64,000 bases of DNA from Sinomicrobium soli (GTDB taxonomy: Bacteria > Bacteroidota > Bacteroidia > Flavobacteriales > Flavobacteriaceae). Shown here one piece after another: positions 1-64,000 of this stretch; the first letter of the stretch is position 1, and each line of letters opens with the position of its first letter. Position numbers and translations under genes: made by a program. The stretch covers positions 1 to 64,000 of the forward strand of contig NZ_QLNV01000017.1 in the NCBI RefSeq assembly GCF_003285545.1, in the 5' to 3' direction. The notes under the pieces are model-generated. The model searched no databases. It saw only the letters and a program-made list of their open reading frames with translations, and had not been told where the DNA came from.

Positions 1-86
1 TTAGTCTCCCCCCAGACCCCCCCTCTTTCAACATCATCATTATAGATTTTATTTATATTTACAAATCTAAAGGCCGGACAGGCGGG
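1..86. other. window edge, no gene seen
   Basis: A short non-coding stretch with C-runs followed by AT-rich sequence. A TTA at the first bases could be the stop of a minus-strand gene lying outside the window, but only a few codons would be visible, so no gene is claimed. Confidence 0.4.
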
Positions 87-189
87 CCTGCCTGCCGGCA
101 GGCAGGTTCACTTCGTTCTGAATGACATTTGAGCCCAACCAGCAACTAAGAACTAACAACTAAGAACTACAAACTAATAAACTCAAACT
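87..189. repeat. interspersed repeat copy upstream of patatin 1
   Basis: Begins with a perfect 20-bp palindrome (87-106, arms CCTGCCTGCC/GGCAGGCAGG). It continues with a segment that recurs almost unchanged at 1355-1437, and ends in AACTAAG-type heptamers (about 140-175) just before the ATG at 190. The shared block abuts both patatin genes, so it was probably carried along when the gene duplicated. Confidence 0.8.
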
Positions 190-1086
190 ATGAAAGCACT
201 GGTAATATCCGGCGGAGGGAGTAAGGGAGCCTTTGCCGGCGGTGTGGCCCAGTATCTTATCGAGGATATGCAGAAGGACTACCAGTTATACCTCGGGACA
301 TCTACGGGAAGCCTGCTGGTTTCCCACCTCGCACTGAAGATGGTGGAAAAGATCAAGGGCGTATATACTTCGGTAAACCAGGAGAGCATTTTCAGTCATT
401 GCCCCTTCCGGATAAAACAGAAATACGGGGGGCAGCAGATCGCCATTAACCACCTGAATGTTTTACGCAATTTTCTCAGGGGAAGCAAGACGTTCGGGGA
501 GAGCCATAACCTGAAAGCCCTGATCAGGAAAACGCTGACACCGGACGAATTTGAAGCGCTCAGGGAATTGCGCAAGGATATCGTGATCACGGTCTCCAAT
601 CTTTCCCGGAGCCAGGTGGAGTACAAGTCGATCACCGATTTCGGCTACGACGATTTTTGCGAATGGATCTGGATATCCTGCAACTACACGCCCTTTATGA
701 CCCTGGTGCGCAGGGACGGGTGTGAATATGCCGATGGCGGGCTCTCTACCATGGTGCCTATCGAAGAGGCGATACGGAGAGGGGCAAAGGAGATCGATGC
801 CATTATCCTGCATACCGAAGTGAATTATATGAACAGGATGCCGTCTCGCAATGCCTTCGATCTGCTGACCACCATGTTCGGTTATATGCTCGACCGCATC
901 GAACACCAGAATATCCAGATCGGAAAGTTTGTGGCTTCACACCAGGGGGCAATTATCAATTTTTATTACACACCTACCGTTTTGACCACAAATTCCCTTA
1001 TCTTTAACAAAGACAAAATGACCAGGTGGTGGCAGAACGGCTATGATTATGCCCGGTTAAAGAACCACGAAGCCTCGGAGATTTAG
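190..1086 (+). CDS. patatin-like phospholipase (copy 1)
   Basis: A patatin-family serine acyl hydrolase of 298 aa, expected to cleave lipid acyl esters. Visible motifs are the glycine-rich oxyanion loop GGGSKGAF (residues 8-15), the nucleophile elbow GTSTGS with Ser38, and the DGG motif with the catalytic Asp at 182, so the Ser-Asp dyad is intact. There is no signal peptide, which suggests a cytoplasmic or membrane-peripheral enzyme. The start is the only ATG directly before the conserved N-terminal strand MKALVISGGG. It has a paralogue 350 bp downstream in the same orientation that aligns without gaps through residue 190. The physiological substrate cannot be read from sequence. Confidence 0.9.
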   Translation: MKALVISGGGSKGAFAGGVAQYLIEDMQKDYQLYLGTSTGSLLVSHLALKMVEKIKGVYTSVNQESIFSHCPFRIKQKYGGQQIAINHLNVLRNFLRGSKTFGESHNLKALIRKTLTPDEFEALRELRKDIVITVSNLSRSQVEYKSITDFGYDDFCEWIWISCNYTPFMTLVRRDGCEYADGGLSTMVPIEEAIRRGAKEIDAIILHTEVNYMNRMPSRNAFDLLTTMFGYMLDRIEHQNIQIGKFVASHQGAIINFYYTPTVLTTNSLIFNKDKMTRWWQNGYDYARLKNHEASEI

Positions 1087-1093
1087 GGAGTTC

Positions 1094-1437
1094 GGAATGC
1101 TTTGGCACGGTGTTTGGGATATGTGCTGCGGCGGAATGACGGCTATGAACCGGTTCAGAGTTGTATTTTAACCTGCATACATAGTTAGTTTGTAAACGAC
1201 GGGATGGCAGGAAGTCGGGGGGGCCGAAGTTGGGAGTTGTCATTCCGACAGCCTGTCCAGAGAATCGGGAAAGGAGGAATCTGCGGGGCTTCCGTTATGC
1301 TGTTGAAGTTCCTTATGTGCCTGGGGGTAGATTCCCTGCCTGCCGGCAGGCAGGTTCACTTCGTTCTGAATGACATTTGAGCCCAACCAGCAACTAAGAA
1401 CTAAGAACTAAGAACTAAGAACTAATAAACTCAAACT
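1094..1437. repeat. interspersed repeat cluster between the two patatin genes
   Basis: This 350-bp gap holds no gene. Positions about 1131-1160 match, in the same orientation, a block at 55421-55455. Positions 1237-1354 match the block at 33453-33550, including its GTTGTCATTCCGAC start and the palindrome (here 1335-1354). Positions 1355-1437 repeat the sequence before patatin 1, ending in four to five AACTAAG heptamers (1390-1424). It looks like nested or tandem copies of one intergenic repeat family. Confidence 0.75.
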
Positions 1438-2412
1438 ATGAAAGCCCTGGTAATATCAGGAGGGGGGAGTAAGGGTGCCTTTGCCGGAGGTGTGGCACAG
1501 TACCTTCTCGAAGACCGGAATAAAAAATACGATATGTTTCTCGGAACCTCTACCGGAAGCCTTCTGATTCCCCATCTTGCCGATCATAACATTCCGAAGA
1601 TCTACGACATATACACTTCGGTTAATCAGCGTAAGATATTCAGTAACAATCCCTTTGTGGTCAGGAAGAAGGAAGGCCGGGAATATGTGGCCATAAACTA
1701 CTTTAATGTGGCATGGCAGTTAATAAAAGGGAAACGGACCTTCGGGGAGAGCAAAAACCTCAGGAGGAATATCAAGAGGAATTTTACCAGGGAAGAATTC
1801 GAAAGATTGCGGCAACAGGGGAGGGAGGTGATCGTAACGGTGTCTAACCTTTCCAAGAACAGGGTGGAGTACAAATCGATCCACGAATGCGATTACGAGG
1901 ATTTCTGCGACTGGATATGGATCTCCTGTAATTATGTGCCGTTTATGTCGCTGGCCCGGAAAGACGGTTTCGAATATGCCGACGGAGGCCTGGGGTGTGT
2001 GGTGCCCATACGGGAGGCCATCAGGCGGGGGGCCACGGAGGTGGATGCCGTTATCCTGGAGGCAGAGAATATGGAGTACAACAAGGTGCTGGGCAAAAAC
2101 CCTTTTTCACTGATGGTCAATCTTTTCGGTTTCCTGCTCGACCAGGTGGAGTTTCACGATATCGTGGAAGGCAAGCTCTCGGCCATCAACAAAAATGTAA
2201 AACTCAACCTGTATTATACACCTACCAAACTTACCGAAAATTCGCTGGTATTCGATAAAAAGCTGATGGCTTCCTGGTGGGAGCAGGGCCATGCGTATGC
2301 CGGAGAAAGGCTAAAGCAGCAGGAAGAAGCCCTGAAACGGGAAACAGGACAGGACGAAGGTCCCGGTACGGTAGAACAGGTGGCCCGGTCTGCCAGTGAG
2401 GACCTGCGGTAA
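1438..2412 (+). CDS. patatin-like phospholipase (copy 2)
   Basis: A 324-aa patatin-family hydrolase, paralogous to the gene at 190-1086. It keeps the GGGSKGAF oxyanion loop (8-15), GTSTGS with nucleophile Ser38, and catalytic Asp182 in ADGG. Residue numbering is identical to copy 1 through the catalytic core. It differs by a longer polar C-terminal tail (about residues 292-324, rich in Glu, Gln and Lys) and by divergence in the middle segment (residues 44-56 and 66-84). The upstream approximately 100 bp is nearly identical to that of copy 1, indicating a tandem duplication that included the leader region. It faces a minus-strand gene ending at 2449. Confidence 0.9.
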   Translation: MKALVISGGGSKGAFAGGVAQYLLEDRNKKYDMFLGTSTGSLLIPHLADHNIPKIYDIYTSVNQRKIFSNNPFVVRKKEGREYVAINYFNVAWQLIKGKRTFGESKNLRRNIKRNFTREEFERLRQQGREVIVTVSNLSKNRVEYKSIHECDYEDFCDWIWISCNYVPFMSLARKDGFEYADGGLGCVVPIREAIRRGATEVDAVILEAENMEYNKVLGKNPFSLMVNLFGFLLDQVEFHDIVEGKLSAINKNVKLNLYYTPTKLTENSLVFDKKLMASWWEQGHAYAGERLKQQEEALKRETGQDEGPGTVEQVARSASEDLR

Positions 2413-2448
2413 ACGGAAAATACCCCGTAGCCTTACTTCTCCACGAAT

Positions 2449-3570
2449 CTAAATATCCTTGATCCAGGTCACCCTCCTCTTGTGCTGCTCGTTGTTTTTA
2501 TAGCGTTTCCACAATAACTGCGCGGCGATGTTTTCTTCCAGTTCGGGGTTGGACTCCACGATTTTCATGCCTCTTTTCTGAAATACCTTGTTGGTTTCGT
2601 TGAAGATAACTGCGGTAACGCCTTTATTCTGGTATGCCGGGTCTACGCCTATGAGGTACAGTGAAGCCCGTTTGCTCGTTTTCTGTGCCCGGAGAATATG
2701 AATAAACCCGAAAGGGAACAGGCGCCCGTTGGCTTTCTGAAGCGCTTCTGAAAAAGAGGGCATGGTAATGGAGAATGCGATCATCTTTCCGTTCTTGTCT
2801 ACGATAAACTTTACAAAATCGGGATGGATGAATTTGAGGTATTTTTTCTTGTAAAGTTCGATCTGGGGTTTCTGAATGGGAATAAAGGACTGCAAATCCT
2901 TAAAAGACCGGTTCATGAGGTCGAACATATCGTCTGCATAAGCCACCAGTTCCGAAGAAGATTTGAATTTCAACAACTTGAGCTCAAAACGCTCGAGGAT
3001 GATGTCGGCAAACTTTTCGATTTTTTCAGGAACTTTATCGGGAATATGAATGCGGTATTCCACCCAGGCCGCCCCTTCCCGGAACCCCAGTTGCTTAAAG
3101 TGTTCGGGGTAATAGGGGTAGTTGTATATGGTGGTCATGTTGCTGAGCTCATCAAACCCCTTTACCAGCATTCCGGCCTTGTCCATATTGGAAAAACCTA
3201 CAGGCCCCTCCATGTATTCCAGTTGTTGTTCCCGGCCTTTTTCTTCGGCTTTTTGCAACAGGGCCCTGGTCACTTCGACATCGTCTATGACATCAAACCA
3301 TCCGAAACGCACCTTTTTCTTTTGCAGTTCATCGATCTCCAGGTGGTTTAGTATTACGGCAATACGTCCTGCAATTTCTCCGTTCTTATAGGCCAGGTAT
3401 AACCAGGCTTCCGAATCTTTAAATGCCGGGTTTTTATCCGGGTCGAAGGATCCCATCTCCTCGTTGATCAGGGGGGGCACCCAGTATGGGGATTTTTTAT
3501 ACAGCCTGAAGGGGAATTTCACAAAAGTCTTCAGGTCCTTTTTGTTTTTTACTTCTTTGATCGTTATCAT
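2449..3570 (-). CDS. GNAT-like acetyltransferase-fold protein
   Basis: A conserved 373-aa protein of Bacteroidetes with two acetyltransferase-like segments. The N-terminal half has a typical GNAT beta-hairpin (about residues 56-76, AWLYLAYKNGEIAGRIAV). The C-terminal half carries an acyl-CoA-binding motif A-like stretch, LIGVDPAYQNKGV (306-318). The arrangement suggests a tandem GNAT fold, but the substrate is unknown and acetyl transfer is inferred, not shown. The start codon lies 2 nt after the stop of the outer-membrane protein gene upstream, so the two are probably one operon. Confidence 0.65.
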   Translation of the reverse strand: MITIKEVKNKKDLKTFVKFPFRLYKKSPYWVPPLINEEMGSFDPDKNPAFKDSEAWLYLAYKNGEIAGRIAVILNHLEIDELQKKKVRFGWFDVIDDVEVTRALLQKAEEKGREQQLEYMEGPVGFSNMDKAGMLVKGFDELSNMTTIYNYPYYPEHFKQLGFREGAAWVEYRIHIPDKVPEKIEKFADIILERFELKLLKFKSSSELVAYADDMFDLMNRSFKDLQSFIPIQKPQIELYKKKYLKFIHPDFVKFIVDKNGKMIAFSITMPSFSEALQKANGRLFPFGFIHILRAQKTSKRASLYLIGVDPAYQNKGVTAVIFNETNKVFQKRGMKIVESNPELEENIAAQLLWKRYKNNEQHKRRVTWIKDI

Positions 3571-3572
3571 GA

Positions 3573-4637
3573 TTAGTTATTATCGTCGAAAGGGTTGGAT
3601 TTTTTTCTCTTCTTCCTGGCTTTTTTCTGTTTGCGTTTATCTTCTTTTTTCTTTTTTGAAGCATATTTTTTCTTTTTCCCGGCCTTGTGGTCTATCAGTT
3701 CGGTTTTTTTCTCGCTGTCTAATGAACCGTTCCTGTCATTTTCCTCCACCGGTCCCGGTATCAGTTCGTCCTTGTGATAATCCAGCCGGTACGATACCCC
3801 GACCCCTCCGAATAACCGGGAAGGGGTGTCCTTGATATTGATCCCCGCAGACAGGTCTACCTGGAGGTTGCTGTTGATAAGCCTGGCAGCACCCAGGCGA
3901 AAGATGCCATCGCTGTACACGGAGCTTTTATATCCCTGGTGTTCCGCAAAAACAGAGTAGCGTCCGTCATAAAGGGAATGGGTGAGGGTGAATATATAGT
4001 TGAACATTTCATCGCTGCCTCCCAGGCGGTCGTAAAAAAAGTTGGTGGTGAGTACCCACCTCCCCGCAAAATGGCTCTGGGTAATCACCCCTGCCTTGAC
4101 CGAAATGCTTCCCGACTCCTCGGGGAAGAAAGGATTGTCCCCGATAAACAGGTTGGTCCCGAGGTACACCGATATCGCCGGGATCAGGTCCCGGATATTG
4201 AATGCGGTATGGTCTGCCCTCCAGCTGTACAGGTTGGGTTCGCGGATTTCGGGTTCGAAGAGCAGGTATTTGGCGCCAATGGTATTTTCGTAAAAATTGC
4301 TCTGGTTTATCGAATACGACCCGTTCGAGGTGTTCTGGGTAAGTTGGTCCCATAGGTAAATACCCCTCCAGGACAGTTCCAGCCGTTCTTCCAGCATGCC
4401 CAGCCTTATGGCGAAATCGGTACCGAACTGGCTGTTTTCGGTCCGTAGGCCGCTGTGTTCCCTCCGTTCGTAAAAACCTCCTATTTCTGCCTGGTACACT
4501 CCCTTTCCCGGGGCATAGGCGCTCATGGATTTCCCCGGACGGTCGGAATTGATAATATCCGTGTACTGGGCGTTTGCCGCAAAACCCGTACACAGGGAGA
4601 TCATGGTGAAGATATGCTTTATGTGGATGTTTTTCAT
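3573..4637 (-). CDS. outer-membrane beta-barrel protein, phenol-MetA type
   Basis: A 354-aa exported protein. A signal peptide (about residues 1-23, ending ANAQ) precedes the motif INSDRPGKSMSAYAPGKG, typical of the transporter-like outer-membrane family often labelled putative MetA pathway of phenol degradation. Alternating aromatic beta-strands run through residues 45-270. The C-terminus (about 315-350) is an unusual lysine/arginine-rich tail (KKKKYASKKKK, KKARKKRKKS) beyond the barrel. The function is unknown and the MetA label should not be read as phenol metabolism. It is first gene of a probable operon with the GNAT-like gene 2 nt downstream. Confidence 0.65.
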   Translation of the reverse strand: MKNIHIKHIFTMISLCTGFAANAQYTDIINSDRPGKSMSAYAPGKGVYQAEIGGFYERREHSGLRTENSQFGTDFAIRLGMLEERLELSWRGIYLWDQLTQNTSNGSYSINQSNFYENTIGAKYLLFEPEIREPNLYSWRADHTAFNIRDLIPAISVYLGTNLFIGDNPFFPEESGSISVKAGVITQSHFAGRWVLTTNFFYDRLGGSDEMFNYIFTLTHSLYDGRYSVFAEHQGYKSSVYSDGIFRLGAARLINSNLQVDLSAGINIKDTPSRLFGGVGVSYRLDYHKDELIPGPVEENDRNGSLDSEKKTELIDHKAGKKKKYASKKKKEDKRKQKKARKKRKKSNPFDDNN

Positions 4638-4856
4638 GAGTTGCCTGTCAATATGTTAGTTTTCTTAACGGCGATAGTCGTTAAATGCAATGGTCCGGGA
4701 CTATAATAACGTCAGTTGATACACTTCTGGTATATGTGATGTTCCGGGTTTTTCCGTCGGAAAGACGGGTATGCGTGCTATTGTGATAATGGCCCAAATA
4801 TATAGATTTTATTATTTTTTTATGAAATTACGGGGGGTTTTAAGGCAATAGAATTG

Positions 4857-4864
4857 TATTTTTG
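4857..4864 (+). promoter_or_regulatory. candidate -7 element for the DUF4834-yfhO operon
   Basis: TATTTTTG fits the Bacteroidetes -7 consensus TAnnTTTG, 26 nt before the DUF4834 start. The -33 region is only a T-run after G's at about 4838-4841 with slightly short spacing, so this is a tentative call. Confidence 0.4.
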
Positions 4865-4890
4865 ACCAGAGAATCAATACCGTGTTTTGA

Positions 4891-5169
4891 ATGCAGTTAG
4901 TGAGAACAATACTGGTAATTGTTGTGTTTTATTACCTGATCCGGTTTTTGAGCCGTGTTTTCGGCCCCATGCTCATCCGTTACGCAGCTAAAAAGGCACA
5001 GGAAAAATACCAGGGACCATATCGTGGAAATACAGCTTATAATAACGGACAACAACGGCGTGAAGGAGAAGTGGTGATCGATAAGGCGTCCGGAAATACC
5101 AAAGAGAACAGGACTTCATCACCCGGAAAAAAGGTGGGTGAGTATATTGATTTTGAAGAAGTGGACTAA
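4891..5169 (+). CDS. DUF4834 family small membrane protein
   Basis: A 92-aa protein with one N-terminal membrane helix (residues about 4-25, VRTILVIVVFYYLIRFLSRVF) followed by a hydrophilic basic tail. It matches the small DUF4834 family found in Flavobacteriia, usually encoded directly before yfhO. Its stop is 20 bp from the yfhO start, so the two are likely co-transcribed. Function unknown; the context suggests an accessory role in envelope glycan work. Confidence 0.7.
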   Translation: MQLVRTILVIVVFYYLIRFLSRVFGPMLIRYAAKKAQEKYQGPYRGNTAYNNGQQRREGEVVIDKASGNTKENRTSSPGKKVGEYIDFEEVD

Positions 5170-5189
5170 CCGAAACCAAACCAATTTTC

Positions 5190-7610
5190 ATGCAAATCAG
5201 ACATATAGTTCCTCACCTGGTCATTCTTTTGGTTTTTGCGATGATATCCGTGGGATATTTTTCTCCCGTATTGCAGGGCAAAAAGATCTTCCAGAGTGAT
5301 ATTGTACAATTTAACGGAATGGCCAAGGAACAGCGCGATTTCAAAAAGGAAACCGGGGAGGAGACCTACTGGACCAACAGTGCTTTCGGAGGGATGCCCA
5401 CCTACCAGTTAGGGGCCAGCTACCCGCACGATTATATCAAGAAACTGGACCGTGCCATACGTTTTCTGCCCAGGCCGGCAGATTACCTCTTTCTGTATTT
5501 TGTAGCGTTCTATATTTTTATGCTTGTGCTTCGGGTTGATTATAAACTGGCCTTCCTGGGGGCACTGGCTTTTGGTTTTTCTACCTATCTCATTATCATA
5601 CTCGGTGTGGGGCACAACGCCAAGGCCCATGCCATAGGGTATTTCCCCCTGGTATTGTCCGGTATTATCCTGGCATTCCGCAGAAAATATGTTTCCGGGT
5701 TCCTGCTCACGGCCTTTGCGATGGCCCTCGAGATCAGTGCCAATCACATACAGATGACCTACTACCTGATGTTGCTGGTGCTTGCCCTCGGGGTGGTGTA
5801 CCTGGCAGATGCCGTTAAGAAAAAGGAGCTTCCCGCGTTTTTCAGGACCTGTGGCATACTGGTGGCGGCCGTAGTACTGGCCCTGCTTACCAATGCTACA
5901 AACCTGATGGCTACCCGCGAATATGCGGCCTGGAGTACCCGTGGCAGCAGTGAGCTTACCGTAAACCCGGATGGCTCGCCCAAAAAGGTGTCGGGAGGGC
6001 TGGACAAATCGTATATTACCGAATACAGTTACGGGATCAGCGAAACCCTGAACCTGTTTGTGCCCCGCCTTTTCGGAGGTTCCAACGGGGAAAAGCTGGG
6101 AGAGGATTCCAAGACATACCAGTTCCTTATACGGCAGGGGGTGCCGAGAGTACAGGCCCTGGAATTTGCCGATAACCTGCCTTCCTACTGGGGCGATCAG
6201 CCTATAGTGGCCGGACCGGCCTATATCGGGGCAGTGGTGTTTTTCCTGTTTGTCCTGGCGATATTCCTGGTAAAGGGAAGAACCGGAAAATGGCTGCTTG
6301 CGGGAGTGGTGATATCTTTGCTGCTGTCATGGGGCAAGAATTTTGCACCGCTTACCGACCTTATGATCGACTATTTCCCGATGTATAACAAGTTCAGGGC
6401 GGTGTCTTCCATACAGGTGATCCTGGAGCTTTGTGTGCCGGCGCTGGCCATACTGGGGGTAGCCCGATTTCTGAATGGCAGTACGCCGCCGGAAGAAAAG
6501 GTAAAAGCCCTCAAATGGGCTTCGGGCATTGTTTTCGGGCTTATCGTACTGTTGTTTGCCGGAAGGGGATTTTTTGATTTCAGCGGGGTCAACGACCAGG
6601 CCTACCGGCAGTATTACGGCAATGAGGTGGTGGATATGATCAGGGCCGACAGAAAGGCCATGTACAACAGCGACCTTTTCAGGTCACTGCTGTTTGTGTT
6701 CCTTTCGGCTGCCCTGCTGTGGGCCGGACTGAGAGGAGTGGCCAAACGCATACAGATCGTTGCCGGCCTGATGGCGCTGATGTTGTTCGACCTGGCCGGG
6801 GTGGCCAAACGCTATGTAAACCGCGACGACTTTGTACAGGCCCGGGCCATGGATACGCCGTTCCAGGCTACGGCTGCAGACCGGGAGGTGCTTGAGGATT
6901 CTTCTTATTACAGGGTGTTCGAACCTGCCGTAGGGCTCAACGGTGCCCGTACGTCCTATTTCCATCATTCCATAGGAGGGTACCATGCGGCAAAACCGGG
7001 AAGGTTACAGGAGCTCTTCGAATACCAGATGGCAAAAAACAACAGGGTGGTGCTCGATATGCTCAATGTAAAGTATATCCTTCAGAAAGACCAGGAAGGT
7101 AAGCAGGGGGCCGTATTGAACGGGGAGGCTGCCGGAAATGCCTGGTTCGTAAGGCAATTGCAGCCCGTGGAGCATGCCGACGGGGAAATGGGGGCACTGG
7201 ATACCCTGGATATCAGGCATACCGCAGTATACGACCGCAATGCTTTCGGGGATGTGGTGCCCGGAACCTCCTCGTATACGGTAACCCCGGAAGCCTCGGT
7301 AACACTGTTGGCTTACCGTCCCGACAGGCTGGAATACCGTTCGGAAAATCCCGAAGACGGCCTGGCTGTGTTCTCCGAGATGTACTATCCTCACGGATGG
7401 AAGGCTGAAATAGACGGGGAGGAAGTACCTTTTTTCCGGGTAAACTACGCCTTGCGTGCGCTTCAGGTGCCGGCGGGGACACACACCATAGTATTCCGTT
7501 TTGAACCGGAAATTGTCAAAAAAGGCAGTATGGTGGCCCTTGCGGGAAATATTGTCCTGTTCCTGGCCCTGCTGGGAGGGGTTTTTTACGGTATCCGCAA
7601 AAAGGAATAA
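5190..7610 (+). CDS. YfhO family membrane protein (GT-C-like)
   Basis: An 806-aa polytopic protein with about a dozen membrane segments. The first lies at residues 8-28, a dense helical block covers about 90-245, another covers 330-520, and the last is at about 780-800. It belongs to the YfhO family, whose Bacillus member is implicated in glycosylating cell-wall polymers as a GT-C-type glycosyltransferase. The motif MYNKFRAVSSIQV in the middle and the soluble beta-rich C-terminal domain (about 600-770) are family-typical. It sits between DUF4834 and a family 4 glycosyltransferase, supporting a role in surface glycan or lipid-linked sugar metabolism. The donor and acceptor are unknown. Confidence 0.8.
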   Translation: MQIRHIVPHLVILLVFAMISVGYFSPVLQGKKIFQSDIVQFNGMAKEQRDFKKETGEETYWTNSAFGGMPTYQLGASYPHDYIKKLDRAIRFLPRPADYLFLYFVAFYIFMLVLRVDYKLAFLGALAFGFSTYLIIILGVGHNAKAHAIGYFPLVLSGIILAFRRKYVSGFLLTAFAMALEISANHIQMTYYLMLLVLALGVVYLADAVKKKELPAFFRTCGILVAAVVLALLTNATNLMATREYAAWSTRGSSELTVNPDGSPKKVSGGLDKSYITEYSYGISETLNLFVPRLFGGSNGEKLGEDSKTYQFLIRQGVPRVQALEFADNLPSYWGDQPIVAGPAYIGAVVFFLFVLAIFLVKGRTGKWLLAGVVISLLLSWGKNFAPLTDLMIDYFPMYNKFRAVSSIQVILELCVPALAILGVARFLNGSTPPEEKVKALKWASGIVFGLIVLLFAGRGFFDFSGVNDQAYRQYYGNEVVDMIRADRKAMYNSDLFRSLLFVFLSAALLWAGLRGVAKRIQIVAGLMALMLFDLAGVAKRYVNRDDFVQARAMDTPFQATAADREVLEDSSYYRVFEPAVGLNGARTSYFHHSIGGYHAAKPGRLQELFEYQMAKNNRVVLDMLNVKYILQKDQEGKQGAVLNGEAAGNAWFVRQLQPVEHADGEMGALDTLDIRHTAVYDRNAFGDVVPGTSSYTVTPEASVTLLAYRPDRLEYRSENPEDGLAVFSEMYYPHGWKAEIDGEEVPFFRVNYALRALQVPAGTHTIVFRFEPEIVKKGSMVALAGNIVLFLALLGGVFYGIRKKE

Positions 7611-7635
7611 GAAGGAAATACCCGTACGGGAACAC

Positions 7636-8985
7636 ATGCAGGGGGCAAGCGAAAAGGAAACTACAGCTATTTTGAACGATCAGAAACCAAAAGTACTTGT
7701 CATCACTTATTACTGGCCTCCCGCCGGAGGCCCGGGGGTACAGCGCTGGCTGAAATTTGTAAAATACCTGCCCGATTTCGGGGTGGAGCCGGTGGTCTAT
7801 GTGCCCGAAAATCCCAGTTACCCGGTGGTAGACAGCAGTTTTGAGAAGGAGGTGCCGCCTGGCATGGAAGTCCTCAAACACCCGGTATTCGAACCCTATG
7901 CGTTTGCTTCCTGGTTCTCCGGGAGAAAAAAGACCCGGGAGATCAGCTCCGGGGTTATAGCGGACAAAAAACAGTCGTTTGCGGAAAAGCTGATGTTGTG
8001 GGTACGGGGCAACTTCTTTATTCCGGATGCCCGGGTGTTCTGGGTAAAACCGTCGGTGCGTTTTCTGAAATCATATCTGGAAAAAGAAAATATCAGGGTG
8101 ATCATCACTACGGGGCCTCCCCACAGCCTGCACCTGATTGGCATGCGGCTCAAAAAACAGTGCGGCGTGCACTGGATCGCCGATTTTCGCGATCCCTGGA
8201 CTACCATAGGGTATCACCGGAAACTGAAACTGTCGCATTACGCCCGGAAACGGCATGAGGCGCTGGAAAAAGAGGTATTGCATACGGCCGACAGGGTAGT
8301 GGCTACCAGTTTTACGACTGCAGATGAATTCAGGGAAAAGTCGGGAAGGGCGGTAGAAGTGATCACCAATGGCTATGACCCCACATATACCGGAGCAGTA
8401 GTGCCGGACGAAACCTTTACCATAGCACATATCGGTTCGTTGCTTACGGAACGGAATCCGGTCATGCTCTGGGAAGCCCTGGCCGAACTGGCTTCCGAAC
8501 ACAAAGACCTCGCAGCCAATCTGGTGCTTAAACTGGCCGGAACGGTAAGCCCCGAGGTGACCGATACGATAAGGCGTTGCGGACTGGAGCCTTATGTGCG
8601 CCCGGAAGGGTATGTGTCTCATGAGGAAGCCCTGAGACTGCAGCGGGCGGCGTCGGTATTGCTGCTTATAGAGATCGACAGGCCGGAGACCAGGGCCATT
8701 ATTCCAGGGAAACTTTTTGAATACCTCGATGCCAGGAGGCCTGTTATAGCCATAGGGCCGGAAGGATGGGACGTCACCCGCATTATGGAAGAGACCGGAA
8801 TGGGCCCCACGTATACCTACGGACAGAAAGAAATGGTGAAAACCCGGATCTTCAGGTGTTACGAAAGGTTTCTGAGGCATAAGCACGCCATGACACCTTC
8901 GGGGCTTCAGAAGTACAGCCGGCGGTCGCTGGCCAACCGCATGGCCAACCTGGTGCTGGAATTTTCGGAAAAACATGCGGTTTGA
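7636..8985 (+). CDS. glycosyltransferase family 4 protein
   Basis: A 449-aa GT-B-fold glycosyltransferase. The N-terminal Rossmann domain opens with VLVITYYWPPAGGPGVQRW (about residues 18-36), the hallmark of this GT4 subgroup. The C-terminal nucleotide-sugar domain contains IAHIGSLLTERNP and the LLIEIDRPE...IPGKLFEYL segment that binds the donor. The chosen start is the ATG at 7636, 25 bp after the yfhO stop and preceded by a purine-rich GAAGGAAA. An in-frame extension back to 7501 would overlap yfhO and encodes no conserved sequence. It is likely cytoplasmic and part of the same surface-glycan cluster as yfhO and the downstream flippase. Confidence 0.85.
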   Translation: MQGASEKETTAILNDQKPKVLVITYYWPPAGGPGVQRWLKFVKYLPDFGVEPVVYVPENPSYPVVDSSFEKEVPPGMEVLKHPVFEPYAFASWFSGRKKTREISSGVIADKKQSFAEKLMLWVRGNFFIPDARVFWVKPSVRFLKSYLEKENIRVIITTGPPHSLHLIGMRLKKQCGVHWIADFRDPWTTIGYHRKLKLSHYARKRHEALEKEVLHTADRVVATSFTTADEFREKSGRAVEVITNGYDPTYTGAVVPDETFTIAHIGSLLTERNPVMLWEALAELASEHKDLAANLVLKLAGTVSPEVTDTIRRCGLEPYVRPEGYVSHEEALRLQRAASVLLLIEIDRPETRAIIPGKLFEYLDARRPVIAIGPEGWDVTRIMEETGMGPTYTYGQKEMVKTRIFRCYERFLRHKHAMTPSGLQKYSRRSLANRMANLVLEFSEKHAV

Positions 8986-9061
8986 AATTACAGATAAATA
9001 CTGATCTTTGTAACGGGGAAGTGATATGCGTCACGGCCGGTTTATATTTAGGTGATCGTTT

Positions 9062-10528
9062 ATGGGGATAATTTTCAGGCAAACCTTTAAAAATACTGTA
9101 AACACGTACCTGGGATTTGCCCTGGGGGCGATAAATACACTTTTTCTATATACTCATTTCCTTTCCGAAGCCTATTACGGGCTGGTCGGCTACCTGTTGT
9201 CTACGGCCAATATCCTGATGCCCCTGTTCGCATTCGGGGTGCACAATACCATGGTGAAATTTTTCTCCTCGTACAGCGATGAAAAGCAGCGCAGGAAATT
9301 TGTGTTCATGATGTTTGTACTGCCGTTGGTGGTTATGGTACCTGCCGGTATCCTCGGGGCAATGGGGTATACGTATATCGTGGCTTTCCTTTCGGAAAAG
9401 AACCGGATCGTGGAAGACTATGTCTGGGCCATTTACCTGGTGGCCTTTGCCATGGCCTATTTCGAGGTATTCTTTGCCTGGACCAAGGTGCAGATGAACT
9501 CCACTTTCGGTAATTTTATGAAGGAAGTGTTTCCGCGGGCCGTGGTCATGGTCCTGCTTTTTGTGCTTTACCTGGGGTGGATTGATGCTTCGGAGTTCAT
9601 CTTCTGGCTTGCGGGCATGTACCTGTTGCGGACTGCCGGGATGGGAGTGTATGCCTGGAAACTGAAAGCGCCGGGGTTTATCCCTGCCTTTCCGGAAAAT
9701 GCGCAGACCGTGTGGAAGTACTCTGCCCTGATCGTGCTGGCCGGTTCCATAGCGGTGATCCTGCTGGACGTGGACAAGTTTATGATAGGGCAGTACGAGA
9801 TCATCAACAATGTGGCGTTTTACAACGTGGCTGTCTTTATCGCGATGGTTATTGTGGTCCCTTCCAGGGCCATGCACCAGATCACCTACCCGGTAACGGC
9901 GCGGTTGATGAATGAGGGAAACAGGGAAGAATTGCGGCAACTGTACCGCCGGAGCTCGCTGACCCTCTATGTTACGGGCGGGCTGCTTTTCCTGCTCATC
10001 ACACTTAATATAGAAATGCTGTACCGCATTATTCCCGGGAATTACAGCGAAGGGATTCCCGTGGTATATATGATCGCTGCCGCCAAACTTGCGGAAAACC
10101 TGATAGGGAACAACAATGCGATCCTGTTCAACTCCGATTATTACCGGGTTATATTGTTTTTCGGGGTTTTTCTGGCTGTACTTACCGTAGTCCTTAACAT
10201 GATCTTTATCCCCCTATGGGGCATACAGGGAGCGGCATTGGCCACGCTTCTGGCCGTACTGGCCTATAATGCCACGAAAATATGCTTTGTGTATTTCAGT
10301 ATGGGATTACAGCCGTTCTCTCCCGGAACATGGCGTACTACCGGGGCTGTAATCCTGGTATGGCTGGTATTCGGGTTCTGGGATTTCGGATTTCATCCCA
10401 TAGTGAATATCATACTTAAATCTGTCCTGGCCGGACTTTCTTATCTCGTGCTGGTATACTACTGGAAGCTTTCGGAAGATATTACCGGAGCGGTAAACGG
10501 GCTTATAAAAAAAGCCCGCAGACCGTAG
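9062..10528 (+). CDS. Wzx-like polysaccharide flippase (MOP superfamily)
   Basis: A 488-aa integral membrane protein with about 12-14 hydrophobic helices throughout, including a hydrophobic start (MGIIFRQTFKNTVNTYLGF) typical of oligosaccharide flippases/exporters of the MVF-MATE superfamily. The family moves lipid-linked glycans across the inner membrane. It follows the family 4 glycosyltransferase after 76 bp, and this YfhO-GT4-flippase order supports a lipid-linked glycan route, but the glycan itself is unknown. Its last codons overlap a hairpin that terminates the convergent gene. Confidence 0.8.
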   Translation: MGIIFRQTFKNTVNTYLGFALGAINTLFLYTHFLSEAYYGLVGYLLSTANILMPLFAFGVHNTMVKFFSSYSDEKQRRKFVFMMFVLPLVVMVPAGILGAMGYTYIVAFLSEKNRIVEDYVWAIYLVAFAMAYFEVFFAWTKVQMNSTFGNFMKEVFPRAVVMVLLFVLYLGWIDASEFIFWLAGMYLLRTAGMGVYAWKLKAPGFIPAFPENAQTVWKYSALIVLAGSIAVILLDVDKFMIGQYEIINNVAFYNVAVFIAMVIVVPSRAMHQITYPVTARLMNEGNREELRQLYRRSSLTLYVTGGLLFLLITLNIEMLYRIIPGNYSEGIPVVYMIAAAKLAENLIGNNNAILFNSDYYRVILFFGVFLAVLTVVLNMIFIPLWGIQGAALATLLAVLAYNATKICFVYFSMGLQPFSPGTWRTTGAVILVWLVFGFWDFGFHPIVNIILKSVLAGLSYLVLVYYWKLSEDITGAVNGLIKKARRP

Positions 10529-10539
10529 TACTGCAGGCT
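10505..10539 (-). terminator. intrinsic terminator for the convergent minus-strand gene
   Basis: Arms 10513-10521 and 10531-10539 pair with one mismatch. On the minus strand the stem is followed by seven T's (10506-10512 as A's on the plus strand). It sits inside the 3' end of the flippase gene and just beyond the stop of the gene at 10576-11814. Confidence 0.65.
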
Positions 10540-10575
10540 CCTATCTTTAACCTAAAAACTAACTAACTTTATCGT

Positions 10576-11814
10576 TTATCTCCGGCTTCTTCCCGAAGAG
10601 GAAGCAGACCTCCCCGGGGTAGTTGCCTGTCTCTTTACCGCAGTACCGGATGATCTCCTGGCCTGTTTCGGCGCTGCAGATCTCTGGACACTGCTTCGCT
10701 GACGGGTTGTGGTTCGCGGGGTGGCACTTTGTTTTTGCGGTGCCTTACGCGGTGCATTATAAGTGTTCCTGGCAGAGCTGTTGGTATTCCTCTGGCTTTG
10801 CTGCACGGTACGGCTTTGCGGGGTGCCGGCCTTCTGCCGGGTTCTGTTGGTATTCCGCTGTGTGGCCGAAGGCTGACGCTGTGTATTGCTGCTCCTTTTT
10901 ACCGTAGTGCTCCTGTCCTGGTTACGTGGCGTTGCCGTATTTCTTTGTGCCTGTGTTGCCCCGGAGCTTCTCGTATTCCTGTAAGTGGAACGCGAATTTG
11001 CACTGTTCCTGGTGTCGGGCGAAGTATAACTGCTTCTGCTGGTGCTGGTCTGCCTTACCGTAGAAGGTCCGCTTTCCCTGCTGCTCCTGCTTGCCAGTTC
11101 CCTCCTGTAAGAAGTGTATTCCTGTCTTTTGACCCGTCTGTCGTTGGCGTATACGCTGCTTCTCCTGTTGTTTTCCTTATAATGGTATGTTCTCCCTACC
11201 TTGGCGTAAACACGCCGTGAATTGTTCTGGTAAGGTTTGTAATAGCTGTATCGTACGGGGTGATAGTACCTTCGGTAAGGACGGGTATCTATGATGCAAT
11301 AGCGGGCTACCGGCCTTGCGAAGTAACGGTGAAAGGGATTGTATACATACCCCCGGTTGTGTACATTGATATACCCTGTAAAACGGCTGAAGGCCCCGTA
11401 TGAATCGTAGAAAACATGCAGACCGCCTACCCGGACAATCCGGTTGGTATCGTAGTACACATTTACCGATCCGATCCGGGATACACGTCCGTAATAATCG
11501 TAAAAAACAGGAGTGTTCAGTACCTGTATTACAGCGCCGTAATCGTCGTATTGTACATAGGCATTATAGTCGTACCCAGAATTGAAGCTGATATTTACAT
11601 TACCTACATTGACCCCTGCACTTATATAAGGGCTGCTGTCTATATAAAAATCGAATTCCCCGTTGGGAAATACCGAAAAGGTAATACCGTCTTCTACAAA
11701 AATAAAGGAATCGTTATACCTCGCTGAAGCCGTATGGGCAGGAGCCGACGCCGACATAAGGGCAGGGCTGATGCTCATTGCGATGACTGTGATCATTATC
11801 ATTATTCGTCTCAT
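10576..11814 (-). CDS. secreted low-complexity protein, Tyr-rich then Arg/Ser/Thr-rich
   Basis: A 412-aa exported protein of unknown function. Residues 1-32 form a signal peptide. Residues about 35-200 are a Tyr/Val-rich beta-type domain with repeated YDDYG, FYDYYGRVS, VYYDTN and FYDSYG motifs, suggesting short strand repeats. From about 210 to the end the protein is a very basic, disordered tail made almost only of R, S, T, Q, N, A and P. This layout is seen in uncharacterised flavobacterial secreted proteins and hints at an envelope or matrix-associated role, but nothing in the sequence fixes it. It ends at a clear terminator and stands alone. Confidence 0.6.
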   Translation of the reverse strand: MRRIMIMITVIAMSISPALMSASAPAHTASARYNDSFIFVEDGITFSVFPNGEFDFYIDSSPYISAGVNVGNVNISFNSGYDYNAYVQYDDYGAVIQVLNTPVFYDYYGRVSRIGSVNVYYDTNRIVRVGGLHVFYDSYGAFSRFTGYINVHNRGYVYNPFHRYFARPVARYCIIDTRPYRRYYHPVRYSYYKPYQNNSRRVYAKVGRTYHYKENNRRSSVYANDRRVKRQEYTSYRRELASRSSRESGPSTVRQTSTSRSSYTSPDTRNSANSRSTYRNTRSSGATQAQRNTATPRNQDRSTTVKRSSNTQRQPSATQRNTNRTRQKAGTPQSRTVQQSQRNTNSSARNTYNAPRKAPQKQSATPRTTTRQRSSVQRSAAPKQARRSSGTAVKRQATTPGRSASSSGRSRR

Positions 11815-11964
11815 GGTTTCTTTTTTTAAATTAAGAAAATAGAGGTCGGTTACGACAAAGACATATCAATGAGCGTGCCAAAGTGGCTTCCCCCGGAAAA
11901 TCACCCCCACCCGAAAGATCGCCATCGGCACATTATCCCATTGCCAAATTATCTCATTATCACA

Positions 11965-12636
11965 TTATCCCATCTCCCCGTCGAGAATATTACCGTCTAC
12001 CATAACGAGTTTCCTGTCGGCCATATCAGCGAGTTCCTCGTTATGCGTGACGATGACAAAAGTCTGTCGGAATTCGTCCCGGAGCCGGAAAAAGAGTTGG
12101 TGAAGACTTTCGGCCGATTCCGAATCCAGGTTACCGCTGGGTTCGTCGGCAAAGATAATGTCCGGGTTGTTGACCAGTGCCCTGGCCACGGCTACCCGCT
12201 GCTGCTCACCTCCCGACAGCGCCTTGGGTTTGTGGTCATGGCGGTGGGAGAGGTTCAGGAAATCGAGTAATTCAGCGGCCCGTGCTTCGGTTTCCTTTCT
12301 GGGTTTTCCGGCGATAAAGGCCGGTATGCAGACATTTTCCAGGGCGGTGAATTCAGGCAGGAGCTGGTGAAACTGGAAGATAAAGCCGATATGTTTATTG
12401 CGGAAACGGGCCAGTTTACGTGCGCTGAGCCCTGAAATTTCCATATCGTTGATCAGCAGTTTTCCGTCGGGATTGCTCATAAGATCGAGCGTGCCGAGAA
12501 TTTGCAGCAGGGTTGTTTTTCCCGCTCCGGAAGCACCGACGACAGAGACAATTTCCCCCTTGTTGATATGCAGGGAAACCCCTTTCAGTACTTCGAGATC
12601 CCCGAACCGCTTGTGGATATTGACAGCTTTTATCAT
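11965..12636 (-). CDS. ABC transporter ATP-binding protein, LolD/MacB type
   Basis: A 223-aa ABC ATPase. Walker A is GASGAGKT (about residues 34-41), the signature is LSGGEQQR (about 140-147), and Walker B with the catalytic Glu is [13 protein letters not shown]. The H-loop His lies in IVTHNEEL. The SGN after Walker B and the short length fit the LolD/MacB class that powers lipoprotein release or FtsX-type permeases. No permease gene is adjacent, so its partner must be encoded elsewhere. It could serve lipoprotein sorting; the symbol is left blank because orphan LolD-type ATPases cannot be told apart by sequence alone. Confidence 0.85.
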
Positions 12637-12797
12637 CGTATTGTTGTTTCGGCTTTTCTGGCGTGAAAGCCCAAAAATAACTTTTATATGGCAGTTGGGG
12701 GAGAAATTGGAAATGATTTTTTATTATTACCTTTAAAACGGTCTAAGAACTTGTTTAAATCTTAATCTTAACCAGGTATGGAAGCCCATAATGGGCA

Positions 12798-12817
12798 CCT
12801 GCCTGCCGGCAGGCAGG
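12798..12817. repeat. isolated copy of the 20-bp palindrome
   Basis: A perfect copy of the CCTGCCTGCC/GGCAGGCAGG palindrome seen at 87-106 and 1335-1354, here in the 251-bp gap before msrA without the flanking parts of the longer repeat. A smaller hairpin, AAGCCA/TGGCTT, follows at about 12854-12871. Nothing else is recognised in this gap. Confidence 0.75.
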
Positions 12818-12887
12818 TTTAGCAAAAATGGCCAATATCAATTGATATAAACAAAGCCAAACCAATGGCTTGTGAAATTTTGTATAG

Positions 12888-13436
12888 ATGAAAGAGAAGA
12901 AATTGTCAGTGGCCGTGCTGGCCGGAGGGTGTTTCTGGTGTACCGAAGCGGTCTTTAAAAAACTCAGGGGAGTGAAGGAAGTAATTCCCGGTTATACGGG
13001 CGGAACCATAAAGAACCCCGCTTACCGCGAGATATGCACCGGGCGTACCGGGCATGCCGAAGCCATTCGTGTGGAGTATGATGAAGCGGAAATAAGTTTC
13101 GGGGAGCTCCTGGATGTTTTTTTTGCCACACACGACCCCACCACGCTGAACCGGCAGGGGAATGATGTGGGCACACAGTACAGGTCGGCCGTTTTTTATA
13201 CCACAGACCGGCAGCGGGAAACAGCGCGGGAGTATATAACCCTGCTCGAAAGGGAGGGTGTGTTTAATCGTCCCGTAGTTACCGAGATTACGGAAGCCGG
13301 GGCATTTTATCCTGCGGAAACGGAACATAAAGACTACTACGACCTGCATCCGGAACAGCCCTATTGCCAAGTGGTCATAAGGCCCAAGCTGAAAAAACTC
13401 GATACCCTGTTCCGAAAAAAACTCAGGGAGGTATAA
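12888..13436 (+). CDS. msrA: peptide-methionine (S)-S-oxide reductase
   Basis: A 182-aa MsrA enzyme that reduces the S-epimer of methionine sulfoxide in oxidised proteins. The catalytic motif GGCFWCTEAVF places the nucleophilic cysteine at residue 15 with a second cysteine at 18. The downstream EVIPGYTGG, ICTGRTGHAEAI, FFATHDPTTLNRQGNDVGTQ and YDLHPEQPYCQ blocks are all present, so the enzyme looks complete. The start ATG at 12888 is followed directly by the conserved core with no room for a signal peptide, indicating a cytosolic protein. It precedes folE by 39 bp. Confidence 0.95.
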   Translation: MKEKKLSVAVLAGGCFWCTEAVFKKLRGVKEVIPGYTGGTIKNPAYREICTGRTGHAEAIRVEYDEAEISFGELLDVFFATHDPTTLNRQGNDVGTQYRSAVFYTTDRQRETAREYITLLEREGVFNRPVVTEITEAGAFYPAETEHKDYYDLHPEQPYCQVVIRPKLKKLDTLFRKKLREV

Positions 13437-13475
13437 CCGGGAAATTACCGCAACAGATAAAATAACACACAATAT

Positions 13476-14072
13476 ATGGGATACAGGAGATTTGAGGAAT
13501 ACAACCTTCAGGTTACCGATGTGATAAAACAGAGCTACCAGACCATTATTTCCGACCTGGGGGAAAACCCGGAACGGGAGGGGCTTCTTAAAACGCCCGA
13601 AAGGGCGGCCAAGGCCATGCAGTTCCTGACACAGGGATATCACCAGGACCCGGAAGAAATACTGAAAGAGGCGACCTTCCGCGAAGGTTATAACGATATG
13701 GTGGTCGTGAAGGATATAGAGGTGTATTCCCTATGCGAGCATCATATGCTGCCGTTTTTCGGCAAGGCGCATGTAGCTTATATTCCGGACGGGCAGATCG
13801 TGGGGCTGAGCAAGATCCCAAGGGTGGTCGATGTATTTGCCAGGCGGTTGCAGGTTCAGGAAAGGCTGACCCATGATATCCTGGAATGTATCAATACCAC
13901 GCTGAGGCCCCAGGGGGTAGCCGTGGTTATCGAAGCCTGCCATATGTGTATGATGATGAGAGGCGTGCAGAAACAGAATTCGGTAACGACCACTTCAGGG
14001 TTCAGGGGAATTTTTGAAAAGGTGGAAACGAGAACGGAATTCCTCAGGCTTATCGGGTCTGATCTTTCGTAA
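13476..14072 (+). CDS. folE: GTP cyclohydrolase I
   Basis: A 198-aa FolE converting GTP to dihydroneopterin triphosphate, the first step of folate (and pterin) synthesis. The zinc-binding residues are visible: Cys87 and His90 in [11 protein letters not shown] and Cys158 in [10 protein letters not shown]. The [12 protein letters not shown] and [23 protein letters not shown] blocks (written here in parts) are family hallmarks. Start at 13476 gives the usual short N-terminus before the conserved [17 protein letters not shown]. It lies 39 bp after msrA and 17 bp before a small membrane gene, so the three may be co-transcribed. Confidence 0.95.
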
Positions 14073-14089
14073 AAATATGTTTATGTTAT

Positions 14090-14413
14090 ATGACAAAACA
14101 CAACAAAAATACCGGAAAATACAAAAAACTGTTCCTCGGGCTGCTGTTTGATGCCGTGGGATACCTGTCCTTTATAATTCCCGGGGTGGGAGAGTTCTCC
14201 GATGTGATATGGGCACCGGCTTCGGCCTGGCTGATCTCGAGGATGTACAAGGGGCAGACCGGTAAAATAGCAGCGGTGGTGTCGCTGGTGGAAGAACTCG
14301 CTCCCGGATTTGATGTGGTGCCCACCTTTACCCTGACATGGCTCTATACCTACGTTATAAAAAAGGAAGACCCGGAGATTATCGAGGTGGAAACTACGGA
14401 TGAATTGAATTAG
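14090..14413 (+). CDS. small conserved membrane protein
   Basis: A 107-aa protein with two or three hydrophobic segments (about residues 14-35, 38-58 and 76-92) and an acidic C-terminus. The central sequence GVGEFSDVIWAPASAW looks like a conserved core of an uncharacterised Bacteroidetes membrane family. No function can be assigned. It starts 17 bp after folE, in the same direction. Confidence 0.6.
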   Translation: MTKHNKNTGKYKKLFLGLLFDAVGYLSFIIPGVGEFSDVIWAPASAWLISRMYKGQTGKIAAVVSLVEELAPGFDVVPTFTLTWLYTYVIKKEDPEIIEVETTDELN

Positions 14414-14532
14414 GGTTATCTGCTTTTGCGGACTGACCGTACCCCGGACCGAACATTTCACCGACCGAGTCCCCGGACCTGCAGGTGTCCGGCTGCAGGT
14501 CCGTATACCAGGTTATGAGAAAAGTATGGGAC

Positions 14533-14922
14533 TCAGTGTTTGTGTTTGCAGGATTTCAGGAATTTCCAGTTGTAATAATGCGCCACGGCTATGCATATGG
14601 CCCCTGCGGGGGTGAGGATGGCCTCCCACAGTTCGTGTATTTCTATACGGCTCAGGGCGATTAATACGAACCCCGATATGGCCAGTATTATGGGGAGTTT
14701 TTTATGATGATCCTTCAGGTAAGAGGGGCGTAAGGATAACAGGGCCAGTACCAGCCCTATGGAAATAAAGGTCCATTCTACGAGGGGATGGGCCAGGAAA
14801 GCCAGGCTGCCCAGCGCGGAAAAGCTGATCAGGATAGGGATCGCCGCACAGTGAATGGCACATAACAGCGAAGCGGAAAATCCGACGTGATCGTACCAGG
14901 GTTTTATTCTTGTTAATCTCAT
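14533..14922 (-). CDS. MerC-domain membrane protein
   Basis: A 129-aa, four-helix membrane protein of the MerC family. The vicinal motif CAIHCAAIP lies in the first helix (Cys about 21 and 25 from this start), where MerC proteins bind metal, and the C-terminus ends SCKHKH, another potential metal ligand set. MerC is known for mercuric-ion uptake, but stand-alone bacterial homologues are not tied to a mer operon, and here no merA or merR is nearby. The start at 14922 is preferred over an in-frame ATG at 14952 because a good -7 element (14954-14961) would place transcription start inside the longer version. It diverges from the ABC operon across a region with Fur-type palindromes. Confidence 0.75.
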   Translation of the reverse strand: MRLTRIKPWYDHVGFSASLLCAIHCAAIPILISFSALGSLAFLAHPLVEWTFISIGLVLALLSLRPSYLKDHHKKLPIILAISGFVLIALSRIEIHELWEAILTPAGAICIAVAHYYNWKFLKSCKHKH

Positions 14923-14953
14923 AAATGCTACATTGTTGCAATTAAACTTCATG

Positions 14954-14984
14954 CAAATGTAGTTAAATAAATTTTAAATGCAAC
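14954..14984 (-). promoter_or_regulatory. merC promoter
   Basis: On the minus strand a TTG (14984-14981 region) is followed after 19 nt by TACATTTG (14961-14954), matching the Bacteroidetes -33/-7 consensus. It fixes the merC start at 14922. Confidence 0.6.
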
Positions 14985-14993
14985 AACATAGCA

Positions 14994-15024
14994 TTGATAA
15001 AAGCATTTTATATCTTTACATTTG
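14994..15024 (+). promoter_or_regulatory. promoter of the metal-type ABC operon
   Basis: TTG at 14994-14996, a 20-nt spacer and TACATTTG at 15017-15024 match the Bacteroidetes promoter consensus, about 27 nt before the ATG at 15051. Confidence 0.6.
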
Positions 15025-15050
15025 TAACGTATATCAAACTTTATGATCCT

Positions 15051-15677
15051 ATGATAAAAACAAAGGGGCTCCGTTTCGGGTATGACGGGGAACACAGGTT
15101 TAACTTTCCCGATATTGAAATTGACAGGCGCGGCTATCTTCTGATACTCGGAGAATCGGGGGTGGGAAAAACCACTTTTCTCCACTTGCTGGCCGGGCTG
15201 TTGCGGCCGGAAGCGGGTTCGATCCGTATAGGAGAGACGGATATAACTTCCCTTTCGCAGCGGAAACAGGACAGGTTCAGGGGAAAGCACATCGGCATCG
15301 TATTCCAGAAATCCAGGTTTGTAAAGGCGCTTACGGTAGAGGAAAACCTTTTGCTCGTACAGCACCTGTCCGGGGCCGGACAGGACCGCGATAAGGTGCG
15401 GGAGATCCTGGAACGGCTGAATATAGGGAACAAGGCCGGAGCCCGGGGTTCAAATCTCAGCGAAGGGCAGAAGCAGCGGTTTTCCATTGCGGCGGCACTG
15501 GTAAATAATCCCGACGTGATCCTGGCAGACGAACCTACCTCCAGCCTGGATGACAAGAATTGCAGGGTGGTTACCGACCTGCTCCGGGAGCAGGCCGAAC
15601 AGACCGGTGCAAGCCTGCTGGTCATTACCCATGATCATCGTTTATCGTCTCAATTTTCCAATAGTATCCGTTTATGA
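15051..15677 (+). CDS. ABC transporter ATP-binding protein of the putative metal-responsive operon
   Basis: A 208-aa ABC ATPase of the LolD/MacB class. Walker A is GESGVGKTT (about residues 34-42). The signature is a variant, LSEGQKQR, and Walker B is VILADEPTSSLDD, with the H-loop at VITHDH. The ATG at 15051 is chosen over an upstream in-frame ATG at 14994 because the latter would overlap the promoter and add unconserved sequence. Its TGA overlaps the permease ATG by 4 nt, so the two subunits are translationally coupled. It should power the FtsX-type permease encoded next. Confidence 0.85.
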   Translation: MIKTKGLRFGYDGEHRFNFPDIEIDRRGYLLILGESGVGKTTFLHLLAGLLRPEAGSIRIGETDITSLSQRKQDRFRGKHIGIVFQKSRFVKALTVEENLLLVQHLSGAGQDRDKVREILERLNIGNKAGARGSNLSEGQKQRFSIAAALVNNPDVILADEPTSSLDDKNCRVVTDLLREQAEQTGASLLVITHDHRLSSQFSNSIRL

Positions 15678-16996
15678 ATATTTATAAGTTAGGTATAAAG
15701 AACGCCTTGTCGAACCCGCTCAGTACCATGCTGAGCATTGTATTGATGTTGTTGAGTATCGGTCTTATCTCGCTGATGTTCCAGGTAACCCGGCAGCTGG
15801 ACAACAAGCTGGCCGGCAATATCCGGGGCATAGATATGGTGCTTGGCGCCAAGGGAAGTCCGCTGCAACTGGTGTTGTCGTCTGTGCTGCACGTGGATGC
15901 CCCTACCGGGAACATCAATTTTGGCGAAGCGAAAAAAATTGCGCGCAACCCCCTGGTAAAGCAAGGGATACCGGTGTCTTATGGAGATAACTACAAGGGA
16001 TTCCGCATTCTCGGAACAGAGAAGAGTTTCCTGGAATTATACCGTGCGGAGACCGAAGAGGGGCGTATATGGGAAAAACCTTTTGAGGTCGTGGTCGGGG
16101 CGTTGGCTGCGGAACGTCTGCAGCTGAAAGTGGGAAGTACTTTTTCGGGGTCTCACGGACTTATGGAGAACAGTGCGGAACACCACGATCACCATCCCCT
16201 TACGGTAGTGGGGGTATTAAAACCTACCAATACGGTTGCGGACCAGCTGATCATCTGTAACCTGGAAAGCGTATGGCTGGTTCATGAGCACGGTCATGAC
16301 GATCACGGGACGGAGAGCGGAAAAGCGGAACAGGGGGAAGAACCTCACGAGCATCAGGAAGAAGAAGGGGAGCACCCGCATGAGCATGATGAAGGGCATG
16401 ATCACGACCACGAACATGAGCACGATCACGGGCAGGTTCCGGATGAGGACCGTGAGATCACCTCCATGCTTATCAAGTTTAAGAACCCCATGGGGATGGT
16501 AAGCCTTCCGCGGATGATCAATGATAACACCAATATGCAGGCCGCCCTGCCGAATTATGAGATCGAAAGACTGTCTACCCTGCTCAGTGCGGGAAGCAGG
16601 GCTATTGCGTTTATCGCAGCGGTCATCATGCTGGTATCGGCCATCAGTATCTTTGTAAACCTGTACAAGGCGGTCAGGGAACGAAAGTACGAAATGGCAC
16701 TGCTGCGTACCTACGGGGCTTCCAGGGGGCAGCTTTTGCTGGCCGTCATGGTAGAGGGCCTTGTGATCGGTATTACCGGGTTTCTGGCAGGAATCATCTT
16801 CAGCAGGCTCGGGATGCTCGTGCTGGGGAGTTATGTAGAGGAGAGTTACCGGTATGCCCTCGGAAATGCAGGCATTATGAAAGAGGAGATATTTTTGTTT
16901 ATTTTTACCGTAATATTAACGATATTTGCTACGATAATGGCCGCAGTACCGGTCTTTTATCTGAATGTATCTAAAATTTTGGCTGAGGATGATTAA
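15674..16996 (+). CDS. FtsX/MacB-type ABC permease with His-rich periplasmic loop
   Basis: A 440-aa permease. One N-terminal helix (about residues 18-38), a large extracytoplasmic domain (40-305) and three C-terminal helices (about 308-330, 355-385 and 405-430) match the FtsX/MacB/LolE topology. The periplasmic domain carries a striking His-rich stretch: His170, 171, 173 and 174, then about 15 histidines between residues 204 and 252, interspersed with Asp and Glu. This is a likely metal-binding loop. Permeases of this type with an associated ATPase and DUF3299-like protein are Zur-controlled in some proteobacteria (for example the Pseudomonas PA4063-PA4066 cluster), which fits the Fur gene downstream. 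The substrate, metal or a metal-loaded protein, is not known. Confidence 0.8.
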   Translation: MNIYKLGIKNALSNPLSTMLSIVLMLLSIGLISLMFQVTRQLDNKLAGNIRGIDMVLGAKGSPLQLVLSSVLHVDAPTGNINFGEAKKIARNPLVKQGIPVSYGDNYKGFRILGTEKSFLELYRAETEEGRIWEKPFEVVVGALAAERLQLKVGSTFSGSHGLMENSAEHHDHHPLTVVGVLKPTNTVADQLIICNLESVWLVHEHGHDDHGTESGKAEQGEEPHEHQEEEGEHPHEHDEGHDHDHEHEHDHGQVPDEDREITSMLIKFKNPMGMVSLPRMINDNTNMQAALPNYEIERLSTLLSAGSRAIAFIAAVIMLVSAISIFVNLYKAVRERKYEMALLRTYGASRGQLLLAVMVEGLVIGITGFLAGIIFSRLGMLVLGSYVEESYRYALGNAGIMKEEIFLFIFTVILTIFATIMAAVPVFYLNVSKILAEDD

Positions 16997-17429
16997 AAAG
17001 TTGATATGCAGCGGGGCCCTGGTATTATGGGGCATATGTAGTGTACAGGGACAGCAGGAAGTAACCTGGGAAGACCTTACCGATGTTTCGTTTACATCGA
17101 AGTATTTCGGAGATACGGACGGCTATTTCCTGGTACCCAGTTTCGGACCGGATGTAAAGGAACTGGAAGGCAAGGAAATCTCCGTAACCGGGTATTTTCT
17201 GAACCTGGCCCCGGAAGAAGGAATATTCATGCTTTCCCAGAACCCAATGGCTTCCTGTTTTTTCTGCGGAGGTGGCGGACCGGAATCGGTGATGGAGATC
17301 AAGTTCAGGAACAGCCCGTCGTTTAAGACCGATGAAGTGGTCACCATAACCGGGGTGCTGGAACTCAATGCGGAGGATATAAACCATTGTAATTATATTC
17401 TCAGGGATGCCAGGGGGTTTGCTCTTTAG
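16989..17429 (+). CDS. secreted DUF3299-like protein
   Basis: A 146-aa exported protein with signal peptide MIKKLICSGALVLWGICSVQGQ. The mature part opens VTWEDLTDVSF and has a core with ISVTGYFLNL, then a cysteine pair in CFFCGGGGPESVMEIKF, features of the DUF3299 type of small periplasmic proteins found beside FtsX-like permeases. The ATG at 16989 overlaps the permease stop by 8 nt. An earlier ATG at 16965 lies within the permease and would spoil the signal peptide. Coupled translation makes it a probable third component of the transporter; the Cys pair could bind metal or form a disulfide. Confidence 0.7.
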   Translation: MIKKLICSGALVLWGICSVQGQQEVTWEDLTDVSFTSKYFGDTDGYFLVPSFGPDVKELEGKEISVTGYFLNLAPEEGIFMLSQNPMASCFFCGGGGPESVMEIKFRNSPSFKTDEVVTITGVLELNAEDINHCNYILRDARGFAL

Positions 17430-17430
17430 A

Positions 17431-17477
17431 GTTTATTAGTTCTTGGTTTATTAGTTCTTAGTTAGTTTTATAGTTTG
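17431..17477. repeat. inverted-orientation AACTAAG-type repeat
   Basis: TTAGTTCTT-type units follow the DUF3299-like gene. They are the reverse complement of the AAGAACTAA words found before the patatin and ettA genes. Confidence 0.5.
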
Positions 17478-17535
17478 TGGTTGTTGACCACACCTGAATA
17501 ACCAACCCCGCAACGGAGATATTAAAGAGGTGATT

Positions 17536-17937
17536 ATGGAGAAAGAAGTAGATCATATACTGAAGACCAACAGGCTTAAGCGAACTTCGGCCCGTATCGA
17601 TATCCTGTCTTTATTGCTGGACAGCGGCCATGCCATATCCTATAACGATATCAGTGAGGAACTGGGCCCCGGGTTTGATAAATCTACCGTATACCGCACC
17701 CTGAACAGTTTTGAGGGCAAGGGGATCATTCACGCCGTTAACGACGGTAGCGGAGGGGTTAAATATGCCGTGACCCCAGAAGAGGGAAAAGCTGCCCATG
17801 TACATTTCAAATGCGATATTTGTGCCCAGACCTATTGTCTTCCCAATACCGAGATTCCGGGGGTACACGCTCCCGAGGGCTTTGTTGTGAAGAAATCGTC
17901 CCTGCTGTTAAACGGAATATGCAAATATTGCTCCTGA
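17536..17937 (+). CDS. Fur-family transcriptional regulator (Zur-like)
   Basis: A 133-aa Fur-family repressor. The N-terminal winged helix contains LKRTSARIDILSLLL and the recognition region KSTVYRTLNSFEGKGI. The C-terminal part has the HVHFKCDIC and GICKYC motifs that form the structural Cys4 zinc site of this family. The ATG at 17536 follows AAAGAGG with 5-nt spacing, a clear ribosome-binding site; the GTG two codons earlier overlaps that site. It lies 107 bp after the His-rich ABC transporter operon whose promoter carries palindromes of Fur-box type. Zinc as effector is a hypothesis from context; the metal cannot be read from the sequence. Confidence 0.85.
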   Translation: MEKEVDHILKTNRLKRTSARIDILSLLLDSGHAISYNDISEELGPGFDKSTVYRTLNSFEGKGIIHAVNDGSGGVKYAVTPEEGKAAHVHFKCDICAQTYCLPNTEIPGVHAPEGFVVKKSSLLLNGICKYCS

Positions 17938-17947
17938 CCCGGAAAGA

Positions 17948-18256
17948 TTACGGTTTTCTGAACATGAATCCCAGCCCCATCCGTTTTAGCATTTTCTTTT
18001 CAAAATTCCAGAAAAACTCAAACTGGCCGAACAGCCATCCGAATACGACCAGCAATACCTGGTATACCGGAAAAATGAGTATTATGCGCAGCAACCAGTA
18101 CCATGCACTGTGCATGTTTTCTTCCTGTAGTTCAAAAAAATCGAGTACCGGTCCTGAAAGCCTTGCCGAAGACGATCCTGTAAGGGCAAATACGACAAGA
18201 ATAATGAAAAGTTGTATGTTGGAATGTATACCCCAGCGCTGTTTTAATCTGTTCAT
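17948..18256 (-). CDS. DUF6787 family small membrane protein
   Basis: A 102-aa protein with two membrane helices (about residues 15-35 and 52-76) and the family-type start MNRLKQRWGIHSNIQL followed by ITGSSSA-like VFALTGSSSARLSGPV. It resembles a small family widespread in Flavobacteriia, sometimes mislabelled diacylglyceryl transferase. No function is known. The start at 18256 is chosen over an in-frame ATG at 18304 because it precedes the conserved segment and is preceded by AAAAGGGT. Confidence 0.6.
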   Translation of the reverse strand: MNRLKQRWGIHSNIQLFIILVVFALTGSSSARLSGPVLDFFELQEENMHSAWYWLLRIILIFPVYQVLLVVFGWLFGQFEFFWNFEKKMLKRMGLGFMFRKP

Positions 18257-18321
18257 ACCCTTTTGACCTTTTTTTGACAGTTGCAGTACCGCAAAGATAG
18301 CCAAGATTTGGGACTTGCGAT

Positions 18322-18774
18322 CTATATGCGGGGGATAAAACCGGCCAGTTGCTGCCTGTATTTTCGCTGAAAGTATATAAAATAGCAGTACAGCTTATAA
18401 TTGACCTCGTAACCGTAGTCTATGTGGGGGTCGTAATCGATGATCATGCCGTACAGGTCGGGATTGTAACGGTGCGGTTCCCTTACACGCTGATTCCAGT
18501 TGACTACATACACCTGGTTCCGGTTTTCCAGGAAGGATTGGGAATAGTACCCTTCGGGGCGGGCCACACTGTTGAGCCAGGCGTCAAAACCGGGCTCTAT
18601 GATAATGATCTCGTATTCCAGGCTGTCGTTGGCAATGGTTACCGGCTCTCCCGTAGAAGACCTGAAAATAGTCTCTTCATCCGGGGCGGAATGATTTACC
18701 CTGGCCGTATTACAGGCCGTAAGCCCTGTCAACAGGATAACGATCCGGCAGATATGTGTACACAAGACTTTCAT
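18322..18774 (-). CDS. DUF6146 family lipoprotein
   Basis: A 150-aa lipoprotein of unknown function. The signal peptide ends at the lipobox LTAC (Cys21). The mature domain has the conserved blocks YEIIIIEPGFDAWL, QSFLENRNQVYV, WNQRVREPHRYN and IDYDPHIDYGYEVNYKLY, characteristic of the DUF6146 family in Flavobacteriia. It is expected on the periplasmic side of a membrane. It lies upstream of DUF6787 on the same strand. Confidence 0.7.
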   Translation of the reverse strand: MKVLCTHICRIVILLTGLTACNTARVNHSAPDEETIFRSSTGEPVTIANDSLEYEIIIIEPGFDAWLNSVARPEGYYSQSFLENRNQVYVVNWNQRVREPHRYNPDLYGMIIDYDPHIDYGYEVNYKLYCYFIYFQRKYRQQLAGFIPRI

Positions 18775-18823
18775 TGTATTAAATTTACAAAAAAAAGCCT
18801 TTGGCTGTTTAACCTGTATCCAT

Positions 18824-18848
18824 AAAAAAAGCCGCTCATGGAGCGGCT
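18824..18848 (-). terminator. intrinsic terminator of the OmpA-family gene
   Basis: A perfect 8-bp stem (18830-18837 with 18841-18848, loop 3 nt) followed on the minus strand by seven T's. It lies 30 bp beyond the stop of the OmpA-family gene. Confidence 0.85.
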
Positions 18849-18878
18849 CTTTCTCAGTTATAAAAGGTGTTGTCCTTA

Positions 18879-19718
18879 TTAATTTTTAGACATGTCTTTC
18901 ATGGTATCCTCGATCATGCCGTAGAACTGGTCCAGTTTCGGGAGCACCACGATTCGGGTTCTCCTGTTCCTGGCACGTCCGGAAGCAGTTTCGTTACTGT
19001 CTATAGGAATGTAGTAACTTCTACCGGCAGCAGTCATTCGCGCAGGTGCTACGTTAAATTCGTTTTGCAGTATACGTACCACTGCAGTAGCCCTGTGCAC
19101 ACTGAGATCCCAGTTGTCCTCGATACCGGGACGCTTGATCGGCACATTGTCGGTATGGCCTTCTACCATAAACTCGAAATCAGGCTTGTTGTTTACCACT
19201 TTGGCCACTTTTCCGAGTACTTCCTTGGCCCTGTCGGTTACGGTATAGCTTCCGCTTCGGAATAATAATTTGTCTGAAATGGAAACAAATACCACTCCTT
19301 TTTCAACGGTGATCTCTATATCCTCGTCGTTGAGGTTACCCAATACGCCTTTCAGGCTGGTAACCAGTGCCAGGGTAACAGAGTCCTTTTTGTTCATAGC
19401 ATCCTGAAGACGCTGGATACGCAGGTCTTTTTCCCTCAGGCTCTCCAGTGATTTTTCCAGGTTTTCCGCCCCTTTTTTAGACAGGGTAGTAAGATTTCCC
19501 ATATTGTCTATAAGTGCGTTCTTTTCCGATCTCAGGCTTTGATTGTCCGCTTCAAGTCTCGATTTGCTTTCAAGACAGGAATTCAGCTTTACCGTAGCTG
19601 AGTTCAACAAGTCCTGAGTCTCCTTTTGCTTCGCTTCAAGTTCGGAATACTTCTTTTGCGATACACAAGAAGAGAAGAAAACGGCAATACCTGCCCCTAA
19701 CAAAACTATTTTTTTCAT
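18879..19718 (-). CDS. OmpA family lipoprotein
   Basis: A 279-aa cell-envelope protein. A lipoprotein signal ends at FFSSC (Cys18). Residues about 22-125 form a long alpha-helical coiled coil (heptad-rich, Leu/Lys/Glu). The C-terminal OmpA domain (about 145-270) holds the peptidoglycan-binding elements VEGHTDNVPI, LSVHRATAVVRIL and the basic RARNRRTRIVV. It should tether the outer membrane to peptidoglycan. It has its own promoter at 19793-19823 and terminator at 18824, so it is a single-gene unit. Confidence 0.85.
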   Translation of the reverse strand: MKKIVLLGAGIAVFFSSCVSQKKYSELEAKQKETQDLLNSATVKLNSCLESKSRLEADNQSLRSEKNALIDNMGNLTTLSKKGAENLEKSLESLREKDLRIQRLQDAMNKKDSVTLALVTSLKGVLGNLNDEDIEITVEKGVVFVSISDKLLFRSGSYTVTDRAKEVLGKVAKVVNNKPDFEFMVEGHTDNVPIKRPGIEDNWDLSVHRATAVVRILQNEFNVAPARMTAAGRSYYIPIDSNETASGRARNRRTRIVVLPKLDQFYGMIEDTMKDMSKN

Positions 19719-19792
19719 CTGTCTAAAATTTATGCCTGCCTGTGCAGGTCTGTTTTCATGATTGTGATTATTTGGTTAAAAAAATGAGTTCC

Positions 19793-19823
19793 CAAAAGTA
19801 TTAAAATCTTCTTATTATACAAG
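19793..19823 (-). promoter_or_regulatory. promoter of the OmpA-family gene
   Basis: On the minus strand TTG (19823-19821), a 19-nt spacer and TACTTTTG (19800-19793) match the Bacteroidetes promoter consensus. The leader of about 70 nt includes a small CCTGC/GCAGG hairpin. Confidence 0.65.
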
Positions 19824-19832
19824 CTGTTTTTG

Positions 19833-20834
19833 TTAATCTTTAACCAATCTGGGGTATACTCTTACATTGGCAATGTAATATGCCCAAACTATTGACTTAA
19901 TAACGTAGTAATGCCCTGTCTTATTACCCCTACTTCGTTTTTTTAGCATTTTTTTCAGATTGTAGTAGTAACTGAAATGCGCTTTTACAACAGCCAGGCA
20001 GTGGCTGAATTTTAATTGAAAGACAAAGCGGATGCCTGCAATACCGTCTAATAACAAGCGGGCAAAAACCAGCGGAAAAATATGTGCTGCAGGGGCATTT
20101 TTGGTTAGCGAAAAGAGGGAGTTCCTGAAATTCAGGAAGGTTTTTCTGGGGTTCATATTGCTCAGGGTGGCCCCGCCCACATGGTATATATGGCTTTTGC
20201 CGGTGTAAAGAATGCGGTATCCCCTGTTTCGCGCCCTCCAGCAGAGATCTATTTCCTCCTGGTGGGCAAAATAGTCTTCGTCAAACCCGTCAAGGGCATG
20301 GAATACCTTGCTGCGGATAAACATGCAGGCACCCGTGGCCCAGAATATCTCACAGGTATCGTCGTACTGGCCGGTGTCCTGTTCCAGGGTCTGGAACAGG
20401 CGCCCCCTGCAGAAGGGGTACCCGAGCATGTCTACGAATCCGCCCGCAGCACCGGCATACTCAAACGTGTCTTTCCTGTGGTAATCCAGTATTTTGGGTT
20501 GAATAATGCCTATGTCTTCCCGCGTCCGGAAGATCTCCAGGGCCGGGGCAAGCCAGTCTGGCGTGACCTCTACATCAGAGTTCAGCAGGCAGTATATGTC
20601 GGCGTCAATATGGCGCAGGGCCTCGTTGTACCCCCTGGCAAAACCGCCGTTTTCCTTGTTTCGGATGATCTTTACCTGGGGATAGGCGGCATTCAGGTAA
20701 GTTACGGAATCGTCGGTAGAGGCATTGTCCGCTACATATATATCGGCTCCTCCGGAGTGTTTTAGTACGGAGGGAATAAATTTTTCCAGTAATGATCTTC
20801 CGTTCCAGTTGAGTATAACAATAGCTGTCTTCAT
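19833..20834 (-). CDS. glycosyltransferase family 2 protein
   Basis: A 333-aa GT-A-fold glycosyltransferase related to rhamnosyltransferases. It opens with TAIVILNWNG, then YVADNASTDDSV, ENGGFARGYNEAL and the metal-binding-type LLNSDVEVTPDW, followed by the acceptor region GGFDEDYFAHQEEIDLCWRA (shown in part). A C-terminal amphipathic or hydrophobic segment (about residues 245-275) may attach it to the inner membrane. The ATG at 20834 gives MKTAIVILN, the usual start of this family; an ATG four codons earlier is possible. The sugar donor is not predictable. Confidence 0.85.
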   Translation of the reverse strand: MKTAIVILNWNGRSLLEKFIPSVLKHSGGADIYVADNASTDDSVTYLNAAYPQVKIIRNKENGGFARGYNEALRHIDADIYCLLNSDVEVTPDWLAPALEIFRTREDIGIIQPKILDYHRKDTFEYAGAAGGFVDMLGYPFCRGRLFQTLEQDTGQYDDTCEIFWATGACMFIRSKVFHALDGFDEDYFAHQEEIDLCWRARNRGYRILYTGKSHIYHVGGATLSNMNPRKTFLNFRNSLFSLTKNAPAAHIFPLVFARLLLDGIAGIRFVFQLKFSHCLAVVKAHFSYYYNLKKMLKKRSRGNKTGHYYVIKSIVWAYYIANVRVYPRLVKD

Positions 20835-20909
20835 AGTTACGCGCAAGCGGTCCTGATAATGGGGAGCACTCTCGTCTGTATGTATTTTTAATCGGTCAAA
20901 GATCGCAAA

Positions 20910-21356
20910 TTAACGACTATAAACGGGAATATCGGGTAAAAAGATATATTTTTCCCGGTCGTAATCCATCTGGCAGAAATAATGGCGGAGCCCGTTGGTG
21001 ACCATCAGGAATTTTCCGTTCAGAGTGAGGTTGTAACGGGCGATCTGGTCGAAGGTCTCCTGGGTGATCCGTACGGAAGGGGCCTTGCACTCCACAATAA
21101 GGGTGATCTCTCCCTGTGAGGTATATACAACGATATCATAGCGCCGTTTTAAGCCGTTTACACGTAATTCCTTTTCTACGTTGACCAGGGATGCGGGATA
21201 GTTCTTTTCGGAGAGCAGAAAACGGACCACGTGCTGCCGGACCCATTCTTCGGGTTGCAACAGGACGAATTTTTTACGGATACTATCAAAAATATAGGTT
21301 TTATTTTCTCTATTTTTGAAGCGAAAGTCATACGGTGGAAAATGTAAAGGCTCCAT
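20910..21356 (-). CDS. HSDR_N domain protein, type I restriction enzyme R-like N-terminus
   Basis: A 148-aa protein made only of the PD-(D/E)xK-like domain found at the N-terminus of HsdR subunits. The nuclease-type residues are visible as RRYDIVVY and LIVECKAP (Asp...Glu-x-Lys). There are no helicase motifs and no HsdM/HsdS genes nearby, so it is not part of a restriction system here. The same single-domain protein is widely conserved in Bacteroidetes next to holA. Its role is unknown; DNA binding or cleavage would be an inference. A TATATTTG element ends 4 nt before the ATG. Confidence 0.7.
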   Translation of the reverse strand: MEPLHFPPYDFRFKNRENKTYIFDSIRKKFVLLQPEEWVRQHVVRFLLSEKNYPASLVNVEKELRVNGLKRRYDIVVYTSQGEITLIVECKAPSVRITQETFDQIARYNLTLNGKFLMVTNGLRHYFCQMDYDREKYIFLPDIPVYSR

Positions 21357-21360
21357 GTGA

Positions 21361-21368
21361 CAAATATA
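21361..21368 (-). promoter_or_regulatory. -7 element very close to the HSDR_N start
   Basis: TATATTTG on the minus strand ends 4 nt before the start codon at 21356, implying a nearly leaderless transcript. No clear -33 TTG was found. Confidence 0.5.
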
Positions 21369-21442
21369 GGGCGTTATCTTAAAATATACAGGTAACCGTT
21401 AACATTGCGGCCCAGGTCTTTTAAACTTGATAATTAAACATT

Positions 21443-22447
21443 ATGGACGAGGTAAAACGGATCGTATCGGATATCAAATCCGGGAATATAAAACCACTTT
21501 ATGTTTTGATGGGGGAGGAACCGTATTACATAGACCGGATTGCCGGATTTATAGAAGGCAACGTACTCTCTGAGGAAGAAAAGGGGTTCAACCAGATGGT
21601 GATGTACGGCAAGGACGTTGGTGTGGGGGATATCGTGGAAGCGGCAAAGAGATACCCGATGATGGCCGAACGGCAGGTGGTTATTGTAAAGGAGGCCCAG
21701 GAACTTTCCAGGACGATAGAAAACCTGGCTTCGTATGCAGAGCAGCCACAACCTTCTACGGTGCTGGTCATCTGCTATAAATACAAGACGCTGGACAAAC
21801 GCAAGAAACTGTATAAGACGGTAAAGAAAAGCGGGGAGTTGTTTGAGAGTAAAAAGCTTTATGAAAACCAGGTGGGCGACTGGATCAGGCGTGTGCTTGC
21901 GGGAAAAAAATACGGTATAAATCCCAAGGCGGCATCCATGCTGGTGGAATTTCTCGGTACTGATCTCGGGAAGATCAGCAATGAGCTGGAAAAACTACAG
22001 CTGGTCCTGCCTCCCGGGACCGAGATCACCCCGGTCCATATAGAGGAAAACATAGGGATCAGTAAGGATTATAATAATTTTGAATTGCGCAAGGCCGTGG
22101 GGGAGAGGGATGTGGTCAAGGCGACGAGGATCATTCATTATTTCGGACAGAACCCGAGGGATAACCCTTTTGTAGTAACCGTAGCCTTGCTGTTTAATTT
22201 CTTTTCCCAGTTGTTACAGTATCACGGGCTCAGTGATAAATCTCCTAAAAATGCGGCATCGGCCTTACGGATCAATCTCTTTTTTGTAAAGGAATACGAG
22301 GCTGCCGCGAGAAATTACCCGATGAAACAGGTGAGTGCCGCAGTAACCGCATTGCGGGAACTGGACATGAAAGGAAAAGGAGTGGGGGCTGCCAATATGC
22401 CGCAGTCTGACCTGCTGAAGGAATTACTGGTCAGGATCATGAACTGA
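21443..22447 (+). CDS. holA: DNA polymerase III subunit delta
   Basis: A 334-aa clamp-loader delta subunit, which opens the beta sliding clamp. The N-terminus contains PLYVLMGEEPYYIDRIAGFI, the usual delta domain I start, followed by the AAA-like folds with VVIVKEAQELS and VLVICYKYKTLDKRKKLYK (shown in parts), and an alpha-helical C-terminal domain. Length fits the family. It is divergently arranged from the HSDR_N gene with 86 bp between them, a pairing seen in other Bacteroidetes. Confidence 0.9.
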   Translation: MDEVKRIVSDIKSGNIKPLYVLMGEEPYYIDRIAGFIEGNVLSEEEKGFNQMVMYGKDVGVGDIVEAAKRYPMMAERQVVIVKEAQELSRTIENLASYAEQPQPSTVLVICYKYKTLDKRKKLYKTVKKSGELFESKKLYENQVGDWIRRVLAGKKYGINPKAASMLVEFLGTDLGKISNELEKLQLVLPPGTEITPVHIEENIGISKDYNNFELRKAVGERDVVKATRIIHYFGQNPRDNPFVVTVALLFNFFSQLLQYHGLSDKSPKNAASALRINLFFVKEYEAAARNYPMKQVSAAVTALRELDMKGKGVGAANMPQSDLLKELLVRIMN

Positions 22448-22501
22448 TCGCTTGCTTACCTTCTGTGCGAGCCCCCGGTTTTTACAGGAAAGTATTCCCC
22501 C

Positions 22502-22903
22502 TTAGTAGGAAGATCTTTTTCCCAGTGCTCCGTCGAGACTTAATTTTCCCGCTCCACAGAGTCCGATAACTGCAAAAACAACCAGGTATACCAGTGCCAG
22601 TTCCTTTTTCTGGAGCGGATCGCTGCCGTGAATGATAAAGGCGGCCGTAGCCATGGTGATGATTACCGGGATACTGGCCCATTTCGTTTTAAAGCCCAGT
22701 ATGATAAATATGGGGGCGATAAATTCTCCCAGTATGGCAAGGACCAGCGAAACACTGGCTCCTGCCCCTATGGGGTCCGGAAACTGTATCTCTCCTCCCT
22801 GGAGCAGCATTTGCAGTTTGCCGTAACCATGTGTCATCATCAGTATGGAAGGAACGATCCGGAGCAGGGCGAGTCCGATATTGGAAAAGTTGTCTTTTTT
22901 CAT
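22502..22903 (-). CDS. DoxX family membrane protein
   Basis: A 133-aa protein with four membrane helices. It has the DoxX-type elements GLALLRIVPSILMMTHGYGKL in the first helix (shown in part), LAILGEFIAPIFIILGF in the second, and PVIITMATAAFIIHG in the third. DoxX proteins are small quinone- or redox-associated membrane proteins; the exact role here is unknown. It converges with holA. Confidence 0.85.
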   Translation of the reverse strand: MKKDNFSNIGLALLRIVPSILMMTHGYGKLQMLLQGGEIQFPDPIGAGASVSLVLAILGEFIAPIFIILGFKTKWASIPVIITMATAAFIIHGSDPLQKKELALVYLVVFAVIGLCGAGKLSLDGALGKRSSY

Positions 22904-22987
22904 GTTATTGTTTATATTTTGGTTGTTGCTAAAATAGGAAAATATATGTAATGTAAAACCATTTTTATATCAATGGCCTCATATGAT

Positions 22988-23026
22988 AAAAAAACGGCCG
23001 CCCGGAATTTCCGGGCGGCCGTTTTT
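22988..23026 (-). terminator. strong intrinsic terminator of icd
   Basis: A 16-bp perfect stem (22991-23006 with 23010-23025) rich in GC, flanked by A's on one side and T's on the other, so it can act in both directions. It follows the minus-strand isocitrate dehydrogenase gene by 18 bp. Confidence 0.9.
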
Positions 23027-23043
23027 ACGAATATATAAGAAAA

Positions 23044-25323
<2,280 letters not shown>

Positions 25324-25335
25324 TTAAAGCGATAG

Positions 25336-25343
25336 CAAATATA
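25336..25343 (-). promoter_or_regulatory. -7 element for icd
   Basis: TATATTTG on the minus strand, about 58 nt before the icd start codon. The -33 region lacks a clear TTG. Confidence 0.45.
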
Positions 25344-25458
25344 CAATTAAATGTAAGAATGGCGGGGGCAAACGGTTCAAAAAATGGCAGGAAACACGGT
25401 GAAATTGTTAGAAACTTTAAACAGTTTCTTATAACGTAAAAAAGGAGGGTGTCTTTGT

Positions 25459-25501
25459 AAAAAACAAAAGCCATATCACTACTTCATGTAATGATATGGC
25501 T
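25459..25501 (-). terminator. terminator at the end of the hairpin element
   Basis: On the minus strand a 14-bp stem (25501-25488 with 25482-25469, one G-U wobble, 5-nt loop) runs into a T-rich stretch (TTTTGTTTTTT). It implies a minus-strand transcript from the region above 25501, although no protein gene is found there. Confidence 0.75.
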
Positions 25502-25761
25502 TCCGGAAACAGTGTTTCGGTTGTTGTTTTTCCCGGTATTATTACCAGGATTGCAAACTCCGGTTGCCGGACCGTCTCACCATTTCCTGCGGAAATATCC
25601 TGAAATCCTGTTTCGGGAATATTTCCTCACGCTTTCCGGTAACTGCTTTTCCGGATCATTGCGATCCGGTATTGCCGCGATCATTGAAAATGCAGGTATT
25701 TTCAATGTCGCTGTTCCGTTAAGACAATTCCATGAATTGCTCCTGCAACGGAACTACCGTT
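25469..25761. other. chain of consecutive hairpins, candidate structured RNA or DNA element
   Basis: Almost every base of this 290-bp gap falls in a local inverted repeat. Stems: 25469-25501 (14 bp), 25503-25520 (CCG-AAAC/GTTT-CGG), 25531-25550 (8 bp, loop TTAT), 25559-25571 (5 bp, loop TTG), 25582-25596 (6 bp), 25591-25626 (15 bp with a bulge, alternative to the previous), 25651-25669 (7 bp, loop ATTGC), 25677-25711 (14 bp with one bulge) and 25713-25754 (outer 8 bp, inner 6 bp at 25725-25739). The stems are unrelated in sequence. Two have G-U pairs only in a minus-strand RNA and one only in a plus-strand RNA. The minus-strand terminator favours an RNA of about 300 nt on that strand. A 96-codon plus-strand ORF (25491-25781) has no recognisable protein features. 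Confidence 0.55.
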
Positions 25762-25894
25762 TGATCAGCGTGTATTATTAAAGAACGTGTCTTGGTTTGT
25801 TTATGATATAAAATTAGGAAAAAATAAGACGGGAAAAAAGAAAACAGGAGATTAAAAATCAACATGTTATGAACCGGGGTTATTAACAATGGTT

Positions 25895-25930
25895 AATAAA
25901 AAAGGCCATCTTCCGGGAAGACGACCTTTT
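25895..25930 (-). terminator. terminator of rplS
   Basis: Stem 25901-25914 with 25916-25929, which becomes fully paired in a minus-strand RNA through G-U pairs, followed there by six U's. It lies about 25 bp past the rplS stop codon. Confidence 0.8.
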
Positions 25931-25955
25931 TGATCTTTTGCGAAGGAACAAAAAA

Positions 25956-26306
25956 TTACCTTCGGATTTCCTTGATCCTTGCCTTTTTACCTCTGAGATT
26001 TCTGAAGTAGAATATACGGGCTCTTCGTACTTTACCTTTTTTGTTTACTTCGATTTTCTGTAATGCAGGCATGTTGACGGGGAATATACGTTCTACCCCC
26101 ACAGTGCCGGACATCTTACGGATGGTAAAGGTTTCGGAAGCTCCGCTTCCCCTTCGCTGAATAACCACTCCCCTGAAGAACTGGGTACGGGTTTTTTCAC
26201 CTTCCTTGATTTCGTAGTATACCGTAATGGTATCTCCCGCAGAGAATTCCGGGAAATCCTTCCGGGTCACAAATTCGTCCTGTACAAATTTTACAAGATC
26301 TTCCAT
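25956..26306 (-). CDS. rplS: 50S ribosomal protein L19
   Basis: A 116-aa ribosomal protein located at the 30S-50S interface. Diagnostic stretches are [38 protein letters not shown] and the basic C-terminus [19 protein letters not shown] (each shown in part). Length is normal. It is a single-gene unit here with its own promoter (26381-26412) and terminator (25895-25930). Confidence 0.97.
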
Positions 26307-26380
26307 GGTTAAAAGATTTATAAACGTTTATTCGAACCAACATTCACGTCCTTCGCCAGAGGTTGATCTGAAATCGGGTG

Positions 26381-26412
26381 CAAATGTAAATATTTCTTTT
26401 AAATTAAGCAAT
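26381..26412 (-). promoter_or_regulatory. rplS promoter
   Basis: On the minus strand ATTG (26412-26409), a 20-nt AT-rich spacer and TACATTTG (26388-26381) match the Bacteroidetes consensus closely. The leader is about 70 nt. Confidence 0.65.
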
Positions 26413-26476
26413 TTGTTGTTCATTAAGTTTACCTGAATAACCCGGCTTCGGATCCCTCAACCTCTCCTCCGTACTA

Positions 26477-26507
26477 TTGCATGTTTTATAAATATAAATT
26501 ATATTTG
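26477..26507 (+). promoter_or_regulatory. promoter of the mazEF-type module
   Basis: TTG at 26477-26479, a 20-nt spacer and TATATTTG at 26500-26507, 22 nt before the antitoxin start. AT-rich inverted words (ATATAAAT/ATTTATAT-like, 26491-26525) overlap the promoter and could be the operator for autoregulation. Confidence 0.55.
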
Positions 26508-26529
26508 TATATTTTAAATATAAATCACC

Positions 26530-26778
26530 ATGATGACATTTACCAGTACATTACCGGACGACCTGATGTTTCAGTTGAATCAGAAATCGAAGGAGCTGAA
26601 ACTCCCGAAAAACAAGCTTATAGAAAAGGCCCTTAGAATTTATCTCGATCAGCTCAATAAAGCCGCCTATATACAGTCGTATAAAAGGATGGCCGAAGAT
26701 ACCGATATTCTGCTTATGGCGGAAGAGGGGATGACGGATTATCTGTCTGATATAAAACGCACGGAAAATGACGAATAA
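26530..26778 (+). CDS. ribbon-helix-helix antitoxin of a MazEF-type pair
   Basis: An 82-aa protein with an N-terminal ribbon-helix-helix DNA-binding pattern: the strand MTFTSTLPDDL, then helices LMFQLNQKSKEL and PKNKLIEKALRIYLDQL. The acidic C-terminus (from about residue 56) is the expected toxin-binding tail. Its stop overlaps the toxin start by 11 nt, the standard arrangement for a type II pair. It should bind and neutralise the downstream toxin and repress its own promoter. The start may be either of two adjacent ATGs (26530 or 26533). Confidence 0.8.
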   Translation: MMTFTSTLPDDLMFQLNQKSKELKLPKNKLIEKALRIYLDQLNKAAYIQSYKRMAEDTDILLMAEEGMTDYLSDIKRTENDE

Positions 26779-27112
26779 TTTTCAGCAGGGCGAGATATGG
26801 TATGCCGACCTGAATCCGGTCAGGGGCAACGAGCAGTCGGGCTACAGGCCGGTGGTCATCGTAAGCGGAAATATGCTCAATACTTACCTGAACCTTGTTA
26901 TCGTTATGCCGCTTACCTCCAGGATAAAAAACTACAAGGGCAACCTTGTGCTGGCGCCCGATCCGGGGAACGGACTGGAAAAGGAGTCTGAGGTCCTGAT
27001 GTTCCATATCCGTTCCATAGCGAAAGAGCGATTGGTAAAACGGACGGGCAGGATTTCCGACCGGGAATTAGGCGAACTGAAAAGAGGGTTCGACGATATC
27101 TGGAGGTATTGA
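26768..27112 (+). CDS. PemK/MazF-family toxin endoribonuclease
   Basis: A 114-aa MazF/PemK-family protein. The N-terminal motif QGEIWYADLNPVRGNEQSGYRPVVIVSG (shown in part, with the conserved RP) and the central VMPLTSRIKNYKGN are typical, and the family cleaves mRNA at short specific sites. Arg and Thr residues of the active site (RPVV and LTS) are in place, so it is probably active. It overlaps the antitoxin gene and follows its promoter. The cleavage sequence cannot be predicted. Confidence 0.9.
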   Translation: MTNNFQQGEIWYADLNPVRGNEQSGYRPVVIVSGNMLNTYLNLVIVMPLTSRIKNYKGNLVLAPDPGNGLEKESEVLMFHIRSIAKERLVKRTGRISDRELGELKRGFDDIWRY

Positions 27113-27207
27113 CCCGGAGACCCCGCTGGCATCCCCCGGATTCTACCCGGTCATTACATTAATTATACGGTTTGCACGGGGCATTGACCGAAAATAAAAG
27201 TATGAGG

Positions 27208-27237
27208 TTGGCCCGAACTGGTTTTTTCGTAGTTTTA
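27208..27237 (+). promoter_or_regulatory. promoter of the S9 peptidase gene
   Basis: TTG at 27208-27210, a 19-nt spacer and TAGTTTTA at 27230-27237 (one base off the TAnnTTTG consensus), 31 nt before the start codon. Confidence 0.5.
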
Positions 27238-27268
27238 TGACCGGATAAGAGATAGATAAAAAAATCAT

Positions 27269-29692
27269 ATGAAGTTCAGATTATTTTTACTCCACACCCT
27301 GTGTGCCGGCCTGATGATGCCCGTTGTGGCACAGGAACACCTGACGTATCAGAAACCACCGCAGGAAATTGTGGAACTGGTGGATATCAAAAGGCCGCCG
27401 CAGGTGATTACAGACAGCAGGAAGGAAAATATGCTGCTCTTATACCGCAACAGTTATAAGACCATTGCAGAGCTTTCCGAAGATGAGCTGCGCCTGGCGG
27501 GCCTGCGCATTAACCCGAAAACCAATATCTCCAGCAGGGCTACATATTACAATAACATCGAGATCAAAAAACTGAAGGCTGCAGCAACAACCCCGGTACA
27601 GGGACTGCCGGAAAATGCCAGGCTTGCCAATCTCCGTCTTTCCCCCGACGAGAAGAAACTGGCTTTTACACATACTACTGCAGATGGTGTGGAAGTATGG
27701 GTACTGGATATTGCATCGGCTACGGCCAAAAAACTGACCGGTGCCACGGCCAATGCCAATATGGGCAATCCTGTCAGTTGGTTCAGGGATGGTAAATCGC
27801 TGCTGGTACGGATGCTCCCGGAAGACCGTCCTCCCCTTATAGATACCGGGGAAGCTGTTCCTGCCGGCCCTACGGTGACCGTGAGCAGCGGTATTCTGGC
27901 CCAGAACAGGACATACCAAGACCTGTTGAAAAACAAGGACGACGAATTTAATTTTGAAGTACTGGCTACCTCCGAACTCTACAAGGTGGGCCCGGATGGC
28001 AGTAAGACGCTCTGGAAGGAAAAAGCCATGTACGGCAGCGAAAGCTTTTCACCGGATGGAAAATATGTTAAAGTGGTCACCATACAGCGCCCTTTTTCAT
28101 ATATCGTTCCCCTGAACCGTTTTCCCATGACTACTGCGGTGTATGACACCAGCGGCAAGCTGGTAAAGACCGTAGAGGAAACCCCGCTTGTAGAAGATCT
28201 TCCGAAAGGGTTTATGGCGACACGTACAGGAAAACGGAATATCAGCTGGAGGGCAGACCAGCCTTCGACCCTGGTATGGGTAGAGGCCCTCGACGGGGGC
28301 GACCCGGAACAGGAGGTCCCCTTCCGGGATGAATTGTTTACGCTTGGGGCCCCGTTCAGCGGTGAGCCGGTATCCCTGGTAAAGACCATCAACCGTTTTT
28401 CCGATATCACCTGGGGTAACAACCGCTATGCCGTACTTACGGATTACTGGTGGAATGACCGGAATACCAAAACTTACGTATTCGACCCTTCCGCCCCGGG
28501 AGAAGAGGCCAGGGTAGTGTTTGACCGGAATTACCAGGACAGCTACAGCGATCCCGGCGAATTCGAGACCGAAAAGAATGAATACGGGGTTAATGTCTTG
28601 AAAATGGAGGGTTCCAAAGCTTATCTTATCGGGGAAGGATATTCCGAAAAGGGACAATTTCCTTTCCTGGATGAAATAGATCTTTCCAGTCTTAAGACAG
28701 ACCGGTTGTATCAGTCGGCATTTACCGACAAACTGGAAGAGATAAGTGCGGTTATAGATGCTAAAAAGGGCGAGGTCCTCGTTCGGATAGAGTCCGGCAA
28801 CGAGTATCCCAACTATTTTATACGGAACCTCCGGAAGAGAATGGCCCCCATTCCTGTTACCGATTTCAAAAATCCCTTTACCAGCATTGCGGATGCACAT
28901 AAGGAAGTGATCACCTATAAGCGGGATGACGGCCTGGAACTCAGCGGTACGCTGTATCTTCCTCCCGGGTATGATACCGGTAAGAAGGAAAAGCTTCCCA
29001 TGATACTGTGGGCATATCCGCGGGAATACAAGGACAAGAACAGTGCGGCACAGACGACTTCCAACCCGAATTCGTTTACCTACCCGAGTTATGGTTCGCC
29101 CGTATACTGGATCACCAGGGGGTATGCGGTGCTGGACAAGGCGGCATTTCCCATCATAGGAGAGGGAGATGAAGAGCCCAATGATACGTTCAGGGAGCAG
29201 CTGGTAGCCAACGCAAAAGCGGCCATAGATGCCGTGGATGCCCTGGGGTATATAGACCGTAACCGGGTAGGTGTGGGCGGTCACTCTTACGGGGCTTTTA
29301 TGACGGCCAACCTGCTGACGCATTCCGAGCTGTTTGCCGCCGGTATAGCACGTAGCGGTGCCTACAACCGTACGCTGACCCCTTTTGGGTTCCAGAGTGA
29401 AGAAAGGAACTATTGGGAGGCCCCCGAAATCTATAACGGGATGTCGCCTTTTATGCACGCCGATAAAATGAAGACCCCGCTCCTGCTAATCCACGGTGCT
29501 GCTGATAACAATTCGGGAACGTACCCGTTGCAGAGCGAGCGCTACTTTAATGCCCTGAAAGGCTTCGGCGCCCCGGCAAGACTGGTCATGCTGCCCAGGG
29601 AAAGTCACGGTTATTCCGCCCTGGAATCCGTGCTGCACGTATTGTGGGAACAGGACCAATGGCTGGAGAAATATGTGAAGAACAGGGAGTAA
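27269..29692 (+). CDS. S9 family serine peptidase, glutamyl endopeptidase-like
   Basis: An 807-aa secreted or periplasmic prolyl-oligopeptidase-clan enzyme. A signal peptide (about residues 1-21, ending VVAQ) is followed by a beta-propeller (about 100-540) and a C-terminal alpha/beta hydrolase domain. The catalytic triad can be placed: Ser673 in GGHSYG, Asp746 in HGAADNNSG and His780 in RESHGY. The overall layout and YPREYKDKN segment resemble the S9D group related to plant chloroplast glutamyl endopeptidase. It probably degrades peptides outside the cytoplasm. It converges on the M1 peptidase gene. Confidence 0.88.
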   Translation: MKFRLFLLHTLCAGLMMPVVAQEHLTYQKPPQEIVELVDIKRPPQVITDSRKENMLLLYRNSYKTIAELSEDELRLAGLRINPKTNISSRATYYNNIEIKKLKAAATTPVQGLPENARLANLRLSPDEKKLAFTHTTADGVEVWVLDIASATAKKLTGATANANMGNPVSWFRDGKSLLVRMLPEDRPPLIDTGEAVPAGPTVTVSSGILAQNRTYQDLLKNKDDEFNFEVLATSELYKVGPDGSKTLWKEKAMYGSESFSPDGKYVKVVTIQRPFSYIVPLNRFPMTTAVYDTSGKLVKTVEETPLVEDLPKGFMATRTGKRNISWRADQPSTLVWVEALDGGDPEQEVPFRDELFTLGAPFSGEPVSLVKTINRFSDITWGNNRYAVLTDYWWNDRNTKTYVFDPSAPGEEARVVFDRNYQDSYSDPGEFETEKNEYGVNVLKMEGSKAYLIGEGYSEKGQFPFLDEIDLSSLKTDRLYQSAFTDKLEEISAVIDAKKGEVLVRIESGNEYPNYFIRNLRKRMAPIPVTDFKNPFTSIADAHKEVITYKRDDGLELSGTLYLPPGYDTGKKEKLPMILWAYPREYKDKNSAAQTTSNPNSFTYPSYGSPVYWITRGYAVLDKAAFPIIGEGDEEPNDTFREQLVANAKAAIDAVDALGYIDRNRVGVGGHSYGAFMTANLLTHSELFAAGIARSGAYNRTLTPFGFQSEERNYWEAPEIYNGMSPFMHADKMKTPLLLIHGAADNNSGTYPLQSERYFNALKGFGAPARLVMLPRESHGYSALESVLHVLWEQDQWLEKYVKNRE

Positions 29693-29700
29693 GTTATTGA

Positions 29701-29765
29701 GTTACTAAGTTATTGGGTTATTGAGTATTCCACTTAATAACCTAATAACTCAATAACTTAGTAAC
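29701..29765. terminator. bidirectional hairpin between two convergent peptidase genes
   Basis: Arms 29701-29722 and 29744-29765 can form 22 bp, with one G-U pair in a plus-strand RNA. The hairpin fills the gap between the S9 stop (29692) and the M1 stop (29766) almost exactly. It is built from GTTATT-type words that also form tandem repeats elsewhere, so it may have arisen from a repeat. Confidence 0.55.
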
Positions 29766-31394
29766 CTAACCCCCCACCTTGATAAAAAACCTTTCCGTAG
29801 CCACCTCGATATCCTCGGGGTTTACGGCACCGGCCAGTTTCTGCCATGTGGTAGTGGGCTGCAGCCGCTCTTCCCTGCCGTTTACGGTGATGTCTACGGG
29901 CATGTCAAAATCCTTTACATCGGCTGCCCAGCGGTATACTGTTCCGTTCCCTTTTTTCTTTAATTCCAGTACGGGAATGTCCTTGTAGCGGAGGTACTGG
30001 TCAAAGACCGGTTGCAGGTGCAGGCCGGTTTCGTGTTCGAAGAAATTGACTACCATCTCGGTATCCACGATCATGTGTTTAAAGGTTTCGCTGTAGTCTT
30101 TTATCAGTTTCCACCAGGTGTCGTCGTCATTGATGATATGCCTGATGGTATTGAGCATAAGGGCTCCCTTGGGATACATATCACCGGAGCCTTCCTTATT
30201 GACCCCGTAATCGCCTATAATGGGCCTGTCGTTGCTCACATTCCGGCGAAGCCCGTTGATATATTTTTGTCCGTCTTCATAGCCCCACCGGCATTCTACA
30301 TATACGGCTTCACTGTAGGTGGTAAACCCTTCGTGTATCCACATATCGGCAATATCGGAAGAGGTAATGCTGTTGCCGAACCATTCGTGGCCGGTTTCGT
30401 GAATGATGATAAAATCCCATTTGTTCCCTACCCCTGTACCGGAGAGATCGCGCCCCAGGTACCCTTTCATATACCGGTTCCCGTAAGCCACGGCACTCTG
30501 GTGTTCCATCCCGAGGTGAGCGGTCTCCACGAGCTTGTAACTGTCTTCCTTAAAGGGGTATTCCCCGAATTTTTCCTGGAAGCAGTCCATCATGGGCTTT
30601 ACCTCCTGAAAGTGTTCCCTGGCCTTGTCCAGGTTATAACTCAGCACATAAAAATCCAGGTCCAGGCCCTTATAGGTTTCGCCGAAGTGAACATAATCAC
30701 CTATGTTAACGGCTACATCGTAATTGTTGATGGGGTTTATCACTTTCCAGTCCCACCGGGTATAACCGTTGCCGAGGTCTTTTTTCCCGGTAAACCTTCC
30801 GTTAGAAACGTTCATCAGGCCGTTCGGAACAGCAACTTTAATGGTCATACCGTTTTCCGGTTCATCGCTCTGGTGGTCTTTATTGGGCCACCAGGCACTC
30901 GCCCCGGTACCCTGTACGGCGGTAGCGATCCAGGGTTTGCCGTTTTTGTCCGTTTTCCAGTCGAATCCCCCGTCCCAGGGCGCCCTTTTGGCTGCAATGG
31001 GCTGCCCGGAGTAATAGAAGGTAATGCTGTCTTTCCTGTTTTTTCGGAACCCGGAAGGGTAATCTATAAACACGGCATTGTACTCCCTGCGATAGGCCAG
31101 CTGGTTTCCGTGGCAGATAACAGAATCGACCTCCATGTTCTCGAAAAGGTCGATCTGTATGGTGTTTAACTTCTGTTGCGGGATAAACACTATGCGGTTG
31201 TACCCGGAGATATATTTTGCCTCCGGATTTACGGTAATGTCAAGGTGGTATTCCCTGACGTCGAAGTTGCGTTCCGTACGCAGCGACCCCCTCAGGGTAT
31301 CGCCCCGGGTGTAGCTGTCTTTTTCCTGCATAAGCTGTGCCCTGGCGGGCTGAAATCCGGCGAGTATCAGGGCCAGAAGGAAAATTCTTTTCAT
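29766..31394 (-). CDS. M1 family aminopeptidase
   Basis: A 542-aa zinc metallopeptidase. A signal peptide (residues 1-19, ending ARAQ) shows export. The zinc site is HETGH (His332, Glu333, His336) plus Glu355 in WIHEGFTTYSE. The exopeptidase motif appears as GMEHQ (295-299). It is shorter than full M1 enzymes such as PepN because it lacks the long C-terminal helical domain, as in many Bacteroidetes M1 proteins. It should trim N-terminal residues from peptides in the periplasm, complementing the convergent S9 peptidase. Confidence 0.9.
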   Translation of the reverse strand: MKRIFLLALILAGFQPARAQLMQEKDSYTRGDTLRGSLRTERNFDVREYHLDITVNPEAKYISGYNRIVFIPQQKLNTIQIDLFENMEVDSVICHGNQLAYRREYNAVFIDYPSGFRKNRKDSITFYYSGQPIAAKRAPWDGGFDWKTDKNGKPWIATAVQGTGASAWWPNKDHQSDEPENGMTIKVAVPNGLMNVSNGRFTGKKDLGNGYTRWDWKVINPINNYDVAVNIGDYVHFGETYKGLDLDFYVLSYNLDKAREHFQEVKPMMDCFQEKFGEYPFKEDSYKLVETAHLGMEHQSAVAYGNRYMKGYLGRDLSGTGVGNKWDFIIIHETGHEWFGNSITSSDIADMWIHEGFTTYSEAVYVECRWGYEDGQKYINGLRRNVSNDRPIIGDYGVNKEGSGDMYPKGALMLNTIRHIINDDDTWWKLIKDYSETFKHMIVDTEMVVNFFEHETGLHLQPVFDQYLRYKDIPVLELKKKGNGTVYRWAADVKDFDMPVDITVNGREERLQPTTTWQKLAGAVNPEDIEVATERFFIKVGG

Positions 31395-31426
31395 AAGTAT
31401 TTTTTGTTTAGTAGCGATATGGTTTT

Positions 31427-31457
31427 TTAGTTCTTAGTTCGTAGTTTGTTAGTTCTG
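31427..31457. repeat. TTAGTTC-type heptamer repeat
   Basis: Tandem-like TTAGTTCTTAGTTCGTAG units, the inverse of the AACTAAG repeats before the patatin and ettA genes, between the M1 peptidase start and the carboxylase stop. Confidence 0.5.
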
Positions 31458-31480
31458 AACTCCCGGCTTCGAGCTTCCTC

Positions 31481-33109
31481 TCACACCTGTATAACCCCGG
31501 GGTTGTAAGATTTTTCAATGGGGGCATGGTTCGCGGCTTCTATTCCCATACTGATCCATTTCCTGGTATCTGCAGGATCTATCACGGCATCGGTCCACAA
31601 TCTTGCTGCTGCATAGTAGGGGGAGGTCTGCCGGTCGTACCGCGATTTTATATCGTTAAAAAGCGCTTCTTCCTTTTCTTTGGTGATAGGCTCTCCCTTT
31701 TTTTTCAGGGAAGCCTTTTCTATCTGGAGCAGTACCTTTGCAGCCTGGGCACCCCCCATAACGGCCAGTTCGGCACTGGGCCATGCAAAGATAAGCCGGG
31801 GGTCGTAAGCCTTTCCGCACATGGCATAATTCCCGGCTCCGTACGAATTGCCGATCACTACGGTAAACTTGGGGACCACGCTGTTGCTCACCGCATTGAC
31901 CATCTTGGCGCCGTCTTTTATAATGCCGCCGTGCTCACTTTTGCTGCCTACCATAAAACCGGTAACGTCCTGGAGGAATACCAGGGGTATTTTTTTCTGG
32001 TTGCAGTTGGCAATAAAACGGGTGGCTTTGTCGGCACTGTCGGAATAAATAACCCCCCCGAACTGCATTTCGCCCTTTTTGGTCTTTACCACTTTCCGCT
32101 GGTTGGCTACGATACCCACGGCCCAGCCGTCGATTCGGGCATATCCCGTAAGCAGGGTCTTGCCGTAGCCGGCCTTGTACTCTTCAAACTCAGACCGGTC
32201 TGCCAGCCGTTTTATGATCTCCTTCATATCGTACTGGTCGGCTCTCGACCGCGGCAGGATACCGTAAATATCCTCCGGGTTCTCAGAAGGAGGGGCAGGG
32301 GCGGTACGGTTAAACCCCGCTTTGGTAAACTCCCCGGTTTTATCCAGGATGTTCTTTATGGTATCCAGGGCATCCTTATCGTCCCTTGCCTTGTAATCGG
32401 TAACCCCGCTGATCTCGCAATGCGTAGTGGCCCCTCCCAGGGTCTCGTTGTCTATGGTCTCCCCGATAGCGGCTTTTACCAGGTAGCTTCCGGCCAGGAA
32501 AATACTGCCTGTTTTATCTACGATAAGGGCTTCGTCGCTCATTATGGGGAGATAGGCCCCTCCCGCCACGCAACTGCCCATTACGGCGGCGATCTGTATA
32601 ATGCCCATGCTGCTCATAAGGGCATTATTGCGGAAAATGCGCCCGAAATGTTCTTTATCGGGAAAGATCTCGTCCTGCATGGGCAGGTATACCCCCGCAC
32701 TGTCTACCAGGTAGATGATGGGCAGCCTGTTTTCCATCGCGATCTCCTGTGCCCTCAGGTTTTTTTTCCCGGTAACGGGAAACCAGGCACCTGCCTTTAC
32801 CGTGGCATCATTGGCCACCACAACACATTGCCGTCCTTTTACATATCCCATCTTCACCACCACCCCTCCTGACGGACAGCCACCGTGTTCCTCATACATG
32901 CCGTCTCCGGCAAAGGCGCCGATCTCTATGTTCCGGCTGTCCTTGTCCAGCAGGTAATCGATACGCTCTCTCGCCGTCATTTTCCCTTCGGAATGCAGCT
33001 TGTCGATACGTTGCTGTCCGCCTCCTTTCTTGATACGGCCCAGCCTGTTCCGGTATTCCGATACCAGCAGTTTGTTATGGTCTTCGTTCTTGTTGAAGTT
33101 GATGTCCAT
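31481..33109 (-). CDS. acyl-CoA carboxylase carboxyltransferase (beta) subunit, MccB-like
   Basis: A 542-aa carboxyltransferase of the crotonase-like fold that moves CO2 from carboxybiotin to an acyl-CoA. The sequence LVDSAGVYLPMQDEIFPD, HFGRIFRNNALMSS, VMGSCVAGGAYLPIMSDE and GGATTHCEISGVTDY most resembles the methylcrotonyl-CoA carboxylase beta subunit (leucine degradation) rather than propionyl-CoA carboxylase. The second half has the paired GGVIYSDSADKATRFI and DVTGFMVGS blocks. No biotin-carboxylase alpha subunit is next to it, so its partner lies elsewhere. Substrate assignment is by resemblance only. Confidence 0.85.
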   Translation of the reverse strand: MDINFNKNEDHNKLLVSEYRNRLGRIKKGGGQQRIDKLHSEGKMTARERIDYLLDKDSRNIEIGAFAGDGMYEEHGGCPSGGVVVKMGYVKGRQCVVVANDATVKAGAWFPVTGKKNLRAQEIAMENRLPIIYLVDSAGVYLPMQDEIFPDKEHFGRIFRNNALMSSMGIIQIAAVMGSCVAGGAYLPIMSDEALIVDKTGSIFLAGSYLVKAAIGETIDNETLGGATTHCEISGVTDYKARDDKDALDTIKNILDKTGEFTKAGFNRTAPAPPSENPEDIYGILPRSRADQYDMKEIIKRLADRSEFEEYKAGYGKTLLTGYARIDGWAVGIVANQRKVVKTKKGEMQFGGVIYSDSADKATRFIANCNQKKIPLVFLQDVTGFMVGSKSEHGGIIKDGAKMVNAVSNSVVPKFTVVIGNSYGAGNYAMCGKAYDPRLIFAWPSAELAVMGGAQAAKVLLQIEKASLKKKGEPITKEKEEALFNDIKSRYDRQTSPYYAAARLWTDAVIDPADTRKWISMGIEAANHAPIEKSYNPGVIQV

Positions 33110-33206
33110 GCCTTTCGATTAGAATGTGGCTAAAATACAAAAAGAAGCGCGAAGTTCTAATTTCCGGGGATATTCCGTAAATTGCTTCCCTTTAAAAGAG
33201 ATAGTA

Positions 33207-33386
33207 ATGGGAATGAATAAAAATGCCATATTCGGTTGGGCATCCCTGATCATGTTTCTCGTGGGTACCGCCCTGGTGCTCCTGGGAGTGTTGAAGTATC
33301 GGGATTACGCCATAGGTTTTTCGGTGGCGGGGATCGGCTTTTTTGCCATGTCGTGGATTTTTAATGCGCTTAAAGGAAGAATTTGA
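33207..33386 (+). CDS. small two-helix membrane protein (CAL67264-like)
   Basis: A 59-aa protein starting MGMNKNAIFGWASL, with two membrane helices (about residues 8-28 and 34-52) and the end FNALKGRI. It resembles the tiny CAL67264 family membrane proteins of Flavobacteriia. An in-frame extension back to 33126 adds polar unconserved sequence and is rejected. Function unknown. Confidence 0.55.
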   Translation: MGMNKNAIFGWASLIMFLVGTALVLLGVLKYRDYAIGFSVAGIGFFAMSWIFNALKGRI

Positions 33387-33452
33387 AACCATAAACCATG
33401 GTGAGTTTGCAAACGAGAAAATGGACGGAAGTCCGGAGTCCGGAGTCGGGAG

Positions 33453-33658
33453 TTGTCATTCCGACGAAGGAGGAATCTGCGGTCTTTCGGAGATGCTGTT
33501 GAAGTTCCTTTGATCGTGGGGGGAGATTCCCTGCCTGGCCGGCAGGCAGGTTCACTCCACTGCGCTGTGTTCTGAATGACAACTTCAATGACAACGAACT
33601 AACAACTAAGAACTAAGAACTAAGAACTAAGAAACTACAAACTATAAAACATCATATA
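33453..33658. repeat. interspersed repeat copy upstream of ettA
   Basis: Starts GTTGTCATTCCGACGAAGG, contains GTTGAAGTTCCTT, then the palindrome with one inserted G (33530-33550), then a TTCTGAATGACA segment, and ends in AACTAAG heptamers (about 33595-33645) directly before ettA. The layout is the same as at 1237-1437. Confidence 0.75.
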
Positions 33659-35353
33659 ATGTCAGACGATAAGAAGGTCATTTTTTCAATGTCGGGTGTT
33701 TCCAAGACGTACCAGAGTACCAACAAGACAGTACTTAAAGACATTTACCTGAGTTTTTTCTACGGGGCCAAGATCGGTATCCTGGGGCTTAACGGTTCGG
33801 GAAAGTCGACTTTGCTGAAAATTATCGCCGGGGTAGAGAAAAACTACCAGGGCGATGTGGTGTTTTCCCCGGGGTATTCCGTGGGATACCTCGAGCAGGA
33901 GCCGCAGCTGGATGAAAGCAAAACCGTATTGGAGATCGTAAAGGAGGGCGTTGCCGAAGTGGTTACCGTTCTGGACGAATACAACAAGATCAACGATATG
34001 TTCGGGCTGCCCGAAGTGTATGAGGATGCCGACAAGATGCAGAAACTGATGGACCGGCAGGCGGAGTTGCAGGACAGGATAGATGCCACCAACGCCTGGG
34101 AACTCGACACCAAGCTGGAAATTGCCATGGATGCGCTGCGTACTCCCGATCCTGAAACCCCGATAAAGGTATTGTCCGGGGGAGAGCGCCGCAGGGTAGC
34201 CTTATGCCGACTGTTGTTGCAGCAGCCCGATATCCTGTTGCTCGATGAGCCTACCAACCACCTCGATGCCGAGTCGGTATTGTGGCTGGAACAGCATTTG
34301 CAGCAATACAATGGTACGGTTATAGCCGTAACGCACGACCGTTATTTCCTGGATAATGTAGCCGGATGGATACTGGAACTGGACCGTGGGGAAGGTATAC
34401 CGTGGAAGGGGAATTATTCGTCCTGGCTCGACCAGAAAGCAAAGCGCCTGGCCCAGGAACAGAAACAGGCCTCCAAACGGCAGAAAACCCTGGAACGGGA
34501 GCTGGAATGGGTGCGTATGGCACCCAAGGGAAGGCAGGCCAAGCAAAAGGCCCGTCTGAACAACTACGACAAACTGCTCAACGAAGACCAGAAACAGCTG
34601 GACGAAAAACTGGAGATCTATATACCCAACGGGCCAAGACTGGGGACCAATGTCATCGACGCCAGGGGAGTGGCCAAGGCCTTCGGGGATAAATTGCTGT
34701 ACGATAACCTCAATTTTAAACTACCGCAGGCCGGGATTGTAGGGATCATAGGCCCGAACGGCGCCGGTAAGACCACGATCTTTAAAATGATCATGGGAGA
34801 GGAAAAACCGGACAAGGGAGAATTTATCGTGGGCGATACGGCGAAGATCGCTTATGTAGACCAGCGACATGCCAATATAGATCCTGAAAAATCGATATGG
34901 GAAAATTTTTCAGACGGACAGGAGCTGGTCATGATGGGGGGCAGACAGGTGAACTCGCGTGCGTATCTCAGCCGTTTTAATTTTTCGGGAAGTGAGCAGA
35001 ACAAGAAGGTATCTGCCCTGTCGGGCGGGGAGCGCAACAGGCTGCACCTGGCGATGACCCTCAAAGAAGAAGGAAACGTATTGCTGCTGGACGAGCCTAC
35101 CAACGACCTGGACGTGAACACCCTTCGCGCCCTGGAAGAAGGACTGGAAAACTTTGCCGGTTGTGCCGTGGTCATTTCACACGACCGTTGGTTCCTGGAC
35201 CGGATCTGTACGCATATCCTCGCTTTCGAGGGCAATTCGGAAGTATATTTCTTTGAAGGCGGCTTCTCGGATTATGAAGAGAACAAACGAAAACGCCTGG
35301 GGACTGATGTTACACCCAAGCGCATTAAGTACAAGAAGCTGATCAGGGAGTAA
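33659..35353 (+). CDS. ettA: energy-dependent translational throttle protein EttA (ABC-F)
   Basis: A 564-aa ABC-F ATPase with two nucleotide-binding domains and no membrane helices. It acts on the ribosomal E site to gate translation according to ATP/ADP. Domain 1 has Walker A GLNGSGKST, signature LSGGERRRVALC and Walker B LLLDEPTNHLDAES. Domain 2 has GPNGAGKTT, LSGGERNRLHLA and LLLDEPTNDLDVNT. Between them lies the helical linker EQKQASKRQKTLERELEWVR of the P-site-interacting motif. Length and linker match EttA rather than Uup or YheS. Confidence 0.92.
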   Translation: MSDDKKVIFSMSGVSKTYQSTNKTVLKDIYLSFFYGAKIGILGLNGSGKSTLLKIIAGVEKNYQGDVVFSPGYSVGYLEQEPQLDESKTVLEIVKEGVAEVVTVLDEYNKINDMFGLPEVYEDADKMQKLMDRQAELQDRIDATNAWELDTKLEIAMDALRTPDPETPIKVLSGGERRRVALCRLLLQQPDILLLDEPTNHLDAESVLWLEQHLQQYNGTVIAVTHDRYFLDNVAGWILELDRGEGIPWKGNYSSWLDQKAKRLAQEQKQASKRQKTLERELEWVRMAPKGRQAKQKARLNNYDKLLNEDQKQLDEKLEIYIPNGPRLGTNVIDARGVAKAFGDKLLYDNLNFKLPQAGIVGIIGPNGAGKTTIFKMIMGEEKPDKGEFIVGDTAKIAYVDQRHANIDPEKSIWENFSDGQELVMMGGRQVNSRAYLSRFNFSGSEQNKKVSALSGGERNRLHLAMTLKEEGNVLLLDEPTNDLDVNTLRALEEGLENFAGCAVVISHDRWFLDRICTHILAFEGNSEVYFFEGGFSDYEENKRKRLGTDVTPKRIKYKKLIRE

Positions 35354-35438
35354 TTATCCCGTATCCGTAAACTCAAAGGGATCGGAAAGCATTTTTTTAT
35401 AAACGCAGTTTCGATCTCTTTTTTATTTAGATAGCCTC

Positions 35439-35591
35439 TCAGATATTCAGTGATAGCTTCAGGCTCCCGCCCAATCCTTTCCTGATGATCCGCATCAAAG
35501 TCGAAAGCCGGATATCACTTGCATTATTTTCTATCCGGGAAATATAGCTTTTTGTGGTGCCTACTTTATCCGCAAGTTGTTGTTGCGAAAG
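35439..35591 (-). pseudogene. remnant of an XRE-type HTH regulator
   Basis: An open frame of 50 codons ending in TGA (35441-35439) encodes the C-terminal part of a helix-turn-helix protein: LSQQQLADKVGTTKSYISRI is the full HTH (Gln-Gln-Leu-Ala-Asp and Ser-Tyr-Ile-Ser-Arg-Ile), followed by LSTLMRIIRKGLGG. There is no start codon: a stop in frame and the end of the next gene (35608) lie immediately upstream. The fold resembles HigA-type antitoxins or XRE regulators that usually have about 50 more N-terminal residues. It is therefore a truncated gene, perhaps of a lost toxin-antitoxin pair. Confidence 0.65.
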
Positions 35592-35607
35592 AGTTTATGT
35601 TTTAAAG

Positions 35608-36357
35608 TCAGATAATCTTTTTGATCACTCTCAGTTTATGGGTATGCCTTCGGGTATCCACGTTAAAGATCCCGGTGTGGTCGATACGGTCGATACGGAC
35701 TTTACCGTCTGTGTGGATAATATAATTGTCCTGCATGATAATGCCTGTATGTACGATATTGCCCTCGTCATCGTCAAAAAAGGCAAGGTCTCCGGGCTCC
35801 GATTCCTCGATAAAGCTCAGGGGTTCGCCCTGGGTGGCCTGCTGGGCGGCTTCGCGTTTCAGGGGGTAACCGTTCAGTTTGTATACCATTTGTGCCAGTC
35901 CTGCCGCATCGATCCCGAAGGGGGTTTTTCCGCCTTGATGGTGAGGGGCGTTGAGAAAGAGGTATGCCGTGGGGATGAGGTTCTGCTTGTTGTCGCCGGT
36001 CTGCTGTATCCTGCCGTCAAAACTGTGGGACAGCAGGGGGGCGGTACCTACGTGCGATCCTATGGGAACAGGCATGAGTTGTCCGTTGTGATCGGTAATG
36101 AATTCCACCATGTCTGCACATAGTCCCGGCGGTTGTTTGTCCAGGGAGGTATAGACCGCTTCTTCGATAAGCAGGTATTGCTTGTTGTCTATCCATCCTT
36201 CATAGTGGTCGTATGCAAGCCGGATCCTGCTCCGGTATTTCTGTTTTTCAAGTACCTTGAAGTGCTCCCCGTACAGTACCTGTGAGCTGAGTTCGGCATG
36301 GTCTGAAGGGGTTGACCGCAGGGGAACGACACTGAGATTACAAATTCCGTATTGCAT
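35608..36357 (-). CDS. NlpC/P60-like protein with SH3 domain, catalytic cysteine apparently replaced
   Basis: A 249-aa protein with an N-terminal bacterial SH3-like domain (about residues 1-65) and a C-terminal NlpC/P60 fold (about 120-245). The fold elements PFGID, EPGDLAFF, HTGIIM (His203) and NYIIHTDGKV are all conserved. The position that normally holds the nucleophile (DCSG) reads DAAG at 150-153, so the usual cysteine is alanine. The remaining structure is intact, which suggests a non-catalytic peptidoglycan- or peptide-binding role, or an alternative nucleophile. No signal peptide is seen. Related flavobacterial proteins should be compared before calling it inactive. Confidence 0.75.
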   Translation of the reverse strand: MQYGICNLSVVPLRSTPSDHAELSSQVLYGEHFKVLEKQKYRSRIRLAYDHYEGWIDNKQYLLIEEAVYTSLDKQPPGLCADMVEFITDHNGQLMPVPIGSHVGTAPLLSHSFDGRIQQTGDNKQNLIPTAYLFLNAPHHQGGKTPFGIDAAGLAQMVYKLNGYPLKREAAQQATQGEPLSFIEESEPGDLAFFDDDEGNIVHTGIIMQDNYIIHTDGKVRIDRIDHTGIFNVDTRRHTHKLRVIKKII

Positions 36358-36382
36358 GTATGATAAAATCAGTTTTTAATTT

Positions 36383-36424
36383 CCGGGGTATATATCCCCC
36401 GGGAGTTTCCGGAATACTCCCGGG
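36383..36424 (-). terminator. GC-rich hairpins after the thiolase gene
   Basis: Two alternative stems: 36383-36388 with 36396-36402, and 36398-36406 with 36416-36424 (9 bp perfect). No T-run follows on the minus strand, so termination is only suggested by position. Confidence 0.35.
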
Positions 36425-36438
36425 ATGATACTGTTTGT

Positions 36439-37617
36439 TTACGGCCTTTCCACGATAAGTGCCGAGGCGCCTCCGCCTCCGTTACAGATGGCGGCGGCAC
36501 CGGTTTTTGCATTGTTCTGTTTCAGCACGTGGATCAGGGTAACCAGTATCCTGGCTCCCGAGCATCCCAGCGGATGTCCCAGTGATACCGCTCCTCCGTT
36601 TACATTGACCCGGTCGGCACTCAGCCCGAGTATCTTCATATTGGCGAGGCCTACTACCGAAAAAGCTTCGTTAAACTCGAAATAATCGACCTCTTCCAGT
36701 GCTATTCCAGCCTTGTCCAATGCTTTGGGAAGGGCTTTTGCCGGGGCAGTGGTAAACCATTCCGGTTCCTGTGCGGCATCGGCATATCCCCTGACCACCG
36801 CAAGGGGAGTAAGCCCGAGTTCCAGGGCCTTGTCCTCACTCATCAGTACCAGGGCGGCAGCCCCGTCGTTGATGGTGGAGGCATTGGCCGCGGTTACGGT
36901 ACCGTCTTTGGTAAATGCAGGGCGCAGCGAAGGGATCTTTTCCAGGATCACATTTTTGTATTCTTCGTCTTCACGGATGACTACCGGGTCTCCCTTGCGC
37001 TGAGGAACTTCTACCGGGATTACTTCGTCGGCAAATTTTCCCTCTTTCCACGCGCCGGCCGATCTTTGGTACGACTGTATGGCAAAGTGGTCCTGGTCTT
37101 CCCGCGAGAAACCGTATTCCGCTGCGCAGGCATCGCCGCAGACGCCCATGGCATTGTGGTCGTAAGCATCGGTAAGGCCGTCTTTCTGCATACCGTCTTC
37201 CAGGGTGGCCGGGCCGAATTTGACGCCTTTTCTCATGTGTACGTAATGTGGAATGGCGCTCATGTTTTCCATGCCTCCGGCCACGACCACCTGTGCATCG
37301 CCCAGAGCTATGGCCTGGGCGGCCTGCATTACGGCTTTCATACCACTGGCGCAGACCTTGTTTACGGTAGTACACGGGGTACTGCTGGGTATACCGGCAA
37401 ATATGGCTGCCTGTCTTGCGGGGGCCTGGCCGTTGCCAGCCTGCACCACATTGCCCATAAGGACTTCATCGACCAGGGCGGGGTCGAGGTTTATTTTTTC
37501 CAGCGCTCCCTTTATGGCCAGGGCCCCCAGTTTTGGGGCCGGGATGCCCGAAAGCCCTCCCAGAAAACTCCCGATAGGGGTCCGTACCGCCGATACGATA
37601 ACTACTTTTTTTGACAT
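36439..37617 (-). CDS. acetyl-CoA C-acyltransferase (thiolase)
   Basis: A 392-aa thiolase. The nucleophilic cysteine is Cys89 in NKVCASGMKAV, and the second and third catalytic residues are His348 in GHPLGCSG and Cys378 in CNGGGG. The N-terminal VRTPIGSFLGGLSG and length fit the biosynthetic/degradative acetyl-CoA acetyltransferase group. It condenses or cleaves acetoacetyl-CoA-type substrates in the cytoplasm. Direction and chain-length preference are not fixed by sequence. No beta-oxidation partners are adjacent. Confidence 0.93.
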   Translation of the reverse strand: MSKKVVIVSAVRTPIGSFLGGLSGIPAPKLGALAIKGALEKINLDPALVDEVLMGNVVQAGNGQAPARQAAIFAGIPSSTPCTTVNKVCASGMKAVMQAAQAIALGDAQVVVAGGMENMSAIPHYVHMRKGVKFGPATLEDGMQKDGLTDAYDHNAMGVCGDACAAEYGFSREDQDHFAIQSYQRSAGAWKEGKFADEVIPVEVPQRKGDPVVIREDEEYKNVILEKIPSLRPAFTKDGTVTAANASTINDGAAALVLMSEDKALELGLTPLAVVRGYADAAQEPEWFTTAPAKALPKALDKAGIALEEVDYFEFNEAFSVVGLANMKILGLSADRVNVNGGAVSLGHPLGCSGARILVTLIHVLKQNNAKTGAAAICNGGGGASALIVERP

Positions 37618-37814
37618 TTTTCGCTATTTTAGTGTTTAGTGTGTATTCGGTTCACTCCGCCCGTCCCTTCGCATATTCCTTTTGCCCCGTATTTTTGTTT
37701 TTCCCGGAAACAGCCCGGGGATAGCCTTTGTGGGTTTGCTGACTTTTCCCGCCGGAAAGGTCTACCATGCGAATTTAAAGAAAATCGGGCTATTAGTCCG
37801 GTCTTTAAATGCGG

Positions 37815-38393
37815 TTATTCACCCGTTTCGATGTTTTTCGGACATTTCCGGAGGATTTTTTTTGCCCTCGACCGGTATGCCGCAGTGTGGTGGTGATAGC
37901 CCTGTTCCAGGACGGGGCGCAATTGCGGATGTATCCAGGATATCCTGGTACCGAGGAGGTACAGGCAGTGCATGGCATACGCTTTCAGGGCTACCTTTTC
38001 ATCGGCTATCAGCCAGTCAAAGCACACTTCGGCAAGCGTATTCAGGTGCTGGCGGGTAAGTCGTTTTTTCACAGTGTTCGGTTTGCGGTCAAAGTAACGG
38101 TCACACAGCAACTCGCATATTTTCCCGCAGGAACGTTTGGCGCCGTCGGCTTTCAGCGACCGGAGCCCGCCGATAAAAATGTCGATATGGGGGAGTATCC
38201 GGTCCGGTTTTTTAATACATACGAATTCCAACACCCATGCGGCTTTTGCAGCATACTGCGGATCGCCGGAAAAACAGGCTGCCAGCAGTTCGGGGAAGAG
38301 GGCAGGGGTGGCCAGGACCTCGTCGGAGAGTTTTTTCCGGTTTTCTCTCAGGGCATTGACGCAGGTGAGTTTGTCGTAAATGAGATTGCTCAT
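37815..38393 (-). CDS. conserved alpha-helical repeat protein
   Basis: A 192-aa, almost wholly alpha-helical protein. Paired helices such as PELLAACFSGDPQYAAKAAWVLEFV and LNTLAEVCFDWLIADEKVALKAYAMHCLYLLG (shown in parts) suggest HEAT-like repeats. Similar flavobacterial proteins are sometimes labelled adenylosuccinate lyase, which this sequence does not support because none of the lyase signature motifs is present. Its ATG overlaps the stop of the sirtuin gene by 4 nt (38390-38393), so the two are translationally coupled. Function unknown; a scaffold or binding partner of the sirtuin is a possibility. Confidence 0.55.
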   Translation of the reverse strand: MSNLIYDKLTCVNALRENRKKLSDEVLATPALFPELLAACFSGDPQYAAKAAWVLEFVCIKKPDRILPHIDIFIGGLRSLKADGAKRSCGKICELLCDRYFDRKPNTVKKRLTRQHLNTLAEVCFDWLIADEKVALKAYAMHCLYLLGTRISWIHPQLRPVLEQGYHHHTAAYRSRAKKILRKCPKNIETGE

Positions 38394-39094
38394 CGATCTG
38401 GTGTTTTGAGGTGTGTAATGGCCCGGGCTACGCCGGTAGTGGCCTTTTCGGGGATTACGATAAGCCCGGGAAAGCTTCTGGTATCGATATTGGGGGCAGG
38501 GTCTATAAAGTATACGGGAATCCCCCCGGGGGCATAACCGATAAGCCCGGCTGCGGGATAGACCTGCATGGAGGTGCCTATGACCATGACGATATCTGCC
38601 TGCGAAATTTCCGCAATGGCGGCGGGGATCATGGGTACGTCTTCACCGAACCATACGATATGCGGGCGGAGCTGGTGGAGGTGTTCGCAGAAGTCACCGG
38701 GCAGGATGTCTTTTCGCCAGTCGTATACCAGGTCCCCGTCAAAGGTACTCCTGGCCTTTAGCAGTTCACCGTGAAGGTGTATGACATGCCGGCTGCCGGC
38801 TCTTTCGTGAAGATCATCCACATTCTGTGTGATAATACATACCTGGTATTCCTCCTGTAAGGCTGCCAGGTCGTGATGGGCCCGGTTGGGAGATACTTCG
38901 AGCAGCTGTTTTCTTCTCTTGTTGTAGAAGTCCAGGACCAGTGCCGGGTTTTTGCGAAACCCCTCCGGGGAGGCCACTTCCATGACATCGTGGCCTTCCC
39001 AGAGCCCGTTGGCATCCCGGAAGGTACTGATCCCGCTTTCGGCACTGATCCCCGCACCGGTGAGGACTACTATTTTATCTGCTTTCGTTTTCAT
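38390..39094 (-). CDS. Sir2-family NAD-dependent protein deacylase
   Basis: A 234-aa sirtuin. The NAD-binding motif GAGISAESGISTFRD (13-27), the TQNVDDLHERAG motif (89-100) and the catalytic His108 in HLHGE are intact. Tyr57 and Arg60/61 in FYNKRRKQ correspond to the acidic acyl-pocket residues of SIRT5/CobB-type desuccinylases. The zinc-ribbon cysteines are missing: only Cys86 and Cys136 occur. The ATG at 39094 gives the standard N-terminus; the upstream extension to 39208 is AT-rich and unconserved. The gene is coupled to the helical-repeat gene by a 4-nt overlap. Confidence 0.88.
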   Translation of the reverse strand: MKTKADKIVVLTGAGISAESGISTFRDANGLWEGHDVMEVASPEGFRKNPALVLDFYNKRRKQLLEVSPNRAHHDLAALQEEYQVCIITQNVDDLHERAGSRHVIHLHGELLKARSTFDGDLVYDWRKDILPGDFCEHLHQLRPHIVWFGEDVPMIPAAIAEISQADIVMVIGTSMQVYPAAGLIGYAPGGIPVYFIDPAPNIDTRSFPGLIVIPEKATTGVARAITHLKTPDR

Positions 39095-39442
39095 ACCTGC
39101 GTTATTCTCTCCAGGTTTTAAAATATACCCTGGGATGATAAAATTAAAAAAAAAAGCGACAGTGTTCGAACAGGCGTTCACGTTTAATATGATAGCGATG
39201 GGATTCATGTATTTCTGAACCCGTTGTGACTTGTATTGGTTCTTAAAATCATAAGCCGAAATGGATTTGATATTAAAATAATTGGTAAATTTGATAAATA
39301 AGTTTCTTATTGCTTGTTCAAGTCTGTCGGGTAGATTAAAAATTTATTTTCTGTGGCTGTCTATGAAAATTTATGGAAACTAAAGTAGTTGTAATACAAT
39401 TTCGAGGATTTATATCCTCAACTTAAAACAAACATTAAGGAG
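39095..39442. other. AT-rich non-coding stretch before a toxin-antitoxin pair
   Basis: This 348-bp region changes from the moderate GC of the neighbours to markedly AT-rich sequence from about 39120 on. No gene, tRNA or clear promoter consensus was found. The composition continues through the next two genes and suggests acquired DNA. Confidence 0.5.
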
Positions 39443-39610
39443 ATGACGGTAGTAATCACTAAAAATAACTCCAAAAACGTGACTAAGATCCTAACTGAAA
39501 AGCTAAAAAGGAAGAATAAAAAAGGGAACTTAGCCAACCATTATGGAAAGTTGAAAAGAAAAATTGACGGATTAGAATATCAAATTGCAATAAGAGAAAA
39601 TGAAGATTGA
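39443..39610 (+). CDS. small VapB-like antitoxin candidate
   Basis: A 55-aa basic protein starting MTVVITKNNSKNVTKILTEK, preceded by AAGGAG (39436-39441), one of the few strong ribosome-binding sites in the window. Its stop codon overlaps the PIN-toxin start by 11 nt (39600-39610), a hallmark of type II toxin-antitoxin operons. The sequence is helical and lysine-rich (LKRKNKKGNLANHYGKLKRK) and lacks an obvious DNA-binding motif. The antitoxin role rests on position and overlap. Confidence 0.65.
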   Translation: MTVVITKNNSKNVTKILTEKLKRKNKKGNLANHYGKLKRKIDGLEYQIAIRENED

Positions 39611-39965
39611 TTTTATTGCAGACACAAATTTTTTGATCTATGTTCATGAAGGGAATAAGATAATCGAACCTTTTTTGGAGTATGATTTTGGTATCTCCTT
39701 CGTTTCCGAGGTTGAATTGCTGGGATTTAATGGAATTACAAAATCTGAAGAAGATAAGTTAAAACGACTTATAGGTGATTGTTTTGGCATTGAATGGAAC
39801 GCGAAGATCAAAGAAGAGACGATTAAAATGAGGAGAGAATACAATATTAAATTGCCTGATGCTATTGTTGCTTCCACTTCTTTGGTTTATGGAGTTCCTT
39901 TAGTTACAGCTGACAAAGGTTTTTCTAAAATTAAGGAACTTGACTTGATTCTGATTGAAATCTGA
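39600..39965 (+). CDS. PIN-domain toxin (VapC-like)
   Basis: A 121-aa PIN-domain ribonuclease. The acidic active-site set is visible: Asp8 in ADTNFLI, Glu39 in SEVEL, Asp87 in LPDAIVAS and Asp105 in VTADKGF. The length and order fit VapC toxins, which cleave tRNA or rRNA. It overlaps the small upstream gene and is AT-rich compared with its neighbours. A broken trmH gene begins 20 bp downstream, suggesting that insertion of this module disturbed the locus. Confidence 0.85.
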   Translation: MKIDFIADTNFLIYVHEGNKIIEPFLEYDFGISFVSEVELLGFNGITKSEEDKLKRLIGDCFGIEWNAKIKEETIKMRREYNIKLPDAIVASTSLVYGVPLVTADKGFSKIKELDLILIEI

Positions 39966-39985
39966 TAAACATTCAGAAATACATC

Positions 39986-40293
39986 ATGACAGATCTGGCT
40001 TTACTGGAATACCTGGAGGGTTTTTTAACCGAAGCGCGCAGGGCGAAATTCAGGGAAATACTGTCCCGGAGGACAAGGCATTTTACCATAGCCATGCAGG
40101 ATGTGTTCCAGATGCACAATGCCAGTGCGGTAATACGCAGTTGTGATGTTTTCGGAATACAGGACATACACATCATAGAAGAGCGGTTCAGCAAGCGGCT
40201 CGACAAGAATATTGCCATGGGCGCCCAGAAGTGGGTGGATGTGCATACCTAAGTATAGATGATGTGCTGAAGAGGTATTACCGGGAAGATTGA
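39986..40293 (+). pseudogene. trmH: broken tRNA 2'-O-methyltransferase (TrmH/SpoU family)
   Basis: The first 88 codons (39986-40252) encode the N-terminus of TrmH: LEYLEGFLTEARRAKFREIL, RTRHFTIAMQDVFQMHNASAVIRSCDVFGIQDIHIIE (shown in parts) and GAQKWVDVHT. A stop follows at 40250. In the next frame the expected continuation SIDDVLKRYYRED is readable to a TGA at 40293, so a frameshift lies near 40250. The SAM-binding knot domain of a normal protein (about 220 aa) is missing altogether: the reading ends 8 bp before the convergent gene. The gene is therefore frameshifted and truncated. Confidence 0.8.
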
Positions 40294-40300
40294 ACCCTGG

Positions 40301-41068
40301 CTATTCGTCTATACGGTTCAATACCTTGTATTCTTCATAGCAATCGTGAATGGCGTCGAGGATCTGCAGGTCGTTGGCGGTACGTATGAAGTCTTTGGAA
40401 TAATTACAGTTTCTCAGGATCTCGTCGATATCCACTTTTTCGAGCTGCAACAGTTCCGACAGGGTTTCGCGGTCAAATTTTGAGGCCAGCAGGTTTCTTA
40501 TTTCATCATTTTCCTTTACTTTTCTCAGTTTGCGCATTTCCTTTGCCTTTTTTCCGAAGACATTATGGAGGAAATCGACAGGATTGAATATGGCCCCGAG
40601 TACCTTCGAAATGGCTCCCGGATTGGCACTACCCGCCTCATACCCCTTGGGCAGTCCGGAAATGCTGTAGCGGCCTGCCGTATTGATAGGAATATTTTTG
40701 GCGTCTATCTCGAGATATCCCGTGAGCCTGTAGGGCCTTACCACGACTTCTTCGAGGGCATAGGCCAGCTCGGTGAGCCCTATCCGGGTGTTGCCGAATT
40801 TAAGCATGTCGTTGGTTACCCTGACCTTGATGGATTTAAACCCCAGGAAGGAGAGGTACAGGGTATCGTTGGCGCTGGCAGGAATATCGAAGGTCCCCCT
40901 GCCGTCGGTCACCGTACCGATCACCTGGTTGAGGTTCACGACGTGTACGTTGTCCAGCGGGGCATCGGTACTGGTGTTGAATACCACCCCGTGAAGACTT
41001 CCGCTTTCCTGTGAAAAACAGTAGACAGTACATAACAAGGTTATAATGAAAGAAATGGTCTTATTCAC
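40301..41068 (-). CDS. carboxypeptidase-regulatory-like domain protein
   Basis: A 255-aa exported protein. The signal peptide (1-19) precedes a CarboxypepD_reg-like beta-sandwich (about residues 24-105) with GVVFNTSTDAPLDNVHV, GTVTDGRGTFDIP and LYLSFLGFKSIKV. The domain resembles the N-terminal extension of TonB-dependent receptors, but no receptor follows. The rest (about 120-255) is helical and basic and not recognised. It is probably periplasmic; ligand and role unknown. The truncated trmH ends 8 bp from its stop codon. Confidence 0.65.
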   Translation of the reverse strand: MNKTISFIITLLCTVYCFSQESGSLHGVVFNTSTDAPLDNVHVVNLNQVIGTVTDGRGTFDIPASANDTLYLSFLGFKSIKVRVTNDMLKFGNTRIGLTELAYALEEVVVRPYRLTGYLEIDAKNIPINTAGRYSISGLPKGYEAGSANPGAISKVLGAIFNPVDFLHNVFGKKAKEMRKLRKVKENDEIRNLLASKFDRETLSELLQLEKVDIDEILRNCNYSKDFIRTANDLQILDAIHDCYEEYKVLNRIDE

Positions 41069-41233
41069 GGATCAATTAGTTTTTCCCGGGGGGTTCAGGA
41101 CGGTGTCGTGATCTTTTCACAAGGACCCTGCTTCTCCTGAAAAGCCCTTTTTACCGGGGTTAGTCCCGGGGCTAAAAATACTAAACGAAAATTAAAAAAG
41201 AGGATAAACCTTTACTTTTTTAATATACAATTA

Positions 41234-41292
41234 ACAGCCGTGAACCGTCGGTTTTACGGGTTGCGCAATCACCATATAGGGTTCACGGCTGT
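41234..41292 (-). terminator. inverted repeat after the helicase gene
   Basis: A perfect 13-bp inverted repeat (41234-41246 with 41280-41292) with a 33-nt loop, about 90 bp beyond the stop of the minus-strand DEAD-box gene. An AT-rich tail follows on that strand. It may terminate transcription, though the long loop is unusual. The rest of the 311-bp gap contains no gene. Confidence 0.4.
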
Positions 41293-41379
41293 CTGTATCT
41301 GTACGGTCGGGATGCTTTGCGACCCTGCCGGTATTACAGTGTTATAGGGGAAAGGTACGGAATAACCGGTTCCGGTGGC

Positions 41380-43101
41380 TTACCATTTGCGTTTTTTCCC
41401 TTTTTTCCCTTTTTTGCCGAACCCTCCGCGGTCTGAGGAGAAAGATTTTCCCCGGCCTTTGTTTTTGCCGCGGTTTTTGCGTCCTCCGCCACCGGGATTC
41501 TGGGAGATCTCGATATTGATAAAACGCCCGTCCATTTTAAAGTCCGTAAAGATCCCCAGTATGGTTTCGGTGTATTCGGCACCGGTATTGAAGAAGGAAA
41601 AACTTTCCTTGACATCGACCCTGAAAATATCGTCGCGCCCGAGCTCTTCTACGGTAGCCCTCAAAAAATCCTTGAGGGTCCTCCAGTCGTAGCCGTCGCG
41701 TTCGCCTATATTGATAAAATAACGGACACTTCCTTCCTGGGGCAGGTCACCGCCCTGGGCGTTTTCTCTGGAGTTGCTGCTTACGTTGAGGTCTTTGGCC
41801 TTCTTGTAGTAATTGAAGAACCTGCCGAATTCTACCGATACCATTTTCTTGATCAGCTCTTCCCTGTCGATATCCCTGAGCACGTCGTTGATGGCCGGGA
41901 GGTAGTGGTTTACCTCTTCGTTGATCTCCGTGTTCTTGATCTTGCTGGCCAGGTGGTAGAGCTGAATTTCGCAGATCTCCATACTGCTCGGAATTTTCTT
42001 GGCTTCGAACTGTTTCTTGATGATCTTTTCGATGGCCTTGATCTTCCGCAATTCGCTTTTGGCCAGGATAACCATGGAGATCCCCGATTTACCTGCCCGT
42101 CCGGTACGCCCGCTGCGGTGATTATAGGTTTCCACCTCATCCGGAAGCTGGTAGTTGATCACATGGGTAATATCGTCTACATCAATTCCCCTTGCGGCAA
42201 CATCGGTAGCCACCAGCATCTGTATCTGCCGGGTCCGGAAAGACCTCATCACCATATCGCGCTGGTTCTGGCTCAGGTCGCCGTGCAACGCTGCGGCATT
42301 ATACCCGTCTTCGATCAGTTTTTCCGCCACGTTCTGGGTGTCTCTCTTGGTACGGCAGAAAACTACCGAAAATATGTCCGGGTTGGCGTCGGCCAGGCGT
42401 TTCAGGGCCAGGTACCGGTCGCGGCCGTGAACCAGGTAATACTCGTGTTGTACCGTATCGGTCCCCGAATTTTTGGCGCCTACCGTAATCTCTTCGGGAT
42501 GCGACATGAATTTCTTTGCTATGGCAGCCACTTCCTTCGGCATGGTCGCCGAAAACAGCCATGTGTTTTTTTCGGCAGGGGTATGGGAGAGGATGGAAGA
42601 AATATCTTCATAAAATCCCATGTTCAGCATTTCGTCGGCCTCGTCGAGTATGCAGTAATCGATATGGGTGATATCCACCATGCGGCGGTTGATCATATCC
42701 TGCATTCGTCCGGGAGTAGCTACGATAATCTGTGCCCCCCGTTTTACTTCCCTGGCCTGTTCGGTGATACTGGCCCCTCCGTATATGGCCACCACGCGGA
42801 GCCCTTTGACATATTTGGAATAGTTTTTAAGTTCGTTGGTGATCTGCAGGCATAATTCCCGTGTGGGAGACAGTATGAGTCCCTGCGTGGTCTTGTCTCC
42901 GGAATTGATCTTCTGGATCAGCGGAAAGCCGAATGCTGCGGTCTTTCCGGTCCCGGTTTGCGCCAGTGCTACCATATCAGTATCGTCGGCAAGCAGGACT
43001 GGAATGGCTTTTTCCTGTACTTCGGAGGGAGTCTCGAATCCCATGTCTTCAATAGCGCTTAAAAGCTCTTCGCCAAGTCCTAATTGTTCAAATCTGTTCA
43101 T
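41380..43101 (-). CDS. DEAD-box ATP-dependent RNA helicase, DeaD/CsdA-like
   Basis: A 573-aa RNA helicase. The core has the Q-motif (FETPSEVQEKAIPVLL), motif I AQTGTGKTAA, motif II DEAD (from residue 153), motif III SAT, and motif VI HRSGRTGRAGKSG. A DbpA-type RNA-binding domain follows (about 470-545, VRYFINIGERDGYDW). The C-terminus (about 548-573) is a short Gly/Lys/Arg tail. It should remodel structured RNA, for example in ribosome assembly or at low temperature. The start at 43101 gives MNRFEQLGLGEEL, the usual beginning; the upstream ATG at 43125 lies over the promoter. Confidence 0.92.
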   Translation of the reverse strand: MNRFEQLGLGEELLSAIEDMGFETPSEVQEKAIPVLLADDTDMVALAQTGTGKTAAFGFPLIQKINSGDKTTQGLILSPTRELCLQITNELKNYSKYVKGLRVVAIYGGASITEQAREVKRGAQIIVATPGRMQDMINRRMVDITHIDYCILDEADEMLNMGFYEDISSILSHTPAEKNTWLFSATMPKEVAAIAKKFMSHPEEITVGAKNSGTDTVQHEYYLVHGRDRYLALKRLADANPDIFSVVFCRTKRDTQNVAEKLIEDGYNAAALHGDLSQNQRDMVMRSFRTRQIQMLVATDVAARGIDVDDITHVINYQLPDEVETYNHRSGRTGRAGKSGISMVILAKSELRKIKAIEKIIKKQFEAKKIPSSMEICEIQLYHLASKIKNTEINEEVNHYLPAINDVLRDIDREELIKKMVSVEFGRFFNYYKKAKDLNVSSNSRENAQGGDLPQEGSVRYFINIGERDGYDWRTLKDFLRATVEELGRDDIFRVDVKESFSFFNTGAEYTETILGIFTDFKMDGRFINIEISQNPGGGGRKNRGKNKGRGKSFSSDRGGFGKKGKKGKKRKW

Positions 43102-43122
43102 AAATAAAATTAAAATAAGGGG

Positions 43123-43130
43123 CAAAGGTA
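43123..43130 (-). promoter_or_regulatory. -7 element of the helicase gene
   Basis: TACCTTTG on the minus strand, 21 nt before the start codon. The -33 region is not convincing. Confidence 0.45.
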
Positions 43131-43508
43131 CTCTTTATTCGCGTTTAATGACTATTTTTTTGGCAATAATTTAACCGCGGCTTTTGAAGTTAAAGGTATT
43201 GTTTATGATATAGTTATATGTTTTTCGACAATGATTTTTTTGCTTTTGGCAGGCATGGTCTCCGGCCCGGACCAAAAATATGGGGGAGAGGAACAGATGG
43301 ACAATTCCTGTTCTATGTGTTAAAAAACACGGGATTATCTCCTGGTATTCCACACCTGGGACGGCTGCGGAGGTGTAAGGATTTGTCTGCCCTTTCGGGT
43401 TGGCAGAGTCGGGAGGACGGCCAAAATTTTCGGGAAGGGAGGAATAATCATTACTGCTTTATCGTATATTGCAGCACTTTTTTCGTAAGGGTAAAGGATC
43501 GCATTGTT
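43131..43508. other. 378-bp divergent intergenic region
   Basis: Separates the helicase and the PAP2 gene. No gene or clear promoter for the plus-strand gene was recognised. An open frame reading through it into PAP2 shows no conserved sequence. Confidence 0.4.
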
Positions 43509-44387
43509 ATGAGAGTAATTATACTGTTTTTCTCGTTTGTCACTGTATTGGGAATTTATTTGTCAGATACTGCAGGGTATGCCCAAACCCGTTTTCCGGA
43601 AGAACCTTCCGAAAAAGAAAAGACAGGAGAGCAAACCTTCTGGCAGATGTTCAAATACGACGGTGCCAGTATTTTTGGTGGAATGGGGCATGCATATAGC
43701 CGTCCTTTTCACTGGAAAGGGGATGACTGGCTGGTTTTCGGTGGTGTCATGGCCGGAACGGGACTGGTATTTCTGGCCGACCGGGAGACCAGTGATTTTT
43801 TTATGAGACAGGCCGATGATGTTCCCGGAGTGATCAGGGATTACGGCTGGTATTACGGCAGCCCCCAGAACAATTATATGCTTACGGGAGCTGTTTATCT
43901 TACCGGGTTGTTTACCAAAAGTGAGAAATGGAGGCGTACGGGAGTACTGCTGATCTCTTCGGCCAGTACGGCCGGGCTGTTGCAGCAGGTGAGCAAGCTG
44001 GCGGTAGGACGGGCAAGGCCCAGAACGGGAAAGTCGAAAGATACTTTTGACCCTTTTCCGGACAATTCCGATTATCATTCCTTCCCTTCGGGGCATGCCA
44101 TATTATCGTTTACCAATGCTTATGCCCTGGCCAAACTTGTGAACAACCCCTGGGCCAAGGCCGGAATTTATACCGTGGGGCTTATTCCTCCCGTATCCCG
44201 GTTATGGGAAGGAGCGCACTGGCTTTCCGACGTGGTGCTCAGCCTGGCGATCAGTGTGGCTACGGTAGAGGCCATAGACCACTACCTGGATTCCAGGTAT
44301 GATTCGCCCTATGCGCAAAAGAAAAACAGGATCTCCTGGAATTTTAATGTAGGTGCCGGGACCGTAGGTATAGTGGGAACGTTTTAA
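43509..44387 (+). CDS. PAP2-family phosphatase
   Basis: A 292-aa protein with an N-terminal signal/anchor (residues 1-25) and the three PAP2 phosphatase signatures: KLAVGRARPR (163-172), FPSGHAI (192-198) and SRLWEGAHWLSD (230-241), with the catalytic His196 and His237. The family dephosphorylates lipid phosphates such as phosphatidic acid or undecaprenyl pyrophosphate on the outer face of the inner membrane. It has few hydrophobic helices, so it may be periplasmic. The ATG at 43509 is the one that begins the signal peptide. Confidence 0.85.
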   Translation: MRVIILFFSFVTVLGIYLSDTAGYAQTRFPEEPSEKEKTGEQTFWQMFKYDGASIFGGMGHAYSRPFHWKGDDWLVFGGVMAGTGLVFLADRETSDFFMRQADDVPGVIRDYGWYYGSPQNNYMLTGAVYLTGLFTKSEKWRRTGVLLISSASTAGLLQQVSKLAVGRARPRTGKSKDTFDPFPDNSDYHSFPSGHAILSFTNAYALAKLVNNPWAKAGIYTVGLIPPVSRLWEGAHWLSDVVLSLAISVATVEAIDHYLDSRYDSPYAQKKNRISWNFNVGAGTVGIVGTF

Positions 44388-44422
44388 AGGCGGGTACGGG
44401 TAAAGCATAACCGGCGCTGATC

Positions 44423-44995
44423 TCAGCCTTTCAGGAAATCTATAAGAAGCCTGATGGCCTTTCCCCGGTGCCCGATACGGTTTTTGGTGTCCAGCGTAAG
44501 CTGGGCAAAAGTTTCCGTATATCCGTCAGGCAGAAATACAGGGTCATAACCAAAGCCCTGGTCTCCCCGTTTCTTTTCCGTGATCTGCCCTTCTGCGATA
44601 CCTTCAAAGAGCCTGGTCTCTCCCCTGAGATGAAGGGCGATAACGGTCTTGAACCGGGCACTCCTGTTTTCCTTGTCCTGCAGTTCCGAAAGCAGTTTCT
44701 CCATATTGGCTTCGGCATTTTTTGCTGCTCCCGCATAGCGTGCCGAATACACTCCGGGCGCCCCGTTAAGGGCTTCAACTTCGAGCCCGGTATCGTCTGC
44801 AAAGCAATCGTATCCATAGTTTTCCCGGATATAATCCGCTTTTTGCACGGCATTTCCGGCGATGGTATCGGCTGTTTCCGGGATGTCTTCTCGGCAGTTG
44901 ATATCATCGAGGCTCAGCAGGGTGATATCAGGAGGAAGCAGTGACTGTACTTCTTTTAACTTGTTGAGGTTATGGGTGGCAAAAACCAGTTTCAT
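44423..44995 (-). CDS. rdgB: non-canonical purine NTP pyrophosphatase
   Basis: A 190-aa RdgB/HAM1 protein hydrolysing dITP, ITP and XTP to monophosphates, removing mutagenic purines. Motifs are [13 protein letters not shown] (substrate loop), [23 protein letters not shown] (catalytic Asp and substrate contacts, shown in parts), QGFGYDPVF and the C-terminal NRIGHRGKA. Length is typical. It ends 31 bp after rlmH starts its own frame on the same strand, with rlmH upstream. Confidence 0.95.
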
Positions 44996-45026
44996 ATCGT
45001 GTATTTTTTGGTACCTCCGGATTTTT

Positions 45027-45500
45027 CTAACGATGGTGGTACGGTTCGTTGTTCAGTATGGTAAAGGCGCGGTACAGCTGTTCGGTAAAGAAGAGGCGTA
45101 CCATCTGGTGTGAAAAGGTCATGGGCGACAGCGATACTTTCCCCCCGGCTTGTGCATAAACAGCATCGGAAAACCCGTAAGGTCCACCGATGGCAAAGAC
45201 GAGCTGCCTGGTCCCGGCATTCATTTTTTTCTGAAGAAACTCTGAAAAGCCTACGGAGTGGTATGCTTTTCCCTTTTCATCGAGAAGAATGAGCACATCT
45301 CCGGGCTGAAGCTTTTTCAGTAACAGATCGCCCTCCCTGGCTTTTTGCTGTGCTTCGCTCATTCTGGCCGAATTCTTAATGTCGGGAATGATCTCGGCGG
45401 AGTAGCGGACGTAATGCCCGAGCCGCTTTTCATATTCCTGTACCAGCGATTGCAGTGTCTTGCTGTCTGTTTTTCCTATGGCGAGCAGTCTGATGTTCAT
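45027..45500 (-). CDS. rlmH: 23S rRNA pseudouridine-1915 N3-methyltransferase
   Basis: A 157-aa SPOUT-class methyltransferase modifying m3-pseudouridine 1915 in helix 69 of 23S r[17 protein letters not shown] begins the protein, and the knot motifs [28 protein letters not shown] and [14 protein letters not shown] are present, with the C-terminal YHHR. Length is that of the family. A longer frame to 45950 is antisense to nadC and is rejected. It lies upstream of rdgB on the same strand and diverges from nadC. Confidence 0.95.
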
Positions 45501-45714
45501 AAAGGCAAAGTAAGCAGAGCAGGGGTTACCGTGCAAGGATTTTTTGTTCAAATGCGGGTATTGCCGGCAAATAAAAAATATCGGGGGATATGTTTTTTCA
45601 CCGGTTTTCAGTTCGTACCTTTGATTCCGGAGCGGAGACCGCCCGGGCCCCTGTCTGGTGCAGGAGATTGTAAGAGGGGTGGAAATTAGTATTTTAGCGC
45701 AAACGGAAAAACCG

Positions 45715-46605
45715 ATGATATCAAAAGAACAATTCGAACGCGAGATCGACCTGATCATAGTCAATGCCATACGTGAGGATGTGGGGGACGGCGACCACAG
45801 TTCCCTGGCCTGCATACCGGAAACCGCCAGGGGAAAAGCCCGGCTGCTGGTAAAGGATAACGGGATTGTGGCGGGGGTTGATTTTGCACAGCGCGTCTTT
45901 AAACATGTGGACCCCGGCCTGGAGATCGATGTACTTATGGAAGACGGCACCAGGGTAAAACCCGGAGATATCGTGTTTTATGTGAAGGGAAGTTCGCAGG
46001 CTATCCTGAAGGCAGAGCGATTGGTGCTCAATGCCATGCAGCGTATGAGCGCCATTGCGACCAAGACAGCAAAGTATGTGAAACTGCTTGAGGGTACGGG
46101 AGCACAGATCCTGGATACCCGAAAGACCACCCCGGGGATCAGGGCTCTTGAAAAATGGGCGGTAAAGATAGGAGGGGGAGAAAATCACCGGTTCGCCCTG
46201 TACGACATGATCATGCTTAAGGACAATCATATCGATTTTGCCGGGGGGATAAGCAGGGCACTTGAAAAGACCAGGAAGTACCTCGAATCCAGGGGGAAAG
46301 ACCTGAAGATCATCGTGGAGGCCCGGAATATGGATGAAGTGGACGAGATACTGGGCAACGAGGGAGTGTACCGGATCTTGCTGGACAATTTTGATTACAG
46401 ACAAACCGCGGAAGCCGTAAGGCGTATATCGGGCCGGTGCCAGACCGAATCTTCCGGCGGGATCGATGAAAGTACCATCCGGAAGTATGCCGAATGCGGC
46501 GTGGATTATATTTCTTCCGGGGCACTCACACATTCGGTTTACAATATGGATCTCAGCCTGAAAGCTGTCGGGGAACAGGAGGGCGATGTGCACGATGTTA
46601 TATAA
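45715..46605 (+). CDS. nadC: nicotinate-nucleotide pyrophosphorylase (carboxylating)
   Basis: A 296-aa quinolinate phosphoribosyltransferase making nicotinate mononucleotide in NAD synthesis. Key sequence: REDVGDGDHSSLA, ERLVLNAMQRMSAIATKTAKYV (shown in parts), LDTRKTTPGIRALEKWAVKIGGG and MLKDNHI near residue 190, and the C-terminal SSGGIDESTIRKYA and GVDYISSGALTHS. The ATG at 45715 gives the usual N-terminus; an ATG at 45658 would add non-conserved residues. Followed by yihY after 44 bp. Confidence 0.95.
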   Translation: MISKEQFEREIDLIIVNAIREDVGDGDHSSLACIPETARGKARLLVKDNGIVAGVDFAQRVFKHVDPGLEIDVLMEDGTRVKPGDIVFYVKGSSQAILKAERLVLNAMQRMSAIATKTAKYVKLLEGTGAQILDTRKTTPGIRALEKWAVKIGGGENHRFALYDMIMLKDNHIDFAGGISRALEKTRKYLESRGKDLKIIVEARNMDEVDEILGNEGVYRILLDNFDYRQTAEAVRRISGRCQTESSGGIDESTIRKYAECGVDYISSGALTHSVYNMDLSLKAVGEQEGDVHDVI

Positions 46606-46648
46606 TAGTTGCGGATCCCGTAGCCGTGATCTGTAATCAAGACCTGAT

Positions 46649-47590
46649 ATGTCTATAGAAATCGAGGAAAAACTGGAAAAAATACCGGTAGTTCGTTCAC
46701 TGGTTATCTTTTTTAAGAAGATCAAGCTCAAAACATTTGAAGGACTTTCCGTGTACGACCTGCTGGAGATGTATGCCATGGGGATCGTAAAAGGTGCGCT
46801 TACCTACAGGGCCAGTGCCATATCCTTCAGTTTCTTTATGGCGATCTTTCCTTTCCTGCTTTTTGTGCTTAACCTTATTCCCTATATTCCTTTTGTATTG
46901 CCGGATATGACGGCAGATGATTTCCGGATGGAATTCCTGCACTTTATCGACGGCCTGCTGCCCCCGGAAACGGCCTCTTATTTCAATCCCGTTTTCAGTG
47001 ATATTGCCGACAAGAAACGGGGAGGGCTGCTCTCTTCTGTCTTCCTGTTGTCTGTTTTCCTGATGACCAACGGGATCAATGCGGTGTTCGGTGGGTTTGA
47101 AAATTCCTATCACGTCCGTATTAACCGCAATGTGGTGCGACAGTATTTTGTAGCGCTGGGGGTTGCCGTGATCATGGCCTTGCTTTTGCTCCTGTCTGTA
47201 GTGGTCCTGGTGTTCCTGCAAACCGATATCATAGAAAGGCTGAGCAATAAAGGGTATGTGGAAAATGCGGAACAGTGGATTAATGTCATCAAATTCCTTT
47301 TCTTTGTCTTTATCACTTACCTGTTTACTTCCATACTGTACTATTACGGTACTATCGAAGGAAAAAACACCCGTTTTTTCTCGCCGGGGGCATTGCTTAC
47401 TACGGTATTGTTTGTGCTTACCTCTTATTTTTTCGGGGTGTATATAGAGAATTTTTCCCAGTACAACGAGCTCTACGGTTCCATAGGGGCCCTTCTTATC
47501 CTGATGCTGTATATATGGCTCAATTCCAATATCCTGCTGCTCGGCTTTGAACTTAATGCCTCCCTTCGCAGCCTGAAACGGAAATTTTGA
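46649..47590 (+). CDS. YihY/BrkB family membrane protein
   Basis: A 313-aa inner-membrane protein with about six helices, with the family core ASAISFSFFMAIFPFLLFVLNLIPYIP (shown in part), LSVFLMTNGINAVFGGFENSYHV and a C-terminal YGSIGALLILMLYIWLNSNILLLGFELNA (shown in part). The YihY/UPF0761 family was once linked with ribonuclease BN, a link now abandoned, so no enzymatic role is claimed. It lies just after nadC on the same strand. Confidence 0.88.
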   Translation: MSIEIEEKLEKIPVVRSLVIFFKKIKLKTFEGLSVYDLLEMYAMGIVKGALTYRASAISFSFFMAIFPFLLFVLNLIPYIPFVLPDMTADDFRMEFLHFIDGLLPPETASYFNPVFSDIADKKRGGLLSSVFLLSVFLMTNGINAVFGGFENSYHVRINRNVVRQYFVALGVAVIMALLLLLSVVVLVFLQTDIIERLSNKGYVENAEQWINVIKFLFFVFITYLFTSILYYYGTIEGKNTRFFSPGALLTTVLFVLTSYFFGVYIENFSQYNELYGSIGALLILMLYIWLNSNILLLGFELNASLRSLKRKF

Positions 47591-47746
47591 TATCTTTATG
47601 GGGGTGGTTGCAGGTTGCAGGCGCCTGTAAAGTTATTTGGCAAATCACGAAATGGATGGAAGTCAGAAGTCGGAATGAACTATAACAAACCAAGAACTAT
47701 TCAACCCGTAACCCAAATAACCCAATAACTTAATAACCCAATAATT

Positions 47747-48181
47747 ATGAAACAGATAACAGGAATATGCTTTGCAGTACTATGTGTATGCGCGATCTTA
47801 CCGGTGCGGGCACAGGATGTTTTCGGAAAGTGGAAGACTATCGACGATGAAACGGGGCAGGAAAAATCGATAGTGGAGATCTACGAACAGGACGGAAAAG
47901 TATACGGGAAGGTTGTAGAGATACTGAACAAGGATAGGCTGGATGCCCGTTGTGACAAATGCAAGGGGGAGAAAAAAGACAAATCTATTCTTAATATGGT
48001 CATCATCGAAGGCCTGGAAAAGGACGGTGACGAGTATTCCGGGGGAATTATCCTGGACCCGAATAAGGGAAAGGAATACAAATGCAGGATATGGGTAGAT
48101 GAGGAAGATCCCGCAAAACTGAATGTCAGGGGATATGTGGCATTTTTATACCGTACCCAGAACTGGTTCCGGGCAGATTGA
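47747..48181 (+). CDS. DUF2147 family secreted protein
   Basis: A 144-aa exported protein. The signal peptide (1-22, ending VRAQ) is followed by the DUF2147 beta-sheet core: FGKWKTIDDETGQEKSIVEIYE, KVYGKVVEI, ARCDKCKGEKKDKS with a Cys pair, and GGIILDPNKGKEYKCRIW. The family is periplasmic and uncharacterised. The preceding 156-bp gap holds AACCC- and AATAAC-type repeats, but no clear promoter. Confidence 0.8.
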   Translation: MKQITGICFAVLCVCAILPVRAQDVFGKWKTIDDETGQEKSIVEIYEQDGKVYGKVVEILNKDRLDARCDKCKGEKKDKSILNMVIIEGLEKDGDEYSGGIILDPNKGKEYKCRIWVDEEDPAKLNVRGYVAFLYRTQNWFRAD

Positions 48182-48221
48182 TTTTTTATAACCCGGTAAT
48201 CCGATAACCAGGTCCCTTTCT

Positions 48222-48229
48222 TATCTTTG
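48222..48229 (+). promoter_or_regulatory. -7 element directly before priA
   Basis: TATCTTTG ends 4 nt before the priA ATG at 48234, as in the HSDR_N gene, implying a nearly leaderless mRNA. No good -33 element. Confidence 0.45.
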
Positions 48230-48233
48230 CTTC

Positions 48234-50708
48234 ATGCAACAGTATTTTGTAGATGCTATTCTGCCCATACCTGTAGAGAAACAGTTTACCTACCGGGTTT
48301 CGGAAGAGGAATACCACGCCCTGAAGCCGGGGATGCGGATTGCCGTTCCCTTTGGTAAATCCAGGATATATACGGCGCTGGCCTTTCGCCTGCACCACAC
48401 CCCTCCGCAGCTATACGAAGCAAAAGATATTCACCAGGTACTGGATGAAACTCCGCTGGTTACCGGCAGGCAGATGGAATTATGGCTCTGGATGGCTTCG
48501 TATTATATGTGTACTGCCGGGGAGGTTTTTCGTGCGGCCCTTCCCGGAGCCCTCCTGATAGAAAGTGAGACCATAGTGCTCCGCAATGATGATTTTGAGA
48601 TGTCTGAAGCGGAGTTGAAGGATGACGAATGGCTGATTTTCGAAGCGCTACAGCACCAGCCCGTCCTGAAAGTAGCTGAAGTAGCCGCCATACTGGACCG
48701 GAAAAATACCCTTCCGGTGCTTAAGCGCCTCCTGGAAAAAGGGGTGATCCGTGTGAAGGAAGAAATCCAGGAGCGGTATAAGCCCAAACTGCTGCGTTTT
48801 GTACGGATAGCTTCCCGCTATGCCGGTGAAGATGCGCTCCGGGAGTTGCTCGATGCTATGAACAGGGCCCCGAAGCAACGGGAAGTACTGCTGTCGCTTT
48901 TCTCTCTTTCCGCGACTACCCGGAAGCCCGTAAAACTGAAAAAACTACAGGAAACCAGCGGGGCCTCTCCCGCCGTAATCAAAAGCCTGCTCGACAAGGA
49001 TATCCTGGAAGATTATTACCTGCAGACAGACCGGGTGGCATATAGTGGCGGGAATACAGAGGCTTCCGTCACTTTAAACGAATATCAGGACAAGGCATTA
49101 AAGGAGATAGAGGAATATTTTAAGGAAAAGGATGTGGCCCTGTTGTACGGGGTAACGTCTTCGGGAAAGACCGAGATCTATGTCAAACTGATAGAAGAAG
49201 CGATAGCCCGGGGGCAGCAGGTACTTTACCTCCTGCCTGAAATCGCACTTACCTCCCAGCTTATCGGTCGCCTGCAGCGTTATTTTGGTGATAAGGTGAG
49301 CGTGTATCACTCGAAATACTCCAATAATGAGCGTATCGAGGTCTGGTATCACCTGTTGAACGGTTCTTCCCGGGCACAGGTCGTGATCGGGGCCCGGTCG
49401 GCCGTGTTTCTTCCGTTTTCCGATCTGGGGCTGATTGTGGTGGATGAAGAACACGAATCCTCTTTTAAACAATACGACCCCGCCCCGAGGTATCACGGAA
49501 GGGACGTGGCCATTGTGCTGGGAAAAATGTACGGGGCAAAGGTACTGTTAGGATCGGCTACACCCAGTGTGGAGAGCAGCTATAATGCCAGGACAGGGAA
49601 GTACGGCCTTGTGGGGCTGACGCGGAGATACGGGAATGTGATGCTGCCGGAAATGGAACTTGTGGATATCAGGGAGCGAACGAAAAAGAAGCGGATGAAA
49701 GGTCATTTTTCCGACCGGCTGATCGAGGAGATAGAAGATGTGCTGTCTGAAGGAGACCAGGTGATTCTTTTTCAGAACAGGAGGGGGTATGCCCCGGTGA
49801 TGGAGTGCAAGGAGTGCGGGCACACGCCGCAGTGCCCCAATTGCGATGTGAGCCTTACCTACCACCGTACCCGCAAGCAACTGAGGTGCCACTATTGCGG
49901 GTATTCCATGGCGTTGCCGAGAAGCTGTGTGGCCTGTGGAAGCCATGCCCTGGATACGAAAGGGCTGGGCACGGAACAGGTGGAAGAGGAGCTGAGAAAC
50001 CTGTTTCCCGACGCCAGGGTAGGGCGTATGGATTCTGATACCACCCGCGGCAAGTACGGTTATGAGAAGATTATCACCGCTTTTGAACAGGAGGAGATCG
50101 ATATTCTGGTAGGGACACAGATGATTACCAAGGGGCTGGATTTCAGGAAGGTGAGCCTTGTGGGCATCATGAATGCGGACAGCCTGCTCAACTATCCCGA
50201 TTTCCGGGCGTTCGAGCGGAGTTTTCAGTTGATCTTACAGGTGGCAGGACGCGCGGGGCGGACGGAAAAAAGGGGGAAAGTGCTCATACAGACCTATAAC
50301 CCGTATCACCAGATCCTGCAGCAGGCCTCCATGAACAAATACGGGGATATGCTGACCGACCAGCTGAACGACCGGAAACAGTTTTCCTACCCGCCTTTTT
50401 TCAGGCTGATCCGGATATCCGTAAGGCACCGGAATTATTCGACAGCAGCAGAGGCGGCAGACTGGTTTGCAAAAAGCGTCAGGAATTCCCTTGTTTCCGG
50501 AGGATGGAAAGACGATTGTATTCTCGGTCCGGAATCTCCTGCCATAGGCCGCATAAGGAACCAGTATATCAGGGATATCATGATCAAGATTCCCCGGGGA
50601 CAGTCACTCAAAACAGTCAAGGAAATACTGTGGCGTATACACGGCAGTTTTTCTGCTATACCGGCATATCGCAGTACCCGGCTGATTTTTGATGTGGATT
50701 GTTATTAG
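48234..50708 (+). CDS. priA: primosomal replication protein N' (PriA helicase)
   Basis: An 824-aa PriA 3'-5' DNA helicase that restarts stalled replication forks. The 3'-DNA binding domain is at the N-terminus (FVDAILPIPVEKQFTYRV). Walker A is GVTSSGKTE and the DEEH box is VDEEHES. The zinc-binding cysteines come as CKECGHTPQCPNC and CHYCGY...CVACG. The helicase C-terminal motifs QVAGRAGRTEKRGKVLIQT (shown in part) are intact. Length is a little above the E. coli protein. It converges with the response regulator downstream. Confidence 0.95.
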   Translation: MQQYFVDAILPIPVEKQFTYRVSEEEYHALKPGMRIAVPFGKSRIYTALAFRLHHTPPQLYEAKDIHQVLDETPLVTGRQMELWLWMASYYMCTAGEVFRAALPGALLIESETIVLRNDDFEMSEAELKDDEWLIFEALQHQPVLKVAEVAAILDRKNTLPVLKRLLEKGVIRVKEEIQERYKPKLLRFVRIASRYAGEDALRELLDAMNRAPKQREVLLSLFSLSATTRKPVKLKKLQETSGASPAVIKSLLDKDILEDYYLQTDRVAYSGGNTEASVTLNEYQDKALKEIEEYFKEKDVALLYGVTSSGKTEIYVKLIEEAIARGQQVLYLLPEIALTSQLIGRLQRYFGDKVSVYHSKYSNNERIEVWYHLLNGSSRAQVVIGARSAVFLPFSDLGLIVVDEEHESSFKQYDPAPRYHGRDVAIVLGKMYGAKVLLGSATPSVESSYNARTGKYGLVGLTRRYGNVMLPEMELVDIRERTKKKRMKGHFSDRLIEEIEDVLSEGDQVILFQNRRGYAPVMECKECGHTPQCPNCDVSLTYHRTRKQLRCHYCGYSMALPRSCVACGSHALDTKGLGTEQVEEELRNLFPDARVGRMDSDTTRGKYGYEKIITAFEQEEIDILVGTQMITKGLDFRKVSLVGIMNADSLLNYPDFRAFERSFQLILQVAGRAGRTEKRGKVLIQTYNPYHQILQQASMNKYGDMLTDQLNDRKQFSYPPFFRLIRISVRHRNYSTAAEAADWFAKSVRNSLVSGGWKDDCILGPESPAIGRIRNQYIRDIMIKIPRGQSLKTVKEILWRIHGSFSAIPAYRSTRLIFDVDCY

Positions 50709-50761
50709 AACCGTGCCCTGGTCCTATAAATCCTGCGCCCGGTAATTCTGCGTCTTACATC

Positions 50762-51451
50762 CTATTTACCAAGTATTTCAGCCAGCCTGGCCTTCCGGTT
50801 CCGGCTCAGGGGAAGTTTGGTGCCGCTTACCTCTACTTCCCTGCTGTTGTAGCGGTCTACTTTGTCCAGGTTTATGATAAAGGACTTGTGAATACGCATA
50901 AAACGATCCGGGGGGAGTTCCTGCTCAAAGGACTTCATGGTAGAGAGTACGATGATGCCTTCTTCATCGGTAACCAGTTTTACGTAGTCGCCCAATGCTT
51001 CGATCCATTTGATCTCATTGAGGAAAACCTTATGTTTCTTGAGGTTGCTCTTTACAAAAATATGATCGTCATCCTCTTTGGCCACGGTTTTCAGCCTGTG
51101 TTTTTTGATGGCCCTTTTTACCGCTACATCAAAGCGTTCGGAGGAAACGGGCTTGTGGAGATAATCGGTAACATCGTAGTCAAACGCTCTCAGGGCATAT
51201 TCTGCCTTGCCCGTAATCAGTATCACCTGCGGAGGATCGTGCAATGACTCAAGAAGGTCAAAGCCGGTGATGATGGGCATTTCGATGTCGAGAAAAATAA
51301 GGTCTATTTTCTTCGATTTCAACCCGTTTTTGGCTTCCATGGCATTTCCGTATTCGGCGACGAGTTCCAGGGAAGGAGTATTTTTGATCAGTCTGGCCAC
51401 GGCCATGCGCTGTATGTTGGAGTCATCTACAATTATACAATTCATCTTCAT
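50762..51451 (-). CDS. LytTR-family response regulator
   Basis: A 229-aa two-component regulator. The receiver domain (1-118) has the acidic pocket (VDDSN), the phospho-acceptor Asp55 in LIFLDIEMP and the lysine in DYLHKPVS. A linker leads to a LytTR DNA-binding domain (about 130-229) with KWIEALGDYVKLVTDEE and LPPDRFMRIHKSFIINL. No sensor kinase is next to it, so its partner (probably a LytS-type kinase) is elsewhere. Target genes cannot be inferred here. It converges with priA. Confidence 0.9.
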   Translation of the reverse strand: MKMNCIIVDDSNIQRMAVARLIKNTPSLELVAEYGNAMEAKNGLKSKKIDLIFLDIEMPIITGFDLLESLHDPPQVILITGKAEYALRAFDYDVTDYLHKPVSSERFDVAVKRAIKKHRLKTVAKEDDDHIFVKSNLKKHKVFLNEIKWIEALGDYVKLVTDEEGIIVLSTMKSFEQELPPDRFMRIHKSFIINLDKVDRYNSREVEVSGTKLPLSRNRKARLAEILGK

Positions 51452-51643
51452 GATGCTATCTCGTCTTTTCGGTTAAGTTCTTGTTTCCATACGGGAAATC
51501 CCTCTGTAAAGGACGGGGTAATATCCAGAATAAGGAATTTTGTTAAATCAGGGCGAAAATAATGGACAATTTTACTGATTTTTTTTGCTTTCACCAATTT
51601 TGTGAGAAAAAAAGAACGGGCTTATTTAAAGTTTTTTGGTGTT

Positions 51644-51715
51644 GGGTTATTGGGTTATTAGGTTATTGGGTTATTGGGTTATTGGGTTATTGGGTTATTG
51701 GGTTATTGGGTTAAT
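51644..51715 (+). repeat. nine tandem GGGTTATT octamers
   Basis: Units at 51644-51651, 51652-51659, then 51660-51667 with a G-to-A change, and six more to 51715, the last being GGGTTAAT. The array lies in the 398-bp gap between the response regulator (51451, minus) and rpsF (51850). It is followed by complementary-looking TTATTAAC words to about 51758. No gene is seen in this gap. Confidence 0.9.
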
Positions 51716-51795
51716 GCGGGTTGCCTAAATAACTTATTAACTGATTAACTTATTAACCAACCTTCACCCCCTGAAGCAAAAATCAGTACCGCAGA

Positions 51796-51827
51796 TTTGG
51801 TTAATAAAACTGAAAAGAGTATTTTTG
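51796..51827 (+). promoter_or_regulatory. rpsF operon promoter
   Basis: TTTG at 51796-51799, exactly 20 nt, then TATTTTTG at 51820-51827: the best match to the Bacteroidetes promoter consensus in the window, 22 nt before the rpsF start. Confidence 0.75.
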
Positions 51828-51849
51828 CAGCCTTAAAAATAAAATAATT

Positions 51850-52188
51850 ATGAATCATTACGAAACTGTTTTCATTCTTAATCCCGTTTTATCTGATACG
51901 CAGGTAAAGGAAACAGTAAAGAAGTTCGAGGATTTCTTGGTTTCCAGGGGAGCAGAGTTTGTGTCTAAGGAAGACTGGGGGCTTAAAAAACTGGCTTACC
52001 CCATTCAGAACAAAAAGAGCGGATTTTATCACCTGTTCGAGTTTAAAGTAAACGGAGAGGCGATCAATCCTTACGAAGTGGAATTCCGAAGGGATGAGCG
52101 GGTTATGCGTTTTCTCACTGTAACGCTGGATAAGCACGCTGTAGCCTGGGCTGAAAAACGAAGGAATAAGTTAAACCAAAAAGCTTAG
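51850..52188 (+). CDS. rpsF: 30S ribosomal protein S6
   Basis: A 112-aa ribosomal protein binding with S18 in the platform of the small subunit. It starts [19 protein letters not shown] and has the family features [23 protein letters not shown] (shown in part) and [17 protein letters not shown]. First gene of the standard rpsF-rpsR-rplI operon, with a strong promoter at 51796. Confidence 0.97.
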
Positions 52189-52193
52189 AAATT

Positions 52194-52490
52194 ATGTCAT
52201 CTATCGAACAACAGGCCAAAGGAAAAAAAGACGGGGAGATCAGGTACCTTACCCCGCTTAATATAGAGACCACTAAAGCCAAGAAATACTGCCGCTTCAA
52301 AAAGTCGGGGATCAAGTATATCGATTACAAGGACCCGGATTTCCTGCTGAAATTTGTGAATGAGCAAGGTAAGATCCTGCCGCGCAGACTTACCGGAACA
52401 TCATTGAAGTACCAGAGAAAAGTGGCTGTGGCCGTCAAAAGGGCACGTCACCTGGCTTTGATGCCTTATGTAGCTGATTTGTTAAAATAA
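52194..52490 (+). CDS. rpsR: 30S ribosomal protein S18
   Basis: A 98-aa ribosomal protein. The C-terminal core [40 protein letters not shown] (given in part) is diagnostic. The N-terminal extension (about 25 residues, polar) is normal for Bacteroidetes. It starts 6 bp after rpsF and forms the S6-S18 pair in the ribosome platform. Confidence 0.97.
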
Positions 52491-52503
52491 AAAAGGGCAG
52501 ACA

Positions 52504-52956
52504 ATGGAATTAATACTGAAGAAAGACGTAGATAATTTAGGGTTTAAAGATGATCTCGTAACTGTTAAAAACGGTTACGGACGCAATTATCTTATTCCCC
52601 AGGGATTTGCCGTACTGGCCACTCCGTCGGCCAAAAAAGTACTGGCTGAGAACCTTAAACAAAGGGCATTCAAGGAGCAGAAGATCGTTGAAGACGCCAA
52701 AAAAGTGGCAGACGCGCTTTCCAAACTGGAGATCAGGATAGCTGCCAAAACCGGTGCCGGGGATAAACTCTTCGGTTCTGTAAGCAATATCGATCTCACA
52801 GAAGCTCTTGAAAAAGAAGGGCAAAGCATCGAACGCAAATACATCAGCATTAACGGCGGAAGCGTAAAGCGTACCGGGAAATACAATGCTGTGATCAGGC
52901 TTCACCGGGAGGTGGTAGTAGACTTTCCTTTCGAAGTTGTAGCCGAAGCAAAGTAA
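52504..52956 (+). CDS. rplI: 50S ribosomal protein L9
   Basis: A 150-aa ribosomal protein. The N-terminal domain contains MELILKKDVDNLGFKDDLV and VKNGYGRNYLIPQGFA, then the long helix with KVLAENLKQRAFKEQKIVED (shown in part) and a C-terminal domain with KLFGSVSNIDLTEAL. Last gene of the rpsF operon, 14 bp after rpsR, with a terminator right behind it. Confidence 0.97.
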   Translation: MELILKKDVDNLGFKDDLVTVKNGYGRNYLIPQGFAVLATPSAKKVLAENLKQRAFKEQKIVEDAKKVADALSKLEIRIAAKTGAGDKLFGSVSNIDLTEALEKEGQSIERKYISINGGSVKRTGKYNAVIRLHREVVVDFPFEVVAEAK

Positions 52957-52982
52957 TTTACAGGTTATCATAATACCGGAAG

Positions 52983-53020
52983 TCGCCTAAAAGATCCTTT
53001 TTAGGCGATTTTCTTTTTTT
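52983..53020 (+). terminator. terminator of the rpsF-rpsR-rplI operon
   Basis: A perfect 10-bp stem (52983-52992 with 52999-53008) followed by TT-TTC-TTTTTTT, 27 bp after the rplI stop. Confidence 0.9.
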
Positions 53021-53040
53021 AGGACTTATCTGATCTAAGT

Positions 53041-53523
53041 ATGAAGTACAGGAGACTTACCAGGGAACAACTGGAAGAACTGCACCGGGAATTTATCAAT
53101 TTCCTCGCTGCACAGTCGATTACCGCAGAAGAGTGGGACAGGATAAAAAAGGAGCAGCCGGAGACCGCAGAACAGGAAGTAGATGTTTTCAGTGATCTTA
53201 TCTGGGAGGGGGTACTGCAGAAAGTGGACTACCTCGAGAATATATCGCAACGGCAGATGAACCTCTTCCACCTGACCGGCAAAGAGATGAGACTGATCGG
53301 TATCCGGGTGCTGAACCCGGATATAGACCTCACGACACAGGAGGGTTTTGGCTGGTTTAAAAAGCATTTTATGACTGATATGGTGGAGATCATGACCGCC
53401 GCCAAAGCATATTCGGAAGACAGGAACCGGGATAAATTTGAGCTGATAGAGAAAGGAGCGGTAATCACTAAGGGAGAACTGTACCGCTGGTTCGACGATA
53501 TCCTCAGGGACGGGATGTTGTAG
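53041..53523 (+). CDS. DUF6495 family protein
   Basis: A 160-aa mainly helical, soluble, acidic protein of unknown function, with the conserved blocks YRRLTREQLEELHREFINFLA, FSDLIWEGVLQKVDYLENIS and MNLFHLTGKEMRLIG (some shown in part). It is a known but uncharacterised family of Flavobacteriia. It starts 84 bp after rplI, beyond the terminator, so it has its own transcript or depends on readthrough. Confidence 0.65.
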   Translation: MKYRRLTREQLEELHREFINFLAAQSITAEEWDRIKKEQPETAEQEVDVFSDLIWEGVLQKVDYLENISQRQMNLFHLTGKEMRLIGIRVLNPDIDLTTQEGFGWFKKHFMTDMVEIMTAAKAYSEDRNRDKFELIEKGAVITKGELYRWFDDILRDGML

Positions 53524-53671
53524 ACAACTGTGGTATAGGGAACTTATACGTGATATCCTGCCCTGAAATGGCTAAAAATTATGATATTTGTTTTCGGATA
53601 ACACCCGCGTGACCTGAATGGCCCGGGTATTTCCGATAGTTAGTAAAAACTGTAATCACAAGACCTGTTAC

Positions 53672-55048
53672 ATGGCACAGAAACCAGGTATTCCCAAAGG
53701 GACACGCGATTTTTCACCGGCAGAGGTCGCCAGAAGAAATTATATCATTGCCGTCATCCGGAAACAGTTTGAGCTTTTCGGGTTTCAGCCGATAGAAACC
53801 CCCAGCTTTGAAAACTCTTCCACCCTGATGGGGAAATATGGCGAAGAGGGCGACCGTCTGATCTTTAAGATACTGAACTCAGGAGATTATCTCGGTAAGG
53901 TAGACGACAAACTGTACGCGCAGAAAGACAGTCTGCGTATGACCGCGAATATTTCTGAAAAAGCGCTGAGATATGATCTGACAGTGCCTTTTGCACGTTA
54001 TGTGGTACAGCATCAGAACGAGATAGACTTTCCTTTCAAGCGATACCAGATCCAGCCCGTATGGAGGGCCGACCGGCCGCAGAAAGGAAGGTTCCGCGAA
54101 TTTTACCAGTGTGATGCCGATGTGGTAGGATCGCAGTCCCTGTGGCAGGAAGTGGAATTCGTACAGCTCTATGATACGGTGTTTACTGCCCTGGGGTTGA
54201 AAGGAGTGACCATAAAACTGAACAACCGTAAAATACTTTCGGGAATAGCAGAGGTGATCGGGGCGAAGGACAAGCTGATCGATTTTACCGTGGCCCTGGA
54301 CAAGCTGGACAAAATAGGGGAAGACGGTGTAAAAAGGGAAATGCGGGAAAAGGGGATTGCCGAAGATGCCATTGCAAGGGTGCAGCCCCTGTTCGGCCTT
54401 GAGGGGACTATAGCCGATAAGCTGGAGCAGCTTTCCGGACTGCTCCACACTTCTGAAGAGGGAAAAAGGGGAGTAGAAGAACTGCGTTTTATCTGTGATA
54501 CCATCGCGGAATACGGACTACAGACTGCGGTGCTTGACCTGGATGTAACCCTGGCCCGTGGCCTGAATTACTATACGGGTGCCATTTTTGAAGTAGCTGC
54601 CCCTGCCGGGGTGGCCATGGGGTCTATCGGTGGCGGAGGCCGGTATGACGACCTTACGGGGATCTTCGGGCTGAAAGGTATCAGTGGCGTAGGGATCTCT
54701 TTTGGCCTGGATCGTATATATCTCGTTCTGGAGGAACTCAATCTCTTCCCGGAGGCGGTAACCCTGACTTCCAGGGCACTCTTTATCAATTTTGGAGAAG
54801 AAGAAGCCCGTTACGGGTTGAGGGCACTGATGGCATTGCGGAAACAGGGGATCAGGGCCGAACTCTATCCTGACAGTGCCAAAATGAAAAAACAGATGCA
54901 GTACGCCGATAAGCGGGGTATTCCCTATACCGTACTGACCGGGGAAAACGAGATCAGGGAAGGGCATTATACCCTCAAAAACATGGAGACCGGCGAACAG
55001 AAGGCAGTAACCTTGCAGGAACTGGGAGCCATACTGTCCGGAACATAA
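53672..55048 (+). CDS. hisS: histidyl-tRNA synthetase
   Basis: A 458-aa class II aminoacyl-tRNA synthetase charging tRNA-His. Motif 1 region [16 protein letters not shown], motif 2 with [17 protein letters not shown], the histidine-binding [13 protein letters not shown] and motif 3 [15 protein letters not shown] are all present, followed by the anticodon-binding domain (about 360-458). The ATG at 53672 ([14 protein letters not shown]) fits the family; an earlier in-frame ATG at 53618 would add 18 unconserved residues. Confidence 0.95.
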
Positions 55049-55061
55049 GGGGAAGAAAAGA

Positions 55062-55106
55062 GAAATAGCCACGGAACAATTGGAATACTGTTCCTGTGGC
55101 TATTTC
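55062..55106 (+). terminator. hairpin after hisS
   Basis: A 17-bp stem with a single-base bulge (55062-55078 with 55089-55106), 14 bp after the hisS stop. There is no T-run on the plus strand; a T-rich stretch follows on the minus strand, so it may also work in that direction. Confidence 0.6.
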
Positions 55107-55249
55107 ATTACCCCAAACTTTACTGATCCCGGAAAGCGGGTTAGTAGGAATAATCATAGTTCCGCTTTCCTTTCAAAGTAGTGTCAAATATAGCGGCTTT
55201 ACAGGATTCCGAAAATCCCTGTTTTTCGGGATTTTTGCAAATGATGAAA

Positions 55250-55500
55250 ATGGTGAGGAGTCGGAAGTGAGGAGTCGGAAGTTGTCATTCAGACCGAAGT
55301 GCCTGTCCCGGCTCTTGGTCGGGGGGAAGAATTTCCACCCTGGTCCAAAGGAACCTCAACAACATCACGGAATGCCTGGGGATTTAACTGCGTTGAGCCC
55401 TTCGGGGTTCTCCTATCGTCGGAATGACAACTATGAACCAGTTCAGAGTCAAAACTTGCCCACACTACGAACTAAGAACTACGAACTAATAAACTAAATG
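55250..55500. repeat. interspersed repeat, rearranged copy
   Basis: GAGTCGGAAGTTGTCATTC at about 55259-55288 matches the start of the copies at 1237 and 33453. Later parts are inverted relative to those (AAGGAACCTCAAC at 55348-55360) or match the fragment at 1131-1160 (GGAATGACAACTATGAACC at 55421-55440). It ends in ACTAAGAACTACGAACTAA. A 133-codon frame across it is not a gene. The rest of the 508-bp gap, 55107-55556, has no gene. Confidence 0.65.
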
Positions 55501-55556
55501 AAAACCGTAGTGTTGTTTTCTGCCCGGGTGTTCCCCGGATTATGCAGGAATGGAAA

Positions 55557-57809
55557 TTAAAAGTGGAGTATTCCCGACGGCTTTCCTGTCTTTTCTATTT
55601 TCCCCACGGCCTTGCCGATATTCTCGGAGAGATTGGTGAGCCCTATGAGGTGTTCTATAATAAGCTGTCCTTCTTCCATTCTGGATTTGAAATTGTCATC
55701 GTGCATACCGCCGGATGCCCTTATTTCCTTTTCCCTGATCTCTTTTAATTCCGTAAAGCGCAGGTTGAGCTGTTCCCTGTTTTCGGTGTGTTCTTCATGC
55801 CGTTCCGGGTTTTCCGACAGTTGTGTCACGGCCCGGTCGAGATTCTGCACAATAGCTTTGGTGATAGCGTTGAAGGCTTCGGATGCCTTGGTGGTCTTGC
55901 GCGATTGTATAAAGGCACCCAGGGAAGCAGCAGAAGACAACAGGGTGTGGTTCAGTACCACAAGCTCGTAAAACTGTCCCAGCTGTTTCTGCCGGGACCT
56001 GGGTTCCTGGGCCATTCTCTGGAAGGAGGCCATGAGGTTGCCGATCTCTATAAAAGCCTGTTTCCGGGCGATACGGTAGGAGAGGGGGACCTCTCCTTTA
56101 CGGTTGTAATACACCGAGATTTCCCCGATATAGTTCCGGGTCGCCCGTATGGAATTTTCCAGAAATCCCGGAAGGCTCCGGAATTCCCAGCTGGGCCACA
56201 GGAAATGGTTGGCCGCAAATGCCAGTGCGGTACCGATAAGGGTATCTGTAATGCGGAACAATATAACTTCCCGTATGTCGGGAGTGAGCATACCGTACAC
56301 GAAAATGACATAGAGGGTAATAAAGGTAGCCCCTATGGAATAATTGCGCTGGGAAAAGGAAAATCCCAGTACCATGCAGGTCATGGCCATAATTCCGAGT
56401 ACCGTGGAGTTGTGGATCACGGAAATGATGCCGAATGCAATAGCCCCTCCGGCCAGGGTTCCTATGGTACGGTGAAAGGAACGCTGCCGGGTAAGGCCGT
56501 ATCCGGGACGCATAATGACCACAATGGTAAGCAATATCCAGTAAGTGTTCTGAATGGTCAGCATATTGCCTATGAGGAAACCTGCAAATACGGTAAGTGT
56601 AAGCCTCAGGGCATGGCGGAAAATGGTGGAAGAAAAACTGAGGTTCTGCGTTATGGTGATCAGGGAATAATGCTGGGGGGTAAGCAGTTTCTCCAGTTCG
56701 CGGTCTTTCCGTTTTACCTCTTGTCTCGGAGGGACCAGGCCGGTAAAGGAGTATTCCACTACCCTGATTTTTTCTACCTGTTGCTCTACATAGTTAAACA
56801 TATTGACCAATGCCAGTACTTCTTCCGTACCCGGATGGTCTGCCGCATTGGTCTCTTTCCGGAAGCGGTCTATGTTTTTTTTAAACGATTCCAGGTCCTT
56901 ATAAGGATGTAGCGTAGCGGTATATTTTTTGTTCTTCTCTACGCTTTGCCCGAGATGAAGCAGCAGGCTGGCCAGGTTATAGGCGAGATGCCGGTAGGCA
57001 TTCAGTACGTAAGGATACCGGTGAAAGGCACGGTGGATTTTTTCGTAATCAAAAGAGGTGGCCATGGCCAGTTCCAGGATCTCTACCAGTTCTATATGCG
57101 CGATAAGCAGCCGGCGGTTCTGGTTGGAAGAACCGCCCCTCGTCCTGTTGCGTATGAGGGTCTCCCGGAGTTTTTCGTGAATTTCATTGAGTTCTACCTG
57201 CAGGTCCAGCAATTCCCTGGTAATTTTTTTCCTGTTGGCTTTTTCATTCCACATGCACCCCCTCAGTTTGAGATAGCGGGAAGTAAGCAGAATGCACTCT
57301 GCCATTTGCAGTTCGGCATAGCGGAGGGGTCTTATATAGTAAAAGATCATGGAGATCCCGAGGTAGAAAAAACCTCCGGACAGCATGAGTAATACATGAT
57401 CGATCAGCTCCCGTCCCGTATAAGTGTGGGCGAAGGCCAGGGACATGGCCATTAAGCCGGAAAAGGAAACCAGTGTTGCCCGCTGTCCGTATACCGCGAT
57501 AAGGGACAACAAGAAGATCAGGGCGAGGAAGAGCGGGTAGAAGATCCATCCGCTTACCGTGGCTATGCTGATAACCACTGTGCTTCCGGCAGCGATAACA
57601 TTGGAAATAAGCATTCCGTTGATACGGTGGCGAAGATTTCCCGGAATATCACTGATAAAGGTAAAAAGCGCCCCCAGGGCTATGGTAAATCCGACCGAAA
57701 ACATGTCCAGGTACGAAAACAGGACTACCGGGGTGGCGGCAGCCAACGTTACTTTTACGGCCCGGATAAAATCGGTGCTTTCCAGGAATTTCTGCAGCTG
57801 AAGGTTCAT
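55557..57809 (-). CDS. FUSC family inner-membrane protein (YccS/YhfK-like)
   Basis: A 750-aa protein with two membrane blocks (about residues 15-165 and 400-530, each with five or six helices) separated by a cytoplasmic helical domain. The fusaric-acid-resistance signature RPGYGLTRQRSFHRTIGTLAGG (in part, near residue 420) defines the FUSC family, related to aromatic-acid exporters and YccS. The C-terminus is a charged coiled-coil-like segment. The exported compound is not known. Its stop lies 56 bp from the repeat region. Confidence 0.85.
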   Translation of the reverse strand: MNLQLQKFLESTDFIRAVKVTLAAATPVVLFSYLDMFSVGFTIALGALFTFISDIPGNLRHRINGMLISNVIAAGSTVVISIATVSGWIFYPLFLALIFLLSLIAVYGQRATLVSFSGLMAMSLAFAHTYTGRELIDHVLLMLSGGFFYLGISMIFYYIRPLRYAELQMAECILLTSRYLKLRGCMWNEKANRKKITRELLDLQVELNEIHEKLRETLIRNRTRGGSSNQNRRLLIAHIELVEILELAMATSFDYEKIHRAFHRYPYVLNAYRHLAYNLASLLLHLGQSVEKNKKYTATLHPYKDLESFKKNIDRFRKETNAADHPGTEEVLALVNMFNYVEQQVEKIRVVEYSFTGLVPPRQEVKRKDRELEKLLTPQHYSLITITQNLSFSSTIFRHALRLTLTVFAGFLIGNMLTIQNTYWILLTIVVIMRPGYGLTRQRSFHRTIGTLAGGAIAFGIISVIHNSTVLGIMAMTCMVLGFSFSQRNYSIGATFITLYVIFVYGMLTPDIREVILFRITDTLIGTALAFAANHFLWPSWEFRSLPGFLENSIRATRNYIGEISVYYNRKGEVPLSYRIARKQAFIEIGNLMASFQRMAQEPRSRQKQLGQFYELVVLNHTLLSSAASLGAFIQSRKTTKASEAFNAITKAIVQNLDRAVTQLSENPERHEEHTENREQLNLRFTELKEIREKEIRASGGMHDDNFKSRMEEGQLIIEHLIGLTNLSENIGKAVGKIEKTGKPSGILHF

Positions 57810-58301
57810 ATTTCGGGTTGCTCACTAAGTGGGGTTTAAACTCCGACGTCTGTGTCAAAAAAATTTTACCGGGAATACCTGCTCCCCGAATTGTTAACCG
57901 GATACAAAAGTAAGCATAAGCCCCGGACTAACAGAAAAAAGATGACGGGTTTTATCTGTCCGGCTTCTTTCGGCAATCCCCTTCTGCCCTTGTGGTGGTT
58001 CAGGAAATACGGCCTCGCCGGTTCGTCTTTTTGTGTCAGGATATGCACAAATTGTCCTGAATAGGCCGCGATGTCGTAAAATGAGCCGTTTTTACCAGAA
58101 AATGAGATAAAGTGTATTATGGTAAACAGAAGGATGAGGTATATTAGTTTTTGATAAAAAATGACGGGGGATTACGACGAAATCTGATTATTTTAAACGT
58201 CATATTTTTAATCTTCTAAACGGACAGTACCGGGTTTGCGGAAACTGTAAATTTAGAATATACGGTAAGTGAATAATCAATTTAATTAATATTTAAACAC
58301 C
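57810..58301. other. divergent 492-bp intergenic region
   Basis: Separates the FUSC gene and the GH2 gene. It becomes AT-rich towards 58300. A few short frames (for example 57852-58064) show no protein features. No convincing promoter was found for either gene, though TAAATTTA at about 58247-58254 is a weak -7 candidate for the glycosidase. Confidence 0.4.
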
Positions 58302-60131
58302 ATGCTAAAAAAAGGAAGTTTGACGAAGCTGTTTTTAATGTCGGTACTTATGACTTTTCAGGTATCACATGCCCAGTGGAAACCCCAGGGAGACAAGATC
58401 AGGACCCCGTGGGCAGAAAAAGTGGATCCGGATAATGTATTGCCAGAATACCCCAGGCCTATAATGGAACGTGGCGAATGGAAAAACCTGAACGGGTTGT
58501 GGGACTACAGCATCTCAGGAAGAGAGAAGGCACAGCCCGATGCTGCGGAAGGAAAGATACTGGTGCCTTTTGCCGTAGAATCCGCTTTATCCGGGGTTAT
58601 GAAAGAGGTAGGGAGTGCCAATGTACTCTGGTACAACAGGAGTTTTTCGGTACCTTCGGAATGGAGCGGAAAAAATATCGTACTGCATTTCGGGGCGGTA
58701 GACTGGCAGGCCGATGTGTGGGTCAATGATATAAAGGTAACTACGCATACGGGAGGTTTTGAACCTTTTTCCCTGGATATTACCCCTTTCCTGAAGGATG
58801 GTGGGGACCAGGAGCTTACGGTAAGGGTATGGGACCCTTCTGATGAGGGGCCGCAACCGAGAGGGAAACAGGTTAAAAAACCGGAAGGGATATGGTATAC
58901 ACCGGTTACCGGGATATGGCAGACCGTATGGCTGGAGCCGGTAGATGAAAAGCATATCACAGATCTGCGGGTAGTGCCGGATATAGATAAGAATTCGGTA
59001 CGCTTTACAGCGGATATCGCTAATGCCGCTCATGGCGATATTATCGAGGTTACGGTATTTGACGGATCGGAAGAGGTAAAAACAGTTAAAGCTGCTGCCG
59101 GCAGTTCGTTCGATATACACCTGGAATCCCCCAAGCTGTGGTCGCCGGAATCTCCTTTTCTCTACAGGACCACGGTTAAACTGAGAAGCAACGGAACGGT
59201 GACCGACGAATTCAAAAGCTATTTTGCCATGCGCAAGATATCTACCCGTCGCGATGAGAACGGGGTGGTCAGGATGCAGCTGAACAACAAGGACTATTTT
59301 CACTTCGGTCCGCTCGACCAGGGATGGTGGCCTGACGGGCTTTATACGGCCCCTACCGATGAAGCGCTGAAATACGATATTGTACGCACCAAGGAAATGG
59401 GGTATAACATGATCCGTAAACACGTAAAGGTAGAACCTGCACGATGGTATACGCATTGTGATGAACTGGGCATCCTGGTATGGCAGGACATGCCGAACGG
59501 AGACAAGCAGAAGGAGTGGCAGATGCGGAAGTATTTTGACGGAAAGGAACTGCAACGGACTTCGGAGTCTGAAGCGATCTACCGGAAAGAATGGAAAGGG
59601 ATCATGGATTACCTGTACTCTTATCCCAGCATAGTGGTATGGGTTCCGTTCAATGAAGCATGGGGGCAGTTCAAGACTGTTGAAATTACCGAATGGACCG
59701 TTGATTACGATCCCAGCCGCCTGGTAAATTCGGCCAGCGGGGGAAATCATTTTGACACCGGACATATCCTGGACCTTCACAATTATCCCGGCCCCGATCT
59801 TTATCTTTACGATGCCAAACGCGTTACGGTACTCGGAGAGTACGGGGGAATAGGTTTGCCATTGAAAGGACATTTGTGGGAAAACAAGAACAATTGGGGC
59901 TATGTACAGTTTAAAAACTCCAAAGAAGTTACCGATGAATACGAAAAGTATGCCGAAAAACTCAAAAAACTGATCGTACGCGGTTTCTCTGCGGCAGTAT
60001 ATACCCAGACCACGGATGTAGAGGGAGAGGTAAACGGGCTGATGACCTACGACAGGAAAAAGGACAAAATGGACCTTAAACGTATTCAAAAGATAAACCG
60101 GGAGGTGATCGATATGATACACCAGAAGTAA
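58302..60131 (+). CDS. glycoside hydrolase family 2 enzyme
   Basis: A 609-aa secreted glycosidase. The signal peptide (about 1-25, ending SHAQ) is followed by the GH2 sugar-binding jelly-roll domain (about 50-215, with NLNGLWDYS, WYNRSFSVP and FGAVDWQADVWVND), a beta-sandwich (about 215-320) and the TIM barrel. The acid/base residue is Glu452 in PFNEAWGQ and the nucleophile Glu513 in VLGEYGG. These fit beta-galactosidase, beta-glucuronidase or beta-mannosidase; the substrate is not decidable. It is followed by its own terminator and stands alone, so it is not a full polysaccharide-utilisation locus. Confidence 0.88.
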   Translation: MLKKGSLTKLFLMSVLMTFQVSHAQWKPQGDKIRTPWAEKVDPDNVLPEYPRPIMERGEWKNLNGLWDYSISGREKAQPDAAEGKILVPFAVESALSGVMKEVGSANVLWYNRSFSVPSEWSGKNIVLHFGAVDWQADVWVNDIKVTTHTGGFEPFSLDITPFLKDGGDQELTVRVWDPSDEGPQPRGKQVKKPEGIWYTPVTGIWQTVWLEPVDEKHITDLRVVPDIDKNSVRFTADIANAAHGDIIEVTVFDGSEEVKTVKAAAGSSFDIHLESPKLWSPESPFLYRTTVKLRSNGTVTDEFKSYFAMRKISTRRDENGVVRMQLNNKDYFHFGPLDQGWWPDGLYTAPTDEALKYDIVRTKEMGYNMIRKHVKVEPARWYTHCDELGILVWQDMPNGDKQKEWQMRKYFDGKELQRTSESEAIYRKEWKGIMDYLYSYPSIVVWVPFNEAWGQFKTVEITEWTVDYDPSRLVNSASGGNHFDTGHILDLHNYPGPDLYLYDAKRVTVLGEYGGIGLPLKGHLWENKNNWGYVQFKNSKEVTDEYEKYAEKLKKLIVRGFSAAVYTQTTDVEGEVNGLMTYDRKKDKMDLKRIQKINREVIDMIHQK

Positions 60132-60157
60132 GCACCGTTTCGGATAAGCAAACAGGG

Positions 60158-60192
60158 CATCCCCGGCAATGTATTGCCGGGGATGTTTTTTT
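60158..60192 (+). terminator. terminator of the GH2 gene
   Basis: A perfect 12-bp stem (60158-60169 with 60174-60185, loop TGTA) followed by seven T's, 27 bp after the stop codon. Confidence 0.92.
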
Positions 60193-60209
60193 GAGGTGCT
60201 GTCATCCTG

Positions 60210-60689
60210 CTAATACAGTTTTTTACCGGCCTGTTGTTTCCAGTATTCGAATGGTGCCGAGGCATTTGTTTCCCGGCAATGGATAAAGGGAATTTTTCGT
60301 TTGTGATCTTCCAGGCTGATCTCCCTGTAAATAAAGTCGTCATCAAATCCGGCATCTGCTGCGGTAAACCGTGTTGCGGCATACAATACCCGTTCCGGTC
60401 GCGCCCAGTAAATGGCGCCCAGGCACATGGGGCAGGGTTCGCAGGAGGTATAAAGCGTACATCCTTCGAGCTGATAGGCCCCGAGGTTCTTACAGGCATC
60501 CCGTATGGCCACGACTTCGGCATGGGCTGTGGGGTCGTTGTCGGAAGTTACGCGGTTGTATCCCTTTCCTACGACCTGTCCGTCCTTAACGATAATACAT
60601 CCGAAGGGACCTCCCGCCTTTTCTTCAACACCTTCAAGCGCCAGGTTCATAGCCTGTTTTAAATAAGCAATATCCTTTTCGGTAACCAT
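60210..60689 (-). CDS. nucleoside/guanine deaminase of the CDA family
   Basis: A 159-aa zinc-dependent deaminase of the cytidine deaminase superfamily. The zinc ligands are His56 in TAHAEV (with catalytic Glu58) and Cys86 and Cys89 in EPCPMC. The N-terminal GGPFGCIIVKDG and C-terminal EYWKQQ are typical of the guanine deaminase (GuaD-like) and tRNA-adenosine deaminase groups. The short length and lack of the TadA-specific features favour guanine deaminase, but substrate choice is not certain. Confidence 0.82.
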   Translation of the reverse strand: MVTEKDIAYLKQAMNLALEGVEEKAGGPFGCIIVKDGQVVGKGYNRVTSDNDPTAHAEVVAIRDACKNLGAYQLEGCTLYTSCEPCPMCLGAIYWARPERVLYAATRFTAADAGFDDDFIYREISLEDHKRKIPFIHCRETNASAPFEYWKQQAGKKLY

Positions 60690-60850
60690 AATTATCGGTT
60701 TGCGGGAAAAATCTCCCTTTTTTATATATGCTGGTCTTTTTCCAAAGGTACTAAAACAACATGAATCCGGTTTCGGTTCAGGAGGAGATATGAAGCAGTA
60801 TGGTTATATTTTCAAAAAAAGGTATTTTCGTATACATGAATTAATATACC

Positions 60851-61168
60851 ATGCACGAAAACATGATAATGTATATCGCCTATTTTTTCTTTATGCTGCT
60901 CGGACTGGGATTGTCGGCCTGGCCCTTTTTCAGCAGGAGGAAATGGCGTTTTCCGGTCAGAATATTCTTTTTCCTGCTTATTTCGGGGCATTTGCTGTTG
61001 TTGTTCATCCTGCTCCTTTCTTACCGGGAAGAAGCATCCCGTGACCCCCAGGGTAACCTGGGGCAGGCATTGATATGGATTTACGGACTGATAGGCCATG
61101 CGTGTCTGGCAGGAATGGCTGCCCTCGTGCGGGTAGTAGCATTCCTGCTGGGACTGAAGGGGAAGTGA
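60851..61168 (+). CDS. small membrane protein
   Basis: A 105-aa protein with three hydrophobic stretches (about residues 6-25, 33-56 and 75-100) and positively charged loops (SRRKWRFPVR). It belongs to no family I recognise. It is read in the same direction as the membrane-protein cluster that follows. The start may be either of two close ATGs (60851 or 60863). Confidence 0.45.
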   Translation: MHENMIMYIAYFFFMLLGLGLSAWPFFSRRKWRFPVRIFFFLLISGHLLLLFILLLSYREEASRDPQGNLGQALIWIYGLIGHACLAGMAALVRVVAFLLGLKGK

Positions 61169-61267
61169 GGGACTGTCGCATTACGGATGTCACAAAAAAT
61201 GCGGAGAACGTAAAAACAGTAACCGGAATTTCTTCGGGAATTGCAGTTTGCTTTTTACTTTTGCGGG

Positions 61268-61852
61268 ATGAATTTTTCCTCAAAACACAAGCTCTTGCGA
61301 AATGGCGTGACAGGAACGTTTTTTCTGATCCATTTCGTTTTCCTGTTTTTCATTTTACTGGAATCCAAAGCGCCTTCATACATTCTTGTACTCATAGGCA
61401 TTTTACTGTGTACAACACTGTTTTCCTATCTGAGATCACCCCTGCATGCAGAAGGGTTTAATTATTTTTCCTGGCGCCTGGTAGTTTGGGTTCCGGTGGG
61501 GGGGCTGATCGCGTTTTATCTTAATCAGAAGCTGGGATTGGGGCCGGTGCTGGGAGGCTCCGTTACCGGGTTTGCAGCATCCTGTATTCCCCGTATCGAC
61601 AGGCGGTCTGAGTATCTGTCCCACCTGCCCGATATGCTCTACTGCGGAGCGTTTATCGGGATGTCTGCCCCGAAAGTAACCCATGAGGTCAGCTTTATAT
61701 TAATAGCGTCGGCCGTTACAGCTGTTTTGCTGATGTTTTCCAAAAACCTCTTGCACGGAGTAGGCGGAAAACTCGGCACACTGGCCTTTATGGGAGTAGT
61801 GGCAGCTTCGGTGATATATCAATTGATGAACCTATGGAAATTGTGGTACTGA
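61268..61852 (+). CDS. membrane protein, member A of an overlapping paralogous pair
   Basis: A 194-aa integral membrane protein with about six helices. Its second half (LPDMLYCGAFIGMSAPKVT ... GVGGKLGTLAFMGVV) aligns with the second half of the next protein (IPVVFIGATFIGMVSSRQT ... GYGGALGTTACVALL), showing that the two share ancestry. The repeated GAxFIGM and GGxLGT signatures are the most conserved spots and may line a transport path. The ATG at 61268 is taken as start; an ATG at 61241 is possible. Not recognised as a known family; function unknown. Confidence 0.65.
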   Translation: MNFSSKHKLLRNGVTGTFFLIHFVFLFFILLESKAPSYILVLIGILLCTTLFSYLRSPLHAEGFNYFSWRLVVWVPVGGLIAFYLNQKLGLGPVLGGSVTGFAASCIPRIDRRSEYLSHLPDMLYCGAFIGMSAPKVTHEVSFILIASAVTAVLLMFSKNLLHGVGGKLGTLAFMGVVAASVIYQLMNLWKLWY

Positions 61853-62280
61853 TAGTAACTGCCCTGGCCGGAGCATTGTCAACATTTTACTGCTGCCGGC
61901 GGTTTATGTGGTCTCCGGTGAGAGCTTCAGCCCTGTTGAGCATGGTGGTGGCCTTGATCTTCAAGGTTTTTCCCGATGTTGTATCTCCTTATCTCAACCA
62001 AACCATACCGGTCGTTTTTATAGGGGCAACATTTATCGGAATGGTTTCATCGAGGCAGACCACGAGTTATCTTGGTATAGGGCTGGCCGCGGTTGTTTAC
62101 AGCGTCATTCTTTTTCATACGAGCGAGTATTTCGAAGGATATGGCGGAGCCCTGGGAACCACGGCTTGTGTAGCGCTTCTGGTGATCCTGAGTTCCCGTT
62201 ATATGAGATCGGATAAAAAAGCGTTTGCAGGAAGCAGGAAAGTGGTCAGAAAACTTCAGAAACCCCTGCGAAAACCATAA
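61834..62280 (+). CDS. membrane protein, member B of an overlapping paralogous pair
   Basis: A 148-aa membrane protein with about four helices and a short basic C-terminal tail (KKAFAGSRKVVRKLQKPLRKP, shown in part). It overlaps gene A by 19 nt, implying coupled translation and a heteromeric complex. The segment GATFIGMVSSRQT and the later GYGGALGTTA correspond to GAFIGMSAPKVT and GVGGKLGTLA in A. Paired small membrane proteins with homologous halves occur in several transporter and export families, but this one is not identified. Confidence 0.65.
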   Translation: MEIVVLIVTALAGALSTFYCCRRFMWSPVRASALLSMVVALIFKVFPDVVSPYLNQTIPVVFIGATFIGMVSSRQTTSYLGIGLAAVVYSVILFHTSEYFEGYGGALGTTACVALLVILSSRYMRSDKKAFAGSRKVVRKLQKPLRKP

Positions 62281-62514
62281 ACCTGATACGGTGAACAGGC
62301 CGTTCTCCCCGGGAAATATACTTGATTTCCGGGAGATATCCCCCGGTATTATAGGGCTATATTTGTATGATCGGTTATCTGAAACGAGCATGAATAAATT
62401 TTAATCATTTATTCTCAAAGGACAATGATCAAAATTTTTCATGTGAGAGCGCAGCGGTTCCTGAATGTGCAGAAATTTTTTGCACATTTTGACGGTGCAT
62501 AAAATTTTAAACAG

Positions 62515-63678
62515 ATGAAAAGATCTGTGAATATGAAAGGAACAGCGAGGTTATTACTGGTGTCCGTATTAACGGTAACCCTGGCATTTTCGTCCTGTAA
62601 TACAGGGAATAGCGGGAAGAAGTTCGCCTGGGATCCCGGAATTGCCGAACTCACCGGGAAAAATCTCGGGCAATGGTTGCGTAAATCGCCTTTTTCCAAT
62701 GAACTGCAACAGACGGATGCAGACAAGATTGTCTTTACCAATGCGGAAGAGGTATTTCCGTTTATGGGGAGATATAACAATGCCGTTGAAGCATTGAATT
62801 ATGCATATGATGGTACGGGAACCATTTACCGGGAGGAAACAGTATTGTACCAGGACCCGGAATGGGGAGATCTCTTTGTCAATGCCGTTTTGCTGTTTGA
62901 AGATGGGGAGGTTTTTCTGAAAGATCACTATTCGGCGACAGGAAGCCCGGTCTTTGGTGGGGTAGATGCCGTAATGAGGACCAATAGCAGCAGCCTCCGT
63001 GAAACCGGGATATACGGCACATATGACGGCAACCGAAAAAATGCCGTGTATTGGGCACTGACTGGAGGCACTCGTTACCTGTTAGGATTCTGTCAAAAAG
63101 GACAGCTGGTTTTCGAGGTAGCCATTCCTGCAGATAAGGGAGATACCCTCGCAGTACTGGATAAGCTGAAAGAGGTAAACCGGGCACTGGGCCTGGACAT
63201 TACGGACTGGGAAACGGCAATAACAGCAGACCTGGAAACAAGGGATACCCGGGAAACATTCTGGAAAGATCCGTTCCAGGGAATCTACTTTACATCGGAA
63301 TCCATGAGAGACGAGGTACGGCTTAAACTGAAAGACACTCCCCTTAAACCTTCCGAACGGCCATTCGACGGGGATTACTCTTTTGAATACCCGTCACCCG
63401 GAGGAAAGGTAGTGTTATACACCCTGAAGAAAGAAACCGGAAAAGACGAGACTTCCTTTAAGGAGGAATTGCAGGAACTGCCCTCGTACACCAACGGGCT
63501 CAACCATATTTTTTACGAGGAAGAAGAACAGGTACAGGACCGGGTCAGGGGAGTGGCAAAAACCTATTGCAGGAACAATACATACCTGGAGATACACTAT
63601 GAATATCCCGCTTCTGACGAAGAGGCACGCACCGTGATACACGGAGTGCTGAAATATGTAAAGGTTTCTAAATTTTAG
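62515..63678 (+). CDS. uncharacterised lipoprotein
   Basis: A 387-aa predicted lipoprotein. The signal peptide ends at the lipobox FSSC (Cys28), and the mature protein begins NTGNSGKK. The rest is soluble, beta-rich and acidic with several Tyr/Trp-rich segments (YAYDGTGTIYREE, GDYSFEYPSP). No known domain was recognised. It follows the membrane pair after 234 bp. An 8-bp stem (62464-62471 with 62481-62488) lies 27 bp before its start and could be a regulatory hairpin. Confidence 0.6.
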   Translation: MKRSVNMKGTARLLLVSVLTVTLAFSSCNTGNSGKKFAWDPGIAELTGKNLGQWLRKSPFSNELQQTDADKIVFTNAEEVFPFMGRYNNAVEALNYAYDGTGTIYREETVLYQDPEWGDLFVNAVLLFEDGEVFLKDHYSATGSPVFGGVDAVMRTNSSSLRETGIYGTYDGNRKNAVYWALTGGTRYLLGFCQKGQLVFEVAIPADKGDTLAVLDKLKEVNRALGLDITDWETAITADLETRDTRETFWKDPFQGIYFTSESMRDEVRLKLKDTPLKPSERPFDGDYSFEYPSPGGKVVLYTLKKETGKDETSFKEELQELPSYTNGLNHIFYEEEEQVQDRVRGVAKTYCRNNTYLEIHYEYPASDEEARTVIHGVLKYVKVSKF

Positions 63679-63718
63679 GCGGGACCCGGATACGGGCAAC
63701 TTTTATTTTAAACCGGAC

Positions 63719-64000
63719 ATGAGAGGAATTTTGATACATATCGTGATATCCCTTGTGCTTACCGTTGCCGGATGGGTAGTGGGTGATGCCTTTACGGAAT
63801 TTTCCATTTCCCTTTTAGATCTCGGCAAGGCAAATATTGCAGCCACTTCAATGACGTCCCGGTTTAATAACAGGCTGTTTTTTGGCCTGGCGCTGGGGGC
63901 TATTCCCTGGATTCAATGGGGCATAAACAAGGTTGTGAAACTCCATTCCCTGACAGTTAAAACTTTTTTGATTTCTACGGGGTGCATGTTGATTGCAGGA
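63719..64000 (+). CDS. partial membrane protein, cut by the window edge
   Basis: An open frame of 94 codons starting MRGILIHIVISLVLTVAGWVVGDAF (in part) that runs off the end of the window. It has one N-terminal helix (about residues 4-22) and at least two more hydrophobic stretches (about 51-66 and 78-94). It is 40 bp after the lipoprotein gene, on the same strand. Family not recognised from this part. Confidence 0.6.
   Translation, partial: MRGILIHIVISLVLTVAGWVVGDAFTEFSISLLDLGKANIAATSMTSRFNNRLFFGLALGAIPWIQWGINKVVKLHSLTVKTFLISTGCMLIAG

What the first reader, a model, noticed from the sequence alone, without database searches (positions are those of the whole stretch)
14533..17937. Candidate metal-responsive locus: MerC, His-rich ABC permease, DUF3299-like protein and Fur regulator under one divergent promoter region
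Seen: MerC and an ABC ATPase diverge, with three related palindromes at 14926-14940, 14979-14993 and 15016-15027 overlapping or flanking both promoters. The ABC operon is tightly coupled (4-nt and 8-nt overlaps) and is followed by a Fur-family gene. Known: MacB/FtsX-type ABC systems with a DUF3299-like partner are Zur-regulated in some proteobacteria. Inference: a Zur-like regulator controls zinc (or another metal) handling through this transporter and MerC. Linking MerC to such a set is, to my knowledge, not well described.
Basis: partly seen in the sequence, partly recalled or inferred. Interest (0 to 1): 0.72.

Follow-up and report, generated by a model that had tools for sequence, protein, structure and literature searches.

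The report
Zinc-starvation gene cluster with MerC
A small cluster of transporter genes and its repressor gene carry the DNA switch of what looks like a zinc-starvation response shared across Bacteroidota, and it suggests that a protein named for mercury resistance (MerC) really serves zinc.

Summary
In detail: merC diverges from an ATPase-permease-DUF3299-like-Fur operon, with two related palindromes between them. The third "palindrome" is not conserved and overlaps a promoter element. The two real boxes are degenerate copies of TGCAAC-N3-GTTGCA; both, and all five genes, are kept in the four other genus members I read. Elsewhere in Bacteroidota the box precedes zinc-starvation genes: COG0523 GTPase, GTP cyclohydrolase and HisI paralogues, merC, the ABC operon and Zur-like genes. 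In 80 named permease loci, boxes with at most one mismatch number 72, against 1 for the reversed pattern. Boxes are typically 35-40 bp apart and sit on -33 and -7 promoter elements, which points to repression. The Fur protein groups with Zur-like proteins, not with the Fur/PerR type, but lacks one Cys that most relatives keep. The DUF3299-like protein's best fold match is P. aeruginosa PA4066, so the operon resembles the Zur-regulated PA4064-4066. Apparently undescribed: the operator, its wide use and MerC as a regular member; MerC and ZnuA rarely co-occur. Nothing was tested at the bench; metal and substrates are inferred.

The parts
14533..14922 (-). MerC-family membrane protein (129 aa from ATG 14922; ORF open to ATG 14952); the only MerC match in the genome
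   Evidence: PF03203 80.6 bits; single copy; family alignment with nearly invariant D11, G14, C21, H24, C25 and invariant P29, H115
14926..14940 (.). Box 1 (TGCTACATTGTTGCA), operator copy at the merC start
   Evidence: conserved in 4 of 4 genus relatives read
14942..14956 (.). 15-nt stretch present in the window but not in 4 genus relatives; explains the 53-bp box spacing (38 + 15); exact edges ambiguous
   Evidence: alignment
14954..14961 (-). merC -7 element TACATTTG, 19 nt from a TTG (14981-14983) inside box 2
   Evidence: consensus recalled
14979..14993 (.). Box 2 (TGCAACAACATAGCA), shared operator copy: holds the merC -33 TTG and abuts the ABC -33 TTG (14994-14996)
   Evidence: conserved in 4 of 4 genus relatives read
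15016..15027 (+).
15051..15677 (+). ABC ATPase, MacB/LolD-like (ATG 15051)
   Evidence: PF00005 112.4 bits; NCBIfam matches all below their cut-offs
15674..16996 (+). MacB/FtsX-type permease with His-rich loop (residues 204-252, nt 16283-16429)
   Evidence: PF12704 37.6 and PF02687 42.7 bits, both over cut-off; alignment A1; His count
16989..17429 (+). Secreted OB-fold protein, PA4066/DUF3299-like (146 aa), with conserved CFFCG
17536..17937 (+). Zur-like Fur-family regulator (ATG 17536; GTG 17530 alternative)
   Evidence: PF01475 43.9 bits; tree; model pLDDT 90.9 and fold matches

Best explanation
This is a Zur-type zinc-starvation locus. When zinc is plentiful, the zinc-bound Fur-family protein encoded at the end of the operon binds the two TGCAAC-N3-GTTGCA-type boxes in the merC/ABC intergenic region. 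Box 2 covers the merC -33 element and abuts the ABC -33 element, and box 1 sits at the merC start, so both divergent promoters are shut. When zinc falls, the protein lets go and the cell makes (i) MerC, which most likely carries zinc across the inner membrane, (ii) a MacB-type ABC machine with a His-rich periplasmic loop and an OB-fold periplasmic partner, the counterpart of P. aeruginosa PA4064-4066, which moves a metal-binding molecule or handles periplasmic metal, and (iii) more repressor. The same box sits at a COG0523 GTPase gene elsewhere in the genome. Shown: genes, boxes, conservation, association with zinc-starvation gene families, position on promoter elements. Inferred: zinc as effector, this protein as the binder, repression, and what MerC and the ABC machine carry.
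For: Box and zinc genes: exact box upstream of COG0523 in this genome with a one-mismatch box 37 bp away; 50 exact boxes in 36 of 120 family genomes against 6 for the reversed pattern. By my reading, 21 of the 50 lie at Zur-like, merC, FolE-paralogue, COG0523, HisI-paralogue, ABC or His-rich TonB-receptor genes. 72 boxes with at most one mismatch against 1 reversed in 80 named loci. Synteny in those 80: MerC 33, Fur 26, COG0523 28, FolE paralogue 19, MerC and Fur both 24; MerC divergent from the ATPase within 250 bp in 14, and 14 of 14 have a box with at most 2 mismatches there. Promoter fit: in 143 distinct boxes TAnnTTTG starts at offset -6 to the box 43 times and at +27 to +34 77 times; the reversed motif never exceeds 3 at an offset. 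Regulator: tree; 31 of 74 genomes with a Zur-like gene have an exact box, 5 of 46 without (Fisher p 2e-4; reversed pattern 3 and 3). G081 has one Zur-like protein, of this operon-linked Cys-less kind, and 3 exact boxes.
Against: No binding or expression data. The window's boxes carry 1 and 2 mismatches. This Fur and its four genus orthologues read lack the Cys near E. coli Zur Cys88, so zinc sensing may be altered. A second Zur-like paralogue (C39, beside a P-type ATPase) keeps that Cys and could be the binder. 37 of 80 named permease loci show none of MerC, Fur, COG0523, FolE or HisI paralogue in the stretch held (12 of the 80 stretches are under 14 kb). G003 keeps the ABC operon and a MerC elsewhere with no Zur-like gene and no exact box. 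Ten of the 50 exact boxes precede efflux-type operons, so the box is not confined to starvation genes. 43 of 74 genomes with a Zur-like gene have no exact box. Sequence and fold searches do not separate Zur from Fur or PerR. The co-occurrence tests are not corrected for kinship.
Confidence: 0.77

Rival explanations
1. The boxes are a zinc-starvation operator, but the binder in this genome is the Zur-like paralogue C39 (G000:C39:242218-242643), not the operon's own Fur; the operon Fur has drifted to another signal or partner.
For: C39 keeps the Cys near E. coli Zur Cys88, and a one-mismatch box lies 70 bp upstream of the P-type ATPase start beside it.
Against: G081 has no C39-type protein but has 3 exact boxes, one at the ABC operon and one at COG0523. 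The Fur gene at the operon end is kept in all 5 genus loci read including the window and follows the OB gene in 13 of 80 named loci.
Confidence: 0.2
2. The locus answers to another metal (iron, manganese, cobalt) or to peroxide: the Fur protein is an iron Fur or PerR.
For: Best NCBIfam match of the protein is a PerR model, far below its cut-off (37.1 of 180 bits); best PDB sequence matches are mostly Fur; the Zur-type Cys is missing.
Against: Tree position away from the Fur/PerR-type protein of the same genomes at 100/99; box neighbours are COG0523, HisI and FolE paralogues, typical of zinc starvation; CxxC pairs plus invariant Cys101 and His.
Confidence: 0.1
3. MerC here is a mercury-resistance transporter that happens to lie beside a zinc operon.
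For: Clear PF03203 match; name of the family.
Against: No MerA over its cut-off in the genome; MerC occurs in 33 of 80 permease loci and shares the box region with the ABC operon or a Zur-like gene in many; it rarely coexists with ZnuA (1 of 31 genomes).
Confidence: 0.07

Closest known systems
Zur-regulated PA4063-PA4066 operon of Pseudomonas aeruginosa (and the related Vibrio system with ZrgA)
   Same: Split MacB-type ATPase and permease followed by a secreted OB-fold DUF3299 protein; fold match to PA4066. Zn control of PA4063-4066 is reported in PMC11481552 (passages seen).
   Different: The His-rich part is a loop inside the permease instead of a separate protein like PA4063 (passages); the regulator gene lies in the operon; partners are MerC, COG0523 and, in many relatives, a FolE paralogue; hosts are Bacteroidota.
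Zur (zinc uptake regulator), e.g. E. coli Zur
   Different: No Cys at the Cys88 position; Cys101 where E. coli Zur has Glu111 (numbering and ligand roles recalled); different operator; no long helix predicted in the C-terminal part.
MerC (PF03203) of mercury-resistance operons
   Same: Pfam family; LCxxHC motif kept.
   Different: No MerA over cut-off in the genome; setting among zinc-starvation genes.
COG0523/HisI/FolE zinc-starvation gene sets (Haas et al. 2009, PMC2770081, passages seen)
   Same: Same gene families appear downstream of the box.
   Different: The passages that my terms found there hold no MerC and no Flavobacter or Bacteroidetes hit; the paper was not read in full.

Membership tests
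Zur | Fur-family domain and fold | tested here: met
Zur | Phylogenetic grouping with Zur, apart from Fur/PerR | tested here: met
   100/99 split of 66 Zur-like from 13 Fur/PerR-type rows; E. coli Zur among the 66 but on a long branch
Zur | Curated NCBIfam Zur equivalog | tested here: not met
   NF008646 26 bits, cut-off 167; that model is of proteobacterial Zur
Zur | Structural CxxC pairs | tested here: met
   C93/C96 and C129/C132 invariant in alignment A4
Zur | Regulatory-site Cys at E. coli Zur Cys88 | tested here: not met
   Thr in the window protein; 14 of 65 Zur-like relatives lack the Cys, 51 keep it
Zur | Zinc-dependent operator binding and repression | not testable with these tools
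   -
Zur | Operator upstream of zinc-starvation genes | tested here: met
PA4064-4066-type Zur-linked MacB operon | Split ATPase, MacB/FtsX permease and DUF3299 OB protein in this order | tested here: met
   direct sequence comparison with PA4064/4065 was not possible
PA4064-4066-type Zur-linked MacB operon | Separate His-rich periplasmic protein (PA4063/ZrgA) | not tested
   No such ORF seen in the operon, but no homology search was made
PA4064-4066-type Zur-linked MacB operon | Export of a metallophore or cobalt complex | not testable with these tools
   -
DUF3299 (PF11736) | Pfam match over the gathering cut-off | tested here: not met
   none at E 0.001; 2 of 13 members at best E 0.077
DUF3299 (PF11736) | Fold of PA4066 (4hsp) | tested here: met
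MerC (PF03203) | Pfam match over cut-off | tested here: met
   80.6 bits, cut-off 27.6
mer mercury-resistance operon | MerA in the genome | tested here: not met
   8 matches, none over the TIGR02053 cut-off; best 376 of 454 bits

The most novel reading that the evidence does not exclude
Bacteroidota use a lineage-specific Zur operator (TGCAAC-N3-GTTGCA, often in tandem about 38 bp apart, built into the -33 and -7 promoter elements), and the MerC proteins under it are dedicated inner-membrane zinc importers that stand in for ZnuABC, with the His-loop MacB/PA4066-like machine as an accessory zinc-starvation system.
Probability: 0.4. Interest if true: 0.75.

Novelty: new variant of a known kind. 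Interest (0 to 1): 0.6.

Why it matters
It gives a concrete, testable operator and gene set for zinc starvation in a phylum for which my searches of the held library found no described Zur regulon. It offers a role for MerC genes outside mercury operons, and it shows that the enigmatic Zur-linked MacB/PA4066 module is widespread, with a metal-binding stretch fused into many of the permeases. The negative association of MerC with ZnuA (both in 1 of 31 genomes, MerC alone 12, ZnuA alone 9, neither 9) makes 'MerC replaces ZnuABC' directly testable.

Tried and rejected
Rejected: the third palindrome as an operator (absent in four genus relatives, overlaps a -7 element). Uninformative: sequence and fold searches to tell Zur from Fur or PerR; PDB sequence searches with the OB protein and its profile (4hsp not listed); NCBIfam. 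Boxes with two mismatches over the whole genome are mostly noise (92 against 43 for the reversed pattern). Of 9 sites with at most one mismatch in this genome, four (C7, C12, C38, C40:1275) lie inside open reading frames and were dropped. Of 50 exact boxes in the family sample, by my reading: 21 at zinc-starvation or Zur-like genes, 10 at efflux-type genes, 8 inside reading frames, 11 unassigned.

Papers: nine searches of the held library. 'MerC' with 'Zur-regulated' gave 0 papers and 'MerC domain' with 'zinc' 0 papers. The 2018 Zur review (PMC6103462) has no Bacteroid* or Flavobacter* hit in its main text. Of PMC11481552, PMC8561739, PMC2770081, PMC6103462, PMC11960050 and PMC9976891 I saw passages only. 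Most subscription papers are not in that library, so an earlier description elsewhere is possible.

Limits: the ZnuA/MerC test is small and not corrected for kinship (Fisher one-sided p 0.015; 0.045 with the own genus collapsed to one); a sub-cut-off MerC match in G124 was counted as absent. ZIP-family genes occur in 31 of 31 of these genomes, so zinc has another inner-membrane route. The family labels rest on BLAST against a few reference proteins, not on Pfam; Pfam was run on examples.
Full report
What is there. The window lies in a 4.6 Mb genome (43 contigs, 99.7% complete). Its family is taken to be Flavobacteriaceae, because contig G001:C13 of a same-family genome has the same length as the Zobellia uliginosa contig behind L218 (inference). 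On the minus strand is a MerC protein; diverging from it are an ABC ATPase, a MacB/FtsX-type permease, a small secreted protein and a Fur-family gene. The permease carries a His-rich stretch at residues 204-252, between the first and the later hydrophobic segments. No NCBIfam model passes its cut-off in the matches shown for the five proteins (the 25 best of 185 shown for the ATPase).

The palindromes. Boxes at 14926-14940 and 14979-14993 are one and two mismatches from TGCAAC-N3-GTTGCA. The pattern TGCNACANTGTNGCA matches exactly at two places in the genome: box 1, and just upstream of the ATG of a COG0523 (cobW-type) GTPase. That gene has a second, one-mismatch box 37 bp away. In the four other genus members that I read (G080; G120, G121, G123) all five genes keep their order and both boxes are present, 36-38 bp apart. 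In the window a 15-nt stretch next to box 1 that the four lack makes the spacing 53. A sixth genus member, G122, has no MerC match and was not read further. The third palindrome is absent from the four relatives; at that place they read TATATTTG or TATCTTTG, a -7 element, and their -33 TTG for the ABC operon lies within box 2. In the window both elements have moved 5-6 bp downstream (TTG 14994-14996, TACATTTG 15017-15024), so box 2 abuts the -33 instead of holding it (my reading of the alignment).

The box is tied to zinc-starvation genes. In 120 genomes of the family the exact box occurs 50 times in 36 genomes, against 6 times for the reversed pattern (sums). I read all 50 contexts: 21 lie at Zur-like fur genes, merC, the GTP cyclohydrolase paralogue that often follows merC, COG0523, a HisI paralogue, the ABC operon or a TonB receptor with a His/Glu-rich stretch; 10 at efflux-type genes; 8 inside reading frames; 11 unassigned. 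Pfam confirms GTP_cyclohydroI, PRA-CH, cobW and TonB receptor for the examples scanned and DUF6660, ACR_tran and CusB-like proteins for efflux examples. Box presence follows presence of a Zur-like gene: 31 of 74 genomes with one and 5 of 46 without (p 2e-4); the reversed pattern is 3 and 3 (from; Zur-like was counted as Fur-family matches beyond the one high-scoring Fur-type match, two in G063). Genomes without a Zur-like gene hold 6 of the 50 sites, four of them inside reading frames. 43 of the 74 have no exact box, so the exact pattern misses degenerate sites such as the window's.

Across Bacteroidota. In these 80 stretches MerC occurs in 33, Fur-family genes in 26, COG0523 in 28, the FolE paralogue in 19, MerC and Fur together in 24, and any of these or HisI in 43; 37 show none. 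Boxes with at most one mismatch number 72, reversed pattern 1, in 1.14 Mb. MerC diverges from the ATPase within 250 bp in 14 loci, and 14 of 14 have a box with at most two mismatches there. Fur follows the OB gene on the same strand in 13, and the window's full layout occurs in 6: L182 (Cyclobacteriaceae), L193 (Allomuricauda), L194 (Croceivirga), L212 and L230 (Flagellimonas) and L221 (Flavobacteriaceae, taken to be G081). The His-rich stretch varies: 45 of 80 permeases have 8 or more His in some 40 residues, 12 have 4 or fewer.

Architecture of the operator. In the loci scanned, paired boxes sit 35-40 bp apart in 46 of 57 pairs within 150 bp, with no pair for the reversed pattern. In 143 distinct boxes (at most one mismatch) the -7 motif TAnnTTTG starts 6 bp before the box (sharing TTTGCAAC) 43 times, or 27-34 bp after its start (placing the box on the -33) 77 times, with a smaller group of 12 at +16; the reversed motif never exceeds 3 at any offset, 37 in all against 181. 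Boxes thus cover the promoter elements, which fits repression.

The regulator. A tree of 80 Fur-family proteins splits 13 Fur/PerR-type rows (one from each of 13 genomes, including this genome's C33) from 66 Zur-like rows at 100/99; E. coli Zur falls among the latter on a long branch (few columns, so finer groups are unsure). The window protein keeps the two CxxC pairs, His66, His88, His90 and Cys101 but has Thr where E. coli Zur has Cys88; 51 of 65 Zur-like rows keep a Cys there, and 14 do not, among them the genus orthologue L020 and the operon-linked proteins of Flagellimonas, Allomuricauda, Croceivirga and L182. The other genus members' proteins lack it too. G081 is a natural test: it has one Fur-type and one such Cys-less Zur-like protein, and three exact boxes, at COG0523, at the ABC operon and one unassigned, so the Cys-less type most likely reads the box. 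This genome also has a second Zur-like protein, C39, beside a P-type ATPase, which remains a rival.

Verdict. The kind of system is known from Proteobacteria; the operator, the wide set and MerC's place in it are, as far as the held library shows, undescribed. Binding, metal and substrates remain to be tested.

Noticed in passing
L124, L125, L129, L148, L150, L151, L152, L153, L156, L158 (family genomes); G000:C39:242154-242168: The exact box (often TGCAACACAGTTGCA) sits exactly 12 nt before a TAnnTTTG element at 10 of 10 efflux-type loci (DUF6660 and/or RND genes), and a one-mismatch copy lies 70 bp upstream of this genome's P-type ATPase beside the Zur-like C39 gene. A Fur-family regulator may also control metal efflux here, perhaps as an activator.
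   Followed up: partly
G000:C40:142167-142181 (L270: 668-682): One-mismatch box (TGCGACATAGTTGCA) just before TACATTTG and 172 bp upstream of a TonB-dependent receptor gene (Plug domain); candidate zinc receptor of the same regulon.
   Followed up: partly
window 11965-14072; L193, L281, L282, L283: A LolD-like ATPase gene, msrA and folE (Pfam) lie next to merC in the window and near the cluster in L281-L283 and L193; in L193 and several others a FolE paralogue follows merC, which the window lacks.
   Followed up: partly
L145: 2378-3351; similar starts at L056: 4742-5703, L128: 3967-4434, L160: 2088-2582: Two small proteins without a Pfam match (158 and 165 aa in L145) have look-alikes, by eye, beside box, MerC or Fur genes in other genomes; possible new zinc-starvation genes.
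   Followed up: no
window 17430-17529: The roughly 100-bp gap before the Fur gene holds a short repeat (TTATTAGTTCTT) and no box in the lists; whether Fur has its own promoter is open.
   Followed up: no
L154: 3520, L055: 11561: Boxes (exact, and CGCAACAATGTTGCG) lie near genes for thioredoxin-reductase-like flavoproteins (named by eye) in two genomes; possible further regulon members.
   Followed up: no
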